A stretch of DNA of 59,081 nt from a virus. A program made the position numbers and the translations under genes. The notes beneath the pieces are model-generated. The model searched no databases and was not told where the DNA came from. It was given only the letters and a program-made list of their open reading frames with translations. Shown piece after piece: positions 1 through 59,081 of this stretch. The stretch lies in IMG/VR virus record IMGVR_UViG_3300033143_004027, positions 1 through 59,081 of that record. One strand, given 5' to 3'. Within the stretch, counting starts at the first letter, position 1, and every line of letters starts with the position of its first letter.

Positions 1-583
1 CCCTGGGGTGTACCTCCTCTCCATCTACGTCTTTCTCTACCTCTACCTCTACTTCTTGGTGTACCCTTGGGGTGTACCCTATTGGGTCTACCCTATTGGG
101 TCTACCCCTGGGGTCTACCCTATTGGGTGTACCCTTGGGGTGTACCTCCAGGCCGTATCTATCTGGCGAGTGCATCGGGTGGGGGTGCTCGGCCAGAAAC
201 TCATCAAGCGAGGTGGGGTGGTTGACAGCCCAGTCGGGAGGCGCCGGAACTTTTGACCTGCCAACCATACCCCACTTCGTAGACTGATATTCAAAATGAT
301 TACATATTACCAGATAGTGTTCACCATCGACCTCGTAGCGTTCAATTAGATTATGCTCCTCCAGCAGAGCCAGCGCGGCCTCAAACTCGGTTTCGCCCTC
401 CGTTGCCAATGGGAATGTCTTTAGGCGTATCGCCCACGGGTCAGCAGCTAACCTACCATAATCATCGGCGGCAGCTATAATACGAAAGTATAGTTCACCG
501 GCGAAGTGCGATTGTGAACTGACCTTGCTGAAGTTTGCAGAGTTGATGATGCTGCGGTGCAACTTGACCCACGGCTTAGGCAT
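1..583 (-). CDS. Replication initiator (DnaD/O-like), N-terminal part, cut by the window end
   Basis: The start is ATG at 581-583 and the frame stays open to base 1. The first ~120 residues (MPKPWVKLHRSI..., then DDYGRLAADPWA, LLEEHNLIERY, YLVICNHFEYQ) match the winged-helix N-terminus of phage replisome organisers, which bind the origin and load helicase. The rest is a low-complexity linker encoded by 13-14 bp repeats, including a Val-Glu run. Base 1 supplies the first base of a codon and 59081/59080 supply the other two, so the gene continues at the right end, ending at 58549. A consensus promoter lies just upstream and leaves a very short leader. Family known; origin role inferred. Confidence 0.75.
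   Translation of the reverse strand, partial: MPKPWVKLHRSIINSANFSKVSSQSHFAGELYFRIIAAADDYGRLAADPWAIRLKTFPLATEGETEFEAALALLEEHNLIERYEVDGEHYLVICNHFEYQSTKWGMVGRSKVPAPPDWAVNHPTSLDEFLAEHPHPMHSPDRYGLEVHPKGTPNRVDPRGRPNRVDPIGYTPRVHQEVEVEVEKDVDGEEVHPR
53..152. repeat. Iteron-like tandem repeats inside the initiator gene (left end)
   Basis: Seven units (58-70, 71-84, 85-98, 99-111, 112-125, 126-138, 139-149 partial) follow the pattern GGT(G/C)TACCC then CTTGG, CCTGG or TATTG, each 13 or 14 bp. They are direct, in frame, and sit in the linker of the initiator gene. Direct repeats in the middle of an initiator gene are the arrangement of the lambda O origin, so this is a candidate origin of replication. 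Confidence 0.7.
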
Positions 584-600
584 ATCATTTCACCAGTTTC

Positions 601-628
601 ATTATACACATTGTAGCACAAAAGTCAA
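601..628 (-). promoter_or_regulatory. Sigma-70 promoter of the replication operon
   Basis: On the minus strand TTGACT (623-628) is followed after 16 bases by a perfect TATAAT (601-606). The expected start of transcription is about ten bases before the initiator ATG at 583, so the leader is very short and lacks a good Shine-Dalgarno. Confidence 0.75.
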
Positions 629-642
629 GGCTGCGCCTCAAG

Positions 643-855
643 CTACTCAAACTCCTCCCGCAGCAGACACAGGATTACTTCGGCCTCAACACCACGTAAA
701 TTAGCCGGATAGTGTTCAAATTCATTCGCAAATAGCTCTATTCGTTGTTGCACAATCTCCAGCACGCGGGCAAGGGGGACGAGGTGCTCGCCGGTTGTGT
801 CTGTCGCATTGCCTCTTCGTATGTGGCCCTCTGTCGGCCCCCAGATTTCGCTCAT
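643..855 (-). CDS. Small early protein, unknown
   Basis: 70 residues starting MSEIWGPTEG, with a central helix rich in hydrophobic and acidic residues (VLEIVQQRIELFANEFE). A strong GAAAGGAG site precedes the ATG. It is the last gene of the long early operon. The stretch after its stop resembles the ends of the next two upstream genes (980, 1289). I do not recognise the family. Confidence 0.6.
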   Translation of the reverse strand: MSEIWGPTEGHIRRGNATDTTGEHLVPLARVLEIVQQRIELFANEFEHYPANLRGVEAEVILCLLREEFE

Positions 856-979
856 ATCCGTCTCCTTTCAGAATATGGCGCGGCCCGAGGAAGGGCACAT
901 TGCCCCTTTCGGCGCTATACAGTTTTCCCAGACTGGCGCTGGGTTTAGAGTTAACCGCCCCAGACCGCGCCATTTCAAG

Positions 980-1132
980 CTACTCGGCCAAGTGTTCTAA
1001 TTCGTATTTCAGGTTGCTATACATCTCCAGCGCATCCTCTTCTGTGAGCTTGCCTTTCCGTATTGCCTCGGTGATGATTAGCATAACAGCGAACTCGGCT
1101 GTTTCCAACAATATCTTCCTCTTTTCGCTCAT
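980..1132 (-). CDS. Small helical early protein, unknown
   Basis: 50 residues from the ATG at 1132 (MSEKRKILLETAEFAV), placed by a CTGAAAGGAGAC ribosome site. An in-frame upstream extension to 1171 only translates the conserved leader and is rejected. Amphipathic helices, no recognisable domain. The 855-980 gap before the next gene carries a leader nearly identical to the one in front of this gene. Confidence 0.55.
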   Translation of the reverse strand: MSEKRKILLETAEFAVMLIITEAIRKGKLTEEDALEMYSNLKYELEHLAE

Positions 1133-1288
1133 TCTGTCTCCTTTCAGAATATGACGCGGCCACGGCTGCACGGTTTTCAGGCCTTTTGCCTCGCGTATTC
1201 AGACGCTTAGCTGCTATTCACGCTTGTGGGAAATACCTCATACAAGTCGTGGCAGCCTCTGTAAACATACCGCAGGCCACGCCTCAAG

Positions 1289-1441
1289 CTACTCGCCCTC
1301 GTCTTCAAGTATTGTAAGTTCGTCTACGAGTACTGCAAGTGTTGCCTCTATTGCCCACAAAATTGTAGCGCAATCGGCGGTCGGGACTTCTTGTGCACTG
1401 CGTAGTCCAACAGCTTCTATGATGCGTTCTTTGGCAGTCAT
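1289..1441 (-). CDS. Small acidic early protein, unknown
   Basis: 50 residues starting MTAKERIIEAVGLR and ending in an acidic tail (LTILEDEGE). AAAGGAGATGGAG precedes the start; a second in-frame ATG two codons upstream overlaps the ribosome site and is less likely. The end of the gene (GAG TAG CTTGAGGCG) is shared with the genes at 643 and 980. Confidence 0.55.
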   Translation of the reverse strand: MTAKERIIEAVGLRSAQEVPTADCATILWAIEATLAVLVDELTILEDEGE

Positions 1442-1477
1442 CTCCATCTCCTTTCACAACAGAATATCGGGCCGCGC

Positions 1478-1669
1478 TTATTGTGTGTTGGCTATCGCAT
1501 TAACTATCTCTCGAGCAATCTTTCGAGCTTTTCGGGCATCGGCAGCCGACGAAAAGATGTAGCCATTGGCCGCTTCTACCACACCGTTTATCTCAAGTTC
1601 ATAATTGAGGTACTTATCCTCAATATGCCGTTTGGGAGCATCGGCGTTCCAAACAATATGAATTTCCAT
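1478..1669 (-). CDS. Small early protein, unknown
   Basis: 63 residues from ATG 1669 (MEIHIVWNADAPKRHIEDK), chosen for its GAAAGGAGATGG site. A beta-rich start is followed by a helix rich in Ala, Arg and Lys (SAADARKARKIAREI). No family recognised. It lies in the same operon as its neighbours, with a leader of the common type. Confidence 0.55.
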   Translation of the reverse strand: MEIHIVWNADAPKRHIEDKYLNYELEINGVVEAANGYIFSSAADARKARKIAREIVNAIANTQ

Positions 1670-1741
1670 TTTTCCATCTCCTTTCACAACAGTATCACCC
1701 TTGCGCTTGCTGCATCATTGCCCATACACAGTGCACTCCAG

Positions 1742-1993
1742 CTATTGTAAGATTGGTATGCTAGGTGGTTCCTCAATCTCGCCCGTGCCACGACAAAGGG
1801 GGCATATCTGGCGGACGGGATAGCAACCTGCGCCACCACACCTCGGGCAGATCTCGCTGTAACCTTCTACATCAAGGTCGCCAGTTTCGGGGTTCATTGC
1901 GGCTACTCGCCCATAACCCTCACAATACGAACAGGTCTCTTGATATTCCACTTCTCCACTGCCGCCACAGGTTGGGCATTCAATCATTTTCAT
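1742..1993 (-). CDS. DnaJ-type zinc-finger protein
   Basis: 83 residues carrying four CxxCxGxG-like motifs: CPTCGGSG, CSYCEGYG, CPRCGGAG and CPLCRGTG. These build the two zinc sites of the DnaJ central domain. There is no J domain or substrate-binding domain, so this is a free zinc-finger module, common in phages; a role in binding unfolded protein or nucleic acid is inference. TAGGAGAGG precedes the ATG. Confidence 0.8.
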   Translation of the reverse strand: MKMIECPTCGGSGEVEYQETCSYCEGYGRVAAMNPETGDLDVEGYSEICPRCGGAGCYPVRQICPLCRGTGEIEEPPSIPILQ

Positions 1994-2003
1994 AATGCCT
2001 CTC

Positions 2004-2669
2004 CTAAAATAGGTATATGTTCCTTACCCACGACTGGTCGCGCAGAGCCTTTGTTGGTGGTCGGTGCAGAAGGCACCTGTCAATCCAGACATCAGCGGGC
2101 TTGCGCTTGCTACTATAGGCTTCAGGGTGTTGGGCACGGTGCCGGTTCTTTCTACTGCCGGTATCAAACACTTGGCGTAACTCATACCCAGCAGGCAGGT
2201 CAATCAACACCCACGTCCCCCAGGGCTGGTCAAGCATAGCTGCTACCCGTGACGATACCTTGCGACCGCTGGCGGTCGTGTGATTGACACCTGGCTCTCC
2301 TGGCCAATAATTCGTAATCCAGGCCAGCTTCCTCGTCGGCGTCACGGTCAGCAGTTTCTTGTAGCCTTGCTGCTGCCAGGCTTCCAATTCGCCAAACTCA
2401 CCATTCAATGCCTTCTTCGCCACTTGACGACAGACAGCAATACTCGTAATTTCTTTACTTGTATCGCCGCCCTTTGTCAAGTCGGCGGGCAACTCAGCGG
2501 CATTGCAAGGAATTACTACTGTAAGTAAAAGGACAAGCCAGACTATAAATGCCAGAAATGCGATATGCTTCAATCGGGGAAGGTTGCGCCATAGTAGCCA
2601 CTGTATCCCACATACGAACGAAACAAGCACTATTACAAATACGGTAGTTCTTAGTATGGCTATAATCAT
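2004..2669 (-). CDS. Membrane-anchored 3D-domain (double-psi barrel) protein
   Basis: 221 residues. Two hydrophobic segments occupy the first ~50 residues (around FVIVLVSFVCGIQWLLW and FIVWLVLLLTVVI). The C-terminal part has the 3D-domain pattern: YWPGEPGVNHTTASG, a DQPWGTWVLIDL stretch, QVFDTGS and DVWID, which supply the conserved aspartates. Such domains occur in MltA-like and RlpA-like peptidoglycan enzymes. The placement suggests a wall-acting enzyme tethered to the membrane, but it lies in the early operon, away from the lysis genes at 12-13.5 kb. The ATG at 2669 overlaps the upstream stop (TGATG). Confidence 0.65.
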   Translation of the reverse strand: MIIAILRTTVFVIVLVSFVCGIQWLLWRNLPRLKHIAFLAFIVWLVLLLTVVIPCNAAELPADLTKGGDTSKEITSIAVCRQVAKKALNGEFGELEAWQQQGYKKLLTVTPTRKLAWITNYWPGEPGVNHTTASGRKVSSRVAAMLDQPWGTWVLIDLPAGYELRQVFDTGSRKNRHRAQHPEAYSSKRKPADVWIDRCLLHRPPTKALRDQSWVRNIYLF

Positions 2670-2863
2670 CACCGCGTCCTTTCATCGGCAGCTACTCTAT
2701 CAAGCGGCCCACTGTACGGCCAATCTGGTTGCCAAACATCATAAGGCCTTGGGTATTTTACGAGGCCACATTTCCTGCAATAAACGATTACCTCAAGCGG
2801 ATTGCCTATCTGACGCCGAGATACCCATTCGTGGTCGCAGATAGCCTGTTCGTAAGTCGGCAT
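2669..2863 (-). CDS. Small zinc-binding protein
   Basis: 64 residues with one CRKCG pair and an upstream Cys-Asp-His (ICDHEW) that could complete a zinc site. It ends in DERTR because the ribosome site of the next gene (GAAAGGACGCG) is part of its last codons. Function unknown. Confidence 0.55.
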   Translation of the reverse strand: MPTYEQAICDHEWVSRRQIGNPLEVIVYCRKCGLVKYPRPYDVWQPDWPYSGPLDRVAADERTR

Positions 2864-3150
2864 TATTCTGTCCTTTCTTCGGCAGGGTAATCGGGAGTCT
2901 CATCGTTGGCCTCATTCCTTGACACCTTATCTGTAGTAGCATCATAAATATAAGGGCAGATTCTACATCGACAGGTTGCTTTCTCGATTAGCGTTTCACA
3001 ATGAATCATTTCCCGATTACCCCAATCTATCGACATATCAGTATTGTCTATTGGGGTTGTAACATTATAGACTTCCAACGCTTCGATTTTAACCTCATAT
3101 CCACACTGGTCGCATATCAATGCTCTAGGACTCTGCCAAGCCATCATCAT
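2863..3150 (-). CDS. Cysteine-rich early protein, unknown
   Basis: 95 residues starting MMMAWQSPRALICDQCG. A CDQC pair near the start and a CRCRIC cluster near residue 65 probably bind zinc. It ends in EERTE, again because the next ribosome site is embedded in the coding end. GAAAGGACGCG precedes the start. Confidence 0.55.
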   Translation of the reverse strand: MMMAWQSPRALICDQCGYEVKIEALEVYNVTTPIDNTDMSIDWGNREMIHCETLIEKATCRCRICPYIYDATTDKVSRNEANDETPDYPAEERTE

Positions 3151-3350
3151 CGCGTCCTTTCGGTATCGGATACTTTATGAAGCCGCGCCTTCGGCAGTAA
3201 ATGCACTGAAAGCATAGTGCTGAGTTCTGATAAGAACTGCTCGCGCTCGCTTCGTTTTACTGGTCTGTAGTAGCCGCACTTGCAACAATACAAGCCGCCG
3301 TCAGGGTGAACAATGAGGTAATGGTTACATTCTGGGCAATCTGGCTTCAT
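3147..3350 (-). CDS. Zinc-ribbon protein
   Basis: 67 residues. CPEC at residues 5-8 and CCKCG near residue 22 form a classic short zinc ribbon, followed by a basic helix. The tail is TERTR, overlapping the ribosome site of the next gene. It could bind nucleic acid; no specific role can be assigned. Confidence 0.6.
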   Translation of the reverse strand: MKPDCPECNHYLIVHPDGGLYCCKCGYYRPVKRSEREQFLSELSTMLSVHLLPKARLHKVSDTERTR

Positions 3351-3373
3351 CGTCCCGTCCTTTCTGCGGCAGG

Positions 3374-3667
3374 CTAAGAAGGAGGCTCATCAGCGGCATC
3401 CTCGCGAGTATGGATTAGCCAACGCAATTGCTCGACATCATATATGCCCCCGTCTTCCCCTTCGGTATGTATCTCATAAAGGTTTAGTAGGCGTACAGCA
3501 AGCACAAGCATCTCCTCCAACTCGGCAACGCGGTCGCGGATGGCCTGTAGCTCATCTCTCGTTATCCAGGTGGAAGGGACACTGTGCCCTAATTGCTTGG
3601 AGGAGAAAGGCCCTCGTGGGTAGCATTGAGCTATTTTCTCGTCTAATAGTCTAATCAGCTTGTTCAC
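3374..3667 (-). CDS. Small early protein, coiled-coil, unknown
   Basis: 97 residues from GTG at 3667 (NKLIRLLDEKIAQ), chosen because GCGAGGAGG lies six bases upstream; an ATG further up has no ribosome site. A leucine-rich helical stretch (ELEEMLVLAVRLLNLYEI) lies in the middle. It overlaps the upstream gene by 17 bases. Confidence 0.5.
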   Translation of the reverse strand: MNKLIRLLDEKIAQCYPRGPFSSKQLGHSVPSTWITRDELQAIRDRVAELEEMLVLAVRLLNLYEIHTEGEDGGIYDVEQLRWLIHTREDAADEPPS

Positions 3668-3926
3668 GCTCGGCCTCCTCGCGGGCTTCATATTGCTCTC
3701 TAATCTCATCTTCACTCATTGCCCTGTCAGATAGTACAATATCACTAATTGTTCCCTGCATTGTTTGGCAATTAACTAGTGCTACATATACCTCGTGGTA
3801 TTCATCCTTGAGTTTGGCAATGATGCGCTCCAGCTTGTCAGCGCGGTCGGCCCACATATCGAGCAGAGGTTTGCTTATCACCCCGCCCTTTGTGGCTCGT
3901 ATCCATTCACTCAGAGTCCCGTACAT
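3651..3926 (-). CDS. Small early protein, coiled-coil, unknown
   Basis: 91 residues from ATG 3926 (MYGTLSEWIRATKGG), placed by AGGAGGAGGCAG. A longer in-frame reading to 4070 runs back through the upstream gene and is rejected. The C-terminus is a charged Glu/Arg helix (IREQYEAREEAEREQ). Confidence 0.5.
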   Translation of the reverse strand: MYGTLSEWIRATKGGVISKPLLDMWADRADKLERIIAKLKDEYHEVYVALVNCQTMQGTISDIVLSDRAMSEDEIREQYEAREEAEREQAD

Positions 3927-4302
3927 CTGCCTCCTCCTTCGCCGACCCGTCCAGCAGAGCGATGATTTGTGTAATGCGGTTGCGGTCTGGCAGAGATAAG
4001 CGGTATTGTTCTGGGCGTGGGGCAAGTTGGTCTCGCGAGTCAATACAATAAGGCTGGGCGAGGTGCTCATCCCGCAGATAGGTCAACATACCAATCGCCG
4101 CGTCCCGCGCCCGTGCCATCTGGGCATAATCTTGGCGGAGAAGGTCGGTGGTCAGTTGCAATATCTGGCGGGCATTGCGGAGCTTGTCGCGCTCAAACTC
4201 CATCATCTCGTTCTTATTGTAGGCTAACGCCCTATCTGCCATCGCCAGCATCCCGTCAACCTTATCCAGCTTCTCAATATGGTCTTGCATCTGCTCATTC
4301 AT
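3907..4302 (-). CDS. Helical early protein, unknown
   Basis: 131 residues, almost wholly helical in character, with a long charged N-terminal half (HIEKLDKVDGMLAMADRALA). GGAGGCCACCA precedes the ATG, identical to the site of the next upstream gene. No domain recognised. Confidence 0.5.
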   Translation of the reverse strand: MNEQMQDHIEKLDKVDGMLAMADRALAYNKNEMMEFERDKLRNARQILQLTTDLLRQDYAQMARARDAAIGMLTYLRDEHLAQPYCIDSRDQLAPRPEQYRLSLPDRNRITQIIALLDGSAKEEADVRDSE

Positions 4303-4582
4303 TGGTGGCCTCCGCTTCTGGAATAGATATTGTGCTGCCGTCTTGTCGGCAAAGAGTATTGCAGTTATGACAAAAGACCTCTACCCGCCCCTCCTCTTTG
4401 CCGCGCTCAAACCATAACGCCGGATACCCCAACCACGCCCACTTCCTACGACAATACCGCCACCGCCCACAGTCGCAAGTTGCCTCTGCTTCTCTATCGC
4501 GGCGATAGTCTGTTTCTAGCATTGACAGCCTTCCCGCCATATTGTCTACTTGGTCAATCAATTCCTTCTGCCACTTCTTCAT
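4295..4582 (-). CDS. Cysteine-rich early protein
   Basis: 95 residues: an N-terminal helix, then CDCGRWRYC and CHNCNTLC clusters able to form a zinc site. It overlaps the nuclease gene at 4554 and carries the same GGAGGCCACCA leader as its downstream neighbour. Function unknown. Confidence 0.5.
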   Translation of the reverse strand: MKKWQKELIDQVDNMAGRLSMLETDYRRDREAEATCDCGRWRYCRRKWAWLGYPALWFERGKEEGRVEVFCHNCNTLCRQDGSTISIPEAEATNE

Positions 4583-5747
4583 TGGTGGCCTCCTTGATAA
4601 TTCCGAGTTTTGGTTTTGCTTTCTTCTCTATCAGGTGCGAAAACATTCTGTCAATCAATTCGGGTTCCCGCTCACCGCTCAGTGGCCTGGCTTTCGCGGC
4701 GGCCTTCTTGATTTTGGCATTGTCAAACTTAAGCAGGCCTTGCTCCATTGCCTGATAAGCAAGTTCTTCGTAGGGTTCGTCTGATATTAGTGCCTCCAGA
4801 AGCTCTATGTCGGCCATTGGGTTTGACCGGCGGCTCGGCAACTGGTACTCAACCTCGCCGTGGGGGTAATGCCAGCCCCACTGACCGCTTTCTGTATCTA
4901 TTGGCCCCCTAAGCTCACAATCTTCCTGCAATTGCGCCCGCAGCCGCTTGTAGGCCGCCTGGTGGTATTCATACGCGCCTATCATATCCAGTCTATCGGC
5001 ATTCGTCTTCAACTGGTCAATTGGGCGTATCCTGCGGTCGCGGTACGGACAAACCGTGGTGAGGAATGGACAGAAGTTGCAGTGGCTCCCAGGCTTCGCG
5101 GGGAACCTTGTAGCCGACTTGACCTGCTCAACCAATAGCTCTAACCAATCCCAGCTCAAATCCTTCGGGCCGACATACCACTCGACGAGGTTCTCTTCGT
5201 AAACAGGATTGATTTCTGGGTAAAGTAATTGCAGCCGAAACTTGGCATCGGGTTCGCCGACGACTTCCCGCCAGGCCAAGGCATAGGCAAGCAACTGATG
5301 CGACGGTCGGTCCGTGTCGGCGGCAACGAACCCGCTCTTGTAATCAAGGATTATCCAGCGCTTGGTAACGGGGTCATATTGCACCAGGTCAATCTTGCCA
5401 TTGAATATATCACCGCCTGGCATATCAACCTCAAACCACCGCTCAACCGACTCGTCAGCATAGACTAAATCGTGACGGAAGGTTAGTGCGTCGGCCAACC
5501 ATTCTAAGACTCGTTGCAAACGCGGGTCATCTTCACCAGCGGCCATTGCCATTGCATAATCGTGGTCGCGGCTGACCTTGTTTCGGTAGCAGTGTAGCGT
5601 ATATTGCTCAATTGCTTCGTGCAGTCGGCTGCCAAACTCAAAGCCAGGGACAATCTCTTCGGGTTTCTCAAGGATGTACTTAAACTCAAAGGCGGCGGGG
5701 CATTGTCTGAACATTCGCAGGCGGCTGAATGAGAACGTGTTAGTCAT
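4554..5747 (-). CDS. Cas4/RecB-like PD-(D/E)XK exonuclease with Fe-S cysteines
   Basis: 397 residues. The start FSFSRLRMFRQCPAAFEFKY is the signature of the RecB/AddB/Cas4 nuclease superfamily. GKIDLV followed by WIILDYKSG gives the catalytic Asp and Asp-x-Lys. CNFCPFLTTVCPYR near residue 220, together with Cys16, fits the four-cysteine 4Fe-4S cluster of Cas4 and AddB. A C-terminal extension of ~150 helical residues is unusual. Four genes away in the same operon sits RecT, so an exonuclease plus annealing-protein pair for recombination is likely. Confidence 0.8.
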   Translation of the reverse strand: MTNTFSFSRLRMFRQCPAAFEFKYILEKPEEIVPGFEFGSRLHEAIEQYTLHCYRNKVSRDHDYAMAMAAGEDDPRLQRVLEWLADALTFRHDLVYADESVERWFEVDMPGGDIFNGKIDLVQYDPVTKRWIILDYKSGFVAADTDRPSHQLLAYALAWREVVGEPDAKFRLQLLYPEINPVYEENLVEWYVGPKDLSWDWLELLVEQVKSATRFPAKPGSHCNFCPFLTTVCPYRDRRIRPIDQLKTNADRLDMIGAYEYHQAAYKRLRAQLQEDCELRGPIDTESGQWGWHYPHGEVEYQLPSRRSNPMADIELLEALISDEPYEELAYQAMEQGLLKFDNAKIKKAAAKARPLSGEREPELIDRMFSHLIEKKAKPKLGIIKEATNEEVAEGID

Positions 5748-5947
5748 TGTGACCTCTTCTTAACCCAGCGATTGGTTAGCATATGGTAGCCAAGGAAAAG
5801 CCACATACATTGTGCCCAAGTTAATGCGGGCAGGCCGAGGCCGTCTTGAATGGCGGCCCAAGCCCACCATAGTACCAATGTGCGCAGGACAAATATAAGG
5901 ATGGCGGCAATAAACTCAGCTATTGTGTCTTTGATCTTGTTGCTCAC
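5744..5947 (-). CDS. Small membrane protein, unknown
   Basis: 67 residues from GTG 5947 (SNKIKDTIAEFIAAILIF), preceded by GGAGGGCGACGAGG. Two hydrophobic segments (AAILIFVLRTLVLWWAWAA and MWLFLGYHML) make it a likely inner-membrane protein. It overlaps the preceding gene by 32 bases. Confidence 0.5.
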   Translation of the reverse strand: MSNKIKDTIAEFIAAILIFVLRTLVLWWAWAAIQDGLGLPALTWAQCMWLFLGYHMLTNRWVKKRSQ

Positions 5948-6176
5948 CCTCGTCGCCCTCCTTAAACCAATCACGGATTCGTCTGATTATGAGCGTGGCC
6001 TCGCGATGCCGGTGCATTGCAAGCTCGCCAGGATTGTAATGGTCAAGTGCGCGCAGAGTATCAATCCGCTCCCCAATGAGATGTTCAACGATTTCTAGAG
6101 GCACCCAAAGCTCCCCGTCCGGCACCGCCCCAATATCCCATAGTCTTACAGAAAAGACACGGCCGACCATATCCAT
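5916..6176 (-). CDS. Small early protein, unknown
   Basis: 86 residues starting MDMVGRVFSVRLWDIG, beta-like in the first half and helical, His/Arg-rich in the second. It is adjacent to recT with a one-base stop/start overlap. No family recognised. Confidence 0.5.
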   Translation of the reverse strand: MDMVGRVFSVRLWDIGAVPDGELWVPLEIVEHLIGERIDTLRALDHYNPGELAMHRHREATLIIRRIRDWFKEGDEGEQQDQRHNS

Positions 6177-7003
6177 TACTCATCGCCCCCCAAGTCCAAT
6201 CGTTCTATACTGCCTTTGGGCGGTTGGTCGTATTCGTCTGGCTGGCTATCCTCCAGTGCATCAACTTGTTCCTGCCACTCGGCCAGCAGATTGCCAATAT
6301 GCTCCGGCCCCGCCTTGTTAATTTCGGTTCGTATCTTGGCAGCCGAATAGCCAAGCAGGTCACCAAGTTCATTGGCTTCGGCAATCAGGTCTTCGCCAAT
6401 CCCGGGGGCCGCCTCCTCACCGTCTTCAATTTCCATCTCAACTGACGGAACAAAGACGGCACCGTTCTCGCTAACCTCTACTGGCGCACCCAATTCCTCG
6501 GGCAAGTATAGCCCACCGATAACATCAGGGAAGACAATACGGGCACAAGCTGCTATTGCCCGCCACCTGCACATAATTCGCGGGTAGCCCTGCCAGGGCC
6601 CCTTCGTCAGCAGGCCGGCAGTAGTGGCGTCTTTCATTGTGAAGACCTCACGGTGAGTTACATCTATGTCCGACCGGTGCATTGTCACCGCCCAGCCCTG
6701 CTTGTCTGGCTCTTCCGCGCGGATAGCCTCAAACTCAATTCCCGCGCATTTACCGGAGTTGTATATTAGCCCCAGCATTGCCTCGCCTTCCAGCGTTACT
6801 CGCCCGTTGACTACATACATACTGGCAAGGGCCTCCGTCGGCGGGATGCCCAGCTCGTGCCCCTTCTGCATCACAAGGATGACCTGCTCGGTAGTCATAC
6901 CCTTCGGAACGAGTTTGGCTTCTATCACCATATCGGCCAACTTCTGTTTCGCGGCCAATGCCTCGTCAGTCGTATACGCCTGCAACTTCTCACTCTCGCT
7001 CAT
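6176..7003 (-). CDS. recT: RecT-family single-strand annealing protein
   Basis: 275 residues from ATG 7003, preceded by CGGGAGG; an in-frame extension to 7051 covers the leader. Family signatures: QKGHELGIPPTEALASMYVV, GEAMLGLIYNSG, FTMKDATTAGL, WQGYPRIMCRWRAIA and FPDVIGGLYLPEEL. RecT anneals complementary single strands, normally with a partner exonuclease; the Cas4/RecB-like gene at 4554 is the likely partner. A promoter of the recurrent phage type (7041..7068) precedes it. Confidence 0.88.
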   Translation of the reverse strand: MSESEKLQAYTTDEALAAKQKLADMVIEAKLVPKGMTTEQVILVMQKGHELGIPPTEALASMYVVNGRVTLEGEAMLGLIYNSGKCAGIEFEAIRAEEPDKQGWAVTMHRSDIDVTHREVFTMKDATTAGLLTKGPWQGYPRIMCRWRAIAACARIVFPDVIGGLYLPEELGAPVEVSENGAVFVPSVEMEIEDGEEAAPGIGEDLIAEANELGDLLGYSAAKIRTEINKAGPEHIGNLLAEWQEQVDALEDSQPDEYDQPPKGSIERLDLGGDE

Positions 7004-7040
7004 CTTGATTGCCTCCCTCCCGTTTAATGTCCTCAACAAA

Positions 7041-7068
7041 AGTATACCCAACCAGCGGGCAACTAAAC
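7041..7068 (-). promoter_or_regulatory. Recurrent phage promoter motif, copy A (recT)
   Basis: GTTTAG, 16 bases ending in GGG, TATACT. It lies ~40 bases upstream of the recT start. One of eight intergenic copies. Confidence 0.6.
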
Positions 7069-7332
7069 CTACTCCCGCGACTCATCCATCAACGTCTTCT
7101 TGGTTACTTGTGGGCCTGGGCTATTGGCCTGTTGCATAACCCGATTGATTTCGCCGACCACCAAACTGTGATAGTAGTCAGCCCTTCGCCGGTCCTTGCT
7201 CGCCACCATCATCAGCGACATAATCAGGGCTATAGCAATAAGCCAAGTAATGACAGCCAGGACTATCACCCAGCCCGAAATCACGAATGGGCCTGCGGGC
7301 AACACGGATTGTAGCCATTCTACGGGGTTCAT
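7069..7332 (-). CDS. Small membrane protein, unknown
   Basis: 87 residues with one long hydrophobic stretch (residues ~18-45, FVISGWVIVLAVITWLIAIA) and a charged C-terminal helix. The promoter for recT starts just at its stop. It might be a membrane accessory such as a holin-like or superinfection-exclusion peptide; nothing in the sequence decides. Confidence 0.5.
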   Translation of the reverse strand: MNPVEWLQSVLPAGPFVISGWVIVLAVITWLIAIALIMSLMMVASKDRRRADYYHSLVVGEINRVMQQANSPGPQVTKKTLMDESRE

Positions 7333-7700
7333 TTTGTCTCATCCTCTGGTCGTTGTACTACTCGGAAGTGATTACACCACATCATCTTCGGCACTTCACC
7401 GTAGAAGTCTTTCAGGACCTGCTCCAGCAACTCCCACGGCGCGTACTGACCCGTCGCCCTGAAGCCATCCGCGTGAGCAAACTCATCAGTCAGAAACTCC
7501 TCGCGCCGCATTTTTACCCAGCCGTGAAACTGAATGATAATGCCCGTCCGCTTGCCGTTGACGGTCACTTCTTTCAGTCCGTGGCAGCGTCGCTTCCGTA
7601 GTGTATGCACCTTCTCGCCGCTTAGTATCAGCGGGATAGGGTCATACCCAAACTGAGGCATCGGCGTCATTGCGATTGTGGGCAACAGCTTACTCATCAT
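7329..7700 (-). CDS. ASCH-like domain protein
   Basis: 123 residues. The pattern PLILSGEKVHTLRKR near the start, followed by FHGWVKMRREEF, ADGFRA and a C-terminal LKDFYGEVPKMMWCNHFRVV, fits ASCH-type (ASC-1 homology, PUA-like) small domains that bind RNA or modified nucleotides. Phage copies are common. The function here is inferred only from the fold. Confidence 0.55.
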   Translation of the reverse strand: MMSKLLPTIAMTPMPQFGYDPIPLILSGEKVHTLRKRRCHGLKEVTVNGKRTGIIIQFHGWVKMRREEFLTDEFAHADGFRATGQYAPWELLEQVLKDFYGEVPKMMWCNHFRVVQRPEDETK

Positions 7701-8100
7701 CAGTCCTCCCTTCGGCCTGTTCTTCGAGTTCGCGGCGGTGGTTCAGCGCTATCGAGATGGCGTGGTTGATGCCCCTTCGATAGCTGGCGACTACCCCCGC
7801 CGGCTCGGCGGCACGCAACAGAGCAAGTAGGTAGTCGCATTCGTCAATCCGCACCTCGCGCTCCGCCTTCCGCAGCAACTCGGCATCGTGGCGAACGCCC
7901 TTGATTACAGCATCGGCGAGGGCTTGATTGTCCTGTGCCTTCCGAGCCAATGAATACCGAACCTGGTCGATATCATCAGCCATTCCTGGCTGGTCACACT
8001 CCCGCATTATTGCAGCGGCCAGTTGGAGATATTGGCACTTGGCTTTGTCCACTGCTTTGCTTATCGCAGCTTGCATTTCGGCTATCAATTCTTTGCTCAT
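7690..8100 (-). CDS. Helical early protein, unknown
   Basis: 136 residues, predominantly alpha-helical and rich in Ala and charged residues. GGAGGCCCCACA precedes the ATG. No motif recognised. Confidence 0.5.
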   Translation of the reverse strand: MSKELIAEMQAAISKAVDKAKCQYLQLAAAIMRECDQPGMADDIDQVRYSLARKAQDNQALADAVIKGVRHDAELLRKAEREVRIDECDYLLALLRAAEPAGVVASYRRGINHAISIALNHRRELEEQAEGRTDDE

Positions 8101-8378
8101 TGTGGGGCCTCCTCGGGTGGCTCGTAGCCTTCACGCTCGTCTTCTGGCAGGTGCCGGTCTGTGTACCACAGCACAAACTCTACCGCATCGTCAAGCGCAG
8201 CCTCCTGGCCCTCCCAGAACTTAGCGGCAGCCTGGTCTCCCGCCCTATACATCGCAACCTCAGCGTTGATGGTGCTACGGGCGCGTCTGCCCAGTATGTC
8301 GGCTACATACCTCAGCGCGGCGATTACTTCCTCTTTGTGTACGACTTCTGTGCTAACACCTGGTATAAGCATTATCAT
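8097..8378 (-). CDS. Small early protein, unknown
   Basis: 93 residues starting MIMLIPGVSTEVV, with helical segments and an acidic, proline-rich tail (EDEREGYEPPEEAPQ). AGGAGGGACG precedes the ATG. Confidence 0.5.
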   Translation of the reverse strand: MIMLIPGVSTEVVHKEEVIAALRYVADILGRRARSTINAEVAMYRAGDQAAAKFWEGQEAALDDAVEFVLWYTDRHLPEDEREGYEPPEEAPQ

Positions 8379-8387
8379 CGTCCCTCC

Positions 8388-8666
8388 TTAGTCTCTGTCT
8401 GGTAGGTACGCTTCGCAGGCCCTCATACGCACCTGCTCAGATAGCGATAGCCAGGCGAGGGCAGGAGACTTGTAGTCATAGTCAGAAGCACATATCCTGC
8501 CCGCCCGAGCATCAGCTATGCGCATCAGGTCTGCCCAACAATCTATCTCCCGCTCGGACAATATGAAGCGGGGCACAAGTACCTCCACAATATCCTCAGC
8601 CTCGGGTTCGGCGGTCGCGGCCAATACCTCAGCATACTTCCGAATATCGTCAACTCGCTGGTTCAT
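8388..8666 (-). CDS. Small early protein, unknown
   Basis: 92 residues starting MNQRVDDIRKYAEVLAA, acidic and helical. Its first 14 bases, ATGAACCAGCGAGT, recur inside the ends of the two genes upstream (8838, 9131), which suggests module exchange at this boundary. Confidence 0.5.
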   Translation of the reverse strand: MNQRVDDIRKYAEVLAATAEPEAEDIVEVLVPRFILSEREIDCWADLMRIADARAGRICASDYDYKSPALAWLSLSEQVRMRACEAYLPDRD

Positions 8667-8838
8667 TGTTGCAATCTCTCCATTCGCTGGCTGTCATTTC
8701 GTCTGCTGCTTTGTAAATAAATCCCCGTCCATTACAGCGCGAACAGCAATCACAAGCGCGTCCGAACGGGTAAATTGCGCGGTAGCTATAGCCTCTGCCA
8801 CTACAGGCGCTACAGCGTACCCGATATTTGGTGCGCAT
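8650..8838 (-). CDS. Short DnaJ-type zinc-finger protein
   Basis: 62 residues with CSACSGRG and CSRCNGRG plus a CDCC, the two half-sites of one DnaJ-type zinc finger. A smaller relative of the protein at 1742. ATG 8838 overlaps the upstream stop (TGATG), with AGGAGG before it. It ends in NNEPAS. Confidence 0.65.
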   Translation of the reverse strand: MRTKYRVRCSACSGRGYSYRAIYPFGRACDCCSRCNGRGFIYKAADEMTASEWRDCNNEPAS

Positions 8839-9131
8839 CACTCATCCTCCTTATCGTCACTCGCTGGTTCATTGTTGGCACCCTTCTTTTGTGCTCTGAC
8901 AAAAGTATCTATATCGTACCCCGCTGGATTGGTCTCTCCGTTGTCCAACATAATCGTGCAAACCCTATCACGAGCAGCATCCATTTTATTGACAATGGGA
9001 GTTCCGCCTGTAGCCTCACAATACCATCCTTGGCTCAACATAGGACATTCAGGAATGGTCTTTCCCTCGTAATTGACATACTCAAAACAACTAGCACGAG
9101 GCAGGGCAAGTTCTTTGTCACGGTCACGCAT
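8838..9131 (-). CDS. Small early protein, unknown
   Basis: 97 residues, start MRDRDKELALPRASC, with four scattered cysteines. The C-terminus NNEPASDDKEDE is encoded by a boundary sequence also found at the ends of its neighbours. No family recognised. Confidence 0.5.
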   Translation of the reverse strand: MRDRDKELALPRASCFEYVNYEGKTIPECPMLSQGWYCEATGGTPIVNKMDAARDRVCTIMLDNGETNPAGYDIDTFVRAQKKGANNEPASDDKEDE

Positions 9132-9370
9132 TACTCGCTCTCCTTATACTCGCTTGCTGGTTCATTGTCGGTGTCCTCGTCATCTGTCTTAATCCTCCAG
9201 GCAATTTCCGCTCCGTGAGAACTCCCGTGAATATCAATCGGTGTATGCCCTGCGTATTGCCTGGCCTTTATTAGACGTTGCTCGGCTACTTGCCGGTCGT
9301 CGGTTATGCCACCCCAGACATAGGACGGAGGGCTTTCACCAATCTGCCCAATTACCCGATAGTGAGCCAT
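9131..9370 (-). CDS. Small early protein, unknown
   Basis: 79 residues from ATG 9370, beta-rich start (AHYRVIGQIGESPPSYVW). Shares the pattern WGG...A..L..A with the protein at 9641 (FQWGGVVYSLSAAQKLLAQA), so the two may be distant relatives. Ends in DNEPASEYKESE. Confidence 0.5.
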   Translation of the reverse strand: MAHYRVIGQIGESPPSYVWGGITDDRQVAEQRLIKARQYAGHTPIDIHGSSHGAEIAWRIKTDDEDTDNEPASEYKESE

Positions 9371-9612
9371 CACTCATCCTCCTTATACTCGCCAATCTCC
9401 AGAACCCGCATCCTGCCAGGCGGCGGGAAGCCGAGGGCGGAGAGGTCAGTCTGCTTATAGTAGCCCATAAATATACGCTGGCCGCTTGAATGAAACCATC
9501 GCTGCTTCCTCTTATAGTATCTTGGCTTGACCCGCCACAAGTGACAAACACAATCAGTTATAATGGCGGGGTCAGTAGATGCTACACTAGTCGTCAGATA
9601 CAGTTTCATCAT
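9370..9612 (-). CDS. Small early protein, unknown
   Basis: 80 residues from ATG 9612 (MMKLYLTTSVASTDPAII), placed by GAAAGGGAGG. Basic aromatic centre (RVKPRYYKRKQRWFHS). Ends in EIGEYKEDE, part of the repeated boundary module. Confidence 0.5.
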   Translation of the reverse strand: MMKLYLTTSVASTDPAIITDCVCHLWRVKPRYYKRKQRWFHSSGQRIFMGYYKQTDLSALGFPPPGRMRVLEIGEYKEDE

Positions 9613-9640
9613 CGCTGCCTCCCTTTCAATAATGCCAGGC

Positions 9641-9922
9641 CTATTGTTGCATCTCGCTAACTGGTACCGACACCTCGCTGCCACTTTCTATACCTACAAA
9701 CTTTTCGTATAGCCAGCCCCAAGCCGCCGTGCCCCAGACCTCGCCCGTACTCTTGTGGATTTCCCAAGGCAATTCTGGGCGTCGGCCAGTGGCTTGTGCC
9801 AAGAGCTTCTGTGCAGCCGATAGCGAGTAGACAACCCCGCCCCACTGGAAGGGTCGGTTCTTACCATTAGGAGCATAGGCGTGATGCTCCACAACATACT
9901 TTTCGGTTTCATCCGGTTTCAT
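9641..9922 (-). CDS. First gene of the long early operon, unknown
   Basis: 93 residues starting MKPDETEKYVVEHHAYA. GAAAGGGAGG precedes the ATG, and a perfect consensus promoter lies 60-90 bases upstream. The FQWGGVVYSLSAAQKLL stretch resembles the protein at 9131. Confidence 0.55.
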   Translation of the reverse strand: MKPDETEKYVVEHHAYAPNGKNRPFQWGGVVYSLSAAQKLLAQATGRRPELPWEIHKSTGEVWGTAAWGWLYEKFVGIESGSEVSVPVSEMQQ

Positions 9923-9951
9923 TGTTGCCTCCCTTTCATCTGCCTATTGGT

Positions 9952-9979
9952 ATGATACCCAACTTAACTGTGTATAAAC
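9952..9979 (-). promoter_or_regulatory. Recurrent phage promoter motif, copy H
   Basis: GTTTAT, 16 bases ending in GGG, TATCAT. It lies directly downstream of the consensus sigma-70 promoter, covering its expected start point, so it is either a second promoter or a regulator site. Confidence 0.5.
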
Positions 9980-9981
9980 TT

Positions 9982-10010
9982 ATTATAACTTATTTTGCGG
10001 CCCCTGTCAA
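9982..10010 (-). promoter_or_regulatory. Perfect sigma-70 promoter of the early operon
   Basis: TTGACA (10005-10010), exactly 17 bases, TATAAT (9982-9987): full consensus at both elements with ideal spacing. It drives the run of small genes from 9922 to 643. Confidence 0.9.
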
Positions 10011-10072
10011 GCGTCATCTTCTCGCAACGTCTTCGCAGTCGCTTTCTGTATTCATAAGTGCACCAATTTAGA

Positions 10073-10273
10073 TCACTGATTGCGGGCAGCCTCCACTAAT
10101 TCTGCAATTCGGCTCTCTTCCGCCATGATCCAACCATCCCAAAGACCTCGCATCGTTTCCGCGCGGGAGCAGGTCTGCAGATAGTTCCCGACAGCCTCAA
10201 GCAATTCGCCCGTTGCCTCTATGCCATTTATTCTTATCGGTTCGCCGACAGCACAGGTTACAGTTATATTCAC
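10073..10273 (-). CDS. Small early protein, unknown
   Basis: 66 residues from GTG 10273 (NITVTCAVGEPIRING), with CAGGAGG upstream. Beta-like start, then helices. It ends just before the consensus promoter at 10010. Confidence 0.5.
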   Translation of the reverse strand: MNITVTCAVGEPIRINGIEATGELLEAVGNYLQTCSRAETMRGLWDGWIMAEESRIAELVEAARNQ

Positions 10274-10322
10274 CAGCGCACCTCCTGGGAGGATTTGTCA
10301 ATGGGGCAGGCAGATCCATAGT

Positions 10323-10421
10323 TTACCGCAACTTCTCTATCAAGCTCCGCCAGGCCTTCGGTGTTACCCACAAACCAGATATGGTACAGATGGTCAGTAG
10401 AATGCAAAGCGCGATGGTCAT
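10323..10421 (-). CDS. 32-residue membrane peptide
   Basis: Short reading frame: M, then TIALCILLTICTISGLWV, then a basic tail. Its ATG overlaps the stop of the gene at 10418 (ATGA) and GGGAGG lies upstream inside that gene, a sign of real translation. One transmembrane helix. Function unknown. Confidence 0.5.
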   Translation of the reverse strand: MTIALCILLTICTISGLWVTPKAWRSLIEKLR

Positions 10422-10621
10422 TGTGAGCCTCCCTTATCATCCTCACAGTACATCTCTACCTGCAGTTGAACTTCGCGGAATACCCCCGCTACCGTGCTCG
10501 CCTCACCCGCTGACGGTATTAGGTCAGAGCCATCATCAACTATACAAGTCCAGCGATATTCCTGATAATCTTCCCCTGGTACGCGCTTGCTGATTTGTAT
10601 CTTCGCTATTGGGTTGCCCAT
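10418..10621 (-). CDS. Small early protein, unknown
   Basis: 67 residues starting MGNPIAKIQISKRVPG, beta-rich (EYRWTCIVDDG, REVQLQVEMYCED). AAGGGAGG precedes the ATG. Confidence 0.5.
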   Translation of the reverse strand: MGNPIAKIQISKRVPGEDYQEYRWTCIVDDGSDLIPSAGEASTVAGVFREVQLQVEMYCEDDKGGSQ

Positions 10622-10684
10622 TGTCTTGCCTCCCTTCCCATAGTAACAACCCGCGCCCGCGCCCGAAGACGCAAGTGCCGACCG

Positions 10685-10909
10685 TTAGCGCAGATTATCT
10701 TCAATGATAGTTGCATCGGGAATGTCCTCATAACGCAGCCCGTTCTCTACATCCCTAGATGCAGCAAGAAGGGCTGGGTTGCAGTCTACTATATTGTCCA
10801 ACAACATCACTGCCCGCTTGTAAACCGCCCCGTCATTTACCTGGGCCTGCAATCTGGCGACATCAGCATTCAGTTTAGCTATTAGCCAGTTTCTTCCTAT
10901 ATTGCTCAT
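10685..10909 (-). CDS. Small early protein, coiled-coil, unknown
   Basis: 74 residues from ATG 10909 (MSNIGRNWLIAKLNADV), placed by a full GGGAGGTGAG site. An extension to 10963 would run through the promoter and is rejected. Helical; no domain recognised. Confidence 0.55.
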   Translation of the reverse strand: MSNIGRNWLIAKLNADVARLQAQVNDGAVYKRAVMLLDNIVDCNPALLAASRDVENGLRYEDIPDATIIEDNLR

Positions 10910-10942
10910 TCTTCTCACCTCCCGTGGTTGTCTTACATCTAT

Positions 10943-10972
10943 AGCGTACCCACAGCATAACACATATCAAAC
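10943..10972 (-). promoter_or_regulatory. Recurrent phage promoter motif, copy G (weakest)
   Basis: GTTTGA, 18 bases ending in GGG, TACGCT, overlapping the spacer and -10 of the sigma-70 promoter. A divergent copy; could be an operator. Confidence 0.4.
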
Positions 10973-10982
10973 CTTTTGTCAA
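10954..10982 (-). promoter_or_regulatory. Sigma-70 promoter for the gene at 10909
   Basis: TTGACA (10977-10982), 17 bases, TATGCT (10954-10959). It lies directly after the stop of the gene at 10979 and drives the 10909 to 10073 block. Confidence 0.85.
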
Positions 10983-11614
10983 GGGCTATTTTCCAATAGC
11001 GACCAATTGTCCTTGTATTCAGCCCATTTGCCCGAGTAGGATGATGCTATCGGTATAGCAATTTGAGTGAGTGATCCGACTGCGCTGGCGGGGATAATAT
11101 AGTGATGTGCTTCCCCGGCCATACCAATACAATGAAGAACGTCACACCGGCTGGACATCTCCTGCCCGTTGTGCAGGGCAAAGTAAAATCGCCCCGGCGG
11201 CTTACCTATGTTAGATCCCTTAACATCAACGCGGATGCCATTTACTACATAGTCAAATACGCAGAGCCAGGGCATCCAAACAACTTTAGCCCCTCGCTGA
11301 CCGTAGGCGGCCAGGGCCAACCTCTCGAAGTTGCCATCGGGTTGACGGCGCTGGCGATGGGTTTTGTCGCCTCGCTGTTGCTCAAGTTGCGCCAGCCCGG
11401 CGCACGCACTATGGTATTTGTGTTGGCGCCCCCACTCAAATGTCATTGCTCGCCCACAATAATGACAAGGGATATGAATGTCAATACCCGATAGCAGGTC
11501 AAGCCGTTGATATATACGTGTGGCTTTGACATTCAATTTGTTGGCAATTTGAGCCGGACGGTATCCGGCCTCTAATAGTTCTACAAGTAGTTGTTTCTGC
11601 TCTTGTGTTATCAT
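10979..11614 (-). CDS. HTH, zinc-finger and PD-(D/E)XK-like endonuclease
   Basis: 211 residues from ATG 11614. Residues ~3-45 form a helix-turn-helix (ELLEAGYRPAQIANKLNV). A CHYCGRAMTFEW...H...C cluster follows, likely zinc. The C-terminal ~130 residues contain FDYVVNGIRVDVKGS, matching the Asp...Asp-x-Lys core of restriction-like nucleases. Together it looks like a DNA-binding homing or restriction-type endonuclease. The start overlaps the stop of the 57-residue gene (ATGA). Confidence 0.6.
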   Translation of the reverse strand: MITQEQKQLLVELLEAGYRPAQIANKLNVKATRIYQRLDLLSGIDIHIPCHYCGRAMTFEWGRQHKYHSACAGLAQLEQQRGDKTHRQRRQPDGNFERLALAAYGQRGAKVVWMPWLCVFDYVVNGIRVDVKGSNIGKPPGRFYFALHNGQEMSSRCDVLHCIGMAGEAHHYIIPASAVGSLTQIAIPIASSYSGKWAEYKDNWSLLENSP

Positions 11615-11784
11615 AATACCCAAGCTGAAAGTTTCTTCTGCAACCCCAAAAGTTCCTTCCGCGACTCCCGCGCTTTCCGCTCGCAACCCAGCCCCTCCAA
11701 CACGCGAATGTTCTTCTTGAGCAAGCGGATGCGATGCGGTGTCGGGAGCAAGTAGCCGGTTGTCCGGTATGTTCGCTTTGCCAT
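11611..11784 (-). CDS. 57-residue basic protein, unknown
   Basis: Starts MAKRTYRTTGYLLPTPHRIR and is rich in Lys, Arg and Leu, ending in AWVL. It lies directly behind a promoter motif (11794..11822) and overlaps the nuclease gene by ATGA, so coupled translation is likely. It could be a small DNA-binding partner of the nuclease. Confidence 0.55.
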   Translation of the reverse strand: MAKRTYRTTGYLLPTPHRIRLLKKNIRVLEGLGCERKARESRKELLGLQKKLSAWVL

Positions 11785-11793
11785 TATGGTTCT

Positions 11794-11822
11794 AATCTAC
11801 CCAGTGGCGGCGGTGATTAAAC
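11794..11822 (-). promoter_or_regulatory. Recurrent phage promoter motif, copy B
   Basis: GTTTAA, 17 bases ending in GGG, TAGATT. It lies between the terminator at 11832 and the start at 11784. Confidence 0.6.
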
Positions 11823-11831
11823 CCAGGCACG

Positions 11832-11883
11832 AAAAAAGGCCCGCCCCTCGGTCGGGAGGCCTTCCACAAACCGAAGGGCGGGC
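11832..11883 (-). terminator. Intrinsic terminator after the lysis genes
   Basis: Stem of 13 pairs (11871-11883 with 11839-11851, one G-U), loop of 19, then six T on the minus strand (11832-11837). It ends transcription of the block down to 11940. Confidence 0.85.
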
Positions 11884-11887
11884 AAGT

Positions 11888-11917
11888 CCCGACAGGAAGG
11901 GGGATTAACCTGTCGGG
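11888..11917 (-). other. Perfect 9-bp hairpin before the terminator
   Basis: CCCGACAGG and its complement CCTGTCGGG flank a 12-base loop containing a Shine-Dalgarno-like CCCCCTT in antisense. No T run follows. Probably mRNA stabilising or part of a double hairpin with the terminator. Confidence 0.5.
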
Positions 11918-11939
11918 GGGATATGGGCAGTAAGTCCCC

Positions 11940-12068
11940 CTATTCAACCACAGCCGACAGCAACCAGTAGGCGAAGCCGCCAAGTGCGAAGCCAACAAAG
12001 AAACCGGCCCCGTGCCTCTGCACGAAGCCGGCTATTGAACGCCGGACATAGTTACCGACGGGGCTCAC
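11940..12068 (-). CDS. 42-residue membrane peptide next to the lysis genes
   Basis: GTG start at 12068 overlapping the stop of the preceding gene (GTGA). Sequence SPVGNYVRRSIAGFVQRHG followed by a hydrophobic helix (GFFVGFALGGFAYWLLSAVV). One membrane span with a basic N-terminus. Given its position it may be an accessory lysis peptide. Confidence 0.45.
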   Translation of the reverse strand: MSPVGNYVRRSIAGFVQRHGAGFFVGFALGGFAYWLLSAVVE

Positions 12069-12448
12069 AGGTCAAGCTCCACGGCCTGCCGGAAGTAGAC
12101 AGTCCAGAGTGCGGAGTCTCCGACATCATCATAACCGACTCCGAAGCGCTTGTTGGTGCCGAAGAGCTTATAGCTGAAACCCGCCCCCCAGGCATTCTGG
12201 TCGGGGCGAATCCGCCAGATGTCGCAATAAAACGGCTTGCCGACGAGGTGCACCAAATCATAGCTAGCGAAGGGTTTGACCATTAGGGTTGGGTTGCCCT
12301 CCAGCGTGAGCATAAAGCCAGCCGACACCTCATCGGGGATTGCCGGCTTCAGTATATTGCCAATCTCGTCAAAGATGCTATCGGCCTGTGTGGCCTGCAC
12401 CACTAAAAGTAGTAGGCCGACCACAATAAGGGGTATTAGTTTCTTCAT
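12065..12448 (-). CDS. Exported protein of the lysis region, unknown
   Basis: 127 residues. A clear signal peptide (KKLIPLIVVGLLLLVVQATQA) with a cleavage site after QADS or ATQA, then a mature part of alternating hydrophobic and polar residues ending in aromatic strands (ALWTVYFRQAVELDL), reminiscent of small beta-barrel or outer-surface proteins. It follows the holin by four bases. A spanin-like or envelope function is possible but not shown. Confidence 0.6.
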   Translation of the reverse strand: MKKLIPLIVVGLLLLVVQATQADSIFDEIGNILKPAIPDEVSAGFMLTLEGNPTLMVKPFASYDLVHLVGKPFYCDIWRIRPDQNAWGAGFSYKLFGTNKRFGVGYDDVGDSALWTVYFRQAVELDL

Positions 12449-12452
12449 ACAA

Positions 12453-12722
12453 TCACTCCTTTCGTTTAGTCACTTGTTGGATTAGCCACTTGTAGACGCC
12501 TTCTGCCGAGGCAATGATGCCAGCAGCGTAAGCAAGGACTTCCGCAATACCAATATCGGCCTGCCCTTGTAGCGCTATGTATGCCAGTACTAAGGCTGCC
12601 ACCGCCACCACCAGGCGAATAATAGTTTGCTTGCCAGCCAGCGGAATACCTGCCAGCTTGAGCCCCTGTACCGCAAGTGCAACACCACTGCCCATTACAA
12701 TAATCAGCCATATCTCGTTCAT
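12453..12722 (-). CDS. Putative holin
   Basis: 89 residues with three hydrophobic segments (IWLIIVMGSGVALAVQGL, IIRLVVAVAALVLAYIAL, IAEVLAYAAGIIASAEG) and a positively charged tail (QQVTKRKE). Size, topology and its place directly behind the endolysin gene fit a class I holin, which opens the inner membrane at lysis. AAAGGGGGAAACCG precedes the ATG. Confidence 0.75.
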   Translation of the reverse strand: MNEIWLIIVMGSGVALAVQGLKLAGIPLAGKQTIIRLVVAVAALVLAYIALQGQADIGIAEVLAYAAGIIASAEGVYKWLIQQVTKRKE

Positions 12723-12738
12723 CGGTTTCCCCCTTTCG

Positions 12739-13485
12739 TTATTGATAGAATAGATTCCACATATACTCCTTGAGCCGCTTCAACATTATAGCCACTTGTT
12801 CGCGCGTCACAAATTCCTTCCCGTGAAAAAGGCCATCATCAAAGACGGTCATCAAACGCTCCGCCAGTACCCAGTCAACAGCCTCCTGTGCCCAGGGTGA
12901 AATATCGGCCTGCTCGCTGCTTGCTGGTTGTCCTATCGCTGCTCGTGCTTTATCTATAATAGCCACCTCCGCATCAGACAGTCCACCTTCCAATACTTTC
13001 ACGGTTAGCTCGGTTGCCTCGTAGTGCATCGGGTCTTTGAATGAACTCCAGTCGCCCCCCCAGGCAAAACCCCAGGCATTGAAGAATGGAGCCAGGCTAT
13101 GCAACGACGGCGCTATATCCGCTGGCTTGCATCGGTAGTTTGTTCGCCCCCGCTTCTCATCGCCACCACTGCCGTCAGCAAAGTGATGAACATTCAAGTC
13201 AATGGCAATTGCCCAGGCGTGCGGACTCCACGAGCCGCCTCGCCGTGTCTGCCGACAGTTATATGTGCCACCATAATCAGAGCGGTCAACCAGGCTGGAT
13301 TTCCCTGCATCGGCTATGGCTGTCAACACGGCCTCAAGCTGGTCGGCGATGCGCTGGTGAACATAAACCTTCTCTAGGATGGGGACGGGTTTTACAACGA
13401 GCTTAGCACCACCGCAATGTTGTCCAAACCAGTGTGGCACTTGACTGCGGGGCAACGGTTTGATCAGTCCGTTCTTGATTGGCAC
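12739..13485 (-). CDS. Endolysin: M15-type peptidase with an SLH domain
   Basis: 248 residues from a GTG start. SPHAWAIAIDLN gives the zinc-binding His and Asp, and DPMHYE the second His, the pattern of M15 D-Ala-D-Ala or L-Ala-D-Glu peptidases that cut peptidoglycan cross-bridges. The last ~55 residues (ISPWAQEAVDWVLAERLM, FDDG, FHGKEFVTREQVAIMLKRL) form one S-layer-homology domain, which binds cell-wall polysaccharide. An SLH tail hints at a host whose wall carries SLH ligands. The holin follows. Confidence 0.85.
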   Translation of the reverse strand: MPIKNGLIKPLPRSQVPHWFGQHCGGAKLVVKPVPILEKVYVHQRIADQLEAVLTAIADAGKSSLVDRSDYGGTYNCRQTRRGGSWSPHAWAIAIDLNVHHFADGSGGDEKRGRTNYRCKPADIAPSLHSLAPFFNAWGFAWGGDWSSFKDPMHYEATELTVKVLEGGLSDAEVAIIDKARAAIGQPASSEQADISPWAQEAVDWVLAERLMTVFDDGLFHGKEFVTREQVAIMLKRLKEYMWNLFYQ

Positions 13486-13490
13486 GACAG

Positions 13491-13769
13491 CTACAATACC
13501 CCCTCATTGCGTGACGTTTCGTCTGACGGCGTTTCCGTGCTTCCCTTAAGTAATCCCTCGGCTAGGATATTCAGGGCCGTTGCTGCCCCCCACAGCGCAT
13601 TAGCGTCGTCACTTAAACCGGGGGGCGGTCCGTCTTTGGCGGCATTGCGAACAGCGGCCATAATCTCCGCGCGATGCCTATTGATATAGCCTGGTAGTAA
13701 CCGTGCCATATCGCCGTTAAAGGCCCGCCGCAATTCATCTATTGTCTCATAATGATTATCAATCATCAT
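13491..13769 (-). CDS. Unknown protein upstream of the endolysin
   Basis: 92 residues from ATG 13769 (MMIDNHYETIDELRRAF), with GGAGTG upstream; overlaps the preceding stop. Helical, with a Gly/Pro-rich loop (KDGPPPGLSDDANALWG). No family recognised. Confidence 0.5.
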   Translation of the reverse strand: MMIDNHYETIDELRRAFNGDMARLLPGYINRHRAEIMAAVRNAAKDGPPPGLSDDANALWGAATALNILAEGLLKGSTETPSDETSRNEGVL

Positions 13770-14247
13770 TATTGCCCGTACACTCCATTGTGCTGGCTGG
13801 AATATATCCCGAAGAACAAGCATCTGCAAGTTCCGTGGCTATTCGGTTGTATTCCTTCTCCATATTATACGGAACAGGCTGACCATCCGCAGTTGTAGCA
13901 GACCCAACAATGTCCTTCTCGTCGCATCCGGGCCCCGCACTCCGGGCAGCGATTCTCCGCTCGATTAGCCCTTCCAGCACTGCCAGCAGCATAAATATCA
14001 TTTTGAAATCCCCGCTGTTGTCGCCATTCTCGAACACGTACTTGGTCAGGTATTGCCACTCGTCGTCTCCTTCTTCCCGCGCCTGGCGGAGCAGGTCAAA
14101 ACCTGGCCTATCCCAATCTTGGGCGGTGTCTTTGTGTTTGCGTTGTCCATCGTTGAACCGTTGCGACTTGCGGTGCAGGCTGGCGGGTGTCAGGCCCGAG
14201 GCTCGCCCCAACCCCTCCATATAGAATAGAAACTCTGCGTCATTCAT
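13759..14247 (-). CDS. Unknown protein
   Basis: 162 residues from ATG 14247 (MNDAEFLFYMEGLGRASG), chosen by its AGGGGGAGACCG site over an upstream in-frame start at 14289. Charged helical protein with a hydrophobic helix (FKMIFMLLAVLEGLI). Function unknown. Confidence 0.5.
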   Translation of the reverse strand: MNDAEFLFYMEGLGRASGLTPASLHRKSQRFNDGQRKHKDTAQDWDRPGFDLLRQAREEGDDEWQYLTKYVFENGDNSGDFKMIFMLLAVLEGLIERRIAARSAGPGCDEKDIVGSATTADGQPVPYNMEKEYNRIATELADACSSGYIPASTMECTGNNDD

Positions 14248-14410
14248 CGGTCTCCCCCTGCTTCTCTTCGGCAATCTTATTGGCCGCAAGTATGAACCAC
14301 ATTGTAGCGCAATTCTGACAGCAGAATGGTAGCGAGGGCAAATCCATATCTATGCTCCAGCGAAGAGCGGTCGGCTTGCCGCATTGCAGGCAGGGCAGCT
14401 CCTCAGGCAT
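14240..14410 (-). CDS. Small zinc-ribbon protein
   Basis: 56 residues: MPEELPCLQCGKPTALRW, then FCCQNCATMW, giving two CxxC pairs about 20 residues apart. AAAGGGGGAGACAG precedes the ATG and its end overlaps the next start. Probably nucleic-acid or protein binding. Confidence 0.6.
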   Translation of the reverse strand: MPEELPCLQCGKPTALRWSIDMDLPSLPFCCQNCATMWFILAANKIAEEKQGETDE

Positions 14411-14837
14411 CTGTCTCCCCCTTTATGAATACTTGCTTGAACTGATGTGCCGGCATCGCCACCATCTGACCGTGAAAGTCAAAGTAGCAGATGGCGTTTT
14501 CGACCTGACTACCCGTCGGCTTGTAGACAACGACCTCCCAGGGCTTGGTCTTTTCACAATAATCATCCCTCGCCCAAACCTTCTGCGTTGCTACAAATAG
14601 CTGGTAGTGCGCATTCTCAAGCAGCGACCATATCCCCTTCGGCCCCGCTCGCCATTTCCAGCTTTTGACCTCGCAAACAATCAACTGACCGTCGAAGCCA
14701 AGGCCAGAGCAATCCCACAATTCCTTCCAATCGCGAATGCTGCCCTGTTCATCAGGTTCGGTATCAGGCCAGAAGTAACGGGCAACCTCCGACTCTACCC
14801 GCTTACTGCGTTGTAAGATGCTAAGTTTGGTCGCCAT
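14403..14837 (-). CDS. Small PD-(D/E)XK-like nuclease
   Basis: 144 residues from ATG 14837 (MATKLSILQRSKRVESEVAR), with AGGGGGATTCCG upstream. GFDGQLIVCEVKSW carries the Asp ... Glu-x-Lys core of restriction-like and Holliday-junction-resolvase-like nucleases. In a phage it could trim branched DNA before packaging. Weaker match than the nuclease at 4554. Confidence 0.55.
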   Translation of the reverse strand: MATKLSILQRSKRVESEVARYFWPDTEPDEQGSIRDWKELWDCSGLGFDGQLIVCEVKSWKWRAGPKGIWSLLENAHYQLFVATQKVWARDDYCEKTKPWEVVVYKPTGSQVENAICYFDFHGQMVAMPAHQFKQVFIKGETDA

Positions 14838-14847
14838 CGGAATCCCC

Positions 14848-15096
14848 CTATCTTGATAAGATAATCCCTTCACAGTCAGCCCTGGCCTTCTCGCCGTCAA
14901 AAAATGCAACCTCGTGGCGGCCCTCCCACCACTCGTCCTCCGAGTTGACGTTCTTCCTGATTAAACGCTTGACGATATGTGCGGCTACCAACGAGTCAAC
15001 CCCGCCTTCGTATCCATCAACAAAAACTTCCATATCATCAGGATATTCAGCAAGTATGTCACACAACTCTTTGATGGTCAAACCGTTTTCAGCCAT
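14848..15096 (-). CDS. Conserved small phage protein of unknown function
   Basis: 82 residues beginning MAENGLTIKELCDILAEYPD, followed by MEVFVDGYEGGVDS. The pattern of an N-terminal helix, YPxDxxV and a DGYEGG turn is shared by many small uncharacterised phage and plasmid proteins. AAGGGGGACTCCG precedes the ATG. Confidence 0.55.
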   Translation of the reverse strand: MAENGLTIKELCDILAEYPDDMEVFVDGYEGGVDSLVAAHIVKRLIRKNVNSEDEWWEGRHEVAFFDGEKARADCEGIILSR

Positions 15097-16144
15097 CGGA
15101 GTCCCCCTTATGTCCTCGCAGGTAAGTCAGGTAATCAACCCCGCCATAGAAGTCCAGTGTCACCCAAAACTTGCGCTCGTCGGGCCAGAGAATAATCACC
15201 GGCACCGACACATAATCCAGCGGGTTGACTGTCTCGTAACCCAGCGACCGACCGTAACTGTCGCGAACCTTGAAAGTTCCAGCCCGAACAAAGACTCCCC
15301 ATCGCCCTTGCTCGTTGGCATAGCTAATAGCCGGTTCGTGCTTGTCGCCGGTGATGCTTATATCAAACGGGCCGTGCTCGCGAAAGAGACGCTTGGCACC
15401 AGCGGTAGCATCGTAAATACTATTGCCCCGAAACTTGTGCCACATACCGATAGAATAGGGCTGCTCACCGACAATGAGGTTGAGTTTGCCACCAGGCCCG
15501 AGGAAAACGGCCTCGCCCTTTCGGGCAAGATATTCGGCGGTATCAAAGTCGCTCACCCGCGTCTCAAAGTATTCGTGCTGCCCGCCGGTATTAGCCAGCA
15601 ACTTCGGTGCCCAGCGTGTCCATATCCAACGGGCAAGTTGCTTCTGATAGCGAGGGCGGACAATCTGCTCATAGCGACCCGACTCGTGGGATAATGCCAC
15701 GAAGTTGTCAACCGAGTCCCCGTTGTCGCAGACAAAGAGGCCAGGGGTTTCAATAATGCGGTTGATGACATTGCCGAGGAGCCGGTGATTAGTGCCAGCA
15801 TTGCCGATGTGCTGGTCGGAGGTTACGGCTATGCCGATGGGGAGTTCCGTGTCTATGGTAATATCAGCTTCATACTGCTCTATATCTGCTTGCTGGAGAA
15901 GTTCACCATAGGCGCAGACCTCTTCAAAGAGGTCGCCCTCCCAACCGTCGGGCGGGCGCTTGAGGTTCGTGATTTCTGCGGAGGGTTCGTCGGAGGCTTC
16001 GTCAATGAGACGCGCAGCCTTGAATGCCCTGCCCCAGCTACCACCCCACTTGGCACCGATAGCGGTAACAGCAGCACGCCGACTACCGTGGACAGCGACC
16101 AACTCGCGCAACTGGTACGCAGTAAAGTCCGATGGTTTTAACAT
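15089..16144 (-). CDS. Calcineurin-like metallophosphoesterase with N-terminal HTH-like segment
   Basis: 351 residues. Metal-binding motifs in order: SDQHIGN (Asp, His), DNGDSVDN (Asp, Asn-like), GGQHEYF in place of GNHE, and ITGDKHEP in place of GHTH. Residues 1-50 (LRELVAVHGSRRAAVTAIG) look like a helical DNA-binding segment. Phage relatives are often annotated as DNA-repair or polynucleotide phosphatases; the true substrate is unknown. Promoter motif C lies just upstream. Confidence 0.75.
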   Translation of the reverse strand: MLKPSDFTAYQLRELVAVHGSRRAAVTAIGAKWGGSWGRAFKAARLIDEASDEPSAEITNLKRPPDGWEGDLFEEVCAYGELLQQADIEQYEADITIDTELPIGIAVTSDQHIGNAGTNHRLLGNVINRIIETPGLFVCDNGDSVDNFVALSHESGRYEQIVRPRYQKQLARWIWTRWAPKLLANTGGQHEYFETRVSDFDTAEYLARKGEAVFLGPGGKLNLIVGEQPYSIGMWHKFRGNSIYDATAGAKRLFREHGPFDISITGDKHEPAISYANEQGRWGVFVRAGTFKVRDSYGRSLGYETVNPLDYVSVPVIILWPDERKFWVTLDFYGGVDYLTYLRGHKGDSDG

Positions 16145-16165
16145 TGATTCCCCCTTATTAGAATT

Positions 16166-16194
16166 AGAATACCCTGCGTAGACAGCGATTAAAC
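16166..16194 (-). promoter_or_regulatory. Recurrent phage promoter motif, copy C
   Basis: GTTTAA, 17 bases ending in GGG, TATTCT, immediately after the stop of the upstream gene and 22 bases before the phosphoesterase start. Confidence 0.6.
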
Positions 16195-16470
16195 CTATCG
16201 CGCCAGAAGCGTATCCAACTTTCTATTCATCTCACGCAAGTCTGCTCGCAACAAATCAAGTTGCTTCTCTGTCCGCTGTTGGTCTTGCCGCGCATCTGTC
16301 TTCGTCTGATATGTCTGCGCGGCCTCGATGCGTGGCAGGGCCGACCTTGCCTGGAAGGATACTGCGCCCCAGGCGGCGGCCCCTGTAATAAAGAGGCCAA
16401 TAACTATCGGTAGTAACCATTTCGGAATTGTAACGCCGCCATTTCCATTGTTCTCGAAAAGTGGCATCAT
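16195..16470 (-). CDS. Membrane-anchored coiled-coil protein
   Basis: 91 residues from ATG 16470 (MMPLFENNGNGG), with TTAGGAGAC upstream. A transmembrane helix (WLLPIVIGLFITGAAAWG) is followed by a coiled coil (RTEKQLDLLRADLREMNRKL). The layout resembles phage XhlA/Rz-like lysis accessories, but the gene sits at the end of the tail-fibre block. Confidence 0.5.
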   Translation of the reverse strand: MMPLFENNGNGGVTIPKWLLPIVIGLFITGAAAWGAVSFQARSALPRIEAAQTYQTKTDARQDQQRTEKQLDLLRADLREMNRKLDTLLAR

Positions 16471-16477
16471 TAGTCTC

Positions 16478-16813
16478 CTAAGGTACTGCTCGAATATCAA
16501 GGTGAAACTTGTCAATAAATGTATGATTTGTGCTCGTCGAGTATCTCCACTCTACGGTATGCAAGTCGGCGGAGATGGAGCCCGCGGTGCCGTCCAGTGT
16601 ATAGCGCAAGTACACGCCGTCAATATCGAAGTCAGCGTCAGAGTCCGTTATTGGGCCGACGCGGACAGTCCCGCTGCTATCGTATAGTGTGAAGGTGCCC
16701 GTGGATATAGTGAACGCCGACGAGTCCCGCTCCAATACCTGGTTTTCCAAGTCGCGGCGTTCGCCTATGTAAAATGGGTCAGCGTATTCTTTTATGTCTT
16801 CGGGTTCACTCAC
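16478..16813 (-). CDS. Virion-associated beta protein
   Basis: 111 residues, all beta in character (SSAFTISTGTFTLYDSSG, GVYLRYTLDGTAG, TFIDKFHLDIR), like small domains found in phage tail and baseplate proteins. GTG start overlapping the previous stop (GTGA). Probably a structural or fibre-attachment protein. Confidence 0.55.
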   Translation of the reverse strand: MSEPEDIKEYADPFYIGERRDLENQVLERDSSAFTISTGTFTLYDSSGTVRVGPITDSDADFDIDGVYLRYTLDGTAGSISADLHTVEWRYSTSTNHTFIDKFHLDIRAVP

Positions 16814-18213
16814 GATGTCGGTTTCCCTCCGAACTTTTCAATAACAGGGTAGCCTTCGAGGAGCTTGTCAAGTGGCTTGCCCTTGAGCAGTTTGACGACA
16901 GGGTAGCCCTCTAAGTAGACACGGAGGAACGTCTGCAGGGCAGTACTACCGCCGAGGAATATGATTTCGCCGCCATTGGCAACTACTGCCGAGACTGCTT
17001 CTCTTTCACCGCCGTTGAATACTGCAAGGCCACCACCGGCTAACCGTGCAACGACCGCCTCCATTTCACCGCCCAGGAATATAGCGAGGCCGCCGTTGGC
17101 GTGGCTATAGGCCGCTGTCGTCGGCACCTCGCTCCCCACCGTCCAGAACGCGTCGTTATCGTTCTGGCAGTTGTAGGTTGTGGCTATCCAGTCGGCAGAG
17201 CGGTCGGTACTAGCTATTGCTATCTCGTCAGCCGAGCCGTCATAATAATAGTCATCATGGGCTCCCGCCCGCCCCAGAGACAGGTAATAGGTATCACTGT
17301 TAGGCATATCTGCTGCGATGCTATCTGTATTATCAAGGCTACCATCTAAATAGAACAATACTGCATCTGTTGTCTCGTTAAATGTAATTACAACCTGCTT
17401 CCAAGTACCCGTGCCTATGTCAGTTGACGCAGTTGCTTCTCGCCAAGTACCATCGTTGAATAGGAACGTTGGTATATTTGTATTACTTGCATACGGCCCC
17501 AGCACCATACCATAGCTACAAGGACTGAGTGTACTGCGTTTTCCAAAAACCCAGAATGTATTATTAACTCCCGACAAAGACTCTGGCTTCAGCCAAGCTG
17601 AAAGTGTTATTGCCCCCGTGATTTCCAGCGAAACATCATTTCCGCAAGCAATATAGTCACTGCTCCCGGATTCAAAGTCCTGGCCCAGTCCCACCTTTCC
17701 CGTCTTGCCTGCCGCACTAACCTCATCATCCCCATCATTGCCATTGTCAGACAGGTCTTTGTAAACATCCGCAGTCCCCGTACCTGCCGCGCTTTCGTGC
17801 AGCCCATAACGAGCGGCCCACCCATCCGCGTTCAGGTACACAGTCTGCTGCTGGTCGGTGGTGCCGTTGTCGCGGTAGTAAAGTCGCAGGACTGTATCGG
17901 CAGCCGAGGCCACCGACGGAACGAGAATATGGCAGACCAGTAGCCGCGAACCGTCCGCAGCGTTATACTCAACCGTCGTATGCTTGAGCTGAGTGCTGCC
18001 ATCATTGAGCGTTATCGCAATATCCTTCGTGTAGTCAACAACGGTCGTAAATATATTGGCCGCGCCGCCCTCGTAATTGACGCTGTTCGCCTGGTCAATA
18101 ACCAGCACAGCAGGGAAGCCAGACTCGCCACCGTCGGGCATACCAGCGGGAACTTGAGCAGAATTGATTGTTATCGGACAGTAAGCCGACCAGTCCGACT
18201 CGGTGAAGGCCAT
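16810..18213 (-). CDS. Adhesin-like tail protein: DUF2341-like, LamG-like, repeats
   Basis: 467 residues. The N-terminus (ITINSAQVPAGM, FPAVLVIDQ) resembles DUF2341. Residues ~165-345 form a LamG/concanavalin-type domain (ITLSAWLKPESLSG, WKQVVITFNETTDAVLFYLD). The C-terminus holds three copies of GG-x-x-IF-x-GGE (GGLAIFLGGE, GGLAVFNGGE, GGEIIFLGG) and then two LEGYPV-K repeats. Such architecture suits a receptor-binding or glycan-binding fibre. The GGE repeats recur in the protein at 22095. Confidence 0.65.
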   Translation of the reverse strand: MAFTESDWSAYCPITINSAQVPAGMPDGGESGFPAVLVIDQANSVNYEGGAANIFTTVVDYTKDIAITLNDGSTQLKHTTVEYNAADGSRLLVCHILVPSVASAADTVLRLYYRDNGTTDQQQTVYLNADGWAARYGLHESAAGTGTADVYKDLSDNGNDGDDEVSAAGKTGKVGLGQDFESGSSDYIACGNDVSLEITGAITLSAWLKPESLSGVNNTFWVFGKRSTLSPCSYGMVLGPYASNTNIPTFLFNDGTWREATASTDIGTGTWKQVVITFNETTDAVLFYLDGSLDNTDSIAADMPNSDTYYLSLGRAGAHDDYYYDGSADEIAIASTDRSADWIATTYNCQNDNDAFWTVGSEVPTTAAYSHANGGLAIFLGGEMEAVVARLAGGGLAVFNGGEREAVSAVVANGGEIIFLGGSTALQTFLRVYLEGYPVVKLLKGKPLDKLLEGYPVIEKFGGKPTS

Positions 18214-18216
18214 TGG

Positions 18217-18432
18217 CTACCCCTTGAATGTTTCTTTGAGTTCCGCGATTATAGCGGCCCGTAACTGGCCCGCTGCTTTCGTGGCCGCACTATTGTCAAG
18301 CTGAGCAACGACGGCCTTCAGTTGCGTGACCGCTCCCTGCGCCTGGTCTTTTAGATTGCCAATATCCTTCTTCACTTGTCCCTCATCCAGGTCAGTCAGG
18401 ACTTCCTGCAAAGTCATATCTGCTATTGCCAT
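18217..18432 (-). CDS. Small coiled-coil protein, fibre block
   Basis: 71 residues, one long amphipathic helix (VKKDIGNLKDQAQGAVTQL). TAAGGAGG precedes the ATG. Possibly a trimerisation or chaperone element for the neighbouring adhesins. Confidence 0.5.
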   Translation of the reverse strand: MAIADMTLQEVLTDLDEGQVKKDIGNLKDQAQGAVTQLKAVVAQLDNSAATKAAGQLRAAIIAELKETFKG

Positions 18433-18444
18433 CTTACTGCCTCC

Positions 18445-18879
18445 TTACTTCAGTTGCAGGTATGCCGTCAGCGTAAGCGAGTCGCCATCGTTTATTGTTC
18501 GTTCGGGGCTTATGTCGCCGGACGCATAAAGGTTAGCCGAGCCGCCGAGTTCACCAGGAATTGCTTCGTCCGTCAGGAACCACCTATTGACAGTTCCCAT
18601 ATTATTGCCAGAGGCCGTAAATGTGACGGGAGTCATAGCAGCCTGCCAGGACGGACTGGTGGGCGTTATAGTGAAGTCTATCGGGCTGGCGGCCAATAGC
18701 TGCCGCGAATAACCGCTTTCCGTACCATACGGTTCGCCCAGAATATCTGATACGCGGTCGGACTCCACCAGTGTGTCACTGGCAAGGCCCAAGGCGAAAG
18801 TGGTCGCTGGGCTCTGCTCGCCGCTGAATAATATCTGTAGGGCGGCAGACTCACCGCTGTCGTGGAAAATGAAAGGCAT
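18445..18879 (-). CDS. Putative virion structural protein
   Basis: 144 residues from ATG 18879 (MPFIFHDSGESAALQILF), placed by TAGGAG. Beta-rich with a Thr/Ser-rich centre and an ending typical of phage surface proteins (DGDSLTLTAYLQLK). Unassigned. Confidence 0.5.
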   Translation of the reverse strand: MPFIFHDSGESAALQILFSGEQSPATTFALGLASDTLVESDRVSDILGEPYGTESGYSRQLLAASPIDFTITPTSPSWQAAMTPVTFTASGNNMGTVNRWFLTDEAIPGELGGSANLYASGDISPERTINDGDSLTLTAYLQLK

Positions 18880-18914
18880 CTGTCTCAACTCCTATATGAA
18901 GGGATTGCTCTGGT

Positions 18915-19541
18915 TTAGCACTCGTGAAACTCTACTTCAACTGCTACCGTTCGCGTCGCGCCCGCCTTGTTGACCATCTGCAGCAGGTAGCTGTTGCCGG
19001 CTTCTAATATCCAGTTGCCCGCATCTGTGCTGCCTGCGCGCGCCGCCTGCGAACCCATTACGCCGCTAAGCAGCGTGTTGTCGGTGTCGGCGGAAGTATC
19101 AATGCCTGTAACCTGTGTGTACATGGTAGCGCCAAACTGCCCGTCGCCCTGGTTATTTTGGTTCTTGCTAACAATAAGTAGCTCGGTGCCGCCGTGGGCA
19201 ATGGAAGAAGACATAGCGTACATATCAAAGTTCCACTGTCCCTCGGATTGCATTCGGAAGCCCATGTGCATATCGTTAGTGGCGTCGGGAATAATCATCA
19301 GCGTGGCGCTGCCGTCATCCACAATATCATCATAGCGGTGTGAGGCAATGCCCAACATACCACTGTTCGCCAATACATGGGGATACTCAATAGTTGCCAA
19401 CCCTGACGCCACGACCGCCACCATCTCGCTGTCGCCGCTAATCCTGGTCCGTGCACTGCCGTTGCTGTCTATATCCAAGGCATTATATGCACTGCCACCG
19501 CGTATATGAACACCGGGTACGTATCTGTCTCCTGCTGCCAT
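18915..19541 (-). CDS. Putative virion structural protein
   Basis: 208 residues, beta-rich, no signal peptide. Motifs such as SYLLQMVNKAGATRTVAVEVEF resemble the ends of head-decoration and tail proteins. It follows the terminator at 19598 and so may have its own promoter, which I cannot identify with confidence. Confidence 0.5.
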   Translation of the reverse strand: MAAGDRYVPGVHIRGGSAYNALDIDSNGSARTRISGDSEMVAVVASGLATIEYPHVLANSGMLGIASHRYDDIVDDGSATLMIIPDATNDMHMGFRMQSEGQWNFDMYAMSSSIAHGGTELLIVSKNQNNQGDGQFGATMYTQVTGIDTSADTDNTLLSGVMGSQAARAGSTDAGNWILEAGNSYLLQMVNKAGATRTVAVEVEFHEC

Positions 19542-19597
19542 GATAAACCGTCCTTAAACGAGAATTGGTTTCTCAATTCCCCCATTATGTATGCAAG

Positions 19598-19622
19598 AAA
19601 AAGGCCCCGCGAAAGCGAGGCC
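19598..19622 (-). terminator. Intrinsic terminator
   Basis: GGCCTCGC, loop TTTC, GCGGGGCC (one G-U), followed by five T on the minus strand. It lies between the genes at 19662 and 19541. Confidence 0.85.
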
Positions 19623-19661
19623 GAGTATGTACACCTTATTGTATGAGTCTTGGGTCTGTCG

Positions 19662-19922
19662 CTATTCTATTGGTGTTTTGACCACACGCCCACGGTGCGC
19701 GGTATCAGATAGCGTAAACTCGCCGCCCTGTGTAATGCCATAGTTGTGGCTCCCGTCAAGTTTCGGCAAGCCGTGGCCAACCGCAATTTCTGTGCACCGC
19801 TCGCTGACTGCATTGTTCAATTTGGCCAGCTCTAATTCTGCCTGAGTCAGTTGTCGCTGTAAGTTGCTCAGTTCTGTCTGCTCTTGAACGGTGGCCAAGT
19901 AGCCAGTGCGAATAGTTGCCAT
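19662..19922 (-). CDS. Small coiled-coil protein
   Basis: 86 residues from ATG 19922, with CAAAGGGGGAAGC upstream; the extension to 19976 would cross promoter D. A heptad-like helix (TELSNLQRQLTQAELELAKL) is followed by a Gly-rich beta tail. Possibly a trimerising tail accessory. Confidence 0.5.
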   Translation of the reverse strand: MATIRTGYLATVQEQTELSNLQRQLTQAELELAKLNNAVSERCTEIAVGHGLPKLDGSHNYGITQGGEFTLSDTAHRGRVVKTPIE

Positions 19923-19953
19923 TAGCTTCCCCCTTTGATTGCTAATTTTAATA

Positions 19954-19982
19954 ATGATACCCACTGCGGATGGCAATTAAAC
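19954..19982 (-). promoter_or_regulatory. Recurrent phage promoter motif, copy D
   Basis: GTTTAA, 17 bases ending in GGG, TATCAT, just after the stop of the gene at 19984 and ~30 bases before the next start. Confidence 0.6.
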
Positions 19983-19983
19983 C

Positions 19984-21063
19984 CTATGCCCAAGATGCCC
20001 CTGATAAATCGCTTGAGATTGTCTGGAGGTCATCCGAAGTATCTGTATAGGCAAGGTAGACATTCCCGCCCGCCTGCACCCAACCGTCCCCAGTCTGGTT
20101 TCCAGTAACACCCATATCAATCTCAGTTTCCACATCGTAGCTGCTACCATTCCAGCGCAGAAGATTGAGCTTCAGGTTATTGCTGCTGTCCTTACAAACT
20201 ATCATCACATCTCGGCTCGCGGGAAGTGGTATTGCTGCTGGGTCTGTCCTGTCGGCTCTGATTAGCACGGGTGCACTCCAGGTGTCATTGTCATAATAGA
20301 TATACTGGCAATCACCGTCAAGGTCAAAGGCCACATAGCGGCGGCCACCAGGTTGGAGCCAGGCAGTATGATTAGGCACGCCCTCGGCAAGTATTACCTC
20401 ATCATCACCATCGGTTTCACGCCGCTCATATAGATTGTCTGCTGATGCCGAATAGACCCAAACGGGGCTACCCACCTCCGCCTCCAGTGCCGCCACAGTA
20501 ACGGGCAGTGTCCACTCGACATAAAGTTGAGGCCCGTAGCTGCCATAGTCATGGCTGTAGAACTCAGATGCTTCGGGTTGGGTGCTACCACTATAGAGAC
20601 TAAAGCCCATATAAGCAGGTGGCGAATAGTCTTCTAGATTAACATACCACTGGATAGAATCAGTAAGGGGGATAACCCCCAGCCCGTGTTGCCAGTAACT
20701 ATTTATGGGTGTCCAGTCGGGGAGGCCTGCCGAGTCGTAATGTCCCTCCTCGAAATCGGAGAAGTCTGTTGGGCGTGGGTAATTTGCGGTTGTAAGTTCA
20801 AGGCGTGTTCCAGAATAAACTGTAATAAACTGGGGCAGTTTTTCATTCCCTTGGGCGGGCACCAGCCGGAGGCGGGCATCGGTTATAGTTGCGTTAGCAG
20901 GAACGGAAATCTGAAAGCGCCCAGACATTCCCCAACTACTACCCATAAAGATATATTCACACCTGATAGTTGTATCGTCAACGGGGAGCCAAGTATCCAT
21001 CGGCGTTGCCCGCCAACCCCTGTCATCATTTCCGCTTAGAATATTATAGGTTGCGCTTGGCAC
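19984..21063 (-). CDS. Putative tail fibre or adhesin
   Basis: 359 residues. Residues ~50-205 (ATITDARLRLVPAQG ... GPQLYVEWTLPV) resemble the DNRLRE/CBM96-like beta-sandwich found in surface proteins. The second half alternates short beta repeats (LYERRETDGDDEVILAEG, RRYVAFDLDGD, GNVYLAYTDTSDDL), which may form a beta-propeller. Fits a host-recognition protein. Confidence 0.55.
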   Translation of the reverse strand: MPSATYNILSGNDDRGWRATPMDTWLPVDDTTIRCEYIFMGSSWGMSGRFQISVPANATITDARLRLVPAQGNEKLPQFITVYSGTRLELTTANYPRPTDFSDFEEGHYDSAGLPDWTPINSYWQHGLGVIPLTDSIQWYVNLEDYSPPAYMGFSLYSGSTQPEASEFYSHDYGSYGPQLYVEWTLPVTVAALEAEVGSPVWVYSASADNLYERRETDGDDEVILAEGVPNHTAWLQPGGRRYVAFDLDGDCQYIYYDNDTWSAPVLIRADRTDPAAIPLPASRDVMIVCKDSSNNLKLNLLRWNGSSYDVETEIDMGVTGNQTGDGWVQAGGNVYLAYTDTSDDLQTISSDLSGASWA

Positions 21064-21123
21064 TGCCTCCCCCCATCGGGCCCTGCCCTGTATTTGCTAT
21101 TTGAATATTTGGCATAAGTATTC

Positions 21124-22041
21124 CTATAGGACGCGGGGTTCCCGTGCGGGCCTTGCCCCCAGCTTGTAAACATTCTTTTCGGGCTGCCAGCGAACGGTGT
21201 AGTATTCTCCACCCGTCACATAAACATCGCGCAGGGGCGGCAGGTAGTTATCATCCCAATACGTTACAAGCCCATCCCCCATACACGACCAGCAGGTGCC
21301 GTGTTCCCATCCCAAGTACGGCAGCGGGTAATCGCAAGGATTAGGGTCAATGCCAGTGCCATTGCAAACGGAGCAAACCTTGTCTTTTACCAAGAATGGC
21401 AGCGCACCTACTGCAATTTTGCTCAGCAAATTACCAGATAAATCATATTGCCATATCTGTGTCGGTCGGCGATAACGGACGCCCGACAGCACTACCCGAA
21501 GAACCCCGCCGGCAAAGTCCATGCCCCACTTGTGGCAATCGTAGTGTCCGGTGTCTGCGTCAATAGTTGCTTGCCACGCGCCCCCCGTTGTGAACCTGCC
21601 GATATAAGCCTTGGTCTCCGATGTTAGCCATAGGTGGCTACCATCCCAAGCAAGCCCAGTCGGAAACGGTAGAAACTCTTCGGGAATAGCCCAGCCCGCA
21701 AGTTCGCTTCCAGTTGTTGCAAACTGCCGTACCATTTGCCCGCATGAGTCTACTACCCAAAGATGTGTCCCGTCCCAAGCAATGTCCTGTATGCAACCAT
21801 TCACAACCTGCCATTGTACCGCCACATCGCCCGATGCACCGAGTCCATAGACGGTGCCACCAAAGGCCGTCCATAAATAGCCCCCGCCGAGACAGACATA
21901 TTGCAATTGGCGAGCCACGGTAGTGTGGTCGGCCTCTATCATCTCCACCTCGGGTACTGGCCAGTGGACGGTTGGCCACGGCTCAGCAACTGCCAGGCTA
22001 CCAGTTGCCAGCAACACTAAAACACAAATTAGCTTCTTCAT
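21124..22041 (-). CDS. Exported beta-propeller-like protein with a DnaJ-type zinc motif
   Basis: 305 residues from ATG 22041, with ACGGAGG upstream. A signal peptide (KKLICVLVLLATGSLAVA) is followed by propeller-type repeats (GGGYLWTAFGG, WDGTHLWVVDS, WDGSHLWLTSE). Near the end CSVCNGTG and CWSCMGDG make one DnaJ-type zinc site, odd in an exported protein. An exported rather than virion role is suggested. Promoter motif E precedes it. Confidence 0.6.
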   Translation of the reverse strand: MKKLICVLVLLATGSLAVAEPWPTVHWPVPEVEMIEADHTTVARQLQYVCLGGGYLWTAFGGTVYGLGASGDVAVQWQVVNGCIQDIAWDGTHLWVVDSCGQMVRQFATTGSELAGWAIPEEFLPFPTGLAWDGSHLWLTSETKAYIGRFTTGGAWQATIDADTGHYDCHKWGMDFAGGVLRVVLSGVRYRRPTQIWQYDLSGNLLSKIAVGALPFLVKDKVCSVCNGTGIDPNPCDYPLPYLGWEHGTCWSCMGDGLVTYWDDNYLPPLRDVYVTGGEYYTVRWQPEKNVYKLGARPAREPRVL

Positions 22042-22081
22042 CTTACTTGCCTCCGTGAGTTCTGGATTGGCACTTTCCAAC

Positions 22082-22109
22082 AGTATACCCAGACTCACGA
22101 TGATTTAAC
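22082..22109 (-). promoter_or_regulatory. Recurrent phage promoter motif, copy E
   Basis: GTTAAA, 16 bases ending in GGG, TATACT, about 40 bases before the start at 22041 and overlapping the end of the gene at 22095. Confidence 0.6.
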
Positions 22110-22346
22110 CTTCCCTCGCACCCAGTCCCACTCTGTTGTTGACTGCCCGCCGCCACGAAGCGTTATTGCCATCTCGCCACCCTCAAAGATTATGACGCCG
22201 CCCTCGCCGACATCGTGGTAAGGGCCAGTTACTGCTTGCCCACCGACAAAGATGATAGTGCCACCGTCGTTATGCCAATAAGGCATAATCTGCTCGCCGC
22301 CTGCAAAGACCGCAAGCCCCCCGTCAGCGTGGCTATAAGAGGCCAT
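22095..22346 (-). CDS. Short protein made of GGE repeats
   Basis: 83 residues, almost entirely three repeats of the type GG-x-x-IF-x-GG(E/Q) (GGLAVFAGGE, GGTIIFVGGQ, GGVIIFEGGE). The first unit, YSHADGGLAVF, is nearly the same as YSHANGGLAIF in the adhesin at 16810. Probably a virion surface or attachment module. Confidence 0.55.
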   Translation of the reverse strand: MASYSHADGGLAVFAGGEQIMPYWHNDGGTIIFVGGQAVTGPYHDVGEGGVIIFEGGEMAITLRGGGQSTTEWDWVRGKVKSS

Positions 22347-22348
22347 CA

Positions 22349-22999
22349 CTAACCCCCCACATAGGAACCGAAGCTGAACTGCTGCTTCACCGTTGGGTTC
22401 ATATAAGTGCCAGTCTGCCGAATATCACCGTCAATAAATAGCTGGCAACCATCTCCTCGCCCGACGAGCTTGACGCGCCGCCACGTTGTCATATTGATAG
22501 CCACATTGTCCTCGCCGTCTATGTTCACGCCGTCTGAACGCAACCAGGCGGTGTACTGCCGAGTCCCGTCAAAGATGCTCATAGCCGCGCCACGGTTTGC
22601 CCCGCTGCCACCGACGGACACACGAACCCGCGCCTCAAGTATACTGCCAGTTGCGTTATCTAATGTGGCCTGTATTGGCGAAGAATAGTACAGGTGCTCG
22701 TCATCAGTGTCATCGGTTATAGTGAACACATCACCGTCGCTGGAATGTGCCACGGTTCCCGAAAGCGTCTCTGCCCACGTGGGGGAGTCGGCGTCAGGGT
22801 CAACATCGCCCTTGTAGTAGACAAGCCACATATCGTCAATGAAGAACTTGTCGGCAGAGGCGGGTGTGCTGTCTATCAGTTCGCTCAGAAACTCGGCGCC
22901 CACTGCTTGCCGCGTGGTCAAGTCATATACCAGGACAGCCCTGCGTTCACCGGCGGCGCGGCGGAAAACCTTGATAAACCTATCGCTGGCTATGCTCAC
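22349..22999 (-). CDS. Virion protein with LamG-like domain
   Basis: 216 residues from GTG 22999. The second half (GSILEARVRVSVGG, YTAWLRSDGVNIDG, WRRVKLVGRGDGCQLFIDG) has the strand pattern of a concanavalin/LamG fold. It overlaps the cupin gene by 20 bases. Probably binds glycans on the host. Confidence 0.55.
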   Translation of the reverse strand: MSIASDRFIKVFRRAAGERRAVLVYDLTTRQAVGAEFLSELIDSTPASADKFFIDDMWLVYYKGDVDPDADSPTWAETLSGTVAHSSDGDVFTITDDTDDEHLYYSSPIQATLDNATGSILEARVRVSVGGSGANRGAAMSIFDGTRQYTAWLRSDGVNIDGEDNVAINMTTWRRVKLVGRGDGCQLFIDGDIRQTGTYMNPTVKQQFSFGSYVGG

Positions 23000-23363
23000 G
23001 GTTTAGTCTCCAGTGACGGATAACATCCGTGTCATTGTGTTGTGTGCTAATCTCTAAGATTCGCGCAGTTCGTCTACTCAATCCAATTACCAGATGGGGC
23101 ACCCCACGGTGCAGGCGTCTACGATCCCCTTCGTCTAAACGTATTGCGCGCGCCCAGTACCCCCCAGTCCCCACAATCAGTATTATACTGCCCTGCAATA
23201 CAATGAAGGTCTCATCTTTGACGCGGTGCTCGTGATAACTACCCCCCTTAGAATGTTCGACCTCCAGAATCTTCGCACAGTATAAGTCAGTATTTACAAG
23301 CCACAATTCGCGCCCCCACGTTTTATCTACCCGCCGGAATGCCATAGTCTCCCAATCTATCAT
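22980..23363 (-). CDS. Cupin-fold protein, sugar-isomerase-like
   Basis: 127 residues from ATG 23363, overlapping the previous stop (ATGA). Motif 1 GGSYHEHRVKDETFIVLQG supplies His, His, Glu and the closing Gly; motif 2 HRGVPHLVIG supplies Pro and His. The ending ILEISTQHNDTDVIR is typical of cupins related to type II phosphomannose isomerases and sugar-nucleotide isomerases. In a tail operon it is out of place; a sugar-processing role linked to the heptose genes is conjecture. Confidence 0.65.
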   Translation of the reverse strand: MIDWETMAFRRVDKTWGRELWLVNTDLYCAKILEVEHSKGGSYHEHRVKDETFIVLQGSIILIVGTGGYWARAIRLDEGDRRRLHRGVPHLVIGLSRRTARILEISTQHNDTDVIRHWRLNREHSQR

Positions 23364-25417
23364 ACTCGCTCCAACCTCAGTTGCAGGCGGGCCTCTGGTT
23401 CCCACTTGTGGCCAATGCCTACAATCTCAAAGGTGCCGCCGTCCATAACCACAGACTGCATCAGGTCAAGGCTTGTATTCCAGTCGGTCTCCACATCGTA
23501 TTGCAGTTGCGGGGTGCCGTGACGGTCAACAATTATGTCCAGTGCGTCCTCGACTTGCGCCTCGGTACGCAGATTTGTGTCAACCACTATCAGCATCTTC
23601 TCGTAGCCAAGATAGTTGCTGTAGGAGGCATCGTTGACTGAGTTCCCGTCGTAGTGGACGGCTACCACGGTGTCACCGCGAATATCACGCCCGATGACTG
23701 TGATATAGTTGAAGTATTCCTCTTCATTGCGAAACTGGCGGGCGTTGATATATCTTAGCTCGTTGGCCCCCGCGCTATAGGGAACCAGCGTTATACCCGA
23801 GGCGGTCAATGCCCCAGACTCGTAGTGTATATGCCCGTCCTTATCGGCCCACAATTCGTAGCCCGAAACCTGCTTACTGATATACTCAATTGCCTCGCGA
23901 ATAAACTGACCGTCGCGCCACTGGAAGTTCGGCCTTTCACAGCCAATGGCCTCTGGCAATGTCAAGTCGGTGGACGCCACCGGGCAAGTAAAGTCGGTGT
24001 CAGCCAGCCCCGCCCGCTTGAGCAACCGTGAAACGAAGGCAGTGTGCAATTCCCCATCGCCAATGTAGCTGTCGGACAGCGGGACCTCCAGGCGGCTCAG
24101 CGTATCTCGTCCATTAAGCAGCAGCGCACTCATACCGCTCTGTTCTTCGGGCAGTTCGCGGTTCTGTAAGTAGCCGCTCCAGACAGTGGTGCCTGCCTCG
24201 GAAATGTTAGCCGCCATCCGCATTGTGGTCTTGATGCCGTCCATACGACCGTCGCGATTGTAAAGGTTCACACTGGCAGTCCGCCGCCCGCGCTTGGCTG
24301 CGTTCAAGTCCAGGCCCAACAAGTTTCCGCCCGGCGTTATCTGCGTCGCCGTCGGTGTATGGGTTTCGGTGGTTGGCTCAATGTCAAACTGCATCCAGTA
24401 AATCTCTGGTGACATTTCCCCATCGCAGCCACTGAACGTTATCTTCGGCGAAAACTCCCGGAATGCGGTGGCAGGCGGGCTGGATATATTGTTGCCCGCA
24501 GCATCAACTATTGTATAGCTGACACCAAAAGAATGACCCGCCCGTGGAGTGCCCAGCCCATAGTTCGCAACCGACCACTCGCCGTCGTATTCCCAGGGCA
24601 GCGATTGCAGCGGCAGCGTGATAAAGCCGTCCGTCTTGAATGTCATATACCGATAGCCGAAGTAGAATGCCCCCGAAGAGACGGACAGGGTAACCTTGCT
24701 CGTCGGGCATATTGTCCGAACGGTATAGGCCCCGTCTTCGCTCACCGTTGGCTCGTCGTCAATATACATAATCGGCTCATAGTTCATAGCCTGAATATGC
24801 AATAGCTGCTGGTTGGTAGGGTAAATCGTTAGGCGCAGATGCTTATTGAAGATATTATCTACCGATGGCCCGTTGGCCACGTGCTGCCAGTTATCCTCTT
24901 CTTCACCGATAGCCATATTGCGGTACAGGTGAATACTACCATTGTACAGAAACCTCAGGAAGTACCTGTCACAAAATTGCAGGTCGGCAAACCAGGCAGT
25001 GTCATAAACCTCCAACAAGTATAGGTCAACAAAGCACGGCTGGTTATCCTCTGGGTCAAAAGTGCTTGTCAGTGTACACGCCATCGCGCTGGGGTTCTGC
25101 TGTAATATAGCCTTGCCTGGCGCACCCCAGATGCCAGAAACCTCTACATAGCTTGCCCCCGTACCGCCCTGTGTCCACTCGGCAAGTTGCGCTTCCGTTG
25201 GTTCAAGCTCATATATCGGCTCCAATGTTATAAGTTGGGTGGATGTCAGCAGGCCGCTTTGCCTATCCTTCTTTCCATCCCAGAGCCACAGATTCTCGCC
25301 ACCCCTGCGTCCCTGCCATAGCCCTGGTTCGTTCGGATACCAGCGCCGCGTGAAGCCAGGTTGCTTCAGACGGTTATCGGGAGTATTGAGCCAGACTGTG
25401 GGTTTATGAGATGGCAT
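23360..25417 (-). CDS. Tail tip / minor tail protein (hub-like)
   Basis: 685 residues directly after the tape measure. The centre (RRTASVNLYNRDGRMDGIKT, WSGYLQNRELP) and the C-terminal half (IREAIEYISKQVSGYELWADKDGHI, FRNEEEYFNYITVIG) match phage tail-hub or baseplate proteins that close the tail tube. The N-terminal ~300 residues contain beta domains, possibly carbohydrate binding. Confidence 0.65.
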   Translation of the reverse strand: MPSHKPTVWLNTPDNRLKQPGFTRRWYPNEPGLWQGRRGGENLWLWDGKKDRQSGLLTSTQLITLEPIYELEPTEAQLAEWTQGGTGASYVEVSGIWGAPGKAILQQNPSAMACTLTSTFDPEDNQPCFVDLYLLEVYDTAWFADLQFCDRYFLRFLYNGSIHLYRNMAIGEEEDNWQHVANGPSVDNIFNKHLRLTIYPTNQQLLHIQAMNYEPIMYIDDEPTVSEDGAYTVRTICPTSKVTLSVSSGAFYFGYRYMTFKTDGFITLPLQSLPWEYDGEWSVANYGLGTPRAGHSFGVSYTIVDAAGNNISSPPATAFREFSPKITFSGCDGEMSPEIYWMQFDIEPTTETHTPTATQITPGGNLLGLDLNAAKRGRRTASVNLYNRDGRMDGIKTTMRMAANISEAGTTVWSGYLQNRELPEEQSGMSALLLNGRDTLSRLEVPLSDSYIGDGELHTAFVSRLLKRAGLADTDFTCPVASTDLTLPEAIGCERPNFQWRDGQFIREAIEYISKQVSGYELWADKDGHIHYESGALTASGITLVPYSAGANELRYINARQFRNEEEYFNYITVIGRDIRGDTVVAVHYDGNSVNDASYSNYLGYEKMLIVVDTNLRTEAQVEDALDIIVDRHGTPQLQYDVETDWNTSLDLMQSVVMDGGTFEIVGIGHKWEPEARLQLRLERV

Positions 25418-25423
25418 AATTAT

Positions 25424-25540
25424 TTACAGTAGTGATGTAATAAATACATAGGTAAAATGCCCAACCAGTGCCGCCAGGAAGATTATCACTACAATTCCCA
25501 CCCAAAACCCAATTGTCGGCGAGCCGTTCTCGTTATCCAT
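25424..25540 (-). CDS. 38-residue membrane peptide
   Basis: MDNENGSPTIGFWVGIVVI followed by a hydrophobic helix and ending ITSLL. An AGGGGGGCGGGG run lies before the ATG. It sits between the tape measure and the tail tip. Function unknown. Confidence 0.45.
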   Translation of the reverse strand: MDNENGSPTIGFWVGIVVIIFLAALVGHFTYVFITSLL

Positions 25541-25556
25541 TTAATTCCCCGCCCCC

Positions 25557-27923
25557 CTAATAAGACAGGGCGGGCAATTGTTGTACGCCTTCTGTCAGAA
25601 CATCAGTAAGGTGGTTAGTTATTGCCCGTTTGCCCTCTTCGTTGAGTCCGGCTATGTCAACTACTACGCGGATTTCGTTAGTGCCGACGGCACGGACAGC
25701 TCCAGCACCTATTCCCTGACGCAGGCCTGCACCAGAAACGCGGCCAATAGCCTCCTGGATGCCGCGCCCAAGGGTTCCGCCGATAACCGCCTGAATTGCA
25801 TCGCGAACAGAGTCGCCCTTCTTTATTAGCCTGTCATAATCGCGGGCGGCCTTCAGGCGTTCGCGGTCGGCTTCTTTCCAGGCCCTTTCTTGCATTCGGA
25901 TGATTTCTTTGCGGTATGCCTGTTCGGCTTCCAGTATTGCCACCTGGGCACGTTCGGTTTCTCGCAGAGCATCCCCCACTGCACGAGCAGCCTTGACTTC
26001 ATCCTCCTCAAATGCCGCCGCGATGCCCGTAGCCTTAGCTATGGCCTCGGCAAATACTGCCGCCTGCTGGCGATATTCAATTTCTAAGAGAAGTTGTGAA
26101 AGCCTATCATCTGTAAGTGCCCTTGCCCGACGGTAGCCAATTTCAAGCTGTTCTTCGCCGCTCCGTAATTTCTCAATGTAAAGATTGGCACGCTCAAGAG
26201 CCACTGCTACAGCGTCAACTTCATCACTGGGAGGTAGTACGGGCGGAACTGCAATAGCGGCCAATTCTTCGGCTTCGGGTGCTGGGACATCCTTCAGCAT
26301 CTCTCCGCGCAGAGCCTTAATGGATGCAAAGGCTGCTTTCATAACCTTGGTTATAACAGCGTGCCAGCGCACTGTCCGTTGGCCGGCTTCCTCAAGGATG
26401 GCAATAGCTGTCTTGCCATATTCTAATGCCTTCCGAGGACTCCAAAGAAGATTAGCGGCGGCAGCCACCAGGTAAAAGTGGGCGCGGACTGTTTCCAGTA
26501 TTTCGATAAAGGAGAGCAGTGCTTCTGCCGCCAGCCCAATACCCTTGAGTATTGCAACTGCCATATCCAGTACGGCGTCCTTGCTATCATCAGCAGCAGT
26601 ATCTGCATCCTCCAGGCTTTTCTTGTATTCATCAATACCAGCCTTGAGCGCCCTGCCAGCCAGCGTTGCCGCATCAACAACATCCTTCGCCAAATATTGA
26701 GTAAGTCCACCAATACTTACCCGCAGGTTCTCCCACTCAGCAGCGAGCTTATCGATAGAACCCGCTAGGCTGTTCATCGCTATATCGGCTTGTTCCTGGG
26801 CCTTGCCGGTTTCACGAATCTGGCTATCCAGTTCATCCCAAACCTCAACCCCGCCCTGTAAGATTTGCGTCCATACCAATGCGCGGGCACCGAAGACCTC
26901 GGTTGCAGATGCTGCATCCCATTGAGCTTGCGACAAATATTCAATTAGTTCGCGGGGCTTGCTAAGTAATGATGCTGCTACCTCCCACTCAAGGCCCAAT
27001 CTCTTCATTGCGTCACGCGCTTTGTCTCCGCCCTGGGCTAGTTGTATAAGCCCCATACGGAATGCCGTACCCGCCTGGGTGCCGCGCAAGCCAACATTAT
27101 AGAATTGACCCAGCACGTTCAGTATATCATAGAAGCCCCAGCCAAACTGTCGGCCAGCCGAAGCCGCATAAATCATTGCATTTTGCAGTTTATCAAAGCT
27201 CGCCATTGTAACTGCGTTTACTGCCGCGAAACCGTCCACTACAGCAGCGGACTTATCGGTTTCAATGCCGAGTGCCTTCATTGTCGAAACAAGCAATCCG
27301 GTGGCAGCATCCAAATCCGCATTGAGTGCTGCCGCGAGCAATGCCGCCGGCCCCAATGTATCCAAGGCCTCCTCCGTGCTCAGGCCGGCGCTATACAAGA
27401 ACCATAAACCCTCGCCCGCCGAGGTTGCCCCGAAGCCCAACGCGGCGAGTTCGTCCAAAGGCAGACTATCGCGCAGGTCAGAGATTTCCTCTTCAGTGAG
27501 GCCAGCCACAGATGCGGCCTTGCGCAAAGCGTCCTCAGCATCGCGGGCGGCCTTGGTAACATCTATTAATCCCGCTGCTGCCCCACCAGCCGCCGCCAGT
27601 GTCGCTGCCGCCAGGGCCGCAAATGCAGCAGCGGCCAACAAAACCCCCGCCGTCAATGCTGCAATAGTTATAGTCAATGGTGAAACAACGGCCTCCAAGC
27701 CAACCGTAGCCGTGGTGGCCGCACTTTCCGCCGCCGCCATTTCCCCGGCACTGCCGGCAGCCAGCTTTTGGCCACCGGCTAACTGTACAGAGGCGACGCT
27801 AGTGCCCAACTCAGACAGCCCCAGCTCCTTAACCGACGCGGAACTACTACGCATCGCGGCCCGGTAGGCACTGTGCCCAGTCGCCATAATAATTGTTTGT
27901 AGCCTGTCTACCTGGGTAGCCAT
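25557..27923 (-). CDS. Tail tape measure protein
   Basis: 788 residues. Long Ala-rich hydrophobic stretch (residues ~85-115), then the TP901-type core (RDAEDALRKAASVAGLTEEEI, IYAASAGRQFGWGFYDILN, NVGLRGTQAGTAFRMGLIQL) and long coiled coils. It sets tail length and is ejected with DNA. Its place after the frameshifted chaperone genes is canonical. Length implies a medium tail. Confidence 0.9.
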   Translation of the reverse strand: MATQVDRLQTIIMATGHSAYRAAMRSSSASVKELGLSELGTSVASVQLAGGQKLAAGSAGEMAAAESAATTATVGLEAVVSPLTITIAALTAGVLLAAAAFAALAAATLAAAGGAAAGLIDVTKAARDAEDALRKAASVAGLTEEEISDLRDSLPLDELAALGFGATSAGEGLWFLYSAGLSTEEALDTLGPAALLAAALNADLDAATGLLVSTMKALGIETDKSAAVVDGFAAVNAVTMASFDKLQNAMIYAASAGRQFGWGFYDILNVLGQFYNVGLRGTQAGTAFRMGLIQLAQGGDKARDAMKRLGLEWEVAASLLSKPRELIEYLSQAQWDAASATEVFGARALVWTQILQGGVEVWDELDSQIRETGKAQEQADIAMNSLAGSIDKLAAEWENLRVSIGGLTQYLAKDVVDAATLAGRALKAGIDEYKKSLEDADTAADDSKDAVLDMAVAILKGIGLAAEALLSFIEILETVRAHFYLVAAAANLLWSPRKALEYGKTAIAILEEAGQRTVRWHAVITKVMKAAFASIKALRGEMLKDVPAPEAEELAAIAVPPVLPPSDEVDAVAVALERANLYIEKLRSGEEQLEIGYRRARALTDDRLSQLLLEIEYRQQAAVFAEAIAKATGIAAAFEEDEVKAARAVGDALRETERAQVAILEAEQAYRKEIIRMQERAWKEADRERLKAARDYDRLIKKGDSVRDAIQAVIGGTLGRGIQEAIGRVSGAGLRQGIGAGAVRAVGTNEIRVVVDIAGLNEEGKRAITNHLTDVLTEGVQQLPALSY

Positions 27924-27929
27924 TGGTTC

Positions 27930-28588
27930 CTACTTGTGCGTGAGTTGGTGTAGGATTTGCGGGTCCTTGAACTTTTTGCCACAGACATCGCAGGTCACTT
28001 CCAGATTATCACGCAACCACTCGTCGCGGCAGGATGGACAGAGGTGTGGCTTCTCCAGTTCCTCAAGTGCAGCCAATTCTGCGTAGGCAACTGGCAGCAC
28101 GGGAACCTCTGATGGTAAACGGTGCAGATACTTGACACACAATCTTAACTCGTTAAATCGTCTTGTATCTGCTCGTAGACTTTTTTTGCCAGCTCAACCT
28201 CAATGTCAGTCGCACCGCTGAGTTCCTTTATCTTTTCAACAATGCGCTCGATGGTCCCACCGTCTGCCTTATCCAATTCAAAGAGCCACTGTTGGTAGTC
28301 GAACTTCGGCTCTACCACACCCAGCGCAAGCCACGCCGCACACTCACCGAGCTTAAACTGTTCCTCGCGGTCTTCGCCCTTTGCGCTCATAGCCGCCTTG
28401 TACCGCAGACCCTTGAATGCCTGGTAGTCCTTCGCACTGAGGCTCTGCACGCGACAACCTTCAACAACAGCGGTTTGCCGCCGGCTGCGAAGCTGTTGGA
28501 GGAAGTCGTCACCAGAAAGCACGGTATCTTCGGCAACCACTTCCTCTTCAGCAACTTCGGGTTCCTGCTTGTCCTTGTCTTCGTTCAT
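27930..28588 (-). CDS. Tail assembly chaperone fusion (G-T type) made by -1 frameshift
   Basis: Ribosomes that slip back one base on the A7 run (28181-28187) continue from AGT CTA CGA in an open frame with no stop, directly into the reading frame ending at 27930. That frame has no ATG of its own; its first start-like codon is TTG at 28142. The fusion is 219 residues: 136 from G plus 83. The extension carries CPSC and CDVC pairs, a zinc-ribbon. In lambda-type phages G and G-T coat the tape measure during tail assembly. Confidence 0.8.
28145..28588 (-). CDS. Tail assembly chaperone, G-type
   Basis: 147 residues, the zero-frame product. Acidic N-terminus (EDKDKQEPEVAEEEVVAED), then a helical body (FKGLRYKAAMSAKGEDREE, LGECAAWLALGVVEPKF). 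Placed between the tail tube genes and tape measure. AAAGGGGGAAACCCG precedes the ATG. Confidence 0.75.
   Translation of the reverse strand: MNEDKDKQEPEVAEEEVVAEDTVLSGDDFLQQLRSRRQTAVVEGCRVQSLSAKDYQAFKGLRYKAAMSAKGEDREEQFKLGECAAWLALGVVEPKFDYQQWLFELDKADGGTIERIVEKIKELSGATDIEVELAKKVYEQIQDDLTS
28181..28187 (-). promoter_or_regulatory. Slippery heptamer A AAA AAA for programmed -1 frameshift
   Basis: Seven A on the minus strand, read GCA AAA AAA GTC in the zero frame, so both AAA codons can re-pair after slipping back one base. Located 12 codons before the G stop. Confidence 0.8.
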
Positions 28589-28610
28589 CGGGTTTCCCCC
28601 TTTCTAATTG

Positions 28611-28997
28611 TTAGCTGAATGCCCAGGTGCCAGTGCCTTGGAAGCTCCAAGACTCTTCGTTGGGGTCATTGCTGACGGAAACGCCCACAGTAGTTAGATA
28701 GCCACTACCGCTGAATGTCCCACCGTCAAACAGGTTGGCCTGGAAACCTATCGGCGTCTCGTTGATTGAGTGCTGGGCACGAAGCAACTCGGCGCTGCCC
28801 GAACCAACCAGGTTAGTGCCGCTGGCCGTCCAGCCTATGTGTCTGTTAGAATAATGCTTGACATCATCCTTGACGGCAGTATGCTCCACATTGTCGGTTG
28901 TAAACTCAATGTTACAACCCGTGAAGCGGGCCAGGTAATCGTAAGTATCTATCTTGAAAAGCGTCCCGTCTTTGCCAATGATGCTATTGGATGGCAT
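28611..28997 (-). CDS. Tail tube-like protein, second copy
   Basis: 128 residues from ATG 28997, with GGAGG upstream. Shares its layout with the gene at 29013: SIIGKDGTLFKIDTYDYLARF versus VRIGKDGTVYTVDGNNYLGYF, a later LFDGGTF versus LVDGGTI, and a matching C-terminus. Two tandem tube paralogues could make a mixed tube. Confidence 0.6.
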   Translation of the reverse strand: MPSNSIIGKDGTLFKIDTYDYLARFTGCNIEFTTDNVEHTAVKDDVKHYSNRHIGWTASGTNLVGSGSAELLRAQHSINETPIGFQANLFDGGTFSGSGYLTTVGVSVSNDPNEESWSFQGTGTWAFS

Positions 28998-29012
28998 ACT
29001 GCTCAACCTCCA

Positions 29013-29405
29013 TTATGAAGTGGTGTAGGCGCCGGTGGCGCGGAATACGAAAGACTCGACATTGGCACCGTCGCCCACCGCTACCTCTGACGAAGTGATA
29101 TATCCGTCGGCGGCTATAGTGCCGCCGTCTACTAAATTGCAAACTACGGTTACTGCTACTGGACTGGGTGGTGTGAGGCCTCGGAAAACCTCGGCATATC
29201 CTGCCGATGGTACGAAACTGCTGCTGCTGATTTCTAACCCTAAACGCGTCGGCTCAATATACTCGTAGTCATCTTGCGGGCCGTGGCGTTCGACAACGGT
29301 TTGCCTCTGGCGCACCGTGCAGTCAGTAAAGTAGCCAAGGTAATTGTTGCCGTCTACCGTATAAACCGTTCCATCCTTGCCTATGCGGACATTACCGCCG
29401 GACAT
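29013..29405 (-). CDS. Tail tube-like protein, first copy
   Basis: 130 residues, all beta. Position between the head-tail completion genes and the chaperone is that of the major tail protein. Homologous to the next gene downstream. GGGGGG precedes the ATG inside the end of the previous gene. Confidence 0.65.
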   Translation of the reverse strand: MSGGNVRIGKDGTVYTVDGNNYLGYFTDCTVRQRQTVVERHGPQDDYEYIEPTRLGLEISSSSFVPSAGYAEVFRGLTPPSPVAVTVVCNLVDGGTIAADGYITSSEVAVGDGANVESFVFRATGAYTTS

Positions 29406-29870
29406 TTACAAACCCCCCATAATAGCGGGCCGATAAGCCTTGCCCCGCGCCGCCTTGATGTTCTGGTTGCGCTCTGATTTTGTGCGCTTGAGGGCTTCCT
29501 TTAATATGGGGCGCTCTATCATATATTTAGTGCCCAGCATAAACCTTGCATACTTGGCTGCGTTCCAGATAGTGCCCTGGGCCTTGTTGGTGCCAACAAT
29601 AAAGTTCCAGTGCCAAGAGCGGTGAAACTTGCCGAGTTGCTTATTGATTATGTGCGCGGCTACTGGCAAGCGACCAGGGCGGCGGCGAGCATACGGGTGG
29701 CCCATTCGGCGCAGGTCGGCTAATGAAGCGAACCGCCGCTGCGAGAATTGACGGGCCTTCGTGTAGACGGCCTTCGTGTTCTTCTTGGTGGCGGCAGAGA
29801 TTTCCTTCAGATATTTCTCGCCCCGCCGTTCCATACCGACGGCCAATCTGTTAGCGTTGGAAGTTATCAT
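29406..29870 (-). CDS. Head-tail or tail completion protein (gp10-like position)
   Basis: 154 residues, very basic and helical (TKAVYTKARQFSQRRFASL, FMLGTKYMIERPILKEALK). The ending, a stretch followed by RP-x-L-x-x-A, is typical of HK97 gp10-type tail completion proteins, and the position fits. Confidence 0.6.
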   Translation of the reverse strand: MITSNANRLAVGMERRGEKYLKEISAATKKNTKAVYTKARQFSQRRFASLADLRRMGHPYARRRPGRLPVAAHIINKQLGKFHRSWHWNFIVGTNKAQGTIWNAAKYARFMLGTKYMIERPILKEALKRTKSERNQNIKAARGKAYRPAIMGGL

Positions 29871-30355
29871 TAAGGTTCGGCTTCGTAGTACGTCAGCACA
29901 AACTCAGCAGAATAAGCAAGCAAGCCCATATCGCCCATGTCCTCAATCAGTTCGTGGTCAACGCCTGCGCTAACAAGGCGCCGATTGGTAACAATAACAC
30001 CGCCCAGTTTGTGGCCAGTGTCCATAATGTTAGATACCATATCCTCGCCGACGAGCCGCATCAATTGGTACGGATTAGCCGACGCTGCACCGGTGGCGCG
30101 AATGTGGCTTGTCTTTATGACCGCCGTGACCACAACGGACAGGTCAAGCTGCGTAAAGGTAACACCGTCAGTGCCTTCGGTGACGGCGGGCGTAAAGATA
30201 AGTAGCGGGTAGTCGGTAGTTTCGTCCAGCAGCGTAAGGACGGGGCCTTCGGGCTTGCCAACCCAAGTATGGGTGGTAGTGCCATCAGTTGCAGAAGCCC
30301 CTGCCGCTGTCCGCAATTCGTCAAGGATTGCTTTGGTGGAGAATGACCAGGCCAT
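29870..30355 (-). CDS. Tail terminator-like protein
   Basis: 161 residues from ATG 30355, overlapping the stop before it (TAATG). Pattern: N-terminal helix (AILDELRTAAGASA), beta strands (YPLLIFTPAVTEG, LDLSVVVTAVI) and helix (YQLMRLVGEDMVSNIM) as in gpU-type terminators. Position supports this. Confidence 0.6.
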   Translation of the reverse strand: MAWSFSTKAILDELRTAAGASATDGTTTHTWVGKPEGPVLTLLDETTDYPLLIFTPAVTEGTDGVTFTQLDLSVVVTAVIKTSHIRATGAASANPYQLMRLVGEDMVSNIMDTGHKLGGVIVTNRRLVSAGVDHELIEDMGDMGLLAYSAEFVLTYYEAEP

Positions 30356-30546
30356 TACCATTCATCCTCTACCGAGCACTTAAATAGTAGATATAGTCCA
30401 TGTCCTGCCAGCCACACAATAGTCATTAGTGCTAACAGCGATATTGGCCCATAGCACCAATGTAGGCCAGCCTCAGTTGCCGCATATCCAAATAGGGCGG
30501 CAATGAGACCTACCAGCGGCACAAAGCACAACACGATTTTAGTCAT
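30355..30546 (-). CDS. Small membrane protein inside the head-tail block
   Basis: 63 residues with two hydrophobic helices (VLCFVPLVGLIAALFGYAA, ISLLALMTIVWLAGHGLYLL). Unusual in a structural operon; may be a moron acting at the cell membrane, for example in superinfection exclusion. No family recognised. Confidence 0.5.
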   Translation of the reverse strand: MTKIVLCFVPLVGLIAALFGYAATEAGLHWCYGPISLLALMTIVWLAGHGLYLLFKCSVEDEW

Positions 30547-30572
30547 AGTATTTCCCCCTTGTTCAGATTGTA

Positions 30573-30962
30573 CTACTGTATTGCCTTCCGTTCAACCAGC
30601 ACTTCAATATGGTTGTCGCTGCCCCTAAACGATTCGGTGGTCGGCGGGTCTTGGACAACCCAAATCACATCAATACCTTGGTCGTTAGTTATCGTAATCT
30701 GGTCGCCCTTCTCTATGTCGGTAGCCCTGCCGTCGGTTGCCAGCGGCAAGAAAAGCCTCTGCACATTGCGCTCCAGCGGCCCAACAGCAAACATATCATC
30801 ACTAACACGCAAGGGTACGAGTAGGCAGTTGACTGCCCGTTGAATACCGACCAAGCCCCAAGTGGCAAACTCCATTTGGAGGTCGGCGTCGTAAGATACT
30901 GCCGACCGTTCAATCCGACAGGTCTGTGTCATTATGTTTTCGATGCGGTCGGTGGTTGCCAT
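30573..30962 (-). CDS. Head closure / head-tail adaptor-like protein
   Basis: 129 residues, beta-rich with the pattern GDQITITNDQGIDVIWVVQD, common in SPP1 gp16-type head-tail joining proteins. Position between the connector and terminator genes agrees. Confidence 0.6.
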   Translation of the reverse strand: MATTDRIENIMTQTCRIERSAVSYDADLQMEFATWGLVGIQRAVNCLLVPLRVSDDMFAVGPLERNVQRLFLPLATDGRATDIEKGDQITITNDQGIDVIWVVQDPPTTESFRGSDNHIEVLVERKAIQ

Positions 30963-30965
30963 AAA

Positions 30966-32294
30966 TTAGCCCTCAATCGGTTTTCCACCCATTACAAGCA
31001 ACCCCTTGTGTTTCGCTTCTATATCGCGCCACGCCTTCTCCTTGCGGGCCGCCCGCAAGTCTTTCTGTTTAATACCCAGGACCTTCGCACACTCTGGCCA
31101 GTTCAGCTTGCGTTGATAACGCAAGTCCTCCAACGTGGTAGCGACTCGATAGGATGCAGAGTCAACGGCCACTTCGTGAACCGCCTGCGCCACAGCCTCC
31201 GGCTTAATGCCTGCCATCATATCACAGACCGGTTTGCCACAAGGCAAGGCCTCACCGTGCTGCACGTGTGTAAAGCAATCATCGCAACTGTGTATCTGCC
31301 CGTCCTTGTCCTTGAACTTCGGCCCTTCGGGGTACGGTATCTGCAACGGGCGAATTGATGGCAGGTTAGTGCCACGGATTTCGTAGGGAAACAATCCGTA
31401 CAATCCTACACTCGGAATGCCTAATGCGCCCGCCAGGTGTAGTGGCCCACTATCAGCACCGACGAATACATCACAGGTCTTCATCGCCACAGCCAATGCC
31501 CGCATATTCGGCGTATGCCCGCTATAATCAATCATATTCCGTGGTGGCGGTAGCCAGTATTGGGTGCCCAGGATTTGGGTGCCCCACTGCGGCGCCTCTC
31601 CAGCCCCCCCGAACAAGACTATCTCAAAGTCTGCTATCAGTGCCTTAATCAATGCATTCCAGTAGGGCAGCGGCCAGATTCGTGCTGGTGAAGCCTGTCC
31701 AATATGAAGGCCGACGCGGGGCAGTTGCTTGTCGGGCAGGTAAACAAGCCGTTCCTCGCCTGGCAATATCACATAGTCGGGTTGTGCGTCGGCAGGAACC
31801 TCAACGCCCATTGCCCGCGCAAGGAGTAAATGCAACGGTGTTCCTGGGTTATGGCACCGCGGGCAAGTAGTTGCATTGGGGCCACTGATAACGCCTTCTA
31901 TATCAAAGACCGCCTCGTAGCTTTCCACCCAGGCCTTGGCAGGGAAATCTGGCCCTACTTGCCCGATGTAATCAAGCCCCAACCACTCCTCGCCAGTCTT
32001 AACCGAGCAAACATCTACCTGGCAGCCCGCCCGCCGAGCCACCTCCCGCAGCCCAATAGTCATTTGTATCCGGTCGCCCATCCCGCCCCCACCGATAAAG
32101 AGCAAACTACTGACCTTGCCGCCATCCCATTCGTTGGAGTAGGTATAGGGGCCTGCCGCCATTTCCTTCTTTAGTTCATCAGTAATGAAACGGGCCGAGT
32201 TGTATATGGCGTTATAGGTAAGATAAGAACCATTTTGGCGCAATGCACTGTCAAGTAGCTTAATGGGCCGGTGCATCGGGCGAAACTCTATCAC
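30966..32294 (-). CDS. Glycosyltransferase family 9 (heptosyltransferase-like)
   Basis: 442 residues from GTG 32294, with an AGGGGGAATTGAA site. Family hallmarks: GGGGMGDRIQMTIGLREV near residue 65, GLHIGQASPARIWPLPYW, and DVFVGADSGPLHLAGALGIP. GT9 enzymes transfer heptose from ADP-heptose to surface glycans. A CPRCHNPGTP cluster and a C-terminal basic helix-turn-helix-like tail (WPECAKVLGIKQKDLRAARK) are additions. It lies between capsid connector genes. The HldE-like gene at 45319 could supply its donor. Confidence 0.85.
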   Translation of the reverse strand: MIEFRPMHRPIKLLDSALRQNGSYLTYNAIYNSARFITDELKKEMAAGPYTYSNEWDGGKVSSLLFIGGGGMGDRIQMTIGLREVARRAGCQVDVCSVKTGEEWLGLDYIGQVGPDFPAKAWVESYEAVFDIEGVISGPNATTCPRCHNPGTPLHLLLARAMGVEVPADAQPDYVILPGEERLVYLPDKQLPRVGLHIGQASPARIWPLPYWNALIKALIADFEIVLFGGAGEAPQWGTQILGTQYWLPPPRNMIDYSGHTPNMRALAVAMKTCDVFVGADSGPLHLAGALGIPSVGLYGLFPYEIRGTNLPSIRPLQIPYPEGPKFKDKDGQIHSCDDCFTHVQHGEALPCGKPVCDMMAGIKPEAVAQAVHEVAVDSASYRVATTLEDLRYQRKLNWPECAKVLGIKQKDLRAARKEKAWRDIEAKHKGLLVMGGKPIEG

Positions 32295-32308
32295 TTCAAT
32301 TCCCCCTG

Positions 32309-32707
32309 TTAGTCTTCTGTCAGTCTGCGCCGCGACTCTGCTTGTGGTGTCCAGTCTATCGCGGCAACGCCCCAATACGGTGCTGGCTTCTTCGCCAGCG
32401 CAAAGTTGTCCATTGCAAAATAATCATTGGCCATCTCCCGCATCTTCTTGGCCACGTCACGGCGGTCGCCCTTCCACGCTCCTACGCTAACACTCTCGTC
32501 CTCGCGCGCCAACCCCGCCGCCCACGTCAAAAGAGCAAGGCCAGCAGCGGCCCGTAATTTGCCGCTGCCGGCCTCGGTTATGAATATATTGATTTCGGCA
32601 TCTTTGAACTTAGCGTTGCTCACTTCGGTGTCCTGTATGTACAGGCGCACCTTGCCGACATTGGTACTGGGGTCGTATGTGGATTCTGGAGCAGCCACTA
32701 AGTTCAC
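32309..32707 (-). CDS. Head-tail connector (gp6-like)
   Basis: 132 residues, helical: KVRLYIQDTEVSNAKFKDAE is the usual start of connector proteins (xVRLxIxDT-x-FxDxEI). Follows the major capsid gene. Confidence 0.7.
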   Translation of the reverse strand: MNLVAAPESTYDPSTNVGKVRLYIQDTEVSNAKFKDAEINIFITEAGSGKLRAAAGLALLTWAAGLAREDESVSVGAWKGDRRDVAKKMREMANDYFAMDNFALAKKPAPYWGVAAIDWTPQAESRRRLTED

Positions 32708-32727
32708 CTACCTAATCAATCTGGTTC

Positions 32728-33888
32728 TTACGTGGTATCGTCAACCTTCAAGATGCCGCGCCGGCTAACTGCATAAACATCAAAGTCATGCCGGATTTTG
32801 TAAGTGATACCATCGGCAGCTTGTAGGTCTTTTCCGGTCTCATCTTGCTGGAAGAGTTCGGGCCGGTCGCGCCCATTAAGGAAACCAACCTCAATGGTTG
32901 GGAACTCCAACGGGTCGGCGGCCAGATACCAGTCTACGGGACTGGTCAGCTCTTCCAGGTAAACCGGAGTCAGGCTGGCAACTGGAGCGGTCGTATCGGG
33001 TTCCAGGGTGGTTGTCGTGGCACCCGCAATCATCCGCACCCCAGCATTTACTCCGCAAAGCCGCTCGGCGGTATATTGCAACTCGGGCGGCACAATCAGG
33101 TACTTAGGCCGCAGATTCATAATACGTCCCTGCGGTGTAGGCAGATTGGCGAAGTAGTGCATATAGGTTATCAAGTTCGTGTAGTTCAACGGTGCAGCCG
33201 CTGAATACATATTGATACACGAACCCGCAGGAGCCGTTGTGTTAAACAGGCGGCTACCATCACGCATTACCATACCAGAGGTGCTTGTAGATGCGCCAGC
33301 CTCCAGGCAATTGGCAACGTGTTTATTGATGGTGCGCTTCATCGCGGCACCCAGAACAGATGGAATAGCCTGCAATGCCCGCTGGTCATCATTGAAGAGC
33401 ATCTGCCGTGTATACCGGAATAGAATACCATACGTCTCTATTTCTGCATACTCGTACTCTTCTTCGATGCGAGCATCGTCGTAGCCGTGCCCCTCCGGCA
33501 CCATAGGAATAGTACCCGAGGATGTACGGGCTGCCTGCTGCTCATCTACCAGCAAGTCTTCCAGTACGGCCACGTTCTGCCGACGAAAGTTGTTGAACGT
33601 GGCGGGACGGAACGGGATGCGCCAGTTTTCCGAGACGCTATCAAAGGCCTTGTAGAGGTGCGTATCAACGCTCCCACCGAGAATAACTGGCAGGTCGTCG
33701 TCTACCATAGCCTCCTGTACCCGTTCGTGCTGCATACGACAGGCCTCAGCAACGCGGCCTTCCGACACTAATTGTACATAGCGGTTCCATACTGCTTTGT
33801 CCTTCGGTATGTAAGACTCTACTATGTTATCGACGGAGGTAAATCCGCCGAAGAAACTATCGTTTACTTTCGGAATGTAATTCGGCAT
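32728..33888 (-). CDS. Major capsid protein
   Basis: 386 residues. AAGGAGG, the strongest ribosome site of the late region, precedes the ATG. The composition, a long mixed alpha/beta body (ENWRIPFRPATFNNFRRQN, EYAEIETYGILFRYTRQM, FEFPTIEVGFL-like LEFPTIEVGFLNGRDRPEL) and its place after scaffold and decoration genes match Mu F-like/HK97-fold capsid proteins. The tail IRHDFDVYAVSRRGI is typical. Confidence 0.85.
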   Translation of the reverse strand: MPNYIPKVNDSFFGGFTSVDNIVESYIPKDKAVWNRYVQLVSEGRVAEACRMQHERVQEAMVDDDLPVILGGSVDTHLYKAFDSVSENWRIPFRPATFNNFRRQNVAVLEDLLVDEQQAARTSSGTIPMVPEGHGYDDARIEEEYEYAEIETYGILFRYTRQMLFNDDQRALQAIPSVLGAAMKRTINKHVANCLEAGASTSTSGMVMRDGSRLFNTTAPAGSCINMYSAAAPLNYTNLITYMHYFANLPTPQGRIMNLRPKYLIVPPELQYTAERLCGVNAGVRMIAGATTTTLEPDTTAPVASLTPVYLEELTSPVDWYLAADPLEFPTIEVGFLNGRDRPELFQQDETGKDLQAADGITYKIRHDFDVYAVSRRGILKVDDTT

Positions 33889-33899
33889 TTTTAACCTCC

Positions 33900-34376
33900 T
33901 TAATCAAGGTCCTCGTTGAGTTCGCCTGTCCCCATACCATTGGTAAATATAGCCTTGATATGACAGCGGCTATATCCCTTATCGGTAGCATTGTACGCAG
34001 TGGAAGCTGCGGGGTCGTAGTCCACCACAACACCACAGGCGAGCTTGCCACTCACGTACGGGGTAACGGCGTGGTCTGCCAATACTGTCACCTGGTCGCC
34101 TAGCGATAGGTCGCCACTACAGTAACACTCGAAAATGTCCTCCGAAACGATAACAACCGGAGGCTCATCGGTATCAGTTGCCTTAGCAGAGGCGGCGGGG
34201 ATGTTCTTGACTACACCCCAAACAGCACCGCCCAGCGGCGCGTTTTCTATCAAGTTGGATGTAAGTCCGACAGGGGTGAATGTCGTAGGCGGGGCAGTTG
34301 AACCGTAGTCCATCTTAACGGTCAAGTCCTGCCCGCGCAACCACTTCCACGGGTAGTCGTCGGTAATTTCGGCCAT
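33900..34376 (-). CDS. Capsid decoration or cement protein
   Basis: 158 residues. An FTPVGLTSNLIENAPLGG stretch and the beta barrel (SLGDQVTVLADHAVTPYVSG, LACGVVVDYDPA) resemble DUF2190-type head-stabilising proteins, normally next to the capsid gene as here. AGGAGGTG precedes the ATG. Confidence 0.65.
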   Translation of the reverse strand: MAEITDDYPWKWLRGQDLTVKMDYGSTAPPTTFTPVGLTSNLIENAPLGGAVWGVVKNIPAASAKATDTDEPPVVIVSEDIFECYCSGDLSLGDQVTVLADHAVTPYVSGKLACGVVVDYDPAASTAYNATDKGYSRCHIKAIFTNGMGTGELNEDLD

Positions 34377-34388
34377 TTGTTACACCTC

Positions 34389-34940
34389 CTACTTCTCTTC
34401 TGGTTTTACTCCTGCTGCCCTGGCAATATCTGCACGGACTTCCTCGGGCGTGAGTGCGGCCGGCGCCTCTGCTTCACTAATAACGCCGGGGGTGCCGGGC
34501 AACCTTACGGATTCGGCGATGGCCTTTTCGTGTTCGGCCACTGCCTTGATTTCTGCGTCTACAGTTTCAACGAACTTCGCTTTGTCGTCGGGCGCGGCAT
34601 CCGTGAACTGTCGCTTCACCATCTGCTTGCCAAGGTCGGTTATATTGGCCTCGGCCAATGCCGCCTGCACTACTTCGCGGGCATCAGCCTGCCGCTCGCG
34701 CATCTCGACAGCGGCCAGGCGAGCTTCGATTTCAGTTGTCTTTGATTCGGTTACTGCTGCCTCTTCTGGCTCGACTTCAGCAGCGGCCTCTTCGGCGGCT
34801 GCGGCGCTCTCTTGGATTTCCGCTTCCAACTCCTCGATGCGCTCATCGAACCCTGCGAGGACTTTATCGCTATATGCCTTCAACACGTCCGCCGGGCAAT
34901 TAGCTTCCAGCAATTCCAGTGTTACATCCGGCCACTCCAT
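34389..34940 (-). CDS. Capsid scaffold-like protein
   Basis: 183 residues from ATG 34940, with AAGGAG upstream. Acidic, Ala/Glu-rich coiled coil (ERIEELEAEIQESAAAAEEA) and a helical C-terminus ending in IARAAGVKPEEK. The position before decoration and capsid genes is the usual one for scaffolds. Confidence 0.65.
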   Translation of the reverse strand: MEWPDVTLELLEANCPADVLKAYSDKVLAGFDERIEELEAEIQESAAAAEEAAAEVEPEEAAVTESKTTEIEARLAAVEMRERQADAREVVQAALAEANITDLGKQMVKRQFTDAAPDDKAKFVETVDAEIKAVAEHEKAIAESVRLPGTPGVISEAEAPAALTPEEVRADIARAAGVKPEEK

Positions 34941-34989
34941 AGTTTTCAACTCCTTGTGAGTGGTATATGTAAAGTAAATATGATACAGC

Positions 34990-35019
34990 AAAAACCCCGC
35001 CAACTCGTCCAGCGCGGGG
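34990..35019 (-). terminator. Second intrinsic terminator
   Basis: CCCCGC and GCGGGG pair around a 13-base loop, followed by five T on the minus strand. Tandem with the one at 35022. Confidence 0.6.
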
Positions 35020-35021
35020 CA

Positions 35022-35047
35022 AACAAAAAGCCCGCCGAAGCGGGCTT
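35022..35047 (-). terminator. Intrinsic terminator upstream of the scaffold gene
   Basis: AAGCCCGC, loop TTCG, GCGGGCTT running into five T on the minus strand. It separates the protease/unknown pair from the scaffold-capsid block, which must therefore have its own promoter or antitermination. Confidence 0.88.
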
Positions 35048-35088
35048 AGTGTGTCGGGTTTATTTAACCACTGTACGGCCTGCCGCTG

Positions 35089-35613
35089 CTAAATCGGCTC
35101 ATCATCGTTCCGTTTGAGTTCCGTCTGGATGGCATTAGCAACGGCTTTCATTATGGCAATGGGCAAGCAACAAAGCTCCCAGGCCTTATCACCTTCGCGG
35201 TGCTCTATACTCACTTCGCCTGCCTTGCGCTGAATAACCAGGTCGCCGGAGCGGTCTGACCGGCCTTCCCGCCCATCGTAATGCACCATGTACTTTTCCG
35301 CACTATCTGCGTTATCCTTGGCTGCTTTCAATATGCTTTCCGCAAGCCCTGTCCAAACACGCACGGTGGGGCTGAATTGCCGCTGCCATTTTAATATACG
35401 CAGAGTGCGGGGAATGTTCTCTGGGGGCGTTCCCTCGGCAATTCTTTTTTCATCGGTTATCTTCTGTGTTAGCGTTTTCGGCGGGGCCTTCAGCATTATG
35501 ATATTGCCGGCTACCTTGTCAAAGATAAAGTAACCGCTGTTGTCCTCGCCGGCATCAAACTCTACTCGTGTATCTGGCCAGTAGTCATTAGCTTTGTAGG
35601 TCTTGTGGCTCAT
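35089..35613 (-). CDS. Unknown protein before the capsid block
   Basis: 174 residues from ATG 35613 (MSHKTYKANDYWPDTRVEF), with AAGGGGGAACCC upstream. Mixed charged protein ending in ELKRNDDEPI. No family recognised; it ends shortly before the double terminator. Confidence 0.5.
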   Translation of the reverse strand: MSHKTYKANDYWPDTRVEFDAGEDNSGYFIFDKVAGNIIMLKAPPKTLTQKITDEKRIAEGTPPENIPRTLRILKWQRQFSPTVRVWTGLAESILKAAKDNADSAEKYMVHYDGREGRSDRSGDLVIQRKAGEVSIEHREGDKAWELCCLPIAIMKAVANAIQTELKRNDDEPI

Positions 35614-35635
35614 TGGGTTCCCCCTTATAGTTTGA

Positions 35636-37063
35636 TTATACTTCGCCAACTGCACCAAAGGCCGTCGGGTTTGCTACGAAATCAACTTGACACTTGCCGC
35701 TTAGTTTTGTCGGCACCTGGATTGTGCGCCCGTGATAGTCTTCAACATCAAAGTCATAATGGCCGCCCTCCCAAAGCACACTCAGGCCAGCAGCCCCAGA
35801 GTTCCGTATTGTCTCATTGCCAAAGACAGAAACCACATAATCGGCGGCCTCATTATTGTCAAGTAATACAATGTCACCGACAACTGACTCGGTGGCCTTA
35901 TCATAACGTGGGTTACGGGTATGGCCAGCCAGCGCACGAAGGCTGCGCGGCTCGCCAGGGGCGGGATGGTCAATGTAACAAAGTGAACCATCAAAAGCAT
36001 CCAAGTGAGCCTCCAGAACCTCCGGTTTCCACCGGCGCGTCTTGGGCTTGTTTAGCCCCGCCTTGATAAATGTGCAGTTGCGCAGAATGCGCTCGTCGCC
36101 CTGCTGCCACGAAGCAACCTCAGAAAGTGCCTCGGCGGGCAGCACATAGGACTCCTGCATCGCTTCGGGTGCAGGCGCCTCTTCTCTCTTGGCGGATGTC
36201 GCCATCAGAGCCTCTTTGCGTCGCCCCACGTCTGCCTTCAGCCTGTCAATCTTGATGCCCCAAATCGCTTCAGATAATCGCCGATATAGCTTGGTGCCCA
36301 TGTCTGTCTCCTTCAATACCCATTTGGGCGTTGCTTTCTTGAATGCTTTCTTTACTGCTCCCCAGGCATATTGGGCGCGGCGCTTTTCTGGCCAGCCCTT
36401 CTTCTCGGCGGCATTATAAGCATTACGCCAAATTGTTTGAGCGCGAGCAGGCAGGGAGTTCCGGACGCTCTTGGGGAGTTCAGAGTTGCGGGCGTATGGT
36501 TCCGAAAGGCGGTCAATGCTAATAGCGGATTCGCGAATGCTGCGCGGCATTTTGTCGGCACCAACGCCAAGTTTGCGGTAGGCTGCCCGTATTTTAGCCT
36601 TCACCGCCGCGACTTTGTTGGCTGGTATTTGCACACGTCGTCCGCGAAAACCCCCAGCCGAGAATGCAGCGGCTGCTCTACCCAATTGCCGGACAGTAAC
36701 CTTACCGGGTGTCTCCTCCAACCGAATTTTCCAGGTGCTGGGCTTCTCGCGATCTGGAACATAAGCGTATGCCCGGGCAGAGAACCGGAGCCCTCCCTCT
36801 GTCTTGAACGCGGCTTCCTGCAAGCGGATATATGACCACAACTCAGCTTCGGCGGTACGCTTGGCTATAGCCTTTGCCCTTGTCATTAGATTGGCCTTGA
36901 CTGGCGCAGACAAGTTACTGCTCGCAATATCTGTTAGGGCACTCTCTACGAGTGCACCGTCAATCTCGCCGTCGCTATTCTTGTACGGAAAGAGCCGCTT
37001 GCGTGCATATAGAAAAGAACTATCGGGCAGGTCATTGATAAACTTTGTACTCCAAACAGTCAT
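35636..37063 (-). CDS. Multidomain prohead protease with ChaB-like domain
   Basis: 475 residues. Residues ~15-70 (SSFLYARKRLFPYKNSDGEI) and ~95-165 (REKPSTWKIRLEETPG, FRGRRVQIPANKVAAVKAKI) are small helical modules often found beside phage proteases. Residues ~200-245 (LPKSVRNSLPARAQTIWRNA, YAWGAVKKAFKK) are a ChaB-like fold. The C-terminal ~170 residues (EVLEAHLDAFDGSLCYIDHP, LRALAGHTRNPRYD, VVGDIVLLD) match Mu-I/S78-like prohead maturation proteases, which cleave scaffold and capsid. Confidence 0.75.
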   Translation of the reverse strand: MTVWSTKFINDLPDSSFLYARKRLFPYKNSDGEIDGALVESALTDIASSNLSAPVKANLMTRAKAIAKRTAEAELWSYIRLQEAAFKTEGGLRFSARAYAYVPDREKPSTWKIRLEETPGKVTVRQLGRAAAAFSAGGFRGRRVQIPANKVAAVKAKIRAAYRKLGVGADKMPRSIRESAISIDRLSEPYARNSELPKSVRNSLPARAQTIWRNAYNAAEKKGWPEKRRAQYAWGAVKKAFKKATPKWVLKETDMGTKLYRRLSEAIWGIKIDRLKADVGRRKEALMATSAKREEAPAPEAMQESYVLPAEALSEVASWQQGDERILRNCTFIKAGLNKPKTRRWKPEVLEAHLDAFDGSLCYIDHPAPGEPRSLRALAGHTRNPRYDKATESVVGDIVLLDNNEAADYVVSVFGNETIRNSGAAGLSVLWEGGHYDFDVEDYHGRTIQVPTKLSGKCQVDFVANPTAFGAVGEV

Positions 37064-37194
37064 CGAGGGTCACATCCTATTTTCGTACTGGCAATGCGCT
37101 CCCCCTGTATAATACCGATTGCTGTGCCCACAAGGCCCGTAGGCGGAAAGTTTGCTATAATATGAGGTATAGTGAAGGGCAGAAAAGAAATGGC

Positions 37195-37584
37195 CTAGAA
37201 CGGCTTATTTTCCATTCGTAACTTGAGCAATGCCCCACAGATAGAATCTATTGCCCGCTCATTATGGCCAACATATAGGTCTTTAGCCAATGTGGCTGCT
37301 GGCTCGGAGAGCCGCCTGCGCGTTTCCGTAACAACATCGTCTGTATCAGTCAAAACTATATGGAGCAATTCATGTATGATACTGCCAATAATTGCCTTAT
37401 CCTCGCGATCGCGGGCAATCGTGACAATAGCCCGTCGCGTATAGAAGCGTGTCCGCACATTGGCCGTGTCATCATCGTCGTTAATTTTTTCGGCCTCAAT
37501 ACACTTAACCTCAATAACCCAGTCTTGTAGCCGTAGGAGTTTCTGCCAGTACACAACCTCCCGCTCTATCTGCTTCTTTGTCAA
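37195..37584 (-). CDS. Small zinc metallopeptidase (HELLH)
   Basis: 129 residues from TTG 37584, with AGGGGGATAACAG upstream. GSIIHELLHIVL is an HExxH active site, and Glu in HNERAID ~40 residues later is a plausible third ligand. Short phage metallopeptidases of this type are known but unassigned; targets could be a host repressor or a phage precursor. Confidence 0.65.
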   Translation of the reverse strand: MTKKQIEREVVYWQKLLRLQDWVIEVKCIEAEKINDDDDTANVRTRFYTRRAIVTIARDREDKAIIGSIIHELLHIVLTDTDDVVTETRRRLSEPAATLAKDLYVGHNERAIDSICGALLKLRMENKPF

Positions 37585-37620
37585 CTGTTATCCCCCTTCT
37601 ATTTTGTGAGGCGGGCTGCA

Positions 37621-38697
37621 TTACATTGTCAATTCCGTAAAGCCCAGCGCCTTGAGCTGGGCACCATTAACATTGGCGTTCTCAAATCCCTCCACATCAC
37701 CCCAGAAAGTACCGCCGCTCAGGTAGCCGTGCAACCTTGGTGGAGGCCACACACTCCCCTCCTGAGCCACAATGACTTGCTCCTGGCCACGGGCAAGTAA
37801 TCTATTTTCCCGGTCATACTTACCCCCTGGGACTAGCGTCATCGCACAAAGGCAAATATGGACACCGTTGACTGCATTGACAATTTGCCGCAACCGGCCC
37901 GGCAGCAATGGGTTGTAGCAGTCGTAAATTATCATCCAGTCCATAGTGCCGTAAAACGGTCTGCCGCCAGCCTGCAATACGAGCGGTGCTGTTTCTGCAA
38001 CAAACTCGCAGGCCAGATGTATGCTGTGGGGTAAGTCTATCTCCGCCTTGTGCCCCAAGTAATCAACTACCATTATCGGGCTGCCCATCGTTATGGGCTG
38101 GCCGTCTTCGTCTTCCTCAACGGGGCGGATCTTCTGGAACATTAGCTCGCAGCCGTTGTTGCCCAGCAGGATGCCCTTGACACGTGGCGCAATCTCCTGA
38201 ATCAGCGCCACGAACTTGCCATAATCCGGCAACTTTCGCTGAGGCCAAACTGACGGTGTTGGCCCAGCGAGTGAACCGTAATAAAGCGGAACCCAAACTA
38301 TGTCGTTGGGGCCCACTGCATCTGCTACCCATTCCCATTCCTCAAAGACTGGATCGTGGTCGGGTTCGACTGGCATAATAATACGGCCCGGTAGCCAATC
38401 TTTATTTGCGGGCCAGTATTCATAATTCTCGCCTGGATACCACTCACACCATTTATAGGCAGGGTGTGTTGATGCCTGTAGTGCGAGAAACCTTTTCTCG
38501 CCGGTGAAAGCACCTTCTTGCCCCCAGGCCTCAGCGTGGGGATTATACTTTACCTCCTTGGTGTTCATCCGATTAGGTCTATGAGAATAGCCCCACGGGC
38601 GTTTGCAGTTTGCGTGGGCAAAAGCCTCCTCGGCGGTAGAAATATCTTTACCACCAGCGCCTTCGGGCAGCTTATACTTGTGAATCGCTTCACTCAC
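37621..38697 (-). CDS. Unknown protein, TIM-barrel-like pattern
   Basis: 358 residues from GTG, overlapping the previous stop (GTGA). Alternating strands and helices (GRIIMPVEPDHDPVFEEWEW, DIVWVPLYYGSLAG, VKGILLGNNGCELMF, FYGTMDWMIIYDCYNP) resemble glycoside-hydrolase TIM barrels, but I see no catalytic signature I would trust. Sits beside the secreted glycosidase-like gene. Confidence 0.45.
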   Translation of the reverse strand: MSEAIHKYKLPEGAGGKDISTAEEAFAHANCKRPWGYSHRPNRMNTKEVKYNPHAEAWGQEGAFTGEKRFLALQASTHPAYKWCEWYPGENYEYWPANKDWLPGRIIMPVEPDHDPVFEEWEWVADAVGPNDIVWVPLYYGSLAGPTPSVWPQRKLPDYGKFVALIQEIAPRVKGILLGNNGCELMFQKIRPVEEDEDGQPITMGSPIMVVDYLGHKAEIDLPHSIHLACEFVAETAPLVLQAGGRPFYGTMDWMIIYDCYNPLLPGRLRQIVNAVNGVHICLCAMTLVPGGKYDRENRLLARGQEQVIVAQEGSVWPPPRLHGYLSGGTFWGDVEGFENANVNGAQLKALGFTELTM

Positions 38698-38951
38698 TGT
38701 GTATTACACCCACAAACTAATATATGCTTTGGCATCAGCCCGAGGTTATCGTCGAAACCAATCTCTTGCCAGGGGAACTCATAGTGAAGCATCTGACCGT
38801 TTGCGTATGTGGCGTGACCAATAAGTGGGACATTCTCACCATCGCCGCTGACCCAGCCGCCCGTGTACCATTCGTGTACCTTAGCAAATTGCTGATAAGG
38901 CAACCCGCAATTCGGGCACTTCTTCGGCTTGCGCTTAAACGGCCACTTCAT
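38694..38951 (-). CDS. Small zinc-ribbon protein
   Basis: 85 residues: CPNCGLPY near the start and CGCNTQ at the very end provide four cysteines. Basic N-terminus (KWPFKRKPKK). AGGGGGAAGCG precedes the ATG. Confidence 0.55.
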   Translation of the reverse strand: MKWPFKRKPKKCPNCGLPYQQFAKVHEWYTGGWVSGDGENVPLIGHATYANGQMLHYEFPWQEIGFDDNLGLMPKHILVCGCNTQ

Positions 38952-39264
38952 CGCTTCCCCCTGTTACTGCGTTTGCAATAGTAGCCAATTGTTCGACCCT
39001 AACCCCCAATTTCTTTACTTGTTCTGCCCACCAATCTTCACCCCATAAGCCTATAAGTTCCTGTTCCATTTGTGTGCGCCCGCTACGGCTTTCATGCCAA
39101 TAGCGATGCCAGTTGACATCGTGAAAGCGTAAGCACCCGCAAACCGGAATATCACCAGTGATTTCTTGCTCCATTTCGGCATAGCGCTTTTGTGCGAGTG
39201 TCATATATCCGCCCGCGCCCAGGCTTTCGTATCGTTTAGTGGTGAGAGGTTCCTGGTTCATCAT
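38935..39264 (-). CDS. Unknown protein
   Basis: 109 residues from ATG 39264, with AAGGGGGGATTG upstream. Contains VCGCLRFHDVNWHRYWHESR, rich in His, Cys and Trp, perhaps metal binding. Overlaps the next gene by 17 bases. Confidence 0.45.
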   Translation of the reverse strand: MMNQEPLTTKRYESLGAGGYMTLAQKRYAEMEQEITGDIPVCGCLRFHDVNWHRYWHESRSGRTQMEQELIGLWGEDWWAEQVKKLGVRVEQLATIANAVTGGSDEVAV

Positions 39265-39274
39265 CAATCCCCCC

Positions 39275-39766
39275 TTAGTTGTTGTACTTGAAACCCAGCT
39301 TTTCGTAGAGATTGCGGGCGGCCTGGTAAAAGTCGTTGCTGCCCGTGCCGAGCTTGATGCGAGTTACTCCCCGCCCGACAAGGACGGCTATCACCGCCGC
39401 GCAAACCCCAAAGCCGAATCCCCGTCGGCGGTGGTCGGGCCGCACTGCAATGGCGCTCATGTGTGCCCAGGTAGGGTCAGTATCGGTTTGCCAACCATGG
39501 GCGGTGGCTACGGGCTGTTCTTCATCGTCTACGATAATCCGCGAAACGCATCCAGCCCCCCCGCGCCCCAACCCCTGGGCTACTTTCTGGCTTACCGCCG
39601 GAACGACAGCACCAAATGCGGGGCTGCACGACATCAAACATTTCACGCATCCCGCATTGTCGCTCGGTTTATACTCTCGAAGCGTATATCCCTCAGGAGG
39701 CGACCATTCTGGAATTGCAGCGGCGGCCTCAGCAGTGAGAATCATGGGTATGCTTTCGTATGTCAC
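39275..39766 (-). CDS. GNAT-family acetyltransferase
   Basis: 163 residues from GTG 39766, overlapping the stop of the tRNA-synthetase-like gene (GTGA). MSAIAVRPDHRRRGFGFGV is the acetyl-CoA-binding motif A (R-x-x-G-x-G/A), and AARNLYEKLGFKYNN is the usual C-terminal motif. The target is unknown. Tight coupling to its neighbour suggests a joint task. Confidence 0.85.
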   Translation of the reverse strand: MTYESIPMILTAEAAAAIPEWSPPEGYTLREYKPSDNAGCVKCLMSCSPAFGAVVPAVSQKVAQGLGRGGAGCVSRIIVDDEEQPVATAHGWQTDTDPTWAHMSAIAVRPDHRRRGFGFGVCAAVIAVLVGRGVTRIKLGTGSNDFYQAARNLYEKLGFKYNN

Positions 39767-40800
39767 CGCTTCGCCTTCTTCTTCGGCGGCTTGAGCTGCC
39801 CCGTCTCCAGGAACCGCCGCCAATCGGCTTCGTCAATTATAGCATCGGAGCGTACCGCATCCACAAAACTGGCTGGCGAAGCATTATCGCTACGCAGAAC
39901 ATCTTGATGCGTTGTGCTGCTATTCGCGTTGATTGGCTCCGAACTTATTATATGCTCAAACATATAGGCATCAAGGCCCTCGCGGTCAACACCAGCGTCA
40001 ATGGCATCGCTAATAAGAATCTGGGGGCAGTCCTGCTCTTGGCCGGCGAGACCCAGACAGTTAGACGATGATAGTGGTAATACATTACCATTCAACGACC
40101 GGCCCCGAATCGTCGGAATCGTATAGTGGGTAGGAACCTGCCAGCCGGTTGCGAATGCCAGGCGGTATGCGTGTTCACCAAACTGTCCTACTATCGTTGA
40201 GAGGTCTTCGCCGTCAATTGCCATATTCCGACCCGTTAGCATCTCGTCTACTGCCCAGCTCAATACAATCCACGGGTGCGTGATGTGAGTTTGGGAACCC
40301 GCCCCGCCGATTCGAGTGGCTATATACTCTGACTCTACATCTACTATTTGTTTTTCTCCAAACGGCAGTGGCCACTGCCCAAACTGCTCCTCAAATCCGA
40401 ATATGCTGTAATAGTGTTGCGTGAGGGTATTATCGCTTTGCCATTTGACGCCCATCTGCCGCTCTTCGGGAAATGGCCAGTTGAATCCCTGGGCACGCAG
40501 CTCTTCTTCACTGCTGGGGCCGAGGCCATAATGATTGAGACAGCGAATCAATTCGTCGCCCCAATACTCAAATGATGGCCGTAGGTCATTGGGTGCTTTC
40601 TCGCCCACGGGTTCCCGCGCCGTGGGCAATCCAAGCATCGCCAACAGGTCGTCAATTATAATGACGAAAGTGCCGCCAGTGCGCTCGACAAGTGTGTGTA
40701 TAAGCCAGGCAATTGTGTAGTGCGAAAGCAATGTCGGCCCTGAGGGCGTCGGGACCATAGTCCCGTGTACCCTCTTGGGCGTCAATATCTTGTTACTCAC
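39763..40800 (-). CDS. Glutamyl/glutaminyl-tRNA-synthetase-like catalytic domain
   Basis: 345 residues from GTG, overlapping the previous stop. TMVPTPSGPTLLSHYTIAWL aligns with the class I start (PSPTG-x-LHIG), then GGTFVIIIDD with the G-x-F-x-LRIEDTD element. THPWIVLSWAVDEMLTG and AIDGEDL match the second conserved block (HVIRGEDL). The KMSKS site is degenerate (LPLSSS). There is no anticodon-binding domain, as in GluQ-RS. It may aminoacylate something other than tRNA. Function uncertain. Confidence 0.6.
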   Translation of the reverse strand: MSNKILTPKRVHGTMVPTPSGPTLLSHYTIAWLIHTLVERTGGTFVIIIDDLLAMLGLPTAREPVGEKAPNDLRPSFEYWGDELIRCLNHYGLGPSSEEELRAQGFNWPFPEERQMGVKWQSDNTLTQHYYSIFGFEEQFGQWPLPFGEKQIVDVESEYIATRIGGAGSQTHITHPWIVLSWAVDEMLTGRNMAIDGEDLSTIVGQFGEHAYRLAFATGWQVPTHYTIPTIRGRSLNGNVLPLSSSNCLGLAGQEQDCPQILISDAIDAGVDREGLDAYMFEHIISSEPINANSSTTHQDVLRSDNASPASFVDAVRSDAIIDEADWRRFLETGQLKPPKKKAKR

Positions 40801-42599
40801 TTCGTTTCCCCCTTCAGTCTTAGTATTTCTTCGGCTACATCCCTCCGCAACTCATCCAGGTTGCCTTCGTATATTCGCTCTGGGTCTTGCGCCTTCAACC
40901 ACGCCTCGCCTCCCGCTGCTATCAGCGTAGCGATGTAGCGCGAGTCATCGTACCCTTCCCGGTATGCCTCCCAGGATATGGTATCCAATACTCCACGGTC
41001 GCCACGTCTTACGAAATCACCACTACCTACTCGCCCGTGAATACCAGCATAGCTCCACGGCATTGTGCCGTCTATGTTGGAAAGCCACATACCGAAACCG
41101 CGAGTGCGACGATGGTCGTCGGGCAAGGGCCAGCAACCCCACGGGTCCATATATGTGAAGAGCCGTTTGCCCCGTTCGTGGACACCCTTTATCATATCCT
41201 GCCATTCAGGTGTTAGCGTTGATTCGGGATGCCAGTGCGCGTGTTTATCAGGCGCAAGCAGAACGGCCTTGGCGGTAGCAGTATGCTGTTGCCTATCCGC
41301 CTTTCCACTATCGGGTGGTTGTACAATAGCTGTATCTAATACATCTCCGACTAATTCCGCAAAGTTGGGTGGGCAGGCTACCCAGACAAAACCGCCCGCC
41401 TCCTCGACACTCTTCATAGCTTCGTGTTCAGAGCGCAGCTTTTCTCCGCCCCACTCGTCGCCAGCGGCAAAGCCAACTCGCCCATATCCGCGCGCCGTCG
41501 CCCAGGCCTGTATCTCTCTTGCCGCTTCTGTGTTCCGCTCGTAGTCCCCTTCGCCCAGACCGGTGGCAATCCTAACCGCACCGTCCCCAATGAACAGCTC
41601 GCCTCGTGGCAGGCCAGCCGCCTCACGCAGGTGCAAGTAAGCCTCTAACTTGCTAAAGTCTAACGACCCATCAGGGTTCCGACCAACCTGCTCGTATATA
41701 TTCGGGTTTGTACACCCGTGCGCCAGCATATTCTCAAGCTCAAGCACCATCTGCGTTTCTGTTATTGGGCCGTACCGTTGCCGGAAGGCCTCAGAACTTT
41801 CAGGGGAATCCAGCATCGAAGCATAGTATATGCTATATGTTTCGCGTGGCGGAAGGAGCTTGATGTTCGGCACCCAGACATTCAGCCTGAGCGTCTGCGC
41901 GGGTGCATTGCTAGGCACAATCCGAAGCGTTGCGGTGTAGTTAGCTGGCTGCACATCTTCGGGAATGTGTACTGTTATCCAGAACTGCTCGCACTTACTA
42001 ATATCTACCGGACGTAGCCCTTTTGTATCTATCAACTTCTTGAGCATCCGATTCTGTGGTGCGTGGAGAGTTCGCCATTCTTCTATGGTTTCGGGGTAGT
42101 TACCCCAGTCGGGAATGATGCCGCCCTCGCTTGCAGAAACATATCGCTCCTCTGGCATATTAGCATAGTAGTCGGGCACTTCTTCGACTACCGTTAGCAT
42201 ATCGGGGTCGTGCACAAGAACGCAGGGCGTGACGGCGTTGCCAATTCCTTGCACACCGGCAACCTGCCACTCTGCTAACCGTATATCTACCGCGCTGGCT
42301 GCTATTGTGGCATTGCCTCCACCATCAAAATAGTCCCCCACCAATTTGCTGCAAGCCATTCTTACATTGTCAAGGTGCTCATCAGTCGCCGTCTGAATCA
42401 CGAAGCTCGCTGGTTCATACTCGCCAGGCGCGGCCATAATACTAATGGTGTCGCCCTTCTGGCAACTTGTCGGCAGCGGTTCGTCAAGCACCAATACGTG
42501 ATTGGTTATGGGCGGGTCAATTATATAAATCTCGTAGGCGCCTGCACCCGCAGGAAACAACAATGGCAGTATGAACGCTATAACATAAATCGGTTTCAT
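40797..42599 (-). CDS. Secreted glycoside-hydrolase-like protein (DUF4091 type)
   Basis: 600 residues from ATG 42599. A signal peptide (MKPIYVIAFILPLLFPAGAG) is followed by an N-terminal beta domain (EYEPASFVIQTATD), a TIM-barrel-like centre, and a C-terminus EAYREGYDDSRYIATLI, the hallmark of DUF4091 proteins from polysaccharide-degrading bacteria. Export implies action outside the cytoplasm, perhaps on host surface glycans. Not a usual phage gene. Confidence 0.75.
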   Translation of the reverse strand: MKPIYVIAFILPLLFPAGAGAYEIYIIDPPITNHVLVLDEPLPTSCQKGDTISIMAAPGEYEPASFVIQTATDEHLDNVRMACSKLVGDYFDGGGNATIAASAVDIRLAEWQVAGVQGIGNAVTPCVLVHDPDMLTVVEEVPDYYANMPEERYVSASEGGIIPDWGNYPETIEEWRTLHAPQNRMLKKLIDTKGLRPVDISKCEQFWITVHIPEDVQPANYTATLRIVPSNAPAQTLRLNVWVPNIKLLPPRETYSIYYASMLDSPESSEAFRQRYGPITETQMVLELENMLAHGCTNPNIYEQVGRNPDGSLDFSKLEAYLHLREAAGLPRGELFIGDGAVRIATGLGEGDYERNTEAAREIQAWATARGYGRVGFAAGDEWGGEKLRSEHEAMKSVEEAGGFVWVACPPNFAELVGDVLDTAIVQPPDSGKADRQQHTATAKAVLLAPDKHAHWHPESTLTPEWQDMIKGVHERGKRLFTYMDPWGCWPLPDDHRRTRGFGMWLSNIDGTMPWSYAGIHGRVGSGDFVRRGDRGVLDTISWEAYREGYDDSRYIATLIAAGGEAWLKAQDPERIYEGNLDELRRDVAEEILRLKGETK

Positions 42600-42693
42600 C
42601 ACTGTATCTCCTGGTGTAGTGTATGGTATGATTAGTAGCTTGGCCTGCCCCCGCCGCTAGACGAGGGCAAGCCCATTACAGCCCGACAGATTG

Positions 42694-43452
42694 CTATGGC
42701 TTTGGCGTCAAGTTCCACATCGTCCAGGAGGCATTGTCGCCCGCCCAGAGGACGCCCTTGTCCACCATGGATGCGTGACCATCCACCCAGGCAACTCCGC
42801 ATTTCTTGCCGCCAGCGTGCCGAAAAGCAGGCCGATAAACGCTGGGGTATGAAACGAAATATGACCCACCATAATTGTAGCATTCACTAAACATTACAAA
42901 GTTCGTCGGTGACCCAATCTCGCCTTCCCACGCCAGGGTTATGCCTTCGTTCTGGCCATAGCTCATATACTTCTCCATCTCCGTGTCAATACCATAGAGG
43001 CTATTTGTGTACGGCCCGCCACGTGGCTCCATATCGTTCTTCCAATCGGGGCAAACTATAATGCGCGACTGGCTAAGGTTGTCTGCTGTGCCCACATAGT
43101 TTGCACCCTGCTGTGTACCAGCGAAGTAAGGTCGGACGCTGCCCCCGTGAAGTTCAATAGTCTCAGGCGCACCGTCCGGTCGGATGCAGTAAAACCACGG
43201 ATTCCAGCCATCCAAGTTGAACGTTGGAAACCGGTCGTTGTAGTCGGCCACATACATCTTTACGGCCAGAGCGAGCTGCTTAATATTACTTAGGCAGGTC
43301 GTCTGCCGCGCCATTGCCCTGGCCTTGGCAAAGACTGGGAACAGAATTGCTGCCAGGATAGCAATAATCGCTATCACCACCAGCAGCTCTATCAGCGTGA
43401 AACCCTTGTGACCAGTTGTCAATGTGCTCTTAAGCCTCTTGTGTTTCTTCAT
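42694..43452 (-). CDS. Prepilin-like protein with H-x-DG-type tail
   Basis: 252 residues. [20 protein letters not shown] is a class III prepilin signal: Gly before Phe, Glu at +5, then a hydrophobic helix. The downstream [19 protein letters not shown] and the C-terminal [17 protein letters not shown] resemble the H-X9-DG group of pseudopilin-like proteins that abound in Planctomycetota, Armatimonadota and Lentisphaerota. Very unusual in a phage. CAAGGAG precedes the ATG; an untypical 200-base leader precedes it. Confidence 0.85.
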
Positions 43453-43492
43453 TAGTTACTCCTTGTATTGGTGTAATTCTCCCCACACGCAG

Positions 43493-43526
43493 GAAGCCCG
43501 ACTGCTGTGCGTACCAGTCGGGCTTC
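43493..43526 (-). other. Perfect 12-bp hairpin in the prepilin leader
   Basis: GAAGCCCGACTG and its exact complement flank a 10-base loop. No T run follows on either strand, so it is probably not a terminator. Could protect or regulate the prepilin mRNA. Confidence 0.6.
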
Positions 43527-43561
43527 TCTGTAGGGAGGGTCTGCGTCGGTTGCGTTAGTTG

Positions 43562-43633
43562 TTAGTGTATACCACCTCCGTCAAATTGTATGGTGTTGGT
43601 GCAGTTCCCCCTTGTTTTCAGAACAAAATCCAC
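43562..43633 (-). CDS. Possible 23-residue leader peptide
   Basis: GTG start after a strong AAAGGGGGAGGCG site, reading DFVLKTRGNCTNTIQFDGGG then IH and stop. It lies between promoter F and the hairpin before the prepilin gene. Too short to be sure. Confidence 0.3.
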   Translation of the reverse strand: MDFVLKTRGNCTNTIQFDGGGIH

Positions 43634-43655
43634 CGCGCCTCCCCCTTTCAATCAA

Positions 43656-43684
43656 AGCATACCCACTGGCGGAGGCGGTTAAAC
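43656..43684 (-). promoter_or_regulatory. Recurrent phage promoter motif, copy F (prepilin island)
   Basis: GTTTAA, 17 bases ending in GGG, TATGCT. It overlaps the stop of the gene at 43679 and leads into the accessory island starting with the prepilin gene. Confidence 0.6.
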
Positions 43685-43942
43685 CTTAGTATCAAAGTCC
43701 TGCTGTATTCGGGTGCCCATACCACGAAGTTGCCAGCAATCCCCAGGGCCTATATCGTGGGTTATCTCCTGCCCCCAGGCACTCGCTAAGCCCACCCCAT
43801 CCACCTTGCGCTGCTTCTTTCGCATCCTAAGCCTGCCTCCCCAGCGCCTCCAGAGCCAATAACCAAATCGGTTTAGCAGGCCGCCATCAGTATCCGGCTC
43901 AAGGAACTCTACCCAGACCTCCCAAAGCACTTCGTCGGCCAT
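43679..43942 (-). CDS. Unknown protein near MuF
   Basis: 87 residues, Trp-rich at the N-terminus (LWEVWVEFLEPD, RFGYWLWRRWGG) with a basic stretch (RLRMRKKQRKV). No family recognised. Confidence 0.45.
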   Translation of the reverse strand: MADEVLWEVWVEFLEPDTDGGLLNRFGYWLWRRWGGRLRMRKKQRKVDGVGLASAWGQEITHDIGPGDCWQLRGMGTRIQQDFDTKV

Positions 43943-43944
43943 CG

Positions 43945-44061
43945 CTATCGCCGTCTACTCCGTCCGCGCCCCGCGCTGCGAGTTGTCTTACACCCACCGC
44001 GCCCTCGGTTGGCTCTCGTTCCACGCCCGCTGCCATCTCGTTTAGGAACTCCTCGTGCCAT
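43945..44061 (-). CDS. 38-residue Arg/Gly-rich protein
   Basis: ATG at 44061 overlaps the MuF stop (TAATG). Reads MARGVPKRDGSGRGTRANRG, then RGRGGCKTTRSAGRGRSRRR. The KRDGSG...GRGG pattern occurs in other tiny phage proteins next to head genes. Likely binds nucleic acid, or a minor internal head peptide. Confidence 0.55.
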   Translation of the reverse strand: MARGVPKRDGSGRGTRANRGRGGCKTTRSAGRGRSRRR

Positions 44062-44903
44062 TAGTCTGTCGCCCTTCCTCTTTGTGTAAATACCTTCTTC
44101 TGCTCGGTGCGCCGCCCTCGCCAGCCGCCCTTCCTGACCCGCATCTTCTTGACCTTAGTGAGGGCCTTACCGCCAACAGGTGTTCGGGCCGAGCCATCCC
44201 ACAGCCGAACCTCGCCATCCTCTACTTGTCGCTTGGCGTTGCGCATCACATCGGGGTCAACATGCCACTCCTGCGTCCATTCGCAGGCACAGTTTGGATG
44301 AGCCGACGCCCCCAGCGTGGTAGACTGCCGAATGGTATATGGGTTGCCACTGGCTATGCCAATGCAAATATCGCAAGTACGGTCACCGAGGTTCTGGAAG
44401 TACATCACGCGGGACTTGTCAACGTCAACAAGTTTCTGCGTGTCGCTACCACTATGGGCAAGTATATCTGTCTGTGCGCGGAATTTAGCCTCCTGCCGTA
44501 CGAGCTGGTCAAGTTGCTTGGCCTTATATTCAACAAACTTAGCGCGGGCAGCCTTGCGCTCGGCAAATGGTAGCTTTGCTATCCTGTCGCGCTCTTTTGC
44601 GAATGTGCGCTTGAGGCTCTTTGCCATCACACGGGAAGTGCGTTGTAGCTCCCGTTGCTTCCAAGCGGCCCGTAGCTTGAAGTCGCCACCGCCCAATGCC
44701 CGCGAGAACGCCGTAGCCTCGTGATTATACAGTGTGGTCAGTTGCCGATTGATTGCGCGGGCAAGGGCTTTGTCGTCCCGCGCCCCACGCAATAGCTGGT
44801 AGTGGCTGCCCCACTCGCGCCGCCTCGGAGCGAACGGGCCCACAAACTCGGACAGGCGTTCCCAAGGAACAGCATAGTGAGGTTGGAAGGGATTAATTGC
44901 CAT
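44061..44903 (-). CDS. Minor head protein, SPP1 gp7 / Mu F family
   Basis: 280 residues. The family core is visible: DRTCDICIGIASGNPYTI, then ASAHPNCACEW, with Cys and His that may hold a metal. These proteins sit inside the head near the portal and help DNA ejection. Portal lies three genes upstream. Confidence 0.8.
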   Translation of the reverse strand: MAINPFQPHYAVPWERLSEFVGPFAPRRREWGSHYQLLRGARDDKALARAINRQLTTLYNHEATAFSRALGGGDFKLRAAWKQRELQRTSRVMAKSLKRTFAKERDRIAKLPFAERKAARAKFVEYKAKQLDQLVRQEAKFRAQTDILAHSGSDTQKLVDVDKSRVMYFQNLGDRTCDICIGIASGNPYTIRQSTTLGASAHPNCACEWTQEWHVDPDVMRNAKRQVEDGEVRLWDGSARTPVGGKALTKVKKMRVRKGGWRGRRTEQKKVFTQRGRATD

Positions 44904-44905
44904 TT

Positions 44906-45115
44906 CTAATCAACTATTCTGTGGCCGTAGCTCCGCACGACCTTGCGCCAGCCCTCAAATGCCCGTCCCAGAACGCTGGGCCGATGGTAGGGAGAAAAGC
45001 GATATAGCACACTACCATTGCGCTCTTCGAACACACCATCCATTCTGGGGCCTATTGATTCGCTGCTCCATTTGTCCCACGCTTCGCGCAGTCTTTCAAT
45101 TGTTAGTGGCGGCAT
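44906..45115 (-). CDS. Unknown small protein
   Basis: 69 residues ([20 protein letters not shown]), basic and Trp-rich. CAAGGGGGAG precedes the ATG. Confidence 0.5.
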   Translation of the reverse strand: MPPLTIERLREAWDKWSSESIGPRMDGVFEERNGSVLYRFSPYHRPSVLGRAFEGWRKVVRSYGHRIVD

Positions 45116-45347
45116 TTCTACTCCCCCTTGGCTTATAATTCTCGCACAACTCGTCCTTGACCCAGGCGGTGATGATGAAGAAACTTGTGTCGGCCTCCAT
45201 TAATCTTACTTCTACTGCATCGTCGTGGTATGGTCTCAACGAGTTGTCGCGCAGGTATTTGGCTGCTGCGTTGCGTATGGGTATTGTCTTGTCAAAAACC
45301 GAGGAAGGAACCACAACTTTAACCTGATAGTAAACGTCTGGTGGCAT
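45096..45347 (-). CDS. Unknown small protein
   Basis: 83 residues, alternating strands and helix ([31 protein letters not shown]). CAAGGGGGAAAG precedes the ATG. Overlaps the heptose gene end by 29 bases. Confidence 0.5.
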
Positions 45348-45849
45348 TACTTTCCCCCTTGAGTATATCGCTCGTCGAATAGTTGCCTACCAGCGGCAGG
45401 AACCGAATATCCGCGCCACAGGCCTCCAGTGCTTCGCGCTCGCCCGCATCCATATTATCCAGTGTATAGTCTCCACCCTTGACATAGACATCGGGCTTGA
45501 CGGTGTTGATTAGTTCGGTACAGCACGGGGAGTCGTAGATTACAATAAAGTCAACGCTTTCCAATGCGCTGAGCATTGTGGCTCGCTCCAACTCATTGAA
45601 CACTGGGCGGCCCTCGCCCTTGAGTTGACGAACCGACTCGTCACTGTTCAAGCCTACAACAAGCAGGTCGCCCTCAGCCCGCGCCGCCTCCAGGTGCAGA
45701 ATGTGGCCAGGGTGCAGTACGTCAAAGCAGCCATTGGTGAAAACTATCTTAACGCGCCACGGCGATGGTGCGGGGCGAAGTCCCCGCTGAACATCCCTGT
45801 GTGCGCAGATACTACCTATGTCACTAACCAGCTTGCGTGGATTTAGTAT
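45319..45849 (-). CDS. hldE: Heptose-1-phosphate adenylyltransferase (HldE C-domain-like)
   Basis: 176 residues if started at ATA 45849. [20 protein letters not shown] contains the nucleotidyltransferase HxGH motif; [28 protein letters not shown] and GNYSTSDIL match the RfaE/HldE C-terminal domain, which makes ADP-heptose from heptose 1-phosphate. No kinase domain is present. No ATG, GTG or TTG lies in frame upstream of the HxGH motif; ATA is 8 bases after AAGGGGG. The GT9 gene at 30966 could use the product. Confidence 0.85.
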
Positions 45850-45896
45850 CTGCTATTCCCCCTTAAACGCCACCCTATACCACTGTCGATTGCCCA

Positions 45897-46133
45897 TCAG
45901 TAGCCATCTATGTAGTCATCCCCAACTACCGCAAGCCCGTAATGTCCATTTTCATCCCGCCCGCGAATAATTGTAGAGTGTGCGGACTCTGCCAATTCAA
46001 GCAATTGTGCAAATGTCAAATCTATACAGGTGGCGCCACCTTCTATCTCATAGGAACGGGGAAGTTTGCCTATATCAGGGCTTGTGTCAGAGATTCCAAA
46101 TGTAACTATTTGCTCACGCCTTATTCCGCTCAT
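45897..46133 (-). CDS. Unknown small protein
   Basis: 78 residues. TYP-like order of strands (REQIVTFGISDTSPD) and helix (TFAQLLELAESAHSTI). AAGGGGGGAGC precedes the ATG. No family recognised. Confidence 0.5.
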   Translation of the reverse strand: MSGIRREQIVTFGISDTSPDIGKLPRSYEIEGGATCIDLTFAQLLELAESAHSTIIRGRDENGHYGLAVVGDDYIDGY

Positions 46134-46146
46134 TGCTGCTCCCCCC

Positions 46147-47628
46147 TTACCACCCAGACTCTTCTGCGCGTTCCTCCTCCAGTACCGTCGGCTCGGCCTC
46201 CTCCGCCGCCATCTCCTCCTCTCGGGCCTGCAATTCCCCAGCTATGTCATCGAAGCCGAGCAAGTCAAGTACAGATGATACTGCCTGTGCATCTGTCAAC
46301 AGACCACTATCATAACCCTCTATAATGAGCTTGCCCGCCTCGCTGATGTCCTGCCTGGCAATGCGGGGGGCGGGTATGTCATATTGGGCATCTTTAATGC
46401 CTGCCCGCGCCAGAGCAAAGTCAACCAGTTTGCGATAGGCGTCAATCCAGATAGACTGATATGCCCGCATATGAACCAGCGTCGGCCTGTCCATGGTGTG
46501 CGCCGTCGCAAGCCCTGCATTGTCTGGGTCACCCGAATAGTGCAGTGGTATGCCCAGGCCCACGACGCCAGCCATGTGAAACATCCGGCTATTGGTTTCC
46601 GCCTCCCCTGCCCGCGAAGAAGCCCTGTTCACGGACAATTCAGCCTGTGCATTCAGAAAGTTTATCTGGGCAGCAATATTCTCGTTGGCCTCCCCGTCGG
46701 CCCACTGGCCGCGGTCACGTACCTCATCGCGAAGGGTGTCAATGGCCTCGCTGCTGGCATCTACCTTGAGCACATTCATCAGCGCCGCTGTTGCCGCGCT
46801 GACAGTACCCTGGTCTTCGGCGGTCCTTTTGTGGAGCGTAAACCACGGCAAACTCACCGCCGGTTCTGGCCAACCAAAACCACCAGCGTCAATTGCATTT
46901 ATACTAATGTGCAGAAGATGGGCGCCCTTCTCGGCCTTGTTGCCGAGCCTATCATGAAGTGGGTCATTGGCTTCCTCCGTATTGAATATGTCACGATAGA
47001 AGACGACCTTCTTTGTGCCCTTCTCCCGCCAGTTGTTTTCTGTGTCATCCCACTCCAGGTCGGGAATGTGGCACTTATAGTACAATACCCGTGTGAGGTC
47101 GAATGGGTCAATGATGGGTTGTATTACATATTTAGCGGGCATATAGCGAACGGCGGTGCGCTTGTCGCCTTCGGCCCCGCCGCGCAGTATGGCAAAGTAG
47201 TCACCATCAACCAATAGCTGATTAGACGCCCTGTGCTGGGCAACCGTGGAAAACAATGCACTCTGGTTGTCCTGTGCCCACCAGAAGTCATCAATGGCCG
47301 CCTGTACCGCTGGGCGTTTGTCTTTACTGACCGGCCCGTCAATGCCTTGCTCAAAACAGAACTCCGTCATCAGCCGCAGCGCGCCCTTGATAAAGACGTT
47401 ACCGCGTTGGAACTGATAACGACAATTGTCACGGACAACCTGGCGATCCTCTGCCTTCCGCTCCTGCGATAACCGCGTCCAACCGACATCCTCTTTGAGC
47501 CGCTCTATTTCGCGGCTAGACTCTTTCAATTGAAGCCGAGTGTTGTAGAGGTCACCGTTAAGGCGGGAAAGCTCCCCGCCGGTTGCGGCATCGGCAAGTC
47601 TTTTCAGCGAACGTTGTAATAGTCTCAT
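46147..47628 (-). CDS. Portal protein
   Basis: 493 residues from ATG 47628; a longer frame to 47682 begins TTG inside the terminator-like region. Body features of SPP1 gp6-type portals: helical clip (ERKAEDRQVVRDNCRYQF), QSALFSTVAQHRASNQLLVD, KYVIQPIIDPFDLTRVLYY, HISINAIDAGGFGWPEP, and a long C-terminal helix with acidic tail. The portal forms the DNA channel; its place after the terminase is canonical. Confidence 0.75.
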   Translation of the reverse strand: MRLLQRSLKRLADAATGGELSRLNGDLYNTRLQLKESSREIERLKEDVGWTRLSQERKAEDRQVVRDNCRYQFQRGNVFIKGALRLMTEFCFEQGIDGPVSKDKRPAVQAAIDDFWWAQDNQSALFSTVAQHRASNQLLVDGDYFAILRGGAEGDKRTAVRYMPAKYVIQPIIDPFDLTRVLYYKCHIPDLEWDDTENNWREKGTKKVVFYRDIFNTEEANDPLHDRLGNKAEKGAHLLHISINAIDAGGFGWPEPAVSLPWFTLHKRTAEDQGTVSAATAALMNVLKVDASSEAIDTLRDEVRDRGQWADGEANENIAAQINFLNAQAELSVNRASSRAGEAETNSRMFHMAGVVGLGIPLHYSGDPDNAGLATAHTMDRPTLVHMRAYQSIWIDAYRKLVDFALARAGIKDAQYDIPAPRIARQDISEAGKLIIEGYDSGLLTDAQAVSSVLDLLGFDDIAGELQAREEEMAAEEAEPTVLEEERAEESGW

Positions 47629-47680
47629 AATCGCGTAATAAGGCGTTCCTCGGTCTGGGTGGGGGTAGGTTATATCACCC

Positions 47681-47712
47681 AATAGAAACGCGCCCAGAGG
47701 CCGTCAGGCGCG
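47681..47712 (-). terminator. Possible terminator after terL
   Basis: CGCGCC and GGCGCG pair over a 12-base loop, followed by TTTCTATT on the minus strand. Weak stem and interrupted T run. Confidence 0.4.
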
Positions 47713-47725
47713 ATGGTCGGCTATT

Positions 47726-50074
47726 CTAAAGACGGACGGGTTCCACAAGCCGGATACGGGCCTTCTTGCGTACGGGTTCTGTAAGTGCAGCATATGCCCC
47801 GCTGAGTGCGTCAACCTGGTCATCGTGCATCCCGTGTGGAAAATCGTCAACCTCGTCTAAGAATGCTTGATTCCACTCGCCGCGCAAGAGTTTGAGGTTG
47901 CCTGCCTCGGCGGCGATGGCGGCACCCTCTGCCCGCATAACCTTATCACCAGTCACGCGGTCACCCTTGAAGTTGTAACCTATCAGTAAGCGGCTATAGG
48001 CATCAATCGTATCTACCCCGCTGCTGCCTGGTTCCTGTTCCATACGCTGGCGAACATCCTTACCGTCGGCTCGCACTTGTGCTAAGATGTTCTCGGCATT
48101 TACACCAGGCGTCCCCCGAAACCGCCGAACGTGCTTCACGAAGAACATTCTACCCTGCTGCCCAAGCAACAATCCGACCGTCCAGTCACCCTTCTCTGTC
48201 GCCCCTCTATCCCAGTAACGAACATACCTTATGCCTTCGGTTGGCACCTTGTCAACAATCTCAAACCATTCGCGCCGGAAGAGTCCCCCCTCGCGGACGG
48301 TGGGGTTCTGCTGGTAGAGTGCCGCCCACCAGTAGCCGCCTATGGTATCCTTGATTTCCAATAGTCTCTCAAGCGGAAACCGCTCTGGCCAGAGGGCCTC
48401 ACCCACTGCGCGGCCCAACTCGTCTTCTTCTTCGGCTATGGCGGGAAAGTTAATAACCTCAAAGTGCTCATCTGTCTGGTCAATAATGCGCCCAGGCAGG
48501 TCGTCTTTATTCCAGCGCGTTGTGATTATGACGACAGCACCGCCTGGCTCTAACCGGCTATATGCTGTCGAACGATACCAGTCCCATTGCTTCTCACGAA
48601 TGGTAAGTGAGTTGGCTTCCTCGGCGTTCTTGGTGGGGTCGTCAATAAGTAGCACATTCGCGCCACGCCCCGTAACCGCACCACCAACGCCCGCCGTATA
48701 CATACCCCCATCATACCCGTCAAGCTGCCACTCACCCCGCGCAGATACATCGCCGCGAACCGTGACATCGGACAAGCCCCGCTCATAAGCATCCCGCAAT
48801 GAGTCACGAACCCTCATCCCCCAACTTGCAGCAAAGTTGGCCTCGTAGCTGGCCAATATTATGCGCTTCTCTGGAAAGGTGCTCAGATACCAAACGGGAA
48901 ACCAATGGCTGCACATCTCGCTGTTGCAGGTTGGCGCCATACCCTTGCCCGCAAGAAACTGGTGAGACGATGCGGCCACTTCAATACATACCGTATCCGC
49001 GCGTCCCGCCTCTTCAATTGTCAAATAATGATTTGGGCTTCTGCGGGGCTCAATACAGCGGGCTGCCTTGCGCGGCAAGCTGGCGGCATTGGGCATATAA
49101 AACAAGACCCGATATTTAGGCCCGCAGTCAGTACCATAAAGTGTTGCGCGCCCCTTTATCAAAGAAGCCTTATAGCCAAGACTGACAACAAGTTCGCGCA
49201 CACCATTGGCCAAGGCTATTTCTGTACTACAAAACTCTATCTGCCCGCCCGGGGATACATATCCATCAGTATCAATAAGACCCTGCAACAACGATAATCG
49301 CTGGCCTGGGCTTGCCCGCAGGTAACAGGCTGGTACATGCTTATTACCCAGCAGGTTGGCACGACGCAATAAAACCTGCAACCCCAAAACGCCAAAGGTA
49401 TCGGCAGTCGCCCTGTCGCTGGTCTTAAATGCTTCTGCAATACGTTGCCGAATATGCGCGCCGTCTTCGCCGATAGCAGTGATGCTGGCCTGTGTGGAAC
49501 TTCCATCCCCCAGCCAAACCCCAAGTGTATACGGGTCAATGGGAAGTTCGCGGACTGGCAGGTCTAATCCGTCGTGCTTGTCTACCATAACCCTGCGAGG
49601 TGATGTGCGCCCCGCAAGCTTTTCGGTAGTCCAGCGCGTCCGGCGGTTGGGATACTTTCTGTCGGCGCGTACCATCCAATCGTGTTCTGCGTCGGCTATC
49701 AATTCCTCACCACTATCAAGCTTGACACGGAACACAGGACGGTCTTTCCAAACAGGAGATTTGCCTGTTACAACAGTCGGCTTACCCCGCTCGTCAAATA
49801 CAAAGTCACCGACCTCAATATCCCCAATGCAAGACCAGCCATCGGGCGTCGGTATCGGCGTATCAAGAGCCAGGGCCTTTCCGTGCCTTGGTGGCATTGT
49901 CACAAGCAGCCGAGGGCACTTACCGTATGCTACATCTATCAGCTTTTGATTTAACAGCTTGAGGTGTGGCGGGCGTTGCCAGCGGCCATTAGTCAGCGTG
50001 ATTGCCAGCATCGCCGGCGTGGCTCTCGACAAGTCTGTCCTCAAGTTGTTCAACAAGTTCTCTGGTAGGCTCAT
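47726..50074 (-). CDS. terL: Terminase large subunit, interrupted by an intein
   Basis: 782 residues; 464 after removal of the 318-residue intein. The split falls inside Walker A: MPPRHGK is joined after splicing to SEMCSHWF, recreating GKS. Walker B is VLLIDDP; the nuclease part shows RYWDRGATEKGDWTVG and HDDQVDALSGAY. TerL pumps DNA into the prohead and cuts it. The start at 50074 overlaps terS by 86 bases; an ATG at 50011 is an alternative. Confidence 0.9.
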   Translation of the reverse strand: MSLPENLLNNLRTDLSRATPAMLAITLTNGRWQRPPHLKLLNQKLIDVAYGKCPRLLVTMPPRHGKALALDTPIPTPDGWSCIGDIEVGDFVFDERGKPTVVTGKSPVWKDRPVFRVKLDSGEELIADAEHDWMVRADRKYPNRRTRWTTEKLAGRTSPRRVMVDKHDGLDLPVRELPIDPYTLGVWLGDGSSTQASITAIGEDGAHIRQRIAEAFKTSDRATADTFGVLGLQVLLRRANLLGNKHVPACYLRASPGQRLSLLQGLIDTDGYVSPGGQIEFCSTEIALANGVRELVVSLGYKASLIKGRATLYGTDCGPKYRVLFYMPNAASLPRKAARCIEPRRSPNHYLTIEEAGRADTVCIEVAASSHQFLAGKGMAPTCNSEMCSHWFPVWYLSTFPEKRIILASYEANFAASWGMRVRDSLRDAYERGLSDVTVRGDVSARGEWQLDGYDGGMYTAGVGGAVTGRGANVLLIDDPTKNAEEANSLTIREKQWDWYRSTAYSRLEPGGAVVIITTRWNKDDLPGRIIDQTDEHFEVINFPAIAEEEDELGRAVGEALWPERFPLERLLEIKDTIGGYWWAALYQQNPTVREGGLFRREWFEIVDKVPTEGIRYVRYWDRGATEKGDWTVGLLLGQQGRMFFVKHVRRFRGTPGVNAENILAQVRADGKDVRQRMEQEPGSSGVDTIDAYSRLLIGYNFKGDRVTGDKVMRAEGAAIAAEAGNLKLLRGEWNQAFLDEVDDFPHGMHDDQVDALSGAYAALTEPVRKKARIRLVEPVRL
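48923..49876 (-). mobile_element. Class-3-type intein with LAGLIDADG endonuclease in terL
   Basis: Begins with Ala (ALALDTPIPTPDG) and ends APTCN before Ser, so no Cys or Ser stands at position 1. It carries the WCT triad of class 3 inteins: Trp67 (HDWMV), Cys297 (TVCIEV) and Thr316 (APTCN). The penultimate residue is Cys in place of His. Between lie two LAGLIDADG-type helices, LGVWLGDGSS and LLQGLIDTDG, of a homing endonuclease. Confidence 0.88.
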
Positions 50075-50420
50075 CGGTGAGGTCTATTCCGCCGCTGTGC
50101 TTGACGTTGACTGTCTGCTCAACCACCTTGTCCACGCGGTTCAATATCTCTTTGCAGGCAGCTATGCGGGCAGATTCAGTATTAGCACCCCTGAGACTCG
50201 CTGCATCCAAAAGTCCCTGCCAGGCGGCGGGGAATGCTTCAGCCTTAATCTCCTCAACCACGTCAAGTGCCACCTTGCGCCAGCGTTCGGTCTTGCGGGC
50301 GCGGAACAAAGTCATGCGGTTGGTCTTTAATTCGGCGGCTATAGAATCCCAGTACTTGTTGTCTATAATGCGCAGGCGAACCGCCGCGGCAATTTGTTCA
50401 TCGGTTAATCTGGTATCCAT
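49989..50420 (-). CDS. terS: Terminase small subunit
   Basis: 143 residues. N-terminal helix-turn-helix (LTDEQIAAAVRLRIIDNKYW, LKTNRMTLFRARK) for DNA recognition, a helical centre, and an acidic tail. Directly upstream of terL with overlap. The ribosome site is weak. Confidence 0.7.
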   Translation of the reverse strand: MDTRLTDEQIAAAVRLRIIDNKYWDSIAAELKTNRMTLFRARKTERWRKVALDVVEEIKAEAFPAAWQGLLDAASLRGANTESARIAACKEILNRVDKVVEQTVNVKHSGGIDLTDEPTRELVEQLEDRLVESHAGDAGNHAD

Positions 50421-50500
50421 AATGTAACACTGTGCAACACAGCCCCACCAAGCCCCCCTGCGCGAAAGGAAGGGCCTTCTGGGGCGATTGTAGGCGGGTT

Positions 50501-50534
50501 GTATCTTGCCCTTGGGGAGTTAATGACAAGATAC
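50501..50534. repeat. Inverted repeat GTATCTTG / CAAGATAC
   Basis: Perfect 8-bp arms, 18-base spacer, in the gap between the tmRNA-like RNA and terS. Confidence 0.6.
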
Positions 50535-50601
50535 TCACCCCCAGCTAGTCAGCCATACCCCAAGAAGCTCCTGCTGGTAGGCTTTACCCAAAGGTAAGGT
50601 A

Positions 50602-50627
50602 GGGGCAGCACCATCACGCACTGCCCC
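50602..50627. repeat. Hairpin GGGGCAG / CTGCCCC
   Basis: Perfect 7-bp arms, 12-base loop; no T run, so not an evident terminator. Confidence 0.5.
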
Positions 50628-50667
50628 CTGCAGACGATAGAACCTGCTGTGCCGACACAATAGCCAA

Positions 50668-50748
50668 TGGTGGAGGCGGAGGGTATCGAACCCTCATCCA
50701 GAGGAGGGCACTTCGGCCCCCGCCACTGTCGAAACCTTTCTCGCCCCC
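50668..50748 (-). ncRNA. tmRNA-like RNA lacking the mRNA-like (tag) domain
   Basis: 81 bases starting one base after the stop of the gene at 50750. A 7-bp acceptor stem GGGGGCG/CGCCTCC includes a G3-U70 pair with discriminator A and an encoded CCA, the alanine identity set. GGTTTCGACAG is the hallmark D-loop of tmRNA. The T arm is GAGGG, TTCGATA, CCCTC. In place of pseudoknots and tag there is only one short hairpin (GGGGGC, CGAAGT, GCCCTC), not a valid 7-base anticodon loop. It is neither a normal tRNA nor a full tmRNA. Confidence 0.7.
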
Positions 50749-50749
50749 G

Positions 50750-51208
50750 TCAGAACTCAGTTCTTGCGTGAACCTTCATCTCATCAATTACGCCCTTCTT
50801 AAACCAATCAAACTGGACAAAGCCATCACCAAACTCTTTATGAATGTAGGTATGGAGTACGCTATTGCAGGGGGTCTGGAATGCTTGGGCCTTAGCGCTA
50901 CCTGGTGTAAATAATGAGAAGGCTCGCATCTCGTTGGTCACGTTCTCCCCAGTTAAATACTCGACGCCCCACCAGTCGGCCCGCAGTGAGAGGTTCAAGT
51001 GATTGGAGGCCTCCCCGTTGAGCTTGAATTGCCTTGCACCCAGCATTAGTTTGACACCGCCCAGGTCTTTCGTCAGGCGTTGCGTCATATCTGATAAGTC
51101 GGCAAGCGAGTGTAACCTTACATCTAATTGCCAGCCCTTGGCCTGTGTAGCAGTGCAGACACTTAGCAATAATACTATACAGATTGGCACGACAACCCAG
51201 AACTTCAT
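50750..51208 (-). CDS. Exported protein, unknown
   Basis: 152 residues. A signal peptide (FWVVVPICIVLLLSVCTATQA) is followed by a beta-rich mature part (WQLDVRLHSLADL, LSLRADWWGVEYL, FGDGFVQFDWFKKG). Similar build to the exported protein at 12065. Unknown role in the envelope. Its stop is directly before the tmRNA-like RNA. Confidence 0.55.
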   Translation of the reverse strand: MKFWVVVPICIVLLLSVCTATQAKGWQLDVRLHSLADLSDMTQRLTKDLGGVKLMLGARQFKLNGEASNHLNLSLRADWWGVEYLTGENVTNEMRAFSLFTPGSAKAQAFQTPCNSVLHTYIHKEFGDGFVQFDWFKKGVIDEMKVHARTEF

Positions 51209-51313
51209 TCTAACTCATCTCTTACGGAGCGCGCGCTCCTGGTAGCCTCAACGGTCGAGTTCGGCAGCTATTGTGCATTGCCTACTTAGCCCATAGGGGT
51301 CAGCGCGAAGAGG

Positions 51314-51613
51314 CTAAATTGTTATTACATTGTCGGGCAGGTCACTTGTCAGCCCATAGTTATCGCAGTGGTATAGGAAGTCCTTCTTGATTGCTTTAAC
51401 GGCGGCCCGCACCTGGTTGCGTCCGCAGGCGATTGCATATCGGCGGAGGTCTTGCGGCGGAATGTGCTCGCCCTTCAGTAGGCCTTGCCACGCGCCGACC
51501 CTTGCTTCTTGCAGCATATCGTCATACTCAATGCGCGAGTTGTCGCCGCTGGCTTCGCGGGCAATGTGCTGGAGCGTAGTGTCTATGTCGGCTAATAACT
51601 GCTCCTTGTTCAT
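51314..51613 (-). CDS. Sigma-70 region 2-like protein
   Basis: 99 residues. YDDMLQEARVGAWQGLLKGE followed by LRRYAIACGRNQVRAAV matches sigma region 2 (D-x-x-QE-x-x-x-A-x-x-A ... R-x-x-A-x-R-A). There is no region 4 in this chain. The adjacent upstream gene carries a region 4-like HTH. Together they could form a split sigma factor. Confidence 0.65.
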   Translation of the reverse strand: MNKEQLLADIDTTLQHIAREASGDNSRIEYDDMLQEARVGAWQGLLKGEHIPPQDLRRYAIACGRNQVRAAVKAIKKDFLYHCDNYGLTSDLPDNVITI

Positions 51614-51651
51614 AGTCTTCCAACACCTTCCAAGTGTTGTGCGGGGTGATA

Positions 51652-52035
51652 TTATAACTTGCAGCCCAGAAACTTCTTTAGCTTGTCCGTCTTGCGCTCT
51701 ATCGTCTGATTGATATTCGGTTGGCTACAGCCCAGTTTGCCTGCTATCTCCTCCTGCGTCTTCCCCTCCAGGTAGTACATATCAAGCAGCCGCCGGCCCT
51801 TTCTTGACAATGATGCCCAAGCCCGCTGAAAGTCGGCCCGTGTGGTCATAATGTTTATGTCGGCAGGATAGTTGCGTGCTATACTGGTAGCGCCAAGGTG
51901 CGGCGGCCATTCGGTACTTGACCTTCCCCACAATGCCAGCTCGTTAAGTAGCCAGCGGTTTCGCAGGCAAAGCTCAACTAATTCTGGCGTCCACTCATCA
52001 TCGCTGAAACTGGGCCGCTGCCATTCTTCTCTCAC
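51652..52035 (-). CDS. Sigma-70 region 4-like protein
   Basis: 127 residues from GTG 52035, placed by TTAGGAGGTG. The C-terminal ~55 residues (FQRAWASLSRKGRRLLDMYY, GKTQEEIAGKLGCSQPNINQ) are a sigma region 4 HTH. The N-terminal ~70 residues are unassigned. Phage ArpU/RinA-type late activators also look like region 4, which is the main alternative. Lies behind a terminator and before the region 2-like gene. Confidence 0.7.
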   Translation of the reverse strand: MREEWQRPSFSDDEWTPELVELCLRNRWLLNELALWGRSSTEWPPHLGATSIARNYPADINIMTTRADFQRAWASLSRKGRRLLDMYYLEGKTQEEIAGKLGCSQPNINQTIERKTDKLKKFLGCKL

Positions 52036-52061
52036 TGTTGCACCTCCTAAGGCGCTTACAC

Positions 52062-52106
52062 AAAACAAAAGCCGGCCACAAGGCGCTCCTGCGCCTGCAA
52101 CCGGCT
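52062..52106 (-). terminator. Intrinsic terminator before the sigma-like genes
   Basis: AGCCGG and CCGGCT close an outer stem; a perfect GGCGC/GCGCC hairpin sits inside; TTTTGTTTTG follows on the minus strand. Confidence 0.75.
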
Positions 52107-52138
52107 ACCTCTCTGGGCTTGCCGTGCTTATTCGGTTG

Positions 52139-53551
52139 TTAGTCTATCAGCTTGTGCTGCTTCTGGCGCGTGGCCTTCTCTAATCGCTTACACTGCATCT
52201 CGCAGTATTCTGCTGAAAGCTCAATTCCAATATAATTGCGGTCTTCTTCGATGCAGACGATGCCAGTAGTGCCCGCTCCAGCGAAGGGGTCAAGGACAGT
52301 GCCAGTCTCTGTTTCTGCCTCCTCACAAGTGCAAGCCGGTTGCCAGCCAATGGTGTGATAAGCCCACTCAAACTGTTCTCCTGTCCGCGAAAAGCCCCCG
52401 CCAACATTATAATACTTGTCCCTGTTCTCAACAGCATCGTGGACTTTCCCCTTAGCCATCTTGTGAGAACGGACATTCGTCTTCTCTTTCTCCACAATCC
52501 GCGCCCACGGCTTCCCGCACTCCACGCAGACCTTCGGCGGGCAGCCAGCGCGGATGGGCTTCCTAATCAAGTCTGGTGGGTACACTGCGAAGTGCGCTTC
52601 GGGGAACGGTGCAGTCGGTATAATCCAGCAGTCGCCAGGGTTCTTGCCGAGGGGATGGAAGGCGTCACCCTCTCCTGGTTCTGGAGCCTGTCGCGCTCCC
52701 GATAGCCGTGGATTATCGCTTGTCTTTCGTCGAGCAGGCCCTCCAACAGGATGCCGTGACATCCGTTTGTCTTGTCTGTCTTTGCTCTTATTGCCAGGCG
52801 GTCTATCTAAAGCAGTATGCGCCTCCCTCACCGCGTCCAGATCAAACCAGTATCGCGCCGATTTGGTGAAGAAGAATATGTGCTCCCACGAACACGAGAA
52901 GCGGTCTTTGACTGAGGACGGCATCGCATTAGGCTTGTGCCAGCAGATGTCGTTGCGGAGCCACCAGCCCCGCTCCTGCATCCCGATGGCGAACCGTGCA
53001 GGCATCATCATCAGGTTCTTCGGCTTGAGCCACTGACCGCCTTCGGGGGCGTTCCAGGCTGGTCGCTTCACTCCTTTAGCGTCTTTGGGCTGATTTACGG
53101 GGGCTCCACCAAAGTAAGTATCCCCCATATTAACCCAACACGTCCCCGTCGGCTTCAACACGCACTTAACCTCGTCAAAGATTTTCCACAGATGCTCAAG
53201 GTAAAGGGAGGGGTGCGGCTCCAAGCCGAGCTGACCATACCAGGCCCCGCACTTCTGGCAAGTGGCGTGCTTATACTCCTTCGGCTCTGTATGGCTCTGT
53301 TCAATAACAGAGTGAGGCCCTTGCTTGACAGCAGCATCTGACTGCTTGACCTCGGTAGTTACCCAATCGTGGTCGCAGTCATCATCCCCGCCGAAGATAG
53401 TAGCAGTCCCTTCGCCATAATCTCGCAAGCCCCAGTACGGCGGCGAAGTCATCACACAGTCAATGCTGTCAGCAGACATATCGGCCAGCACCGACAGCGC
53501 GTCACCCTGCCGAACCTCCCAGCTAAACCTGTCGGATATGAACTTGTTCAC
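52139..53551 (-). CDS. DNA methyltransferase (TSPPYW type)
   Basis: 470 residues from GTG, overlapping the previous stop. CVMTSPPYWGLRDYG is motif IV of N4-cytosine or N6-adenine enzymes; VLDPFAGAGTTGIV is motif I (AdoMet binding), placed after it, the beta order. A long insert with CQKCGAWY and a zinc-like CVECGKPW separates them. No cognate endonuclease is next to it, so an orphan enzyme, possibly for anti-restriction. Confidence 0.8.
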   Translation of the reverse strand: MNKFISDRFSWEVRQGDALSVLADMSADSIDCVMTSPPYWGLRDYGEGTATIFGGDDDCDHDWVTTEVKQSDAAVKQGPHSVIEQSHTEPKEYKHATCQKCGAWYGQLGLEPHPSLYLEHLWKIFDEVKCVLKPTGTCWVNMGDTYFGGAPVNQPKDAKGVKRPAWNAPEGGQWLKPKNLMMMPARFAIGMQERGWWLRNDICWHKPNAMPSSVKDRFSCSWEHIFFFTKSARYWFDLDAVREAHTALDRPPGNKSKDRQDKRMSRHPVGGPARRKTSDNPRLSGARQAPEPGEGDAFHPLGKNPGDCWIIPTAPFPEAHFAVYPPDLIRKPIRAGCPPKVCVECGKPWARIVEKEKTNVRSHKMAKGKVHDAVENRDKYYNVGGGFSRTGEQFEWAYHTIGWQPACTCEEAETETGTVLDPFAGAGTTGIVCIEEDRNYIGIELSAEYCEMQCKRLEKATRQKQHKLID

Positions 53552-53739
53552 TCTATCAGCTTCTTCTCTTGTCGTTTTCTGCTCGGATACTTAAAGCCGC
53601 CAATCTCGGTGATTATACCATCCCGCTGCTTAATGGTCAAGTCCCCGTAGCCGTGCTCGCACCAACGGGCGATATGCTTTATCTTGTCGCCGGACTGTCG
53701 GCTGAGCCAGTCTGTGACTCGCTGAAGGTTGTCGGCCAT
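53548..53739 (-). CDS. Small protein between the methyltransferases
   Basis: 63 residues (MADNLQRVTDWLSRQSGDKI, then IKHIARWCEHGYGDLTIKQ). ATG overlaps the stop of the upstream methyltransferase (TGATG). Basic and helical. Unknown. Confidence 0.5.
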   Translation of the reverse strand: MADNLQRVTDWLSRQSGDKIKHIARWCEHGYGDLTIKQRDGIITEIGGFKYPSRKRQEKKLIE

Positions 53740-55703
53740 CACAACTCCAATCTCTGCTGTTCGTCTTTAGCTAACATCTGTTCGCTTTTCGCGAACGCCG
53801 TTCTCGCCTCGGCAATCTCTACATAATGAGCATCCTGGTCTATGCCGATATATTGCCAGCCACCGTGAATAGCTGCCACCAGGCTGCTACCGCTGCCGAC
53901 GAATGGGTCGAGCATCAGTCCACCAGGAGGGCAGCCCAGCGCCAACAGCCAACCAAAGAGGGCAACGGGCTTACAGGTAGGATGAGTGTTCTGCTGTGCT
54001 TCTACGGGCCCCATCGGTTTTCCTGAGCCCCCAGTCCAATCTGATTGTGCCAGGACAAGTGGCCGACCACCTTGAGCGGGGAATTCTTGCAGCCCCGCGT
54101 TCTTCTCTTTTTTGCTTGGCTTCGTCACGCATATCAGCCCTGCCTTAGCCTGCGCCACCCAATCCTCGTCAAAGCCATTCGCCTCTGCCCAACGGTCAAG
54201 GTCGTAATAGCGATTGTCCGCGCCCATAGCACCGCCGCCGCTGATTAGGTTCGCGGGGAAGCGACCTTCAGGTTTCCAGTTCATATTAGCATCACCAGCC
54301 TTTGCACCGCCAATAGCTATATCGGGTGGTGTTACTTGCCGAGTTACTTGCCCAAAGTCTATATTCTCTTCCCCAAACGGCATCCGTCCCGCATCTATGT
54401 TATAGCCACCGACGCCCCACTTTTTCACATTCTCGCGAATAGGCTTCTCCGACATCGGCTTACGAGCACAAATCACGAACTCGTATGCTGGCTTTAGAGC
54501 GCAAGATTTATAGCCTGCCCAAGTTTTGGCATCGTCAGTGGAAGGGGCGGTGATAGTATTCTGGCCCGAAACCCCAAAGACTCCCGTCTCGGTTGTATTT
54601 GTGCATTCCCATCTCTTGCCGCGCCGCCCATCAGTCACATCTGGCAATTCATATTCCCCCACCTTCACCCTCACGCCAGGCGGCAGGGAAAGGTCTGGCA
54701 CAGGTAGCCGTCGTTCGGGAGCAACTTGTTCTTCGGTAATCCCCATTTGTGCAATAGTTTCATCGTCTGCGCGCCTTAATAATTTAATATTTGTCTGCTG
54801 AAGCATATAGTGATAAGCATTAGACGAGTGCGGCTTCCACGCCTCCAGCTTCTCCTGCTCAGACAGCGGCTCCCAGAAGCGCGAGACGAGGGCGGAGAGG
54901 AGGTTGGTGCCTTCGGTGGAACCTGTTCTGCTGGCTAACGGCCCCCCCTCCCATCCGAAGTCAGCAGTTCGCCCATCACCATACTGCCCATTCACCGCCG
55001 CGCTCGTGGCCTTGCGAACGTGTGCCAGCGTCAACTCGTCCATATAGCCCTCAACAAAGGCCCAGGTGATGCGCTTGCACTCAGGACAGTCTATCTTAAG
55101 TTTGGCGAACTCCTTGTGCTTGTGCTCCCATGGACACTTAATCTTTGTGTACTTATCGGCAACCCATTCGCGGAAGGCAGCCTTGTCGAAGTCTTTGCCG
55201 ATGTCAAGGGCCTTCGGGAAGCCAGAATTATAGCACCATAGGATGGGTTGCAAACTGACGTCAAATCCTGCCATCTCAAGTGCGGCACACTGACGCCAGA
55301 GACAATCTGAACGCGCAGGTGCCATCACAAAGGCAAGCCCGCCAGGTTTCAGAATGCGAAGGCACTCTCGCCAAATAGGAACGAAGAAATCTACAATACC
55401 TCCCGCTGACTGCCGAGGCAACTTCTTGAAACCCTTTTCCTTCTCGTATGCCCCCTGTGGACTGACTATCTCATTCAGCTTCTCAAAGGCGCCATCTCCC
55501 TGAGTTTCCACCTTCATCCCAGGGGACATCCAACCCACTGTCTGTGATTGGGTGGGAGGCTTAGCATTGAATGAGTCCCAGTCTTTTGACATGAAGCCTA
55601 TGCCATAAGGCGGGTCGGTAGCAATACAGTCAATACTCTCGTCGGCTATCAACTTGAGCTTCTCTGCACTATCGCCACAGATTATCTGGTTGGGTTCGGT
55701 CAT
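53739..55703 (-). CDS. DNA methyltransferase (DPPY type), long
   Basis: 654 residues. CIATDPPYGIGFMSKDWD is motif IV and LMLDPFVGSGSSLVAAI motif I, the beta order. The target-recognition insert of ~450 residues has CPWEHK and CPEC and a GKRWECTNTTETGVFG stretch. Larger than most orphan enzymes. Follows a 39-residue membrane peptide with ATGA overlap. Confidence 0.8.
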   Translation of the reverse strand: MTEPNQIICGDSAEKLKLIADESIDCIATDPPYGIGFMSKDWDSFNAKPPTQSQTVGWMSPGMKVETQGDGAFEKLNEIVSPQGAYEKEKGFKKLPRQSAGGIVDFFVPIWRECLRILKPGGLAFVMAPARSDCLWRQCAALEMAGFDVSLQPILWCYNSGFPKALDIGKDFDKAAFREWVADKYTKIKCPWEHKHKEFAKLKIDCPECKRITWAFVEGYMDELTLAHVRKATSAAVNGQYGDGRTADFGWEGGPLASRTGSTEGTNLLSALVSRFWEPLSEQEKLEAWKPHSSNAYHYMLQQTNIKLLRRADDETIAQMGITEEQVAPERRLPVPDLSLPPGVRVKVGEYELPDVTDGRRGKRWECTNTTETGVFGVSGQNTITAPSTDDAKTWAGYKSCALKPAYEFVICARKPMSEKPIRENVKKWGVGGYNIDAGRMPFGEENIDFGQVTRQVTPPDIAIGGAKAGDANMNWKPEGRFPANLISGGGAMGADNRYYDLDRWAEANGFDEDWVAQAKAGLICVTKPSKKEKNAGLQEFPAQGGRPLVLAQSDWTGGSGKPMGPVEAQQNTHPTCKPVALFGWLLALGCPPGGLMLDPFVGSGSSLVAAIHGGWQYIGIDQDAHYVEIAEARTAFAKSEQMLAKDEQQRLEL

Positions 55704-55819
55704 TTGCGCCGGCTCCTATCAAAAAAGATGCGATAAATAAAGCTGGCAAATAGTATCAATGCCAAGCCCACAACAACACCAGCGATATGCCAAAGGGCAA
55801 ACTGTAATACCGGCGGCAT
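55700..55819 (-). CDS. 39-residue membrane peptide
   Basis: MPPVLQFALWHIAGVVVGLA continues as a hydrophobic helix and ends FFDRSRRK. Start overlaps the previous stop (TGATG) and its stop overlaps the methyltransferase start (ATGA). One membrane span. May partner the SemiSWEET-like protein upstream. Confidence 0.5.
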   Translation of the reverse strand: MPPVLQFALWHIAGVVVGLALILFASFIYRIFFDRSRRK

Positions 55820-56076
55820 CACCCATACCTCCTTTTCAGTATCAGCACCGCGCTCGTCACTACGATGGCTATTGAGTTACTTACAATAAACACCCATTCG
55901 CCGATAGCAATGGCACGGATTAGGTAGCAGATAACCGCCAGCAGAAGCAGCCGGTAAGTCCAGACAGCTACATCGCCACTGCTCTTCGTGCGCCAGATAC
56001 GATAGGCCTGAGGCACATTTACCCAGACGCCGATAGAGACACCGAGCCAACCCACCCACTCAGTCCATTGCATCAT
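55819..56076 (-). CDS. SemiSWEET-like sugar transporter (PQ-loop)
   Basis: 85 residues from ATG 56076, with GGAGTC upstream. Three hydrophobic helices with the PQ-loop in the first: GWLGVSIGVWVNVPQAYRIW, then RTKSSGDVAVW. Length and layout are those of bacterial SemiSWEETs, which dimerise to move sugars across the membrane. A sugar transporter in a phage is unusual. Confidence 0.75.
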   Translation of the reverse strand: MMQWTEWVGWLGVSIGVWVNVPQAYRIWRTKSSGDVAVWTYRLLLLAVICYLIRAIAIGEWVFIVSNSIAIVVTSAVLILKRRYG

Positions 56077-56200
56077 TAGACTCCTTCTCGGTAAAGTGCT
56101 TACCACAATTTCCACATTGCTTTACCTTGCGCTTATCGAAACACCAAGTTCCGCAGCGAGGGCAACGATAGGCTTTGGTCTTACTGCGCTTTTGGTTCAT
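56060..56200 (-). CDS. Zinc-ribbon protein
   Basis: 46 residues from ATG 56200, overlapping the stop of the radical SAM gene (ATGA). CPRCGTWCF and CGNCGKHF give a compact zinc ribbon. Longer frame to 56275 rejected. Confidence 0.6.
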   Translation of the reverse strand: MNQKRSKTKAYRCPRCGTWCFDKRKVKQCGNCGKHFTEKESNDAMD

Positions 56201-56916
56201 TTCAGATAAACAGCTAAGTCCTCCTTGAACGTAAATCGCACGGGTAGGCCGCTGAGCAGGCTGTGTGCCTCGCATGCGAACCCTGCCCAGTCTATGGTCT
56301 TGGCGTGGGGGTGATAGTTCAGCTTGCCGACGCGGATTTCATTGCAGAAAGGATGGGCATATTCAATCAACTCAAGCGCCTGTTCGGGTTCAATAACTGG
56401 TTCTACTGAGAGCCAGGTTGGTATGCCACGCTTATGTGCTACCTTAATGGGCCATAGTCGTTCACCCGCCGGGCTAGCTCCAGGTTCCCATTGCCGACGC
56501 AAGTCATCATCCATCCAGCAAGAGGAGACAGCCATCGTACCCCGCCCTTCCGCCAACAAGTCCAGGTCTCTTAGTGCCCGGCTGCCCCCCTTTGTCAATA
56601 CCGTGAATGCCACATCATTCTCGACGAATATCTCAATGGCCTTGCGGGTGAACCCATCCTCGTGCGGCTGGTATGGGTCGCAAGTAAAGCAGAGTAGCAC
56701 CGAACGTGGGTCACCGCTGAACTCAGCGACCTGCTTGCGCAAGGCCTCCAATACCCCCTGACGGGGTGGTGCAACTATGTGAAAGTCCTCTCTGCTTTTG
56801 TGAATTGTCGGCGGGACATAGCAGTATTTACAACCGTGTGAACAAGTTAGCCAAAGATTACAGGCCAGTGGTGCATATTCCCACGCCCTACCCTTCGGTT
56901 CATAGATTGGTTTCAC
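56197..56916 (-). CDS. Radical SAM protein (SPL-like)
   Basis: 239 residues from GTG 56916, with TAGGAGGCC upstream. CSHGCKYCY is the CxxxCxxC cluster motif binding 4Fe-4S. The remaining pattern (LLCFTCDPYQPHEDGFTRKA, FTVLTKGGSRALRDLDLLA, WLSVEPVI) matches the spore-photoproduct-lyase-like group seen in many phages. Possible DNA repair or nucleotide modification. Confidence 0.85.
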   Translation of the reverse strand: MKPIYEPKGRAWEYAPLACNLWLTCSHGCKYCYVPPTIHKSREDFHIVAPPRQGVLEALRKQVAEFSGDPRSVLLCFTCDPYQPHEDGFTRKAIEIFVENDVAFTVLTKGGSRALRDLDLLAEGRGTMAVSSCWMDDDLRRQWEPGASPAGERLWPIKVAHKRGIPTWLSVEPVIEPEQALELIEYAHPFCNEIRVGKLNYHPHAKTIDWAGFACEAHSLLSGLPVRFTFKEDLAVYLK

Positions 56917-57062
56917 TTTGCTGGCCTCCTATATTCCAGTAGTCTCTCTTGCTTCTTCCTCATCCCCGCCTTCGCCGCCCGCAAGTGCCAGGACGGTTGC
57001 CGGTTTACCTGCGCTTGCAATATCAACTCATCCAACCATACATCAAGCTCATTTCTATCCAT
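56913..57062 (-). CDS. 49-residue basic protein
   Basis: MDRNELDVWLDELILQAQ followed by a basic helix (WHLRAAKAGMRKKQERLLEY). Stop overlaps the radical SAM start (GTGA). Unknown. Confidence 0.45.
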   Translation of the reverse strand: MDRNELDVWLDELILQAQVNRQPSWHLRAAKAGMRKKQERLLEYRRPAK

Positions 57063-57202
57063 TGGCTATCATCCTATCTCGTTTAATACCACAATGCCCG
57101 CTGGTTGCGTGAAAACGGCCACTCACGCGATTTCTGCGTGTTGGGCGGGTATTACCCTACCCCGCCATATCTTTTGCTCTACGGGCCCCACAGCGCATTC
57201 TA

Positions 57203-58549
57203 TCAAAACCTTATCGCGTCGGATGTACCGTTTTCATATTTGCTCTCCAACTCGCTAAACCTGCCTGAGGCCCAGTCGGCCCTCAATTCCCACGGTAATA
57301 TCATCGGCCCATATCTCTTGTGCGTGTTGATTAACCGGATGGAATCATGCATCCGTGCCTGCGCCGCCGGCAGGTCTTCATCTGCCGGCCCGCGCTCAAT
57401 CTCCCACACCAAGCTCGCCGCGTGTTGTGCTTCACTTGAGTAGAATGTCTTATGGTCTTCACCACTTATCTGGCTGGCCGTTATAAATGGCATACCAGTG
57501 AGGGAATTGGTTGCTAATATCATCGCCAGGGCGGCCTTGATTTCTTCGGTGCGACCACGTGCCCCTGGGTCTACCATTAACTGCAAGTAATCAATGTAAA
57601 CTGCCTCAGGCTTGGGGTCGTCACTATACCAGTGCGCCAGCACATCGGCTTGTATTTCCTGCACAGTGGTCAGGGTCGTGCTCATAATAATGGGTAGGGA
57701 TGCCAGGTCAGACATTGCCTGAGCTATGGCCTCGGCTTGCTGTGGTGTCTGTTGTGCCGCCCCACCAGCGTCTAAGAGCTTCGCCGGCACTCGTGCCAAG
57801 TATGCCACTGCGTGCTGGAGCCAGCGCGTCTTGTTACCCTCTAACACATAGACTAATACGGGGATGCCAGCGCTGGCTGTCTCCAGTATGGACTGCCTGA
57901 GCAACCGTGTCTTACCATACTTCTCCCGTGCCTTGAACACGACGAACTCCCAATTAGCAAAGCCACCCACTATTCTATCCAGCGACGGGAGGCCCAACCG
58001 CGCCCCCCGCACCTCCTTCGGTTGCTGCATAATCCAATTCTGCCACTCCCAATAATCATCATACTCTACTGATAGCGGCATTGCCATTCCTGTGCCGGTA
58101 GTCCTCGCCCGCACCGCGAAGAGTCGGTCGGCTATCATAGCGATAGTTTCGTTGGCCGCCGCCTGGTCATAGGCGGCACCTGTCAGCTTCTCGCCCAGTG
58201 CAGCCAGTTGACGCAGGATGCTTGCCTCAGCTACTATGCCAGCATACCGCTTGATGTGTTCGGCGGTAAATGGCTTGGCCAGCAGCGCCACCAGATACTC
58301 AGCGCTAATATCTTTGAGCTTGCCCTGCCGCCGGAGTTCCGCTGAGACGGTAATTAGTTCGACGCCCCTGTTACTCGTCTGACAGGTCTCTATCGCTGAG
58401 AATATCTCCTGGTGCGCGCCCAGCCAGAAGTCCTCGCGGCGCAGTATAGCAAGCCCACGCACGGCGGCCTTTGGCGACAACATCATCGCGCCAAGCGTTG
58501 CGGCTTCGGCTTCGAGGTCATGTGGTGGGGTCTTGTCGTCTGGCAGCAT
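57203..58549 (-). CDS. dnaB: Replicative DNA helicase, DnaB family
   Basis: 448 residues. N-terminal helical domain (HDLEAEAATLGAMMLSP), Walker A AREKYGKT, Walker B AVYIDYLQLM, and FITASQISG. DnaB unwinds the fork ahead of polymerase. The start overlaps the initiator stop (TAATG), so initiator and helicase are made together. No polymerase or primase is seen in the window; the host probably supplies them. Confidence 0.88.
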   Translation of the reverse strand: MLPDDKTPPHDLEAEAATLGAMMLSPKAAVRGLAILRREDFWLGAHQEIFSAIETCQTSNRGVELITVSAELRRQGKLKDISAEYLVALLAKPFTAEHIKRYAGIVAEASILRQLAALGEKLTGAAYDQAAANETIAMIADRLFAVRARTTGTGMAMPLSVEYDDYWEWQNWIMQQPKEVRGARLGLPSLDRIVGGFANWEFVVFKAREKYGKTRLLRQSILETASAGIPVLVYVLEGNKTRWLQHAVAYLARVPAKLLDAGGAAQQTPQQAEAIAQAMSDLASLPIIMSTTLTTVQEIQADVLAHWYSDDPKPEAVYIDYLQLMVDPGARGRTEEIKAALAMILATNSLTGMPFITASQISGEDHKTFYSSEAQHAASLVWEIERGPADEDLPAAQARMHDSIRLINTHKRYGPMILPWELRADWASGRFSELESKYENGTSDAIRF

Positions 58550-59081
58550 TATTCTTCCTCTGCCTTCAAGTGTTTCCTTTGATAGTCAGCCAATTCCCGT
58601 GTGGCGTTTCGTTTCACGGGCGGCGCAGCTTTCCGGTCGTCAATATCCTTCTTCACCTTCACCTGCCGTAGCCAGGCATCTGGGAATGTATCCTCCAGTT
58701 GTGGAGGGTATGCCTGCAATAACTCCCACAAATCAGTTGCGGTCATTGTATCGGTTGCCGAGTTCAACCTATCAAGCCAGAATGTTGACCACTTGACGCG
58801 AAGCTGCTGGTATGTTGCTTTGTCCATAGCCTGCTGCAATAATGCTCGTATGTCGTTGGCGTCATAACCGCTACCAGAATCACACTGCACAATCGGAGGG
58901 ATGTTAGACGAGAAGTCAATCTTTTGGGGCGGTGTACCCCTGGGGTCTACCCTATTGGGTGTACCCTTGGGGTGTACCTCCTCTCCATCTACGTCTTTCT
59001 CTACCTCTACCTCTACTTCTTGGTGTACCCTTGGGGTGTACCCTATTGGGTCTACCCTATTGGGTCTACCCCTGGGGTGTA
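58549..59081 (-). CDS. Replication initiator, C-terminal part, cut by the window end
   Basis: Continues the gene from 583..1: the frame is open through the repeats, then IDFSSNIPPIVQCDSGSGYD, a helical domain (YQQLRVKWSTFWLDRL, LWELLQAYPPQLEDTFPDAW) and a charged tail (HLKAEEE). GTG at 58890 is not needed as a start. The C-terminal helical domain is DnaD-like and likely contacts helicase. The joined protein has 371 residues. Confidence 0.7.
   Translation of the reverse strand, partial: HPRGRPNRVDPIGYTPRVHQEVEVEVEKDVDGEEVHPKGTPNRVDPRGTPPQKIDFSSNIPPIVQCDSGSGYDANDIRALLQQAMDKATYQQLRVKWSTFWLDRLNSATDTMTATDLWELLQAYPPQLEDTFPDAWLRQVKVKKDIDDRKAAPPVKRNATRELADYQRKHLKAEEE
58931..59081. repeat. Iteron-like tandem repeats (right end)
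   Basis: Same 13-14 bp units as at the left end: 58931-58943, 58944-58957, 58958-58970, a partial at 58971, then 59022-59081. 58977-59081 repeats 13-117 with a single mismatch (59079 against 115), the direct terminal repeat of the contig. Confidence 0.7.

Follow-up and report, generated by a model that had tools for sequence, protein, structure and literature searches.

The large terminase subunit gene (terL) of this virus very probably took up, at the codons of its Walker A motif, a full-length class 3 intein that includes a LAGLIDADG homing endonuclease and is probably active. The window, by which we mean the whole stretch of DNA that was analysed, comprises 59,081 bases, which is the size of the virus record. 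In it terL is accompanied by genes for the small terminase subunit and the portal protein, with head and tail genes further on, and these packaging, portal, head and tail neighbours indicate a tailed phage contig. The terL reading frame matches Terminase_6N and Terminase_6C in a Pfam profile search, plus LAGLIDADG_3. The insert occupies residues 67-384 of the TerL precursor and translates in frame without a stop (Table 1). One feature that speaks against this explanation is the missing penultimate histidine.

Table 1. Coordinates of terL, its insert and the flanking genes in the window
Feature	Positions	Strand	Basis or comparison
TerL ORF, intein included, 782 aa precursor	47726..50074	minus	Pfam Terminase_6N and Terminase_6C
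N-extein, 66 aa, end ...MPPRHGK	49877..50074	minus	uninterrupted in L001 and L181
Walker A Gly-Lys codons, immediately ahead of insert	49877..49882	minus	translation
Predicted class 3 intein, 318 aa	48923..49876	minus	sequence and alignment to relatives
Ala1 (position 1 without Cys or Ser nucleophile)	49874..49876	minus	translation
His65 (B:10)	49682..49684	minus	172/172 inteins
Trp67 (B:12), WCT triad	49676..49678	minus	171/172 inteins
Predicted LAGLIDADG homing endonuclease domain, residues about 107-279	49040..49558	minus	2dch match range
First LAGLIDADG motif TLGVWLGDG, Asp124	49502..49528	minus	aligned with PI-SceI YLLGLWIGDG
Second LAGLIDADG motif LLQGLIDTDG, Asp202 and Asp204	49262..49291	minus	aligned with PI-SceI FLAGLIDSDG
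Cys297 (F:4), presumed initiating nucleophile	48986..48988	minus	172/172 inteins
Thr316 (G:5), WCT triad	48929..48931	minus	171/172 inteins
Cys317 (G:6), where penultimate His is usual	48926..48928	minus	Cys in 4/172
Asn318 (G:7), presumed to cyclise	48923..48925	minus	172/172 inteins
C-extein, 398 aa, start SEMCSHWF	47726..48922	minus	Ser+1 at 48920-48922
Terminase small subunit, 86-nt overlap with TerL start	49989..50420	minus	PHROG 2538
Portal protein	46147..47682	minus	91% identical in intein-free L001

Judged by the flanking residues, the insert splits the Walker A motif after Lys and before Ser (PPRHGK/S). The same terminase occurs without the insert in two related viral contigs, L001 and L181. 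TerL of L001 has 457 amino acids, reads MPPRHGKSEICSHWFPVWYLS and is 86% identical in protein sequence to that of the window, and TerL of L181 reads MPPRHGKSEMCSHWFPVWYLS and is 78% identical across the C-extein. These uninterrupted alleles fix both boundaries of the intein to the codon without recourse to a model. An earlier note on this DNA had located an intein here, inside the Walker A loop at GK/S; its coordinates prove exact, the frame on the minus strand is open, and the flanks together with the two empty sites confirm the Lys/Ser junction. Scans of viral_contigs with the portal protein and with the C-extein found no third close relative.

The class 3 type that the earlier note proposed is borne out by profile, sequence and predicted fold, which agree. 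Class 3 inteins are defined by a Trp-Cys-Thr (WCT) triad (PMC5050341). The window intein has Ala instead of Cys or Ser at position 1, and its Trp67, Cys297 and Thr316 form a complete triad in register with that of the class 3 DnaB intein 6bs8. His65 at B:10, the terminal Asn318 at G:7 and the nucleophile Ser+1 are also present; a penultimate His at G:6, which is common in class 3 inteins and does not define them, is replaced by Cys317. A phmmer search of the PDB returns the class 3 DnaB inteins 6bs8, 6rix and 6riy (E = 1.5e-18 to 1.2e-17). Residues 1-70 align to 6bs8 and 6rix without a gap, as do residues 1-69 to 6riy, and Cys297, Thr316 and Asn318 align with Cys, Thr and Asn of 6bs8. These structures represent M. 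smegmatis DnaBi1 and M. chimaera DnaB1, in which His65 and Trp67 carry the same numbers as in the window intein. Unlike it, they are mini-inteins in DnaB that lack an endonuclease and have the penultimate His.

An AlphaFold2 model of the intein, built on 60 aligned sequences (pLDDT 97.3, pTM 0.93), predicts a HINT fold like that of solved class 3 inteins. In VIA-align comparisons the model matches PI-SceI (1ef0) over its whole length (Z = 27.2, rmsd 3.3, 315 residues) and the class 3 splicing domain 6bs8_C more tightly (Z = 22.4, rmsd 1.2, 124 residues); the closest solved splicing domains are those of the class 3 DnaB inteins, whose fold the model shares. Its endonuclease region matches I-Tsp061I (2dch; Z = 14.0), and the Pfam LAGLIDADG_3 match scores 28.2 bits, above the cut-off of 22.5. 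Both LAGLIDADG motifs are intact and keep their acidic residues Asp124, Asp202 and Asp204, at positions which we take to include the catalytic acids of PI-SceI. Motifs, profile match and predicted fold therefore all point to a complete endonuclease, as had been claimed. Among the 172 class 3 relatives surveyed below, Asp204 is kept in 171 and Asp124 in 152. The Asp124 column otherwise holds Asn (18), Ala (1) or His (1), which suggests that the endonuclease has decayed in part of the family.

Tori and Perler are said to have proposed a phage origin for class 3 inteins in 2011. TerL is the commonest intein host in mycobacteriophages, and its P-loop site between Lys and Thr, termed TerL1-a, is occupied by class 3 inteins with the WCT triad (PMC5050341). 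The window intein lies at a site of this type in a Terminase_6 protein. Class 3 inteins at phage TerL P-loops are thus already published (PMC5050341) and are common in the collections searched here. The class, the Walker A site and the endonuclease of the element stand, but it is not unusual in kind, and what is known of class 3 inteins in the packaging genes of phages is unchanged by it.

A tblastn search against phages finds 749 matching records, 495 of them spanning 80% or more of the intein. TerL of Gordonia phage YungMoney (MZ150791; E = 3e-73) ranks first, ahead of many mycobacteriophage TerL proteins. This match, the PDB hits and the two uninterrupted alleles show that the intein is no chance resemblance. 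The YungMoney intein is 46% identical over all 318 residues, is likewise inserted at GK/S and also lacks the penultimate His; it differs in having Arg at G:6 and in possessing Cys48, and its C-extein is about 34% identical to that of the window over 240 residues. The mycobacteriophage P-loop inteins (TerL1-a, PMC5050341; for example in phage Traaww1) share the WCT triad, the LAGLIDADG endonuclease and the Lys/Ser or Lys/Thr insertion, and as inteins they are 39% identical to that of the window across its full 318 residues. They have His where the window has Cys, and the P-loop examples described in PMC5050341 sit in terminase_1 rather than Terminase_6 proteins. The closest intein found overall is in TerL of L020 (IMG/VR 3300031989_000025). 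It is 54% identical and inserted at PPQHGK/S, whereas it keeps the penultimate His and has Asn at the Asp204 position of the second LAGLIDADG motif. In an alignment of 12 sequences His65, Cys297, Thr316 and Asn318 are invariant and Trp67 is nearly so.

The main survey covers 176 regions, four of which are incomplete (L095, L025, L175 and L144). The 172 complete inteins come from 170 fetched loci, one of them carrying two, and from the window itself. Each row stands for a locus rather than for an independent event, and there are 169 different sequences among the 172. Because the loci were collected by their resemblance to class 3 inteins, the counts characterise the family and are no blind test of it. 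The WCT triad is complete in 170 of the 172. One frame of L094 (IMG/VR 3300036668_000246, frame 0) encodes a terminase-like protein of 1166 amino acids with two complete class 3 inteins, the second of which ends in PTSN and so has a penultimate Ser. In many mycobacteriophages (for example Breeniome, L010) a gene annotated as an exonuclease or HNH endonuclease contains a class 3 intein 36% identical to that of the window.

The distribution of identities shows that the intein has moved. Compared with L020, the window intein is 54% identical while the C-extein is just 28% identical over 412 residues. Among 134 intein-bearing relatives the best-scoring C-extein, from L022, reaches 34%, and that of the intein-free L001 is far closer, at 86%. 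This mismatch and the closeness of L001 imply transfer between distant terminases, and high intein but low C-extein identity is the sequence pattern expected of a homing element. One terminase with a filled allele here and two unfilled alleles in related phages provides a clean natural example of intein mobility. The insert and the window are alike in GC content (0.539 and 0.536), so that composition holds no hint of recent import. The 200 nt ahead of the insert are 92-100% identical to L001 in 50-column windows. The first six 100-column stretches after it are 84, 89, 85, 71, 68 and 66% identical, and the next 21 are 84-97% identical, so that about 600 nt downstream of the insert diverge more from L001 than the remainder does. 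Such a pattern would fit co-conversion, but we do not claim it for the window phage, since the foreign stretch may belong to either the window or L001 and L181 does not discriminate between them.

If the intein works as its residues suggest, the unspliced TerL precursor would be unable to form its ATP site. Cys297, helped by His65 and the Trp67/Thr316 pair, would attack the Lys-Ala1 bond to give a block F branched intermediate, and the N-extein would then be transferred to Ser+1. Cyclisation of Asn318 would free the intein and restore PPRHGKS. The endonuclease would cut intein-free terL alleles, such as those of the L001 or L181 type, and repair would copy the intein in. We infer both the splicing chemistry and the DNA cutting. 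Splicing is lost in three other class 3 inteins when Cys F:4, His B:10 or Trp B:12 is mutated (PMC5222942).

Cys317 at the penultimate position had been singled out as an added oddity. The residue is confirmed and is rare, but it is no lone case. Position G:6 is His in 162 of the 172 inteins, Cys in 4 (the window, L104, L105 and L142), Gly in 2, and Ser, Arg, Met and Leu in 1 each. In another 79 loci, retrieved by searching with the L104 intein and hence tilted toward its clade, and with some rows gapped in the N-terminal blocks, the residue is His in 75, Cys in 2, Gly in 1 and Ser in 1. L104 (Actinoallomurus), L105 (Piscicoccus) and L142 are class 3 inteins that end in PTCN, as the window intein does, with identities to it of 44%, 43% and 36%. 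Their insertion contexts differ from that of the window. L104 and L105 are inserted at PQK/TGK in frames that appear terminase-like from their flanks, although Pfam finds LAGLIDADG_3 alone, and L142 lies in a Mu-type portal protein. On a FastTree phylogeny of 159 rows, from which the last three residues were excluded and which has long branches and 52 weak forks among 152, His/non-His requires 7 changes and Cys/non-Cys 3 (to or from Cys), with the Cys of L104, L105 and L142 a change separate from that of the window. The penultimate Cys is thus rare and recurrent in these sequences, and the frames that hold it are open. A partial literature search met no class 3 intein with Cys at G:6, and we claim no priority. 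As a rare active-site variant, the window intein is relevant to the question of how cleavage at the C-terminal junction proceeds in class 3 inteins that lack the penultimate His.

One possible role for Cys317, which we consider unlikely, is that of a switch, in which a disulfide or metal site near Cys297 pauses splicing until the cell is permissive. In the M. smegmatis class 3 intein DnaBi1, splicing pauses when Cys48 and Cys118 form a disulfide or when zinc binds Cys118 (PMC6195587, PMC7360933). Cys48 is absent from each of the four inteins in the 172-intein survey that have Cys at G:6, and Cys317 might take its place; position 48 is Val in the window. Cys48 is lacking in 8 of 9 inteins without the penultimate His and in 55 of 150 with it (Fisher p = 0.003), but this link is lost on tree pairing, with about two informative independent pairs once kinship is considered. 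Furthermore, the Gly, Arg, Met, Leu and Ser found at G:6 in other inteins cannot form disulfides. It is similarly improbable that Cys recurrently took the place of the penultimate His for a function, pairing with Cys297 in a redox or zinc switch that would let the DNA-packaging motor assemble under permissive conditions only. A candidate association between Asp62 and the penultimate residue (raw p = 0.03) is likewise unsupported after tree pairing. The authors of the DnaBi1 work call Cys48, which there forms the disulfide with the catalytic Cys, non-conserved (PMC6195587). This residue is present in 106 of the 172 class 3 inteins, and the redox pair may therefore be widespread among them.

A decayed intein, no longer able to splice properly without its penultimate His, in a contig from a defective or dying lineage, is very unlikely. 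His G:6 helps the reactions at the C-terminal junction in inteins of all classes (PMC5222942), and Cys is rare at this position. However, the reading frame, the WCT triad, both endonuclease motifs and TerL are all intact, and other class 3 inteins without this His lie in open terminase-like or portal frames. Several inteins that lack the penultimate His are reported to splice (PMC7664689), and introducing His in one mycobacteriophage class 1 intein caused precursor build-up and worse splicing (PMC5050341). A P-loop that stayed unspliced should also be lethal to the phage. By analogy with these cases the window intein would splice, perhaps slowly or under some condition, with Cys317 presumably tolerated or compensated. 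It is extremely improbable that the intein belongs to class 1 or class 2 and merely resembles class 3. By definition class 1 has Cys or Ser at position 1, which rules it out here. Ala at position 1 also occurs in class 2 inteins (PMC4031507), but the description of these is of KlbA orthologues that have Ser at G:6 (PMC4031507). The window intein moreover has the full WCT triad, and class 3 inteins are its closest relatives both in sequence and in the fold of the splicing domain.

Several other features of the contig can be noted. DNA similarity between L001 (1-750) and the window begins no further than about 230 nt ahead of the insertion site, inside the end of the small subunit gene, and the small subunits therefore seem to have been exchanged. 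No tRNA genes were found in the window. Two adjacent N6/N4 DNA methyltransferase genes lie near the packaging genes on the minus strand (52139-53551 and 53739-55703). The same strand encodes a DnaB-type replicative helicase (57203-58549), whose 448-aa ORF matches DnaB domains but not LAGLIDADG; elsewhere the DnaB helicase is a host of class 3 inteins.

Follow-up and report, generated by a model that had tools for sequence, protein, structure and literature searches.

A phage genome of 59,081 bases carries two short, adjacent genes, one encoding a protein with a clear sigma factor region 4 and the other a protein with a marginal match to region 2, and the best single reading of this pair, to which we assign a probability of roughly 0.48, is a phage two-subunit sigma factor with the layout of SigO/RsoA and a SigB-like specificity. 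The analysis covers virus record IMGVR_UViG_3300033143_004027, to which no host genome is attached, at its full length, hereafter the window. Both open reading frames (ORFs) are present on the minus strand (the region 4 gene at 51652..52035 and the region 2-like gene at 51314..51613), each with coding-like codon usage and its own separate start. The region 4 gene comes first, and the region 2-like gene follows after a gap of 38 nt. As an earlier, sequence-only reading had claimed, no chain contains both regions, which are instead encoded by separate, adjacent genes. We favour the two-subunit reading because a clear region 4 is accompanied by an adjacent region 2-like gene that is the best match in the window, in the order of sigO and rsoA, and because of the position of the pair between replication and packaging genes, the statistics of a recurrent promoter motif, the SigB/F-like character of region 4, and the presence of sigma-70-like sites in the early part of the genome.

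Nearly all genes of this phage are carried on the minus strand. In the order of transcription, DnaB, a radical-SAM protein, a PQ-loop protein and two DNA methyltransferases (59-52 kb) are followed by the pair, then by a small exported-looking protein, and then by the small and large terminase subunits, portal, capsid, tape measure and others (50-16 kb), while recT and an exonuclease occupy the left end; the pair consequently sits at the replication/packaging boundary. The host is probably an uncultured bacterium of the phylum Armatimonadota, as suggested by the nearest large terminase (TerL) in the genome collection, which is 54-55% identical and belongs to a Candidatus Hebobacteria MAG of this phylum. 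A pilin-like protein that carries an N-terminal prepilin motif together with a DUF1559 domain, encoded amid the structural genes (42694-43452, minus strand), and the S-layer homology (SLH) domain that accompanies an M15 peptidase domain in the endolysin (12739-13485, minus strand) also fit the phylum. A Planctomycete host, suspected at first from the DUF1559 pilin-like protein, was dropped given the Hebobacteria TerL match and the SLH-domain endolysin. The TerL gene itself (47726-50074, minus strand) is split by a 318-residue intein, which starts with Ala (A1) and ends in CN before Ser, and whose block residues look like those of a class 3 (WCT) intein; a close relative, L002, possesses the same TerL with the intein absent.

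The region 4-like helix-turn-helix previously noticed at the end of the 127-residue protein is confirmed by both profile and fold. Residues 66-123 match Pfam Sigma70_r4_2 (1.7e-8) and Sigma70_r4 (2.2e-7), together with NCBIfam TIGR02937 (sigma70-ECF, 1.8e-11), all exceeding their cut-offs, and a home-made region 4 profile scored the protein at 30.9 bits vs 5.4 for the next among 609 window ORFs. In a single-sequence AlphaFold model the region 4 part has a pLDDT of ~90, and its top Foldseek neighbours are sigma domain 4 structures (probability 1.00, at E values of just 0.03-0.3). The N-terminal 60 residues are possibly a remnant of region 3. The gene starts with GTG at 52035, preceded by the Shine-Dalgarno sequence AGGAGG (52043..52048, minus strand), which from the sequence and from folding of the gap lies within a small hairpin, GCGCCTTAGGAGGTGC.

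The 99-residue protein is the weak leg of the observation, its assignment to region 2 being supported by profile comparison yet marginal. Pfam Sigma70_r2 matches residues 16-72 with an E value of 1.2e-4 and 22.3 bits vs a cut-off of 24, such that the profile search set as a test of this assignment in the sequence-only reading yielded a sub-threshold match, and two NCBIfam sigma models match weakly, including TIGR02989 at 5.9e-4. We also built a region 2 profile from Armatimonadota sigmas and ran it on the 609 window ORFs and on 5000 shuffles of the 99-residue sequence. The protein ranked first in the window (11.8 bits, with the runner-up at 7.2), and its score was equalled by one shuffle in 5000. 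The aligned core (residues 15-44, QHIAREASGDNSRIEYDDMLQEARVGAWQG) corresponds to regions 2.1-2.2, the part by which known sigmas attach to the beta-prime coiled coil; regions 2.3-2.4 are weak. A low-confidence single-sequence model consists of four helices, for which Foldseek against the PDB gave no sigma domain 2 match. The gene starts with ATG at 51613, with a weaker GGAAG ahead of it. What stands of the original region 2 claim is thus the best match in the window, centred on regions 2.1-2.2; what does not is a score above the Pfam cut-off, or a convincing match to regions 2.3-2.4.

The marginal region 2 match lends some weight to an alternative in which the 127-residue protein is a stand-alone late activator of the ArpU/RinA kind that works with a host sigma, and the 99-residue protein is unrelated or a decoy. 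A short chain with a C-terminal region 4 is also the architecture of PHROG 3512 and 11138, and a place just ahead of the packaging genes would suit such an activator. However, the region 2-like ORF is both the first of 609 and the immediate next gene, and the promoter motif described below has a defined -10 element that is not of the sigma-70 type; we therefore consider this alternative improbable.

Consensus scans revealed a sigma-70-like promoter, TTGACC-17-TATAAT with a TG (53612..53640, minus strand), upstream of a methyltransferase gene and then of the pair; it matches the sigma-70 consensus at 11 of 12 positions and is located within the preceding small ORF. The interval between the methyltransferase gene and the region 4 gene holds a strong hairpin followed by a T-run (52062..52106, minus strand), which its sequence and fold suggest to be terminator-like, and which has GCGCCTT in common with the Shine-Dalgarno hairpin of the region 4 gene. 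The two hairpins are a possible attenuator, and our guess is that expression of the pair is delayed until transcription reads through the first of them.

Two phages of the same TerL lineage are informative about this location. In one (L034), a sigma that combines regions 2 and 4 in one chain is encoded ~3.5 kb upstream of TerL; in another (L021:1-654), a chain in which region 2 is accompanied by a region 3-like part lies ~2.5 kb upstream of TerL, and no region 4 was detected in this chain, which is possibly another incomplete sigma. The replication/packaging junction consequently seems to be a site for sigma genes in such phages, albeit that a sigma or sigma-like gene was found at this place in just 2 of 50 records. 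The intact sigma of L034 can also be taken as support for a different view, namely that the pair has no function and is what decay or rearrangement has left of a one-chain sigma, or else stems from faulty assembly, and the nearest region 4 matches among the phage records inspected are likewise one-chain sigmas. Yet both ORFs are open, with coding-like codons and their own starts, and the eight motif sites considered below suggest that a reader exists, so that we regard a remnant or artefact as very improbable. A single sigma divided by a simple frameshift is ruled out by the gene order, in which region 4 precedes region 2.

Searches for relatives identified no close match to either protein in viral contigs, and none to the region 4 protein in genome contigs. 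Named phages offered weak matches or one-chain sigmas only, and 291 Armatimonadota genomes provided the region 4s of host sigmas only, plus one spurious-looking match. Relatives were found via TerL, the two methyltransferases, DnaB and portal, but the sole close one (L002, 4 kb) stops short of the pair.

The six intergenic sites at which the sequence-only reading had recognised a recurrent phage promoter motif have GGTTTAA-N13/14-GGGTATNNT in common, and the motif is real: with up to one mismatch allowed, the minus (coding) strand has six sites and the plus strand none, vs 0.03 expected from the mean over 30 dinucleotide-preserving shuffles. Three of these sites have a spacer of N14 and no mismatch (43659..43685; 19957..19983, 35 nt ahead of the start at 19922; and 16169..16195, 25 nt ahead of the start at 16144), and a fourth has N14 with one mismatch (11797..11823). 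The remaining two have N13 and one mismatch (22085..22110, 44 nt ahead of the start at 22041, and 7044..7069, 41 nt ahead of the recT-like start at 7003). A matrix scan adds two weaker sites, likewise on the minus strand, of which one (10946..10973, N15) overlaps TTGACA-17-TATGCT and the other (9955..9980, N13) directly follows a perfect TTGACA-17-TATAAT (9982-10010). All eight sites are intergenic, and in six of them the -10 end lies 25-45 nt ahead of a start codon, the exceptions being 43685 and 11823, with 207 and 111 nt to the next called start. Only a few intergenic sites strongly resemble sigma-70 promoters; they occur in the early part of the genome and include the perfect site before 9980. 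In 50 phage records, which are mostly TerL relatives and among which none is known to carry the pair, GTTTAA-N13/14-GGGTA does not occur in exact form.

The phage motif equals the SigB consensus, GTTTAA-N15(+/-2)-GGGTAT, for which N14 is apparently optimal (PMC9847131), and promoter-like GTTTAA-N12-17-GGGTAT sites are present in the genome. Region 4 of the 127-residue protein is related to the same class of sigma factors. Among the Armatimonadota sigmas fetched, its nearest matches are two of SigB/F type (L121 and L122, both 6e-9), followed by L204 (3e-7), while the remaining sigmas tested gave 1e-4 or worse. L121 and L122 show strong matches to the SigB/F/G sigma of the Hebobacteria MAG or to one another, and L122 adjoins an RsbV/RsbW-like gene. 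The NCBIfam ranking similarly places SigB/F models next after the generic sigma model, although a whole-length SigB/F/G match is not reached (TIGR02980, 29.6 bits vs a cut-off of 234.35, over region 4 only). A SigB-like region 4 and SigB-like -35 elements within one genome fit each other, a correlation that falls short of proof.

Neither the SigB match nor the possibility of a host reader had been raised in the sequence-only reading, which had linked the pair directly to the motif. The identity of the motif with the SigB consensus and the SigB/F-like region 4 strengthen that link, but a host SigB/F/G sigma would be an equally natural reader. Under this alternative a SigB/SigF-type sigma of the host reads the phage sites, and the pair has another role, for instance modifying that holoenzyme or acting at other promoters. 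The Hebobacteria MAG with the related TerL (54-55% identical) encodes a true SigB/F/G sigma (287 bits vs a cut-off of 234), and two Armatimonadota genomes contain the exact motif 8 and 4 times vs 0 in the control, and so a host sigma could read the phage sites. Moreover, at 8 of the 11 Armatimonadota sites inspected (L224-L234, among which L224 and L226 are near-identical copies), GGTTTAA-N14-GGGTAT runs on as GGGTATAAT, and several shortly precede an ORF. Against this, the exact pattern is not enriched over the 291 Armatimonadota genomes as a whole (24 matches vs 21 in the reversed control), and the ~3 kb surroundings of four host SigB/F-type genes contained no site within one mismatch of the motif. 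Reading by a host sigma also leaves the SigB-like region 4 of the phage unaccounted for, and the host is itself a deduction from the phage genome. Overall, we judge a host reader unlikely, while giving it appreciable weight as the main rival of the two-subunit reading.

SigO-RsoA is the most familiar example of a sigma in two pieces, and T4 gp55-gp33 its most familiar analogue in phages. In Bacillus subtilis, domains 4 and 2 of SigO-RsoA (YvrI-YvrHa) reside on separate proteins of the yvrI-yvrHa operon, sigO preceding rsoA, and the phage pair resembles this system in layout, with separate region 4 and region 2 proteins encoded by neighbouring genes in the same order (PMC8103513). The phage pair differs in being virus-encoded, in its SigB-like motif, and in its smaller region 4 chain (127 residues, vs 22.5 kDa for SigO; PMC10141391). 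The analogy with SigO/RsoA, already drawn from the sequence, thus holds for the split layout and the gene order, and is weakened by a region 2 that stays sub-threshold. Group 3 sigmas (SigB/SigF/SigG) are the nearest relatives of region 4, and the phage motif is identical to the SigB consensus, but the pair consists of two short chains. In T4, gp55 carries a region 2 domain and gp33 clamps the flap (PMC7892883; PMC2988020); this too is phage late control with a region 2 protein apart from a flap-binding protein, but gp33 is structurally unrelated to sigma region 4 (PMC7892883), whereas the partner here has a clear, true region 4. ArpU/RinA-type regulators (PHROG 3512) share the short chain, the C-terminal region 4 and the location where the late genes begin, but here the next gene is region 2-like and a defined -10 element is part of the motif. 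A literature search combining "split sigma factor" with "phage", mostly without subscription papers, returned no phage example.

For the two-subunit reading, we infer that the two proteins associate with one another, bind core polymerase, read the motif and do so at a particular time. The region 4 chain would hold the beta flap of RNA polymerase and read the SigB-type -35 element (GGTTTAA), and the region 2 chain would engage the beta-prime coiled coil and melt the GGGTATNNT -10 element. Early genes, and the operon that runs into the pair, would be expressed from sigma-70-like promoters. With both proteins present, perhaps after a delay imposed by the terminator-like hairpin, host RNA polymerase would be redirected to the eight SigB-like sites, which precede head, tail and recombination genes. 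The two-subunit reading is weakened by a region 2 that is below cut-off, weak in 2.3-2.4 and, in its low-confidence model, without a match to sigma domain 2, by the lack of any homolog among the sequences searched, and by the host SigB/F sigma as a possible reader of the motif. It is also weakened by the placement of the sites, since one precedes recT, usually an early gene, and none directly precedes the terminase genes. In its fullest form, the proposal is that both halves are true sigma domains of a SigB-like viral two-subunit sigma that switches an Armatimonadota phage to the copies of host stress-type promoters that it carries, the requirement for both proteins forming an AND gate; we put this forward tentatively, with the odds somewhat against it. 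A phage pair of two real sigma domains, accompanied by a well-defined set of candidate targets in its own genome, would open the origin of split sigmas and their logic to direct tests and, if the proposal is true, would serve as an AND gate that is both natural and orthogonal. Such a pair would further suggest how genes are timed in phages of an almost unstudied phylum, perhaps by copying the stress-promoter code of the host.

A further feature of this genome is an 81-nt tmRNA just upstream of the terminase genes (50668-50748, minus strand; Rfam RF00023, 60.8 bits vs a cut-off of 47, E 2.4e-21). None was found in 12 related loci. It keeps both ends, with CCA and the G3-U70 pair, and is without the mRNA-like domain; such a molecule might act as a decoy that counters ribosome rescue.
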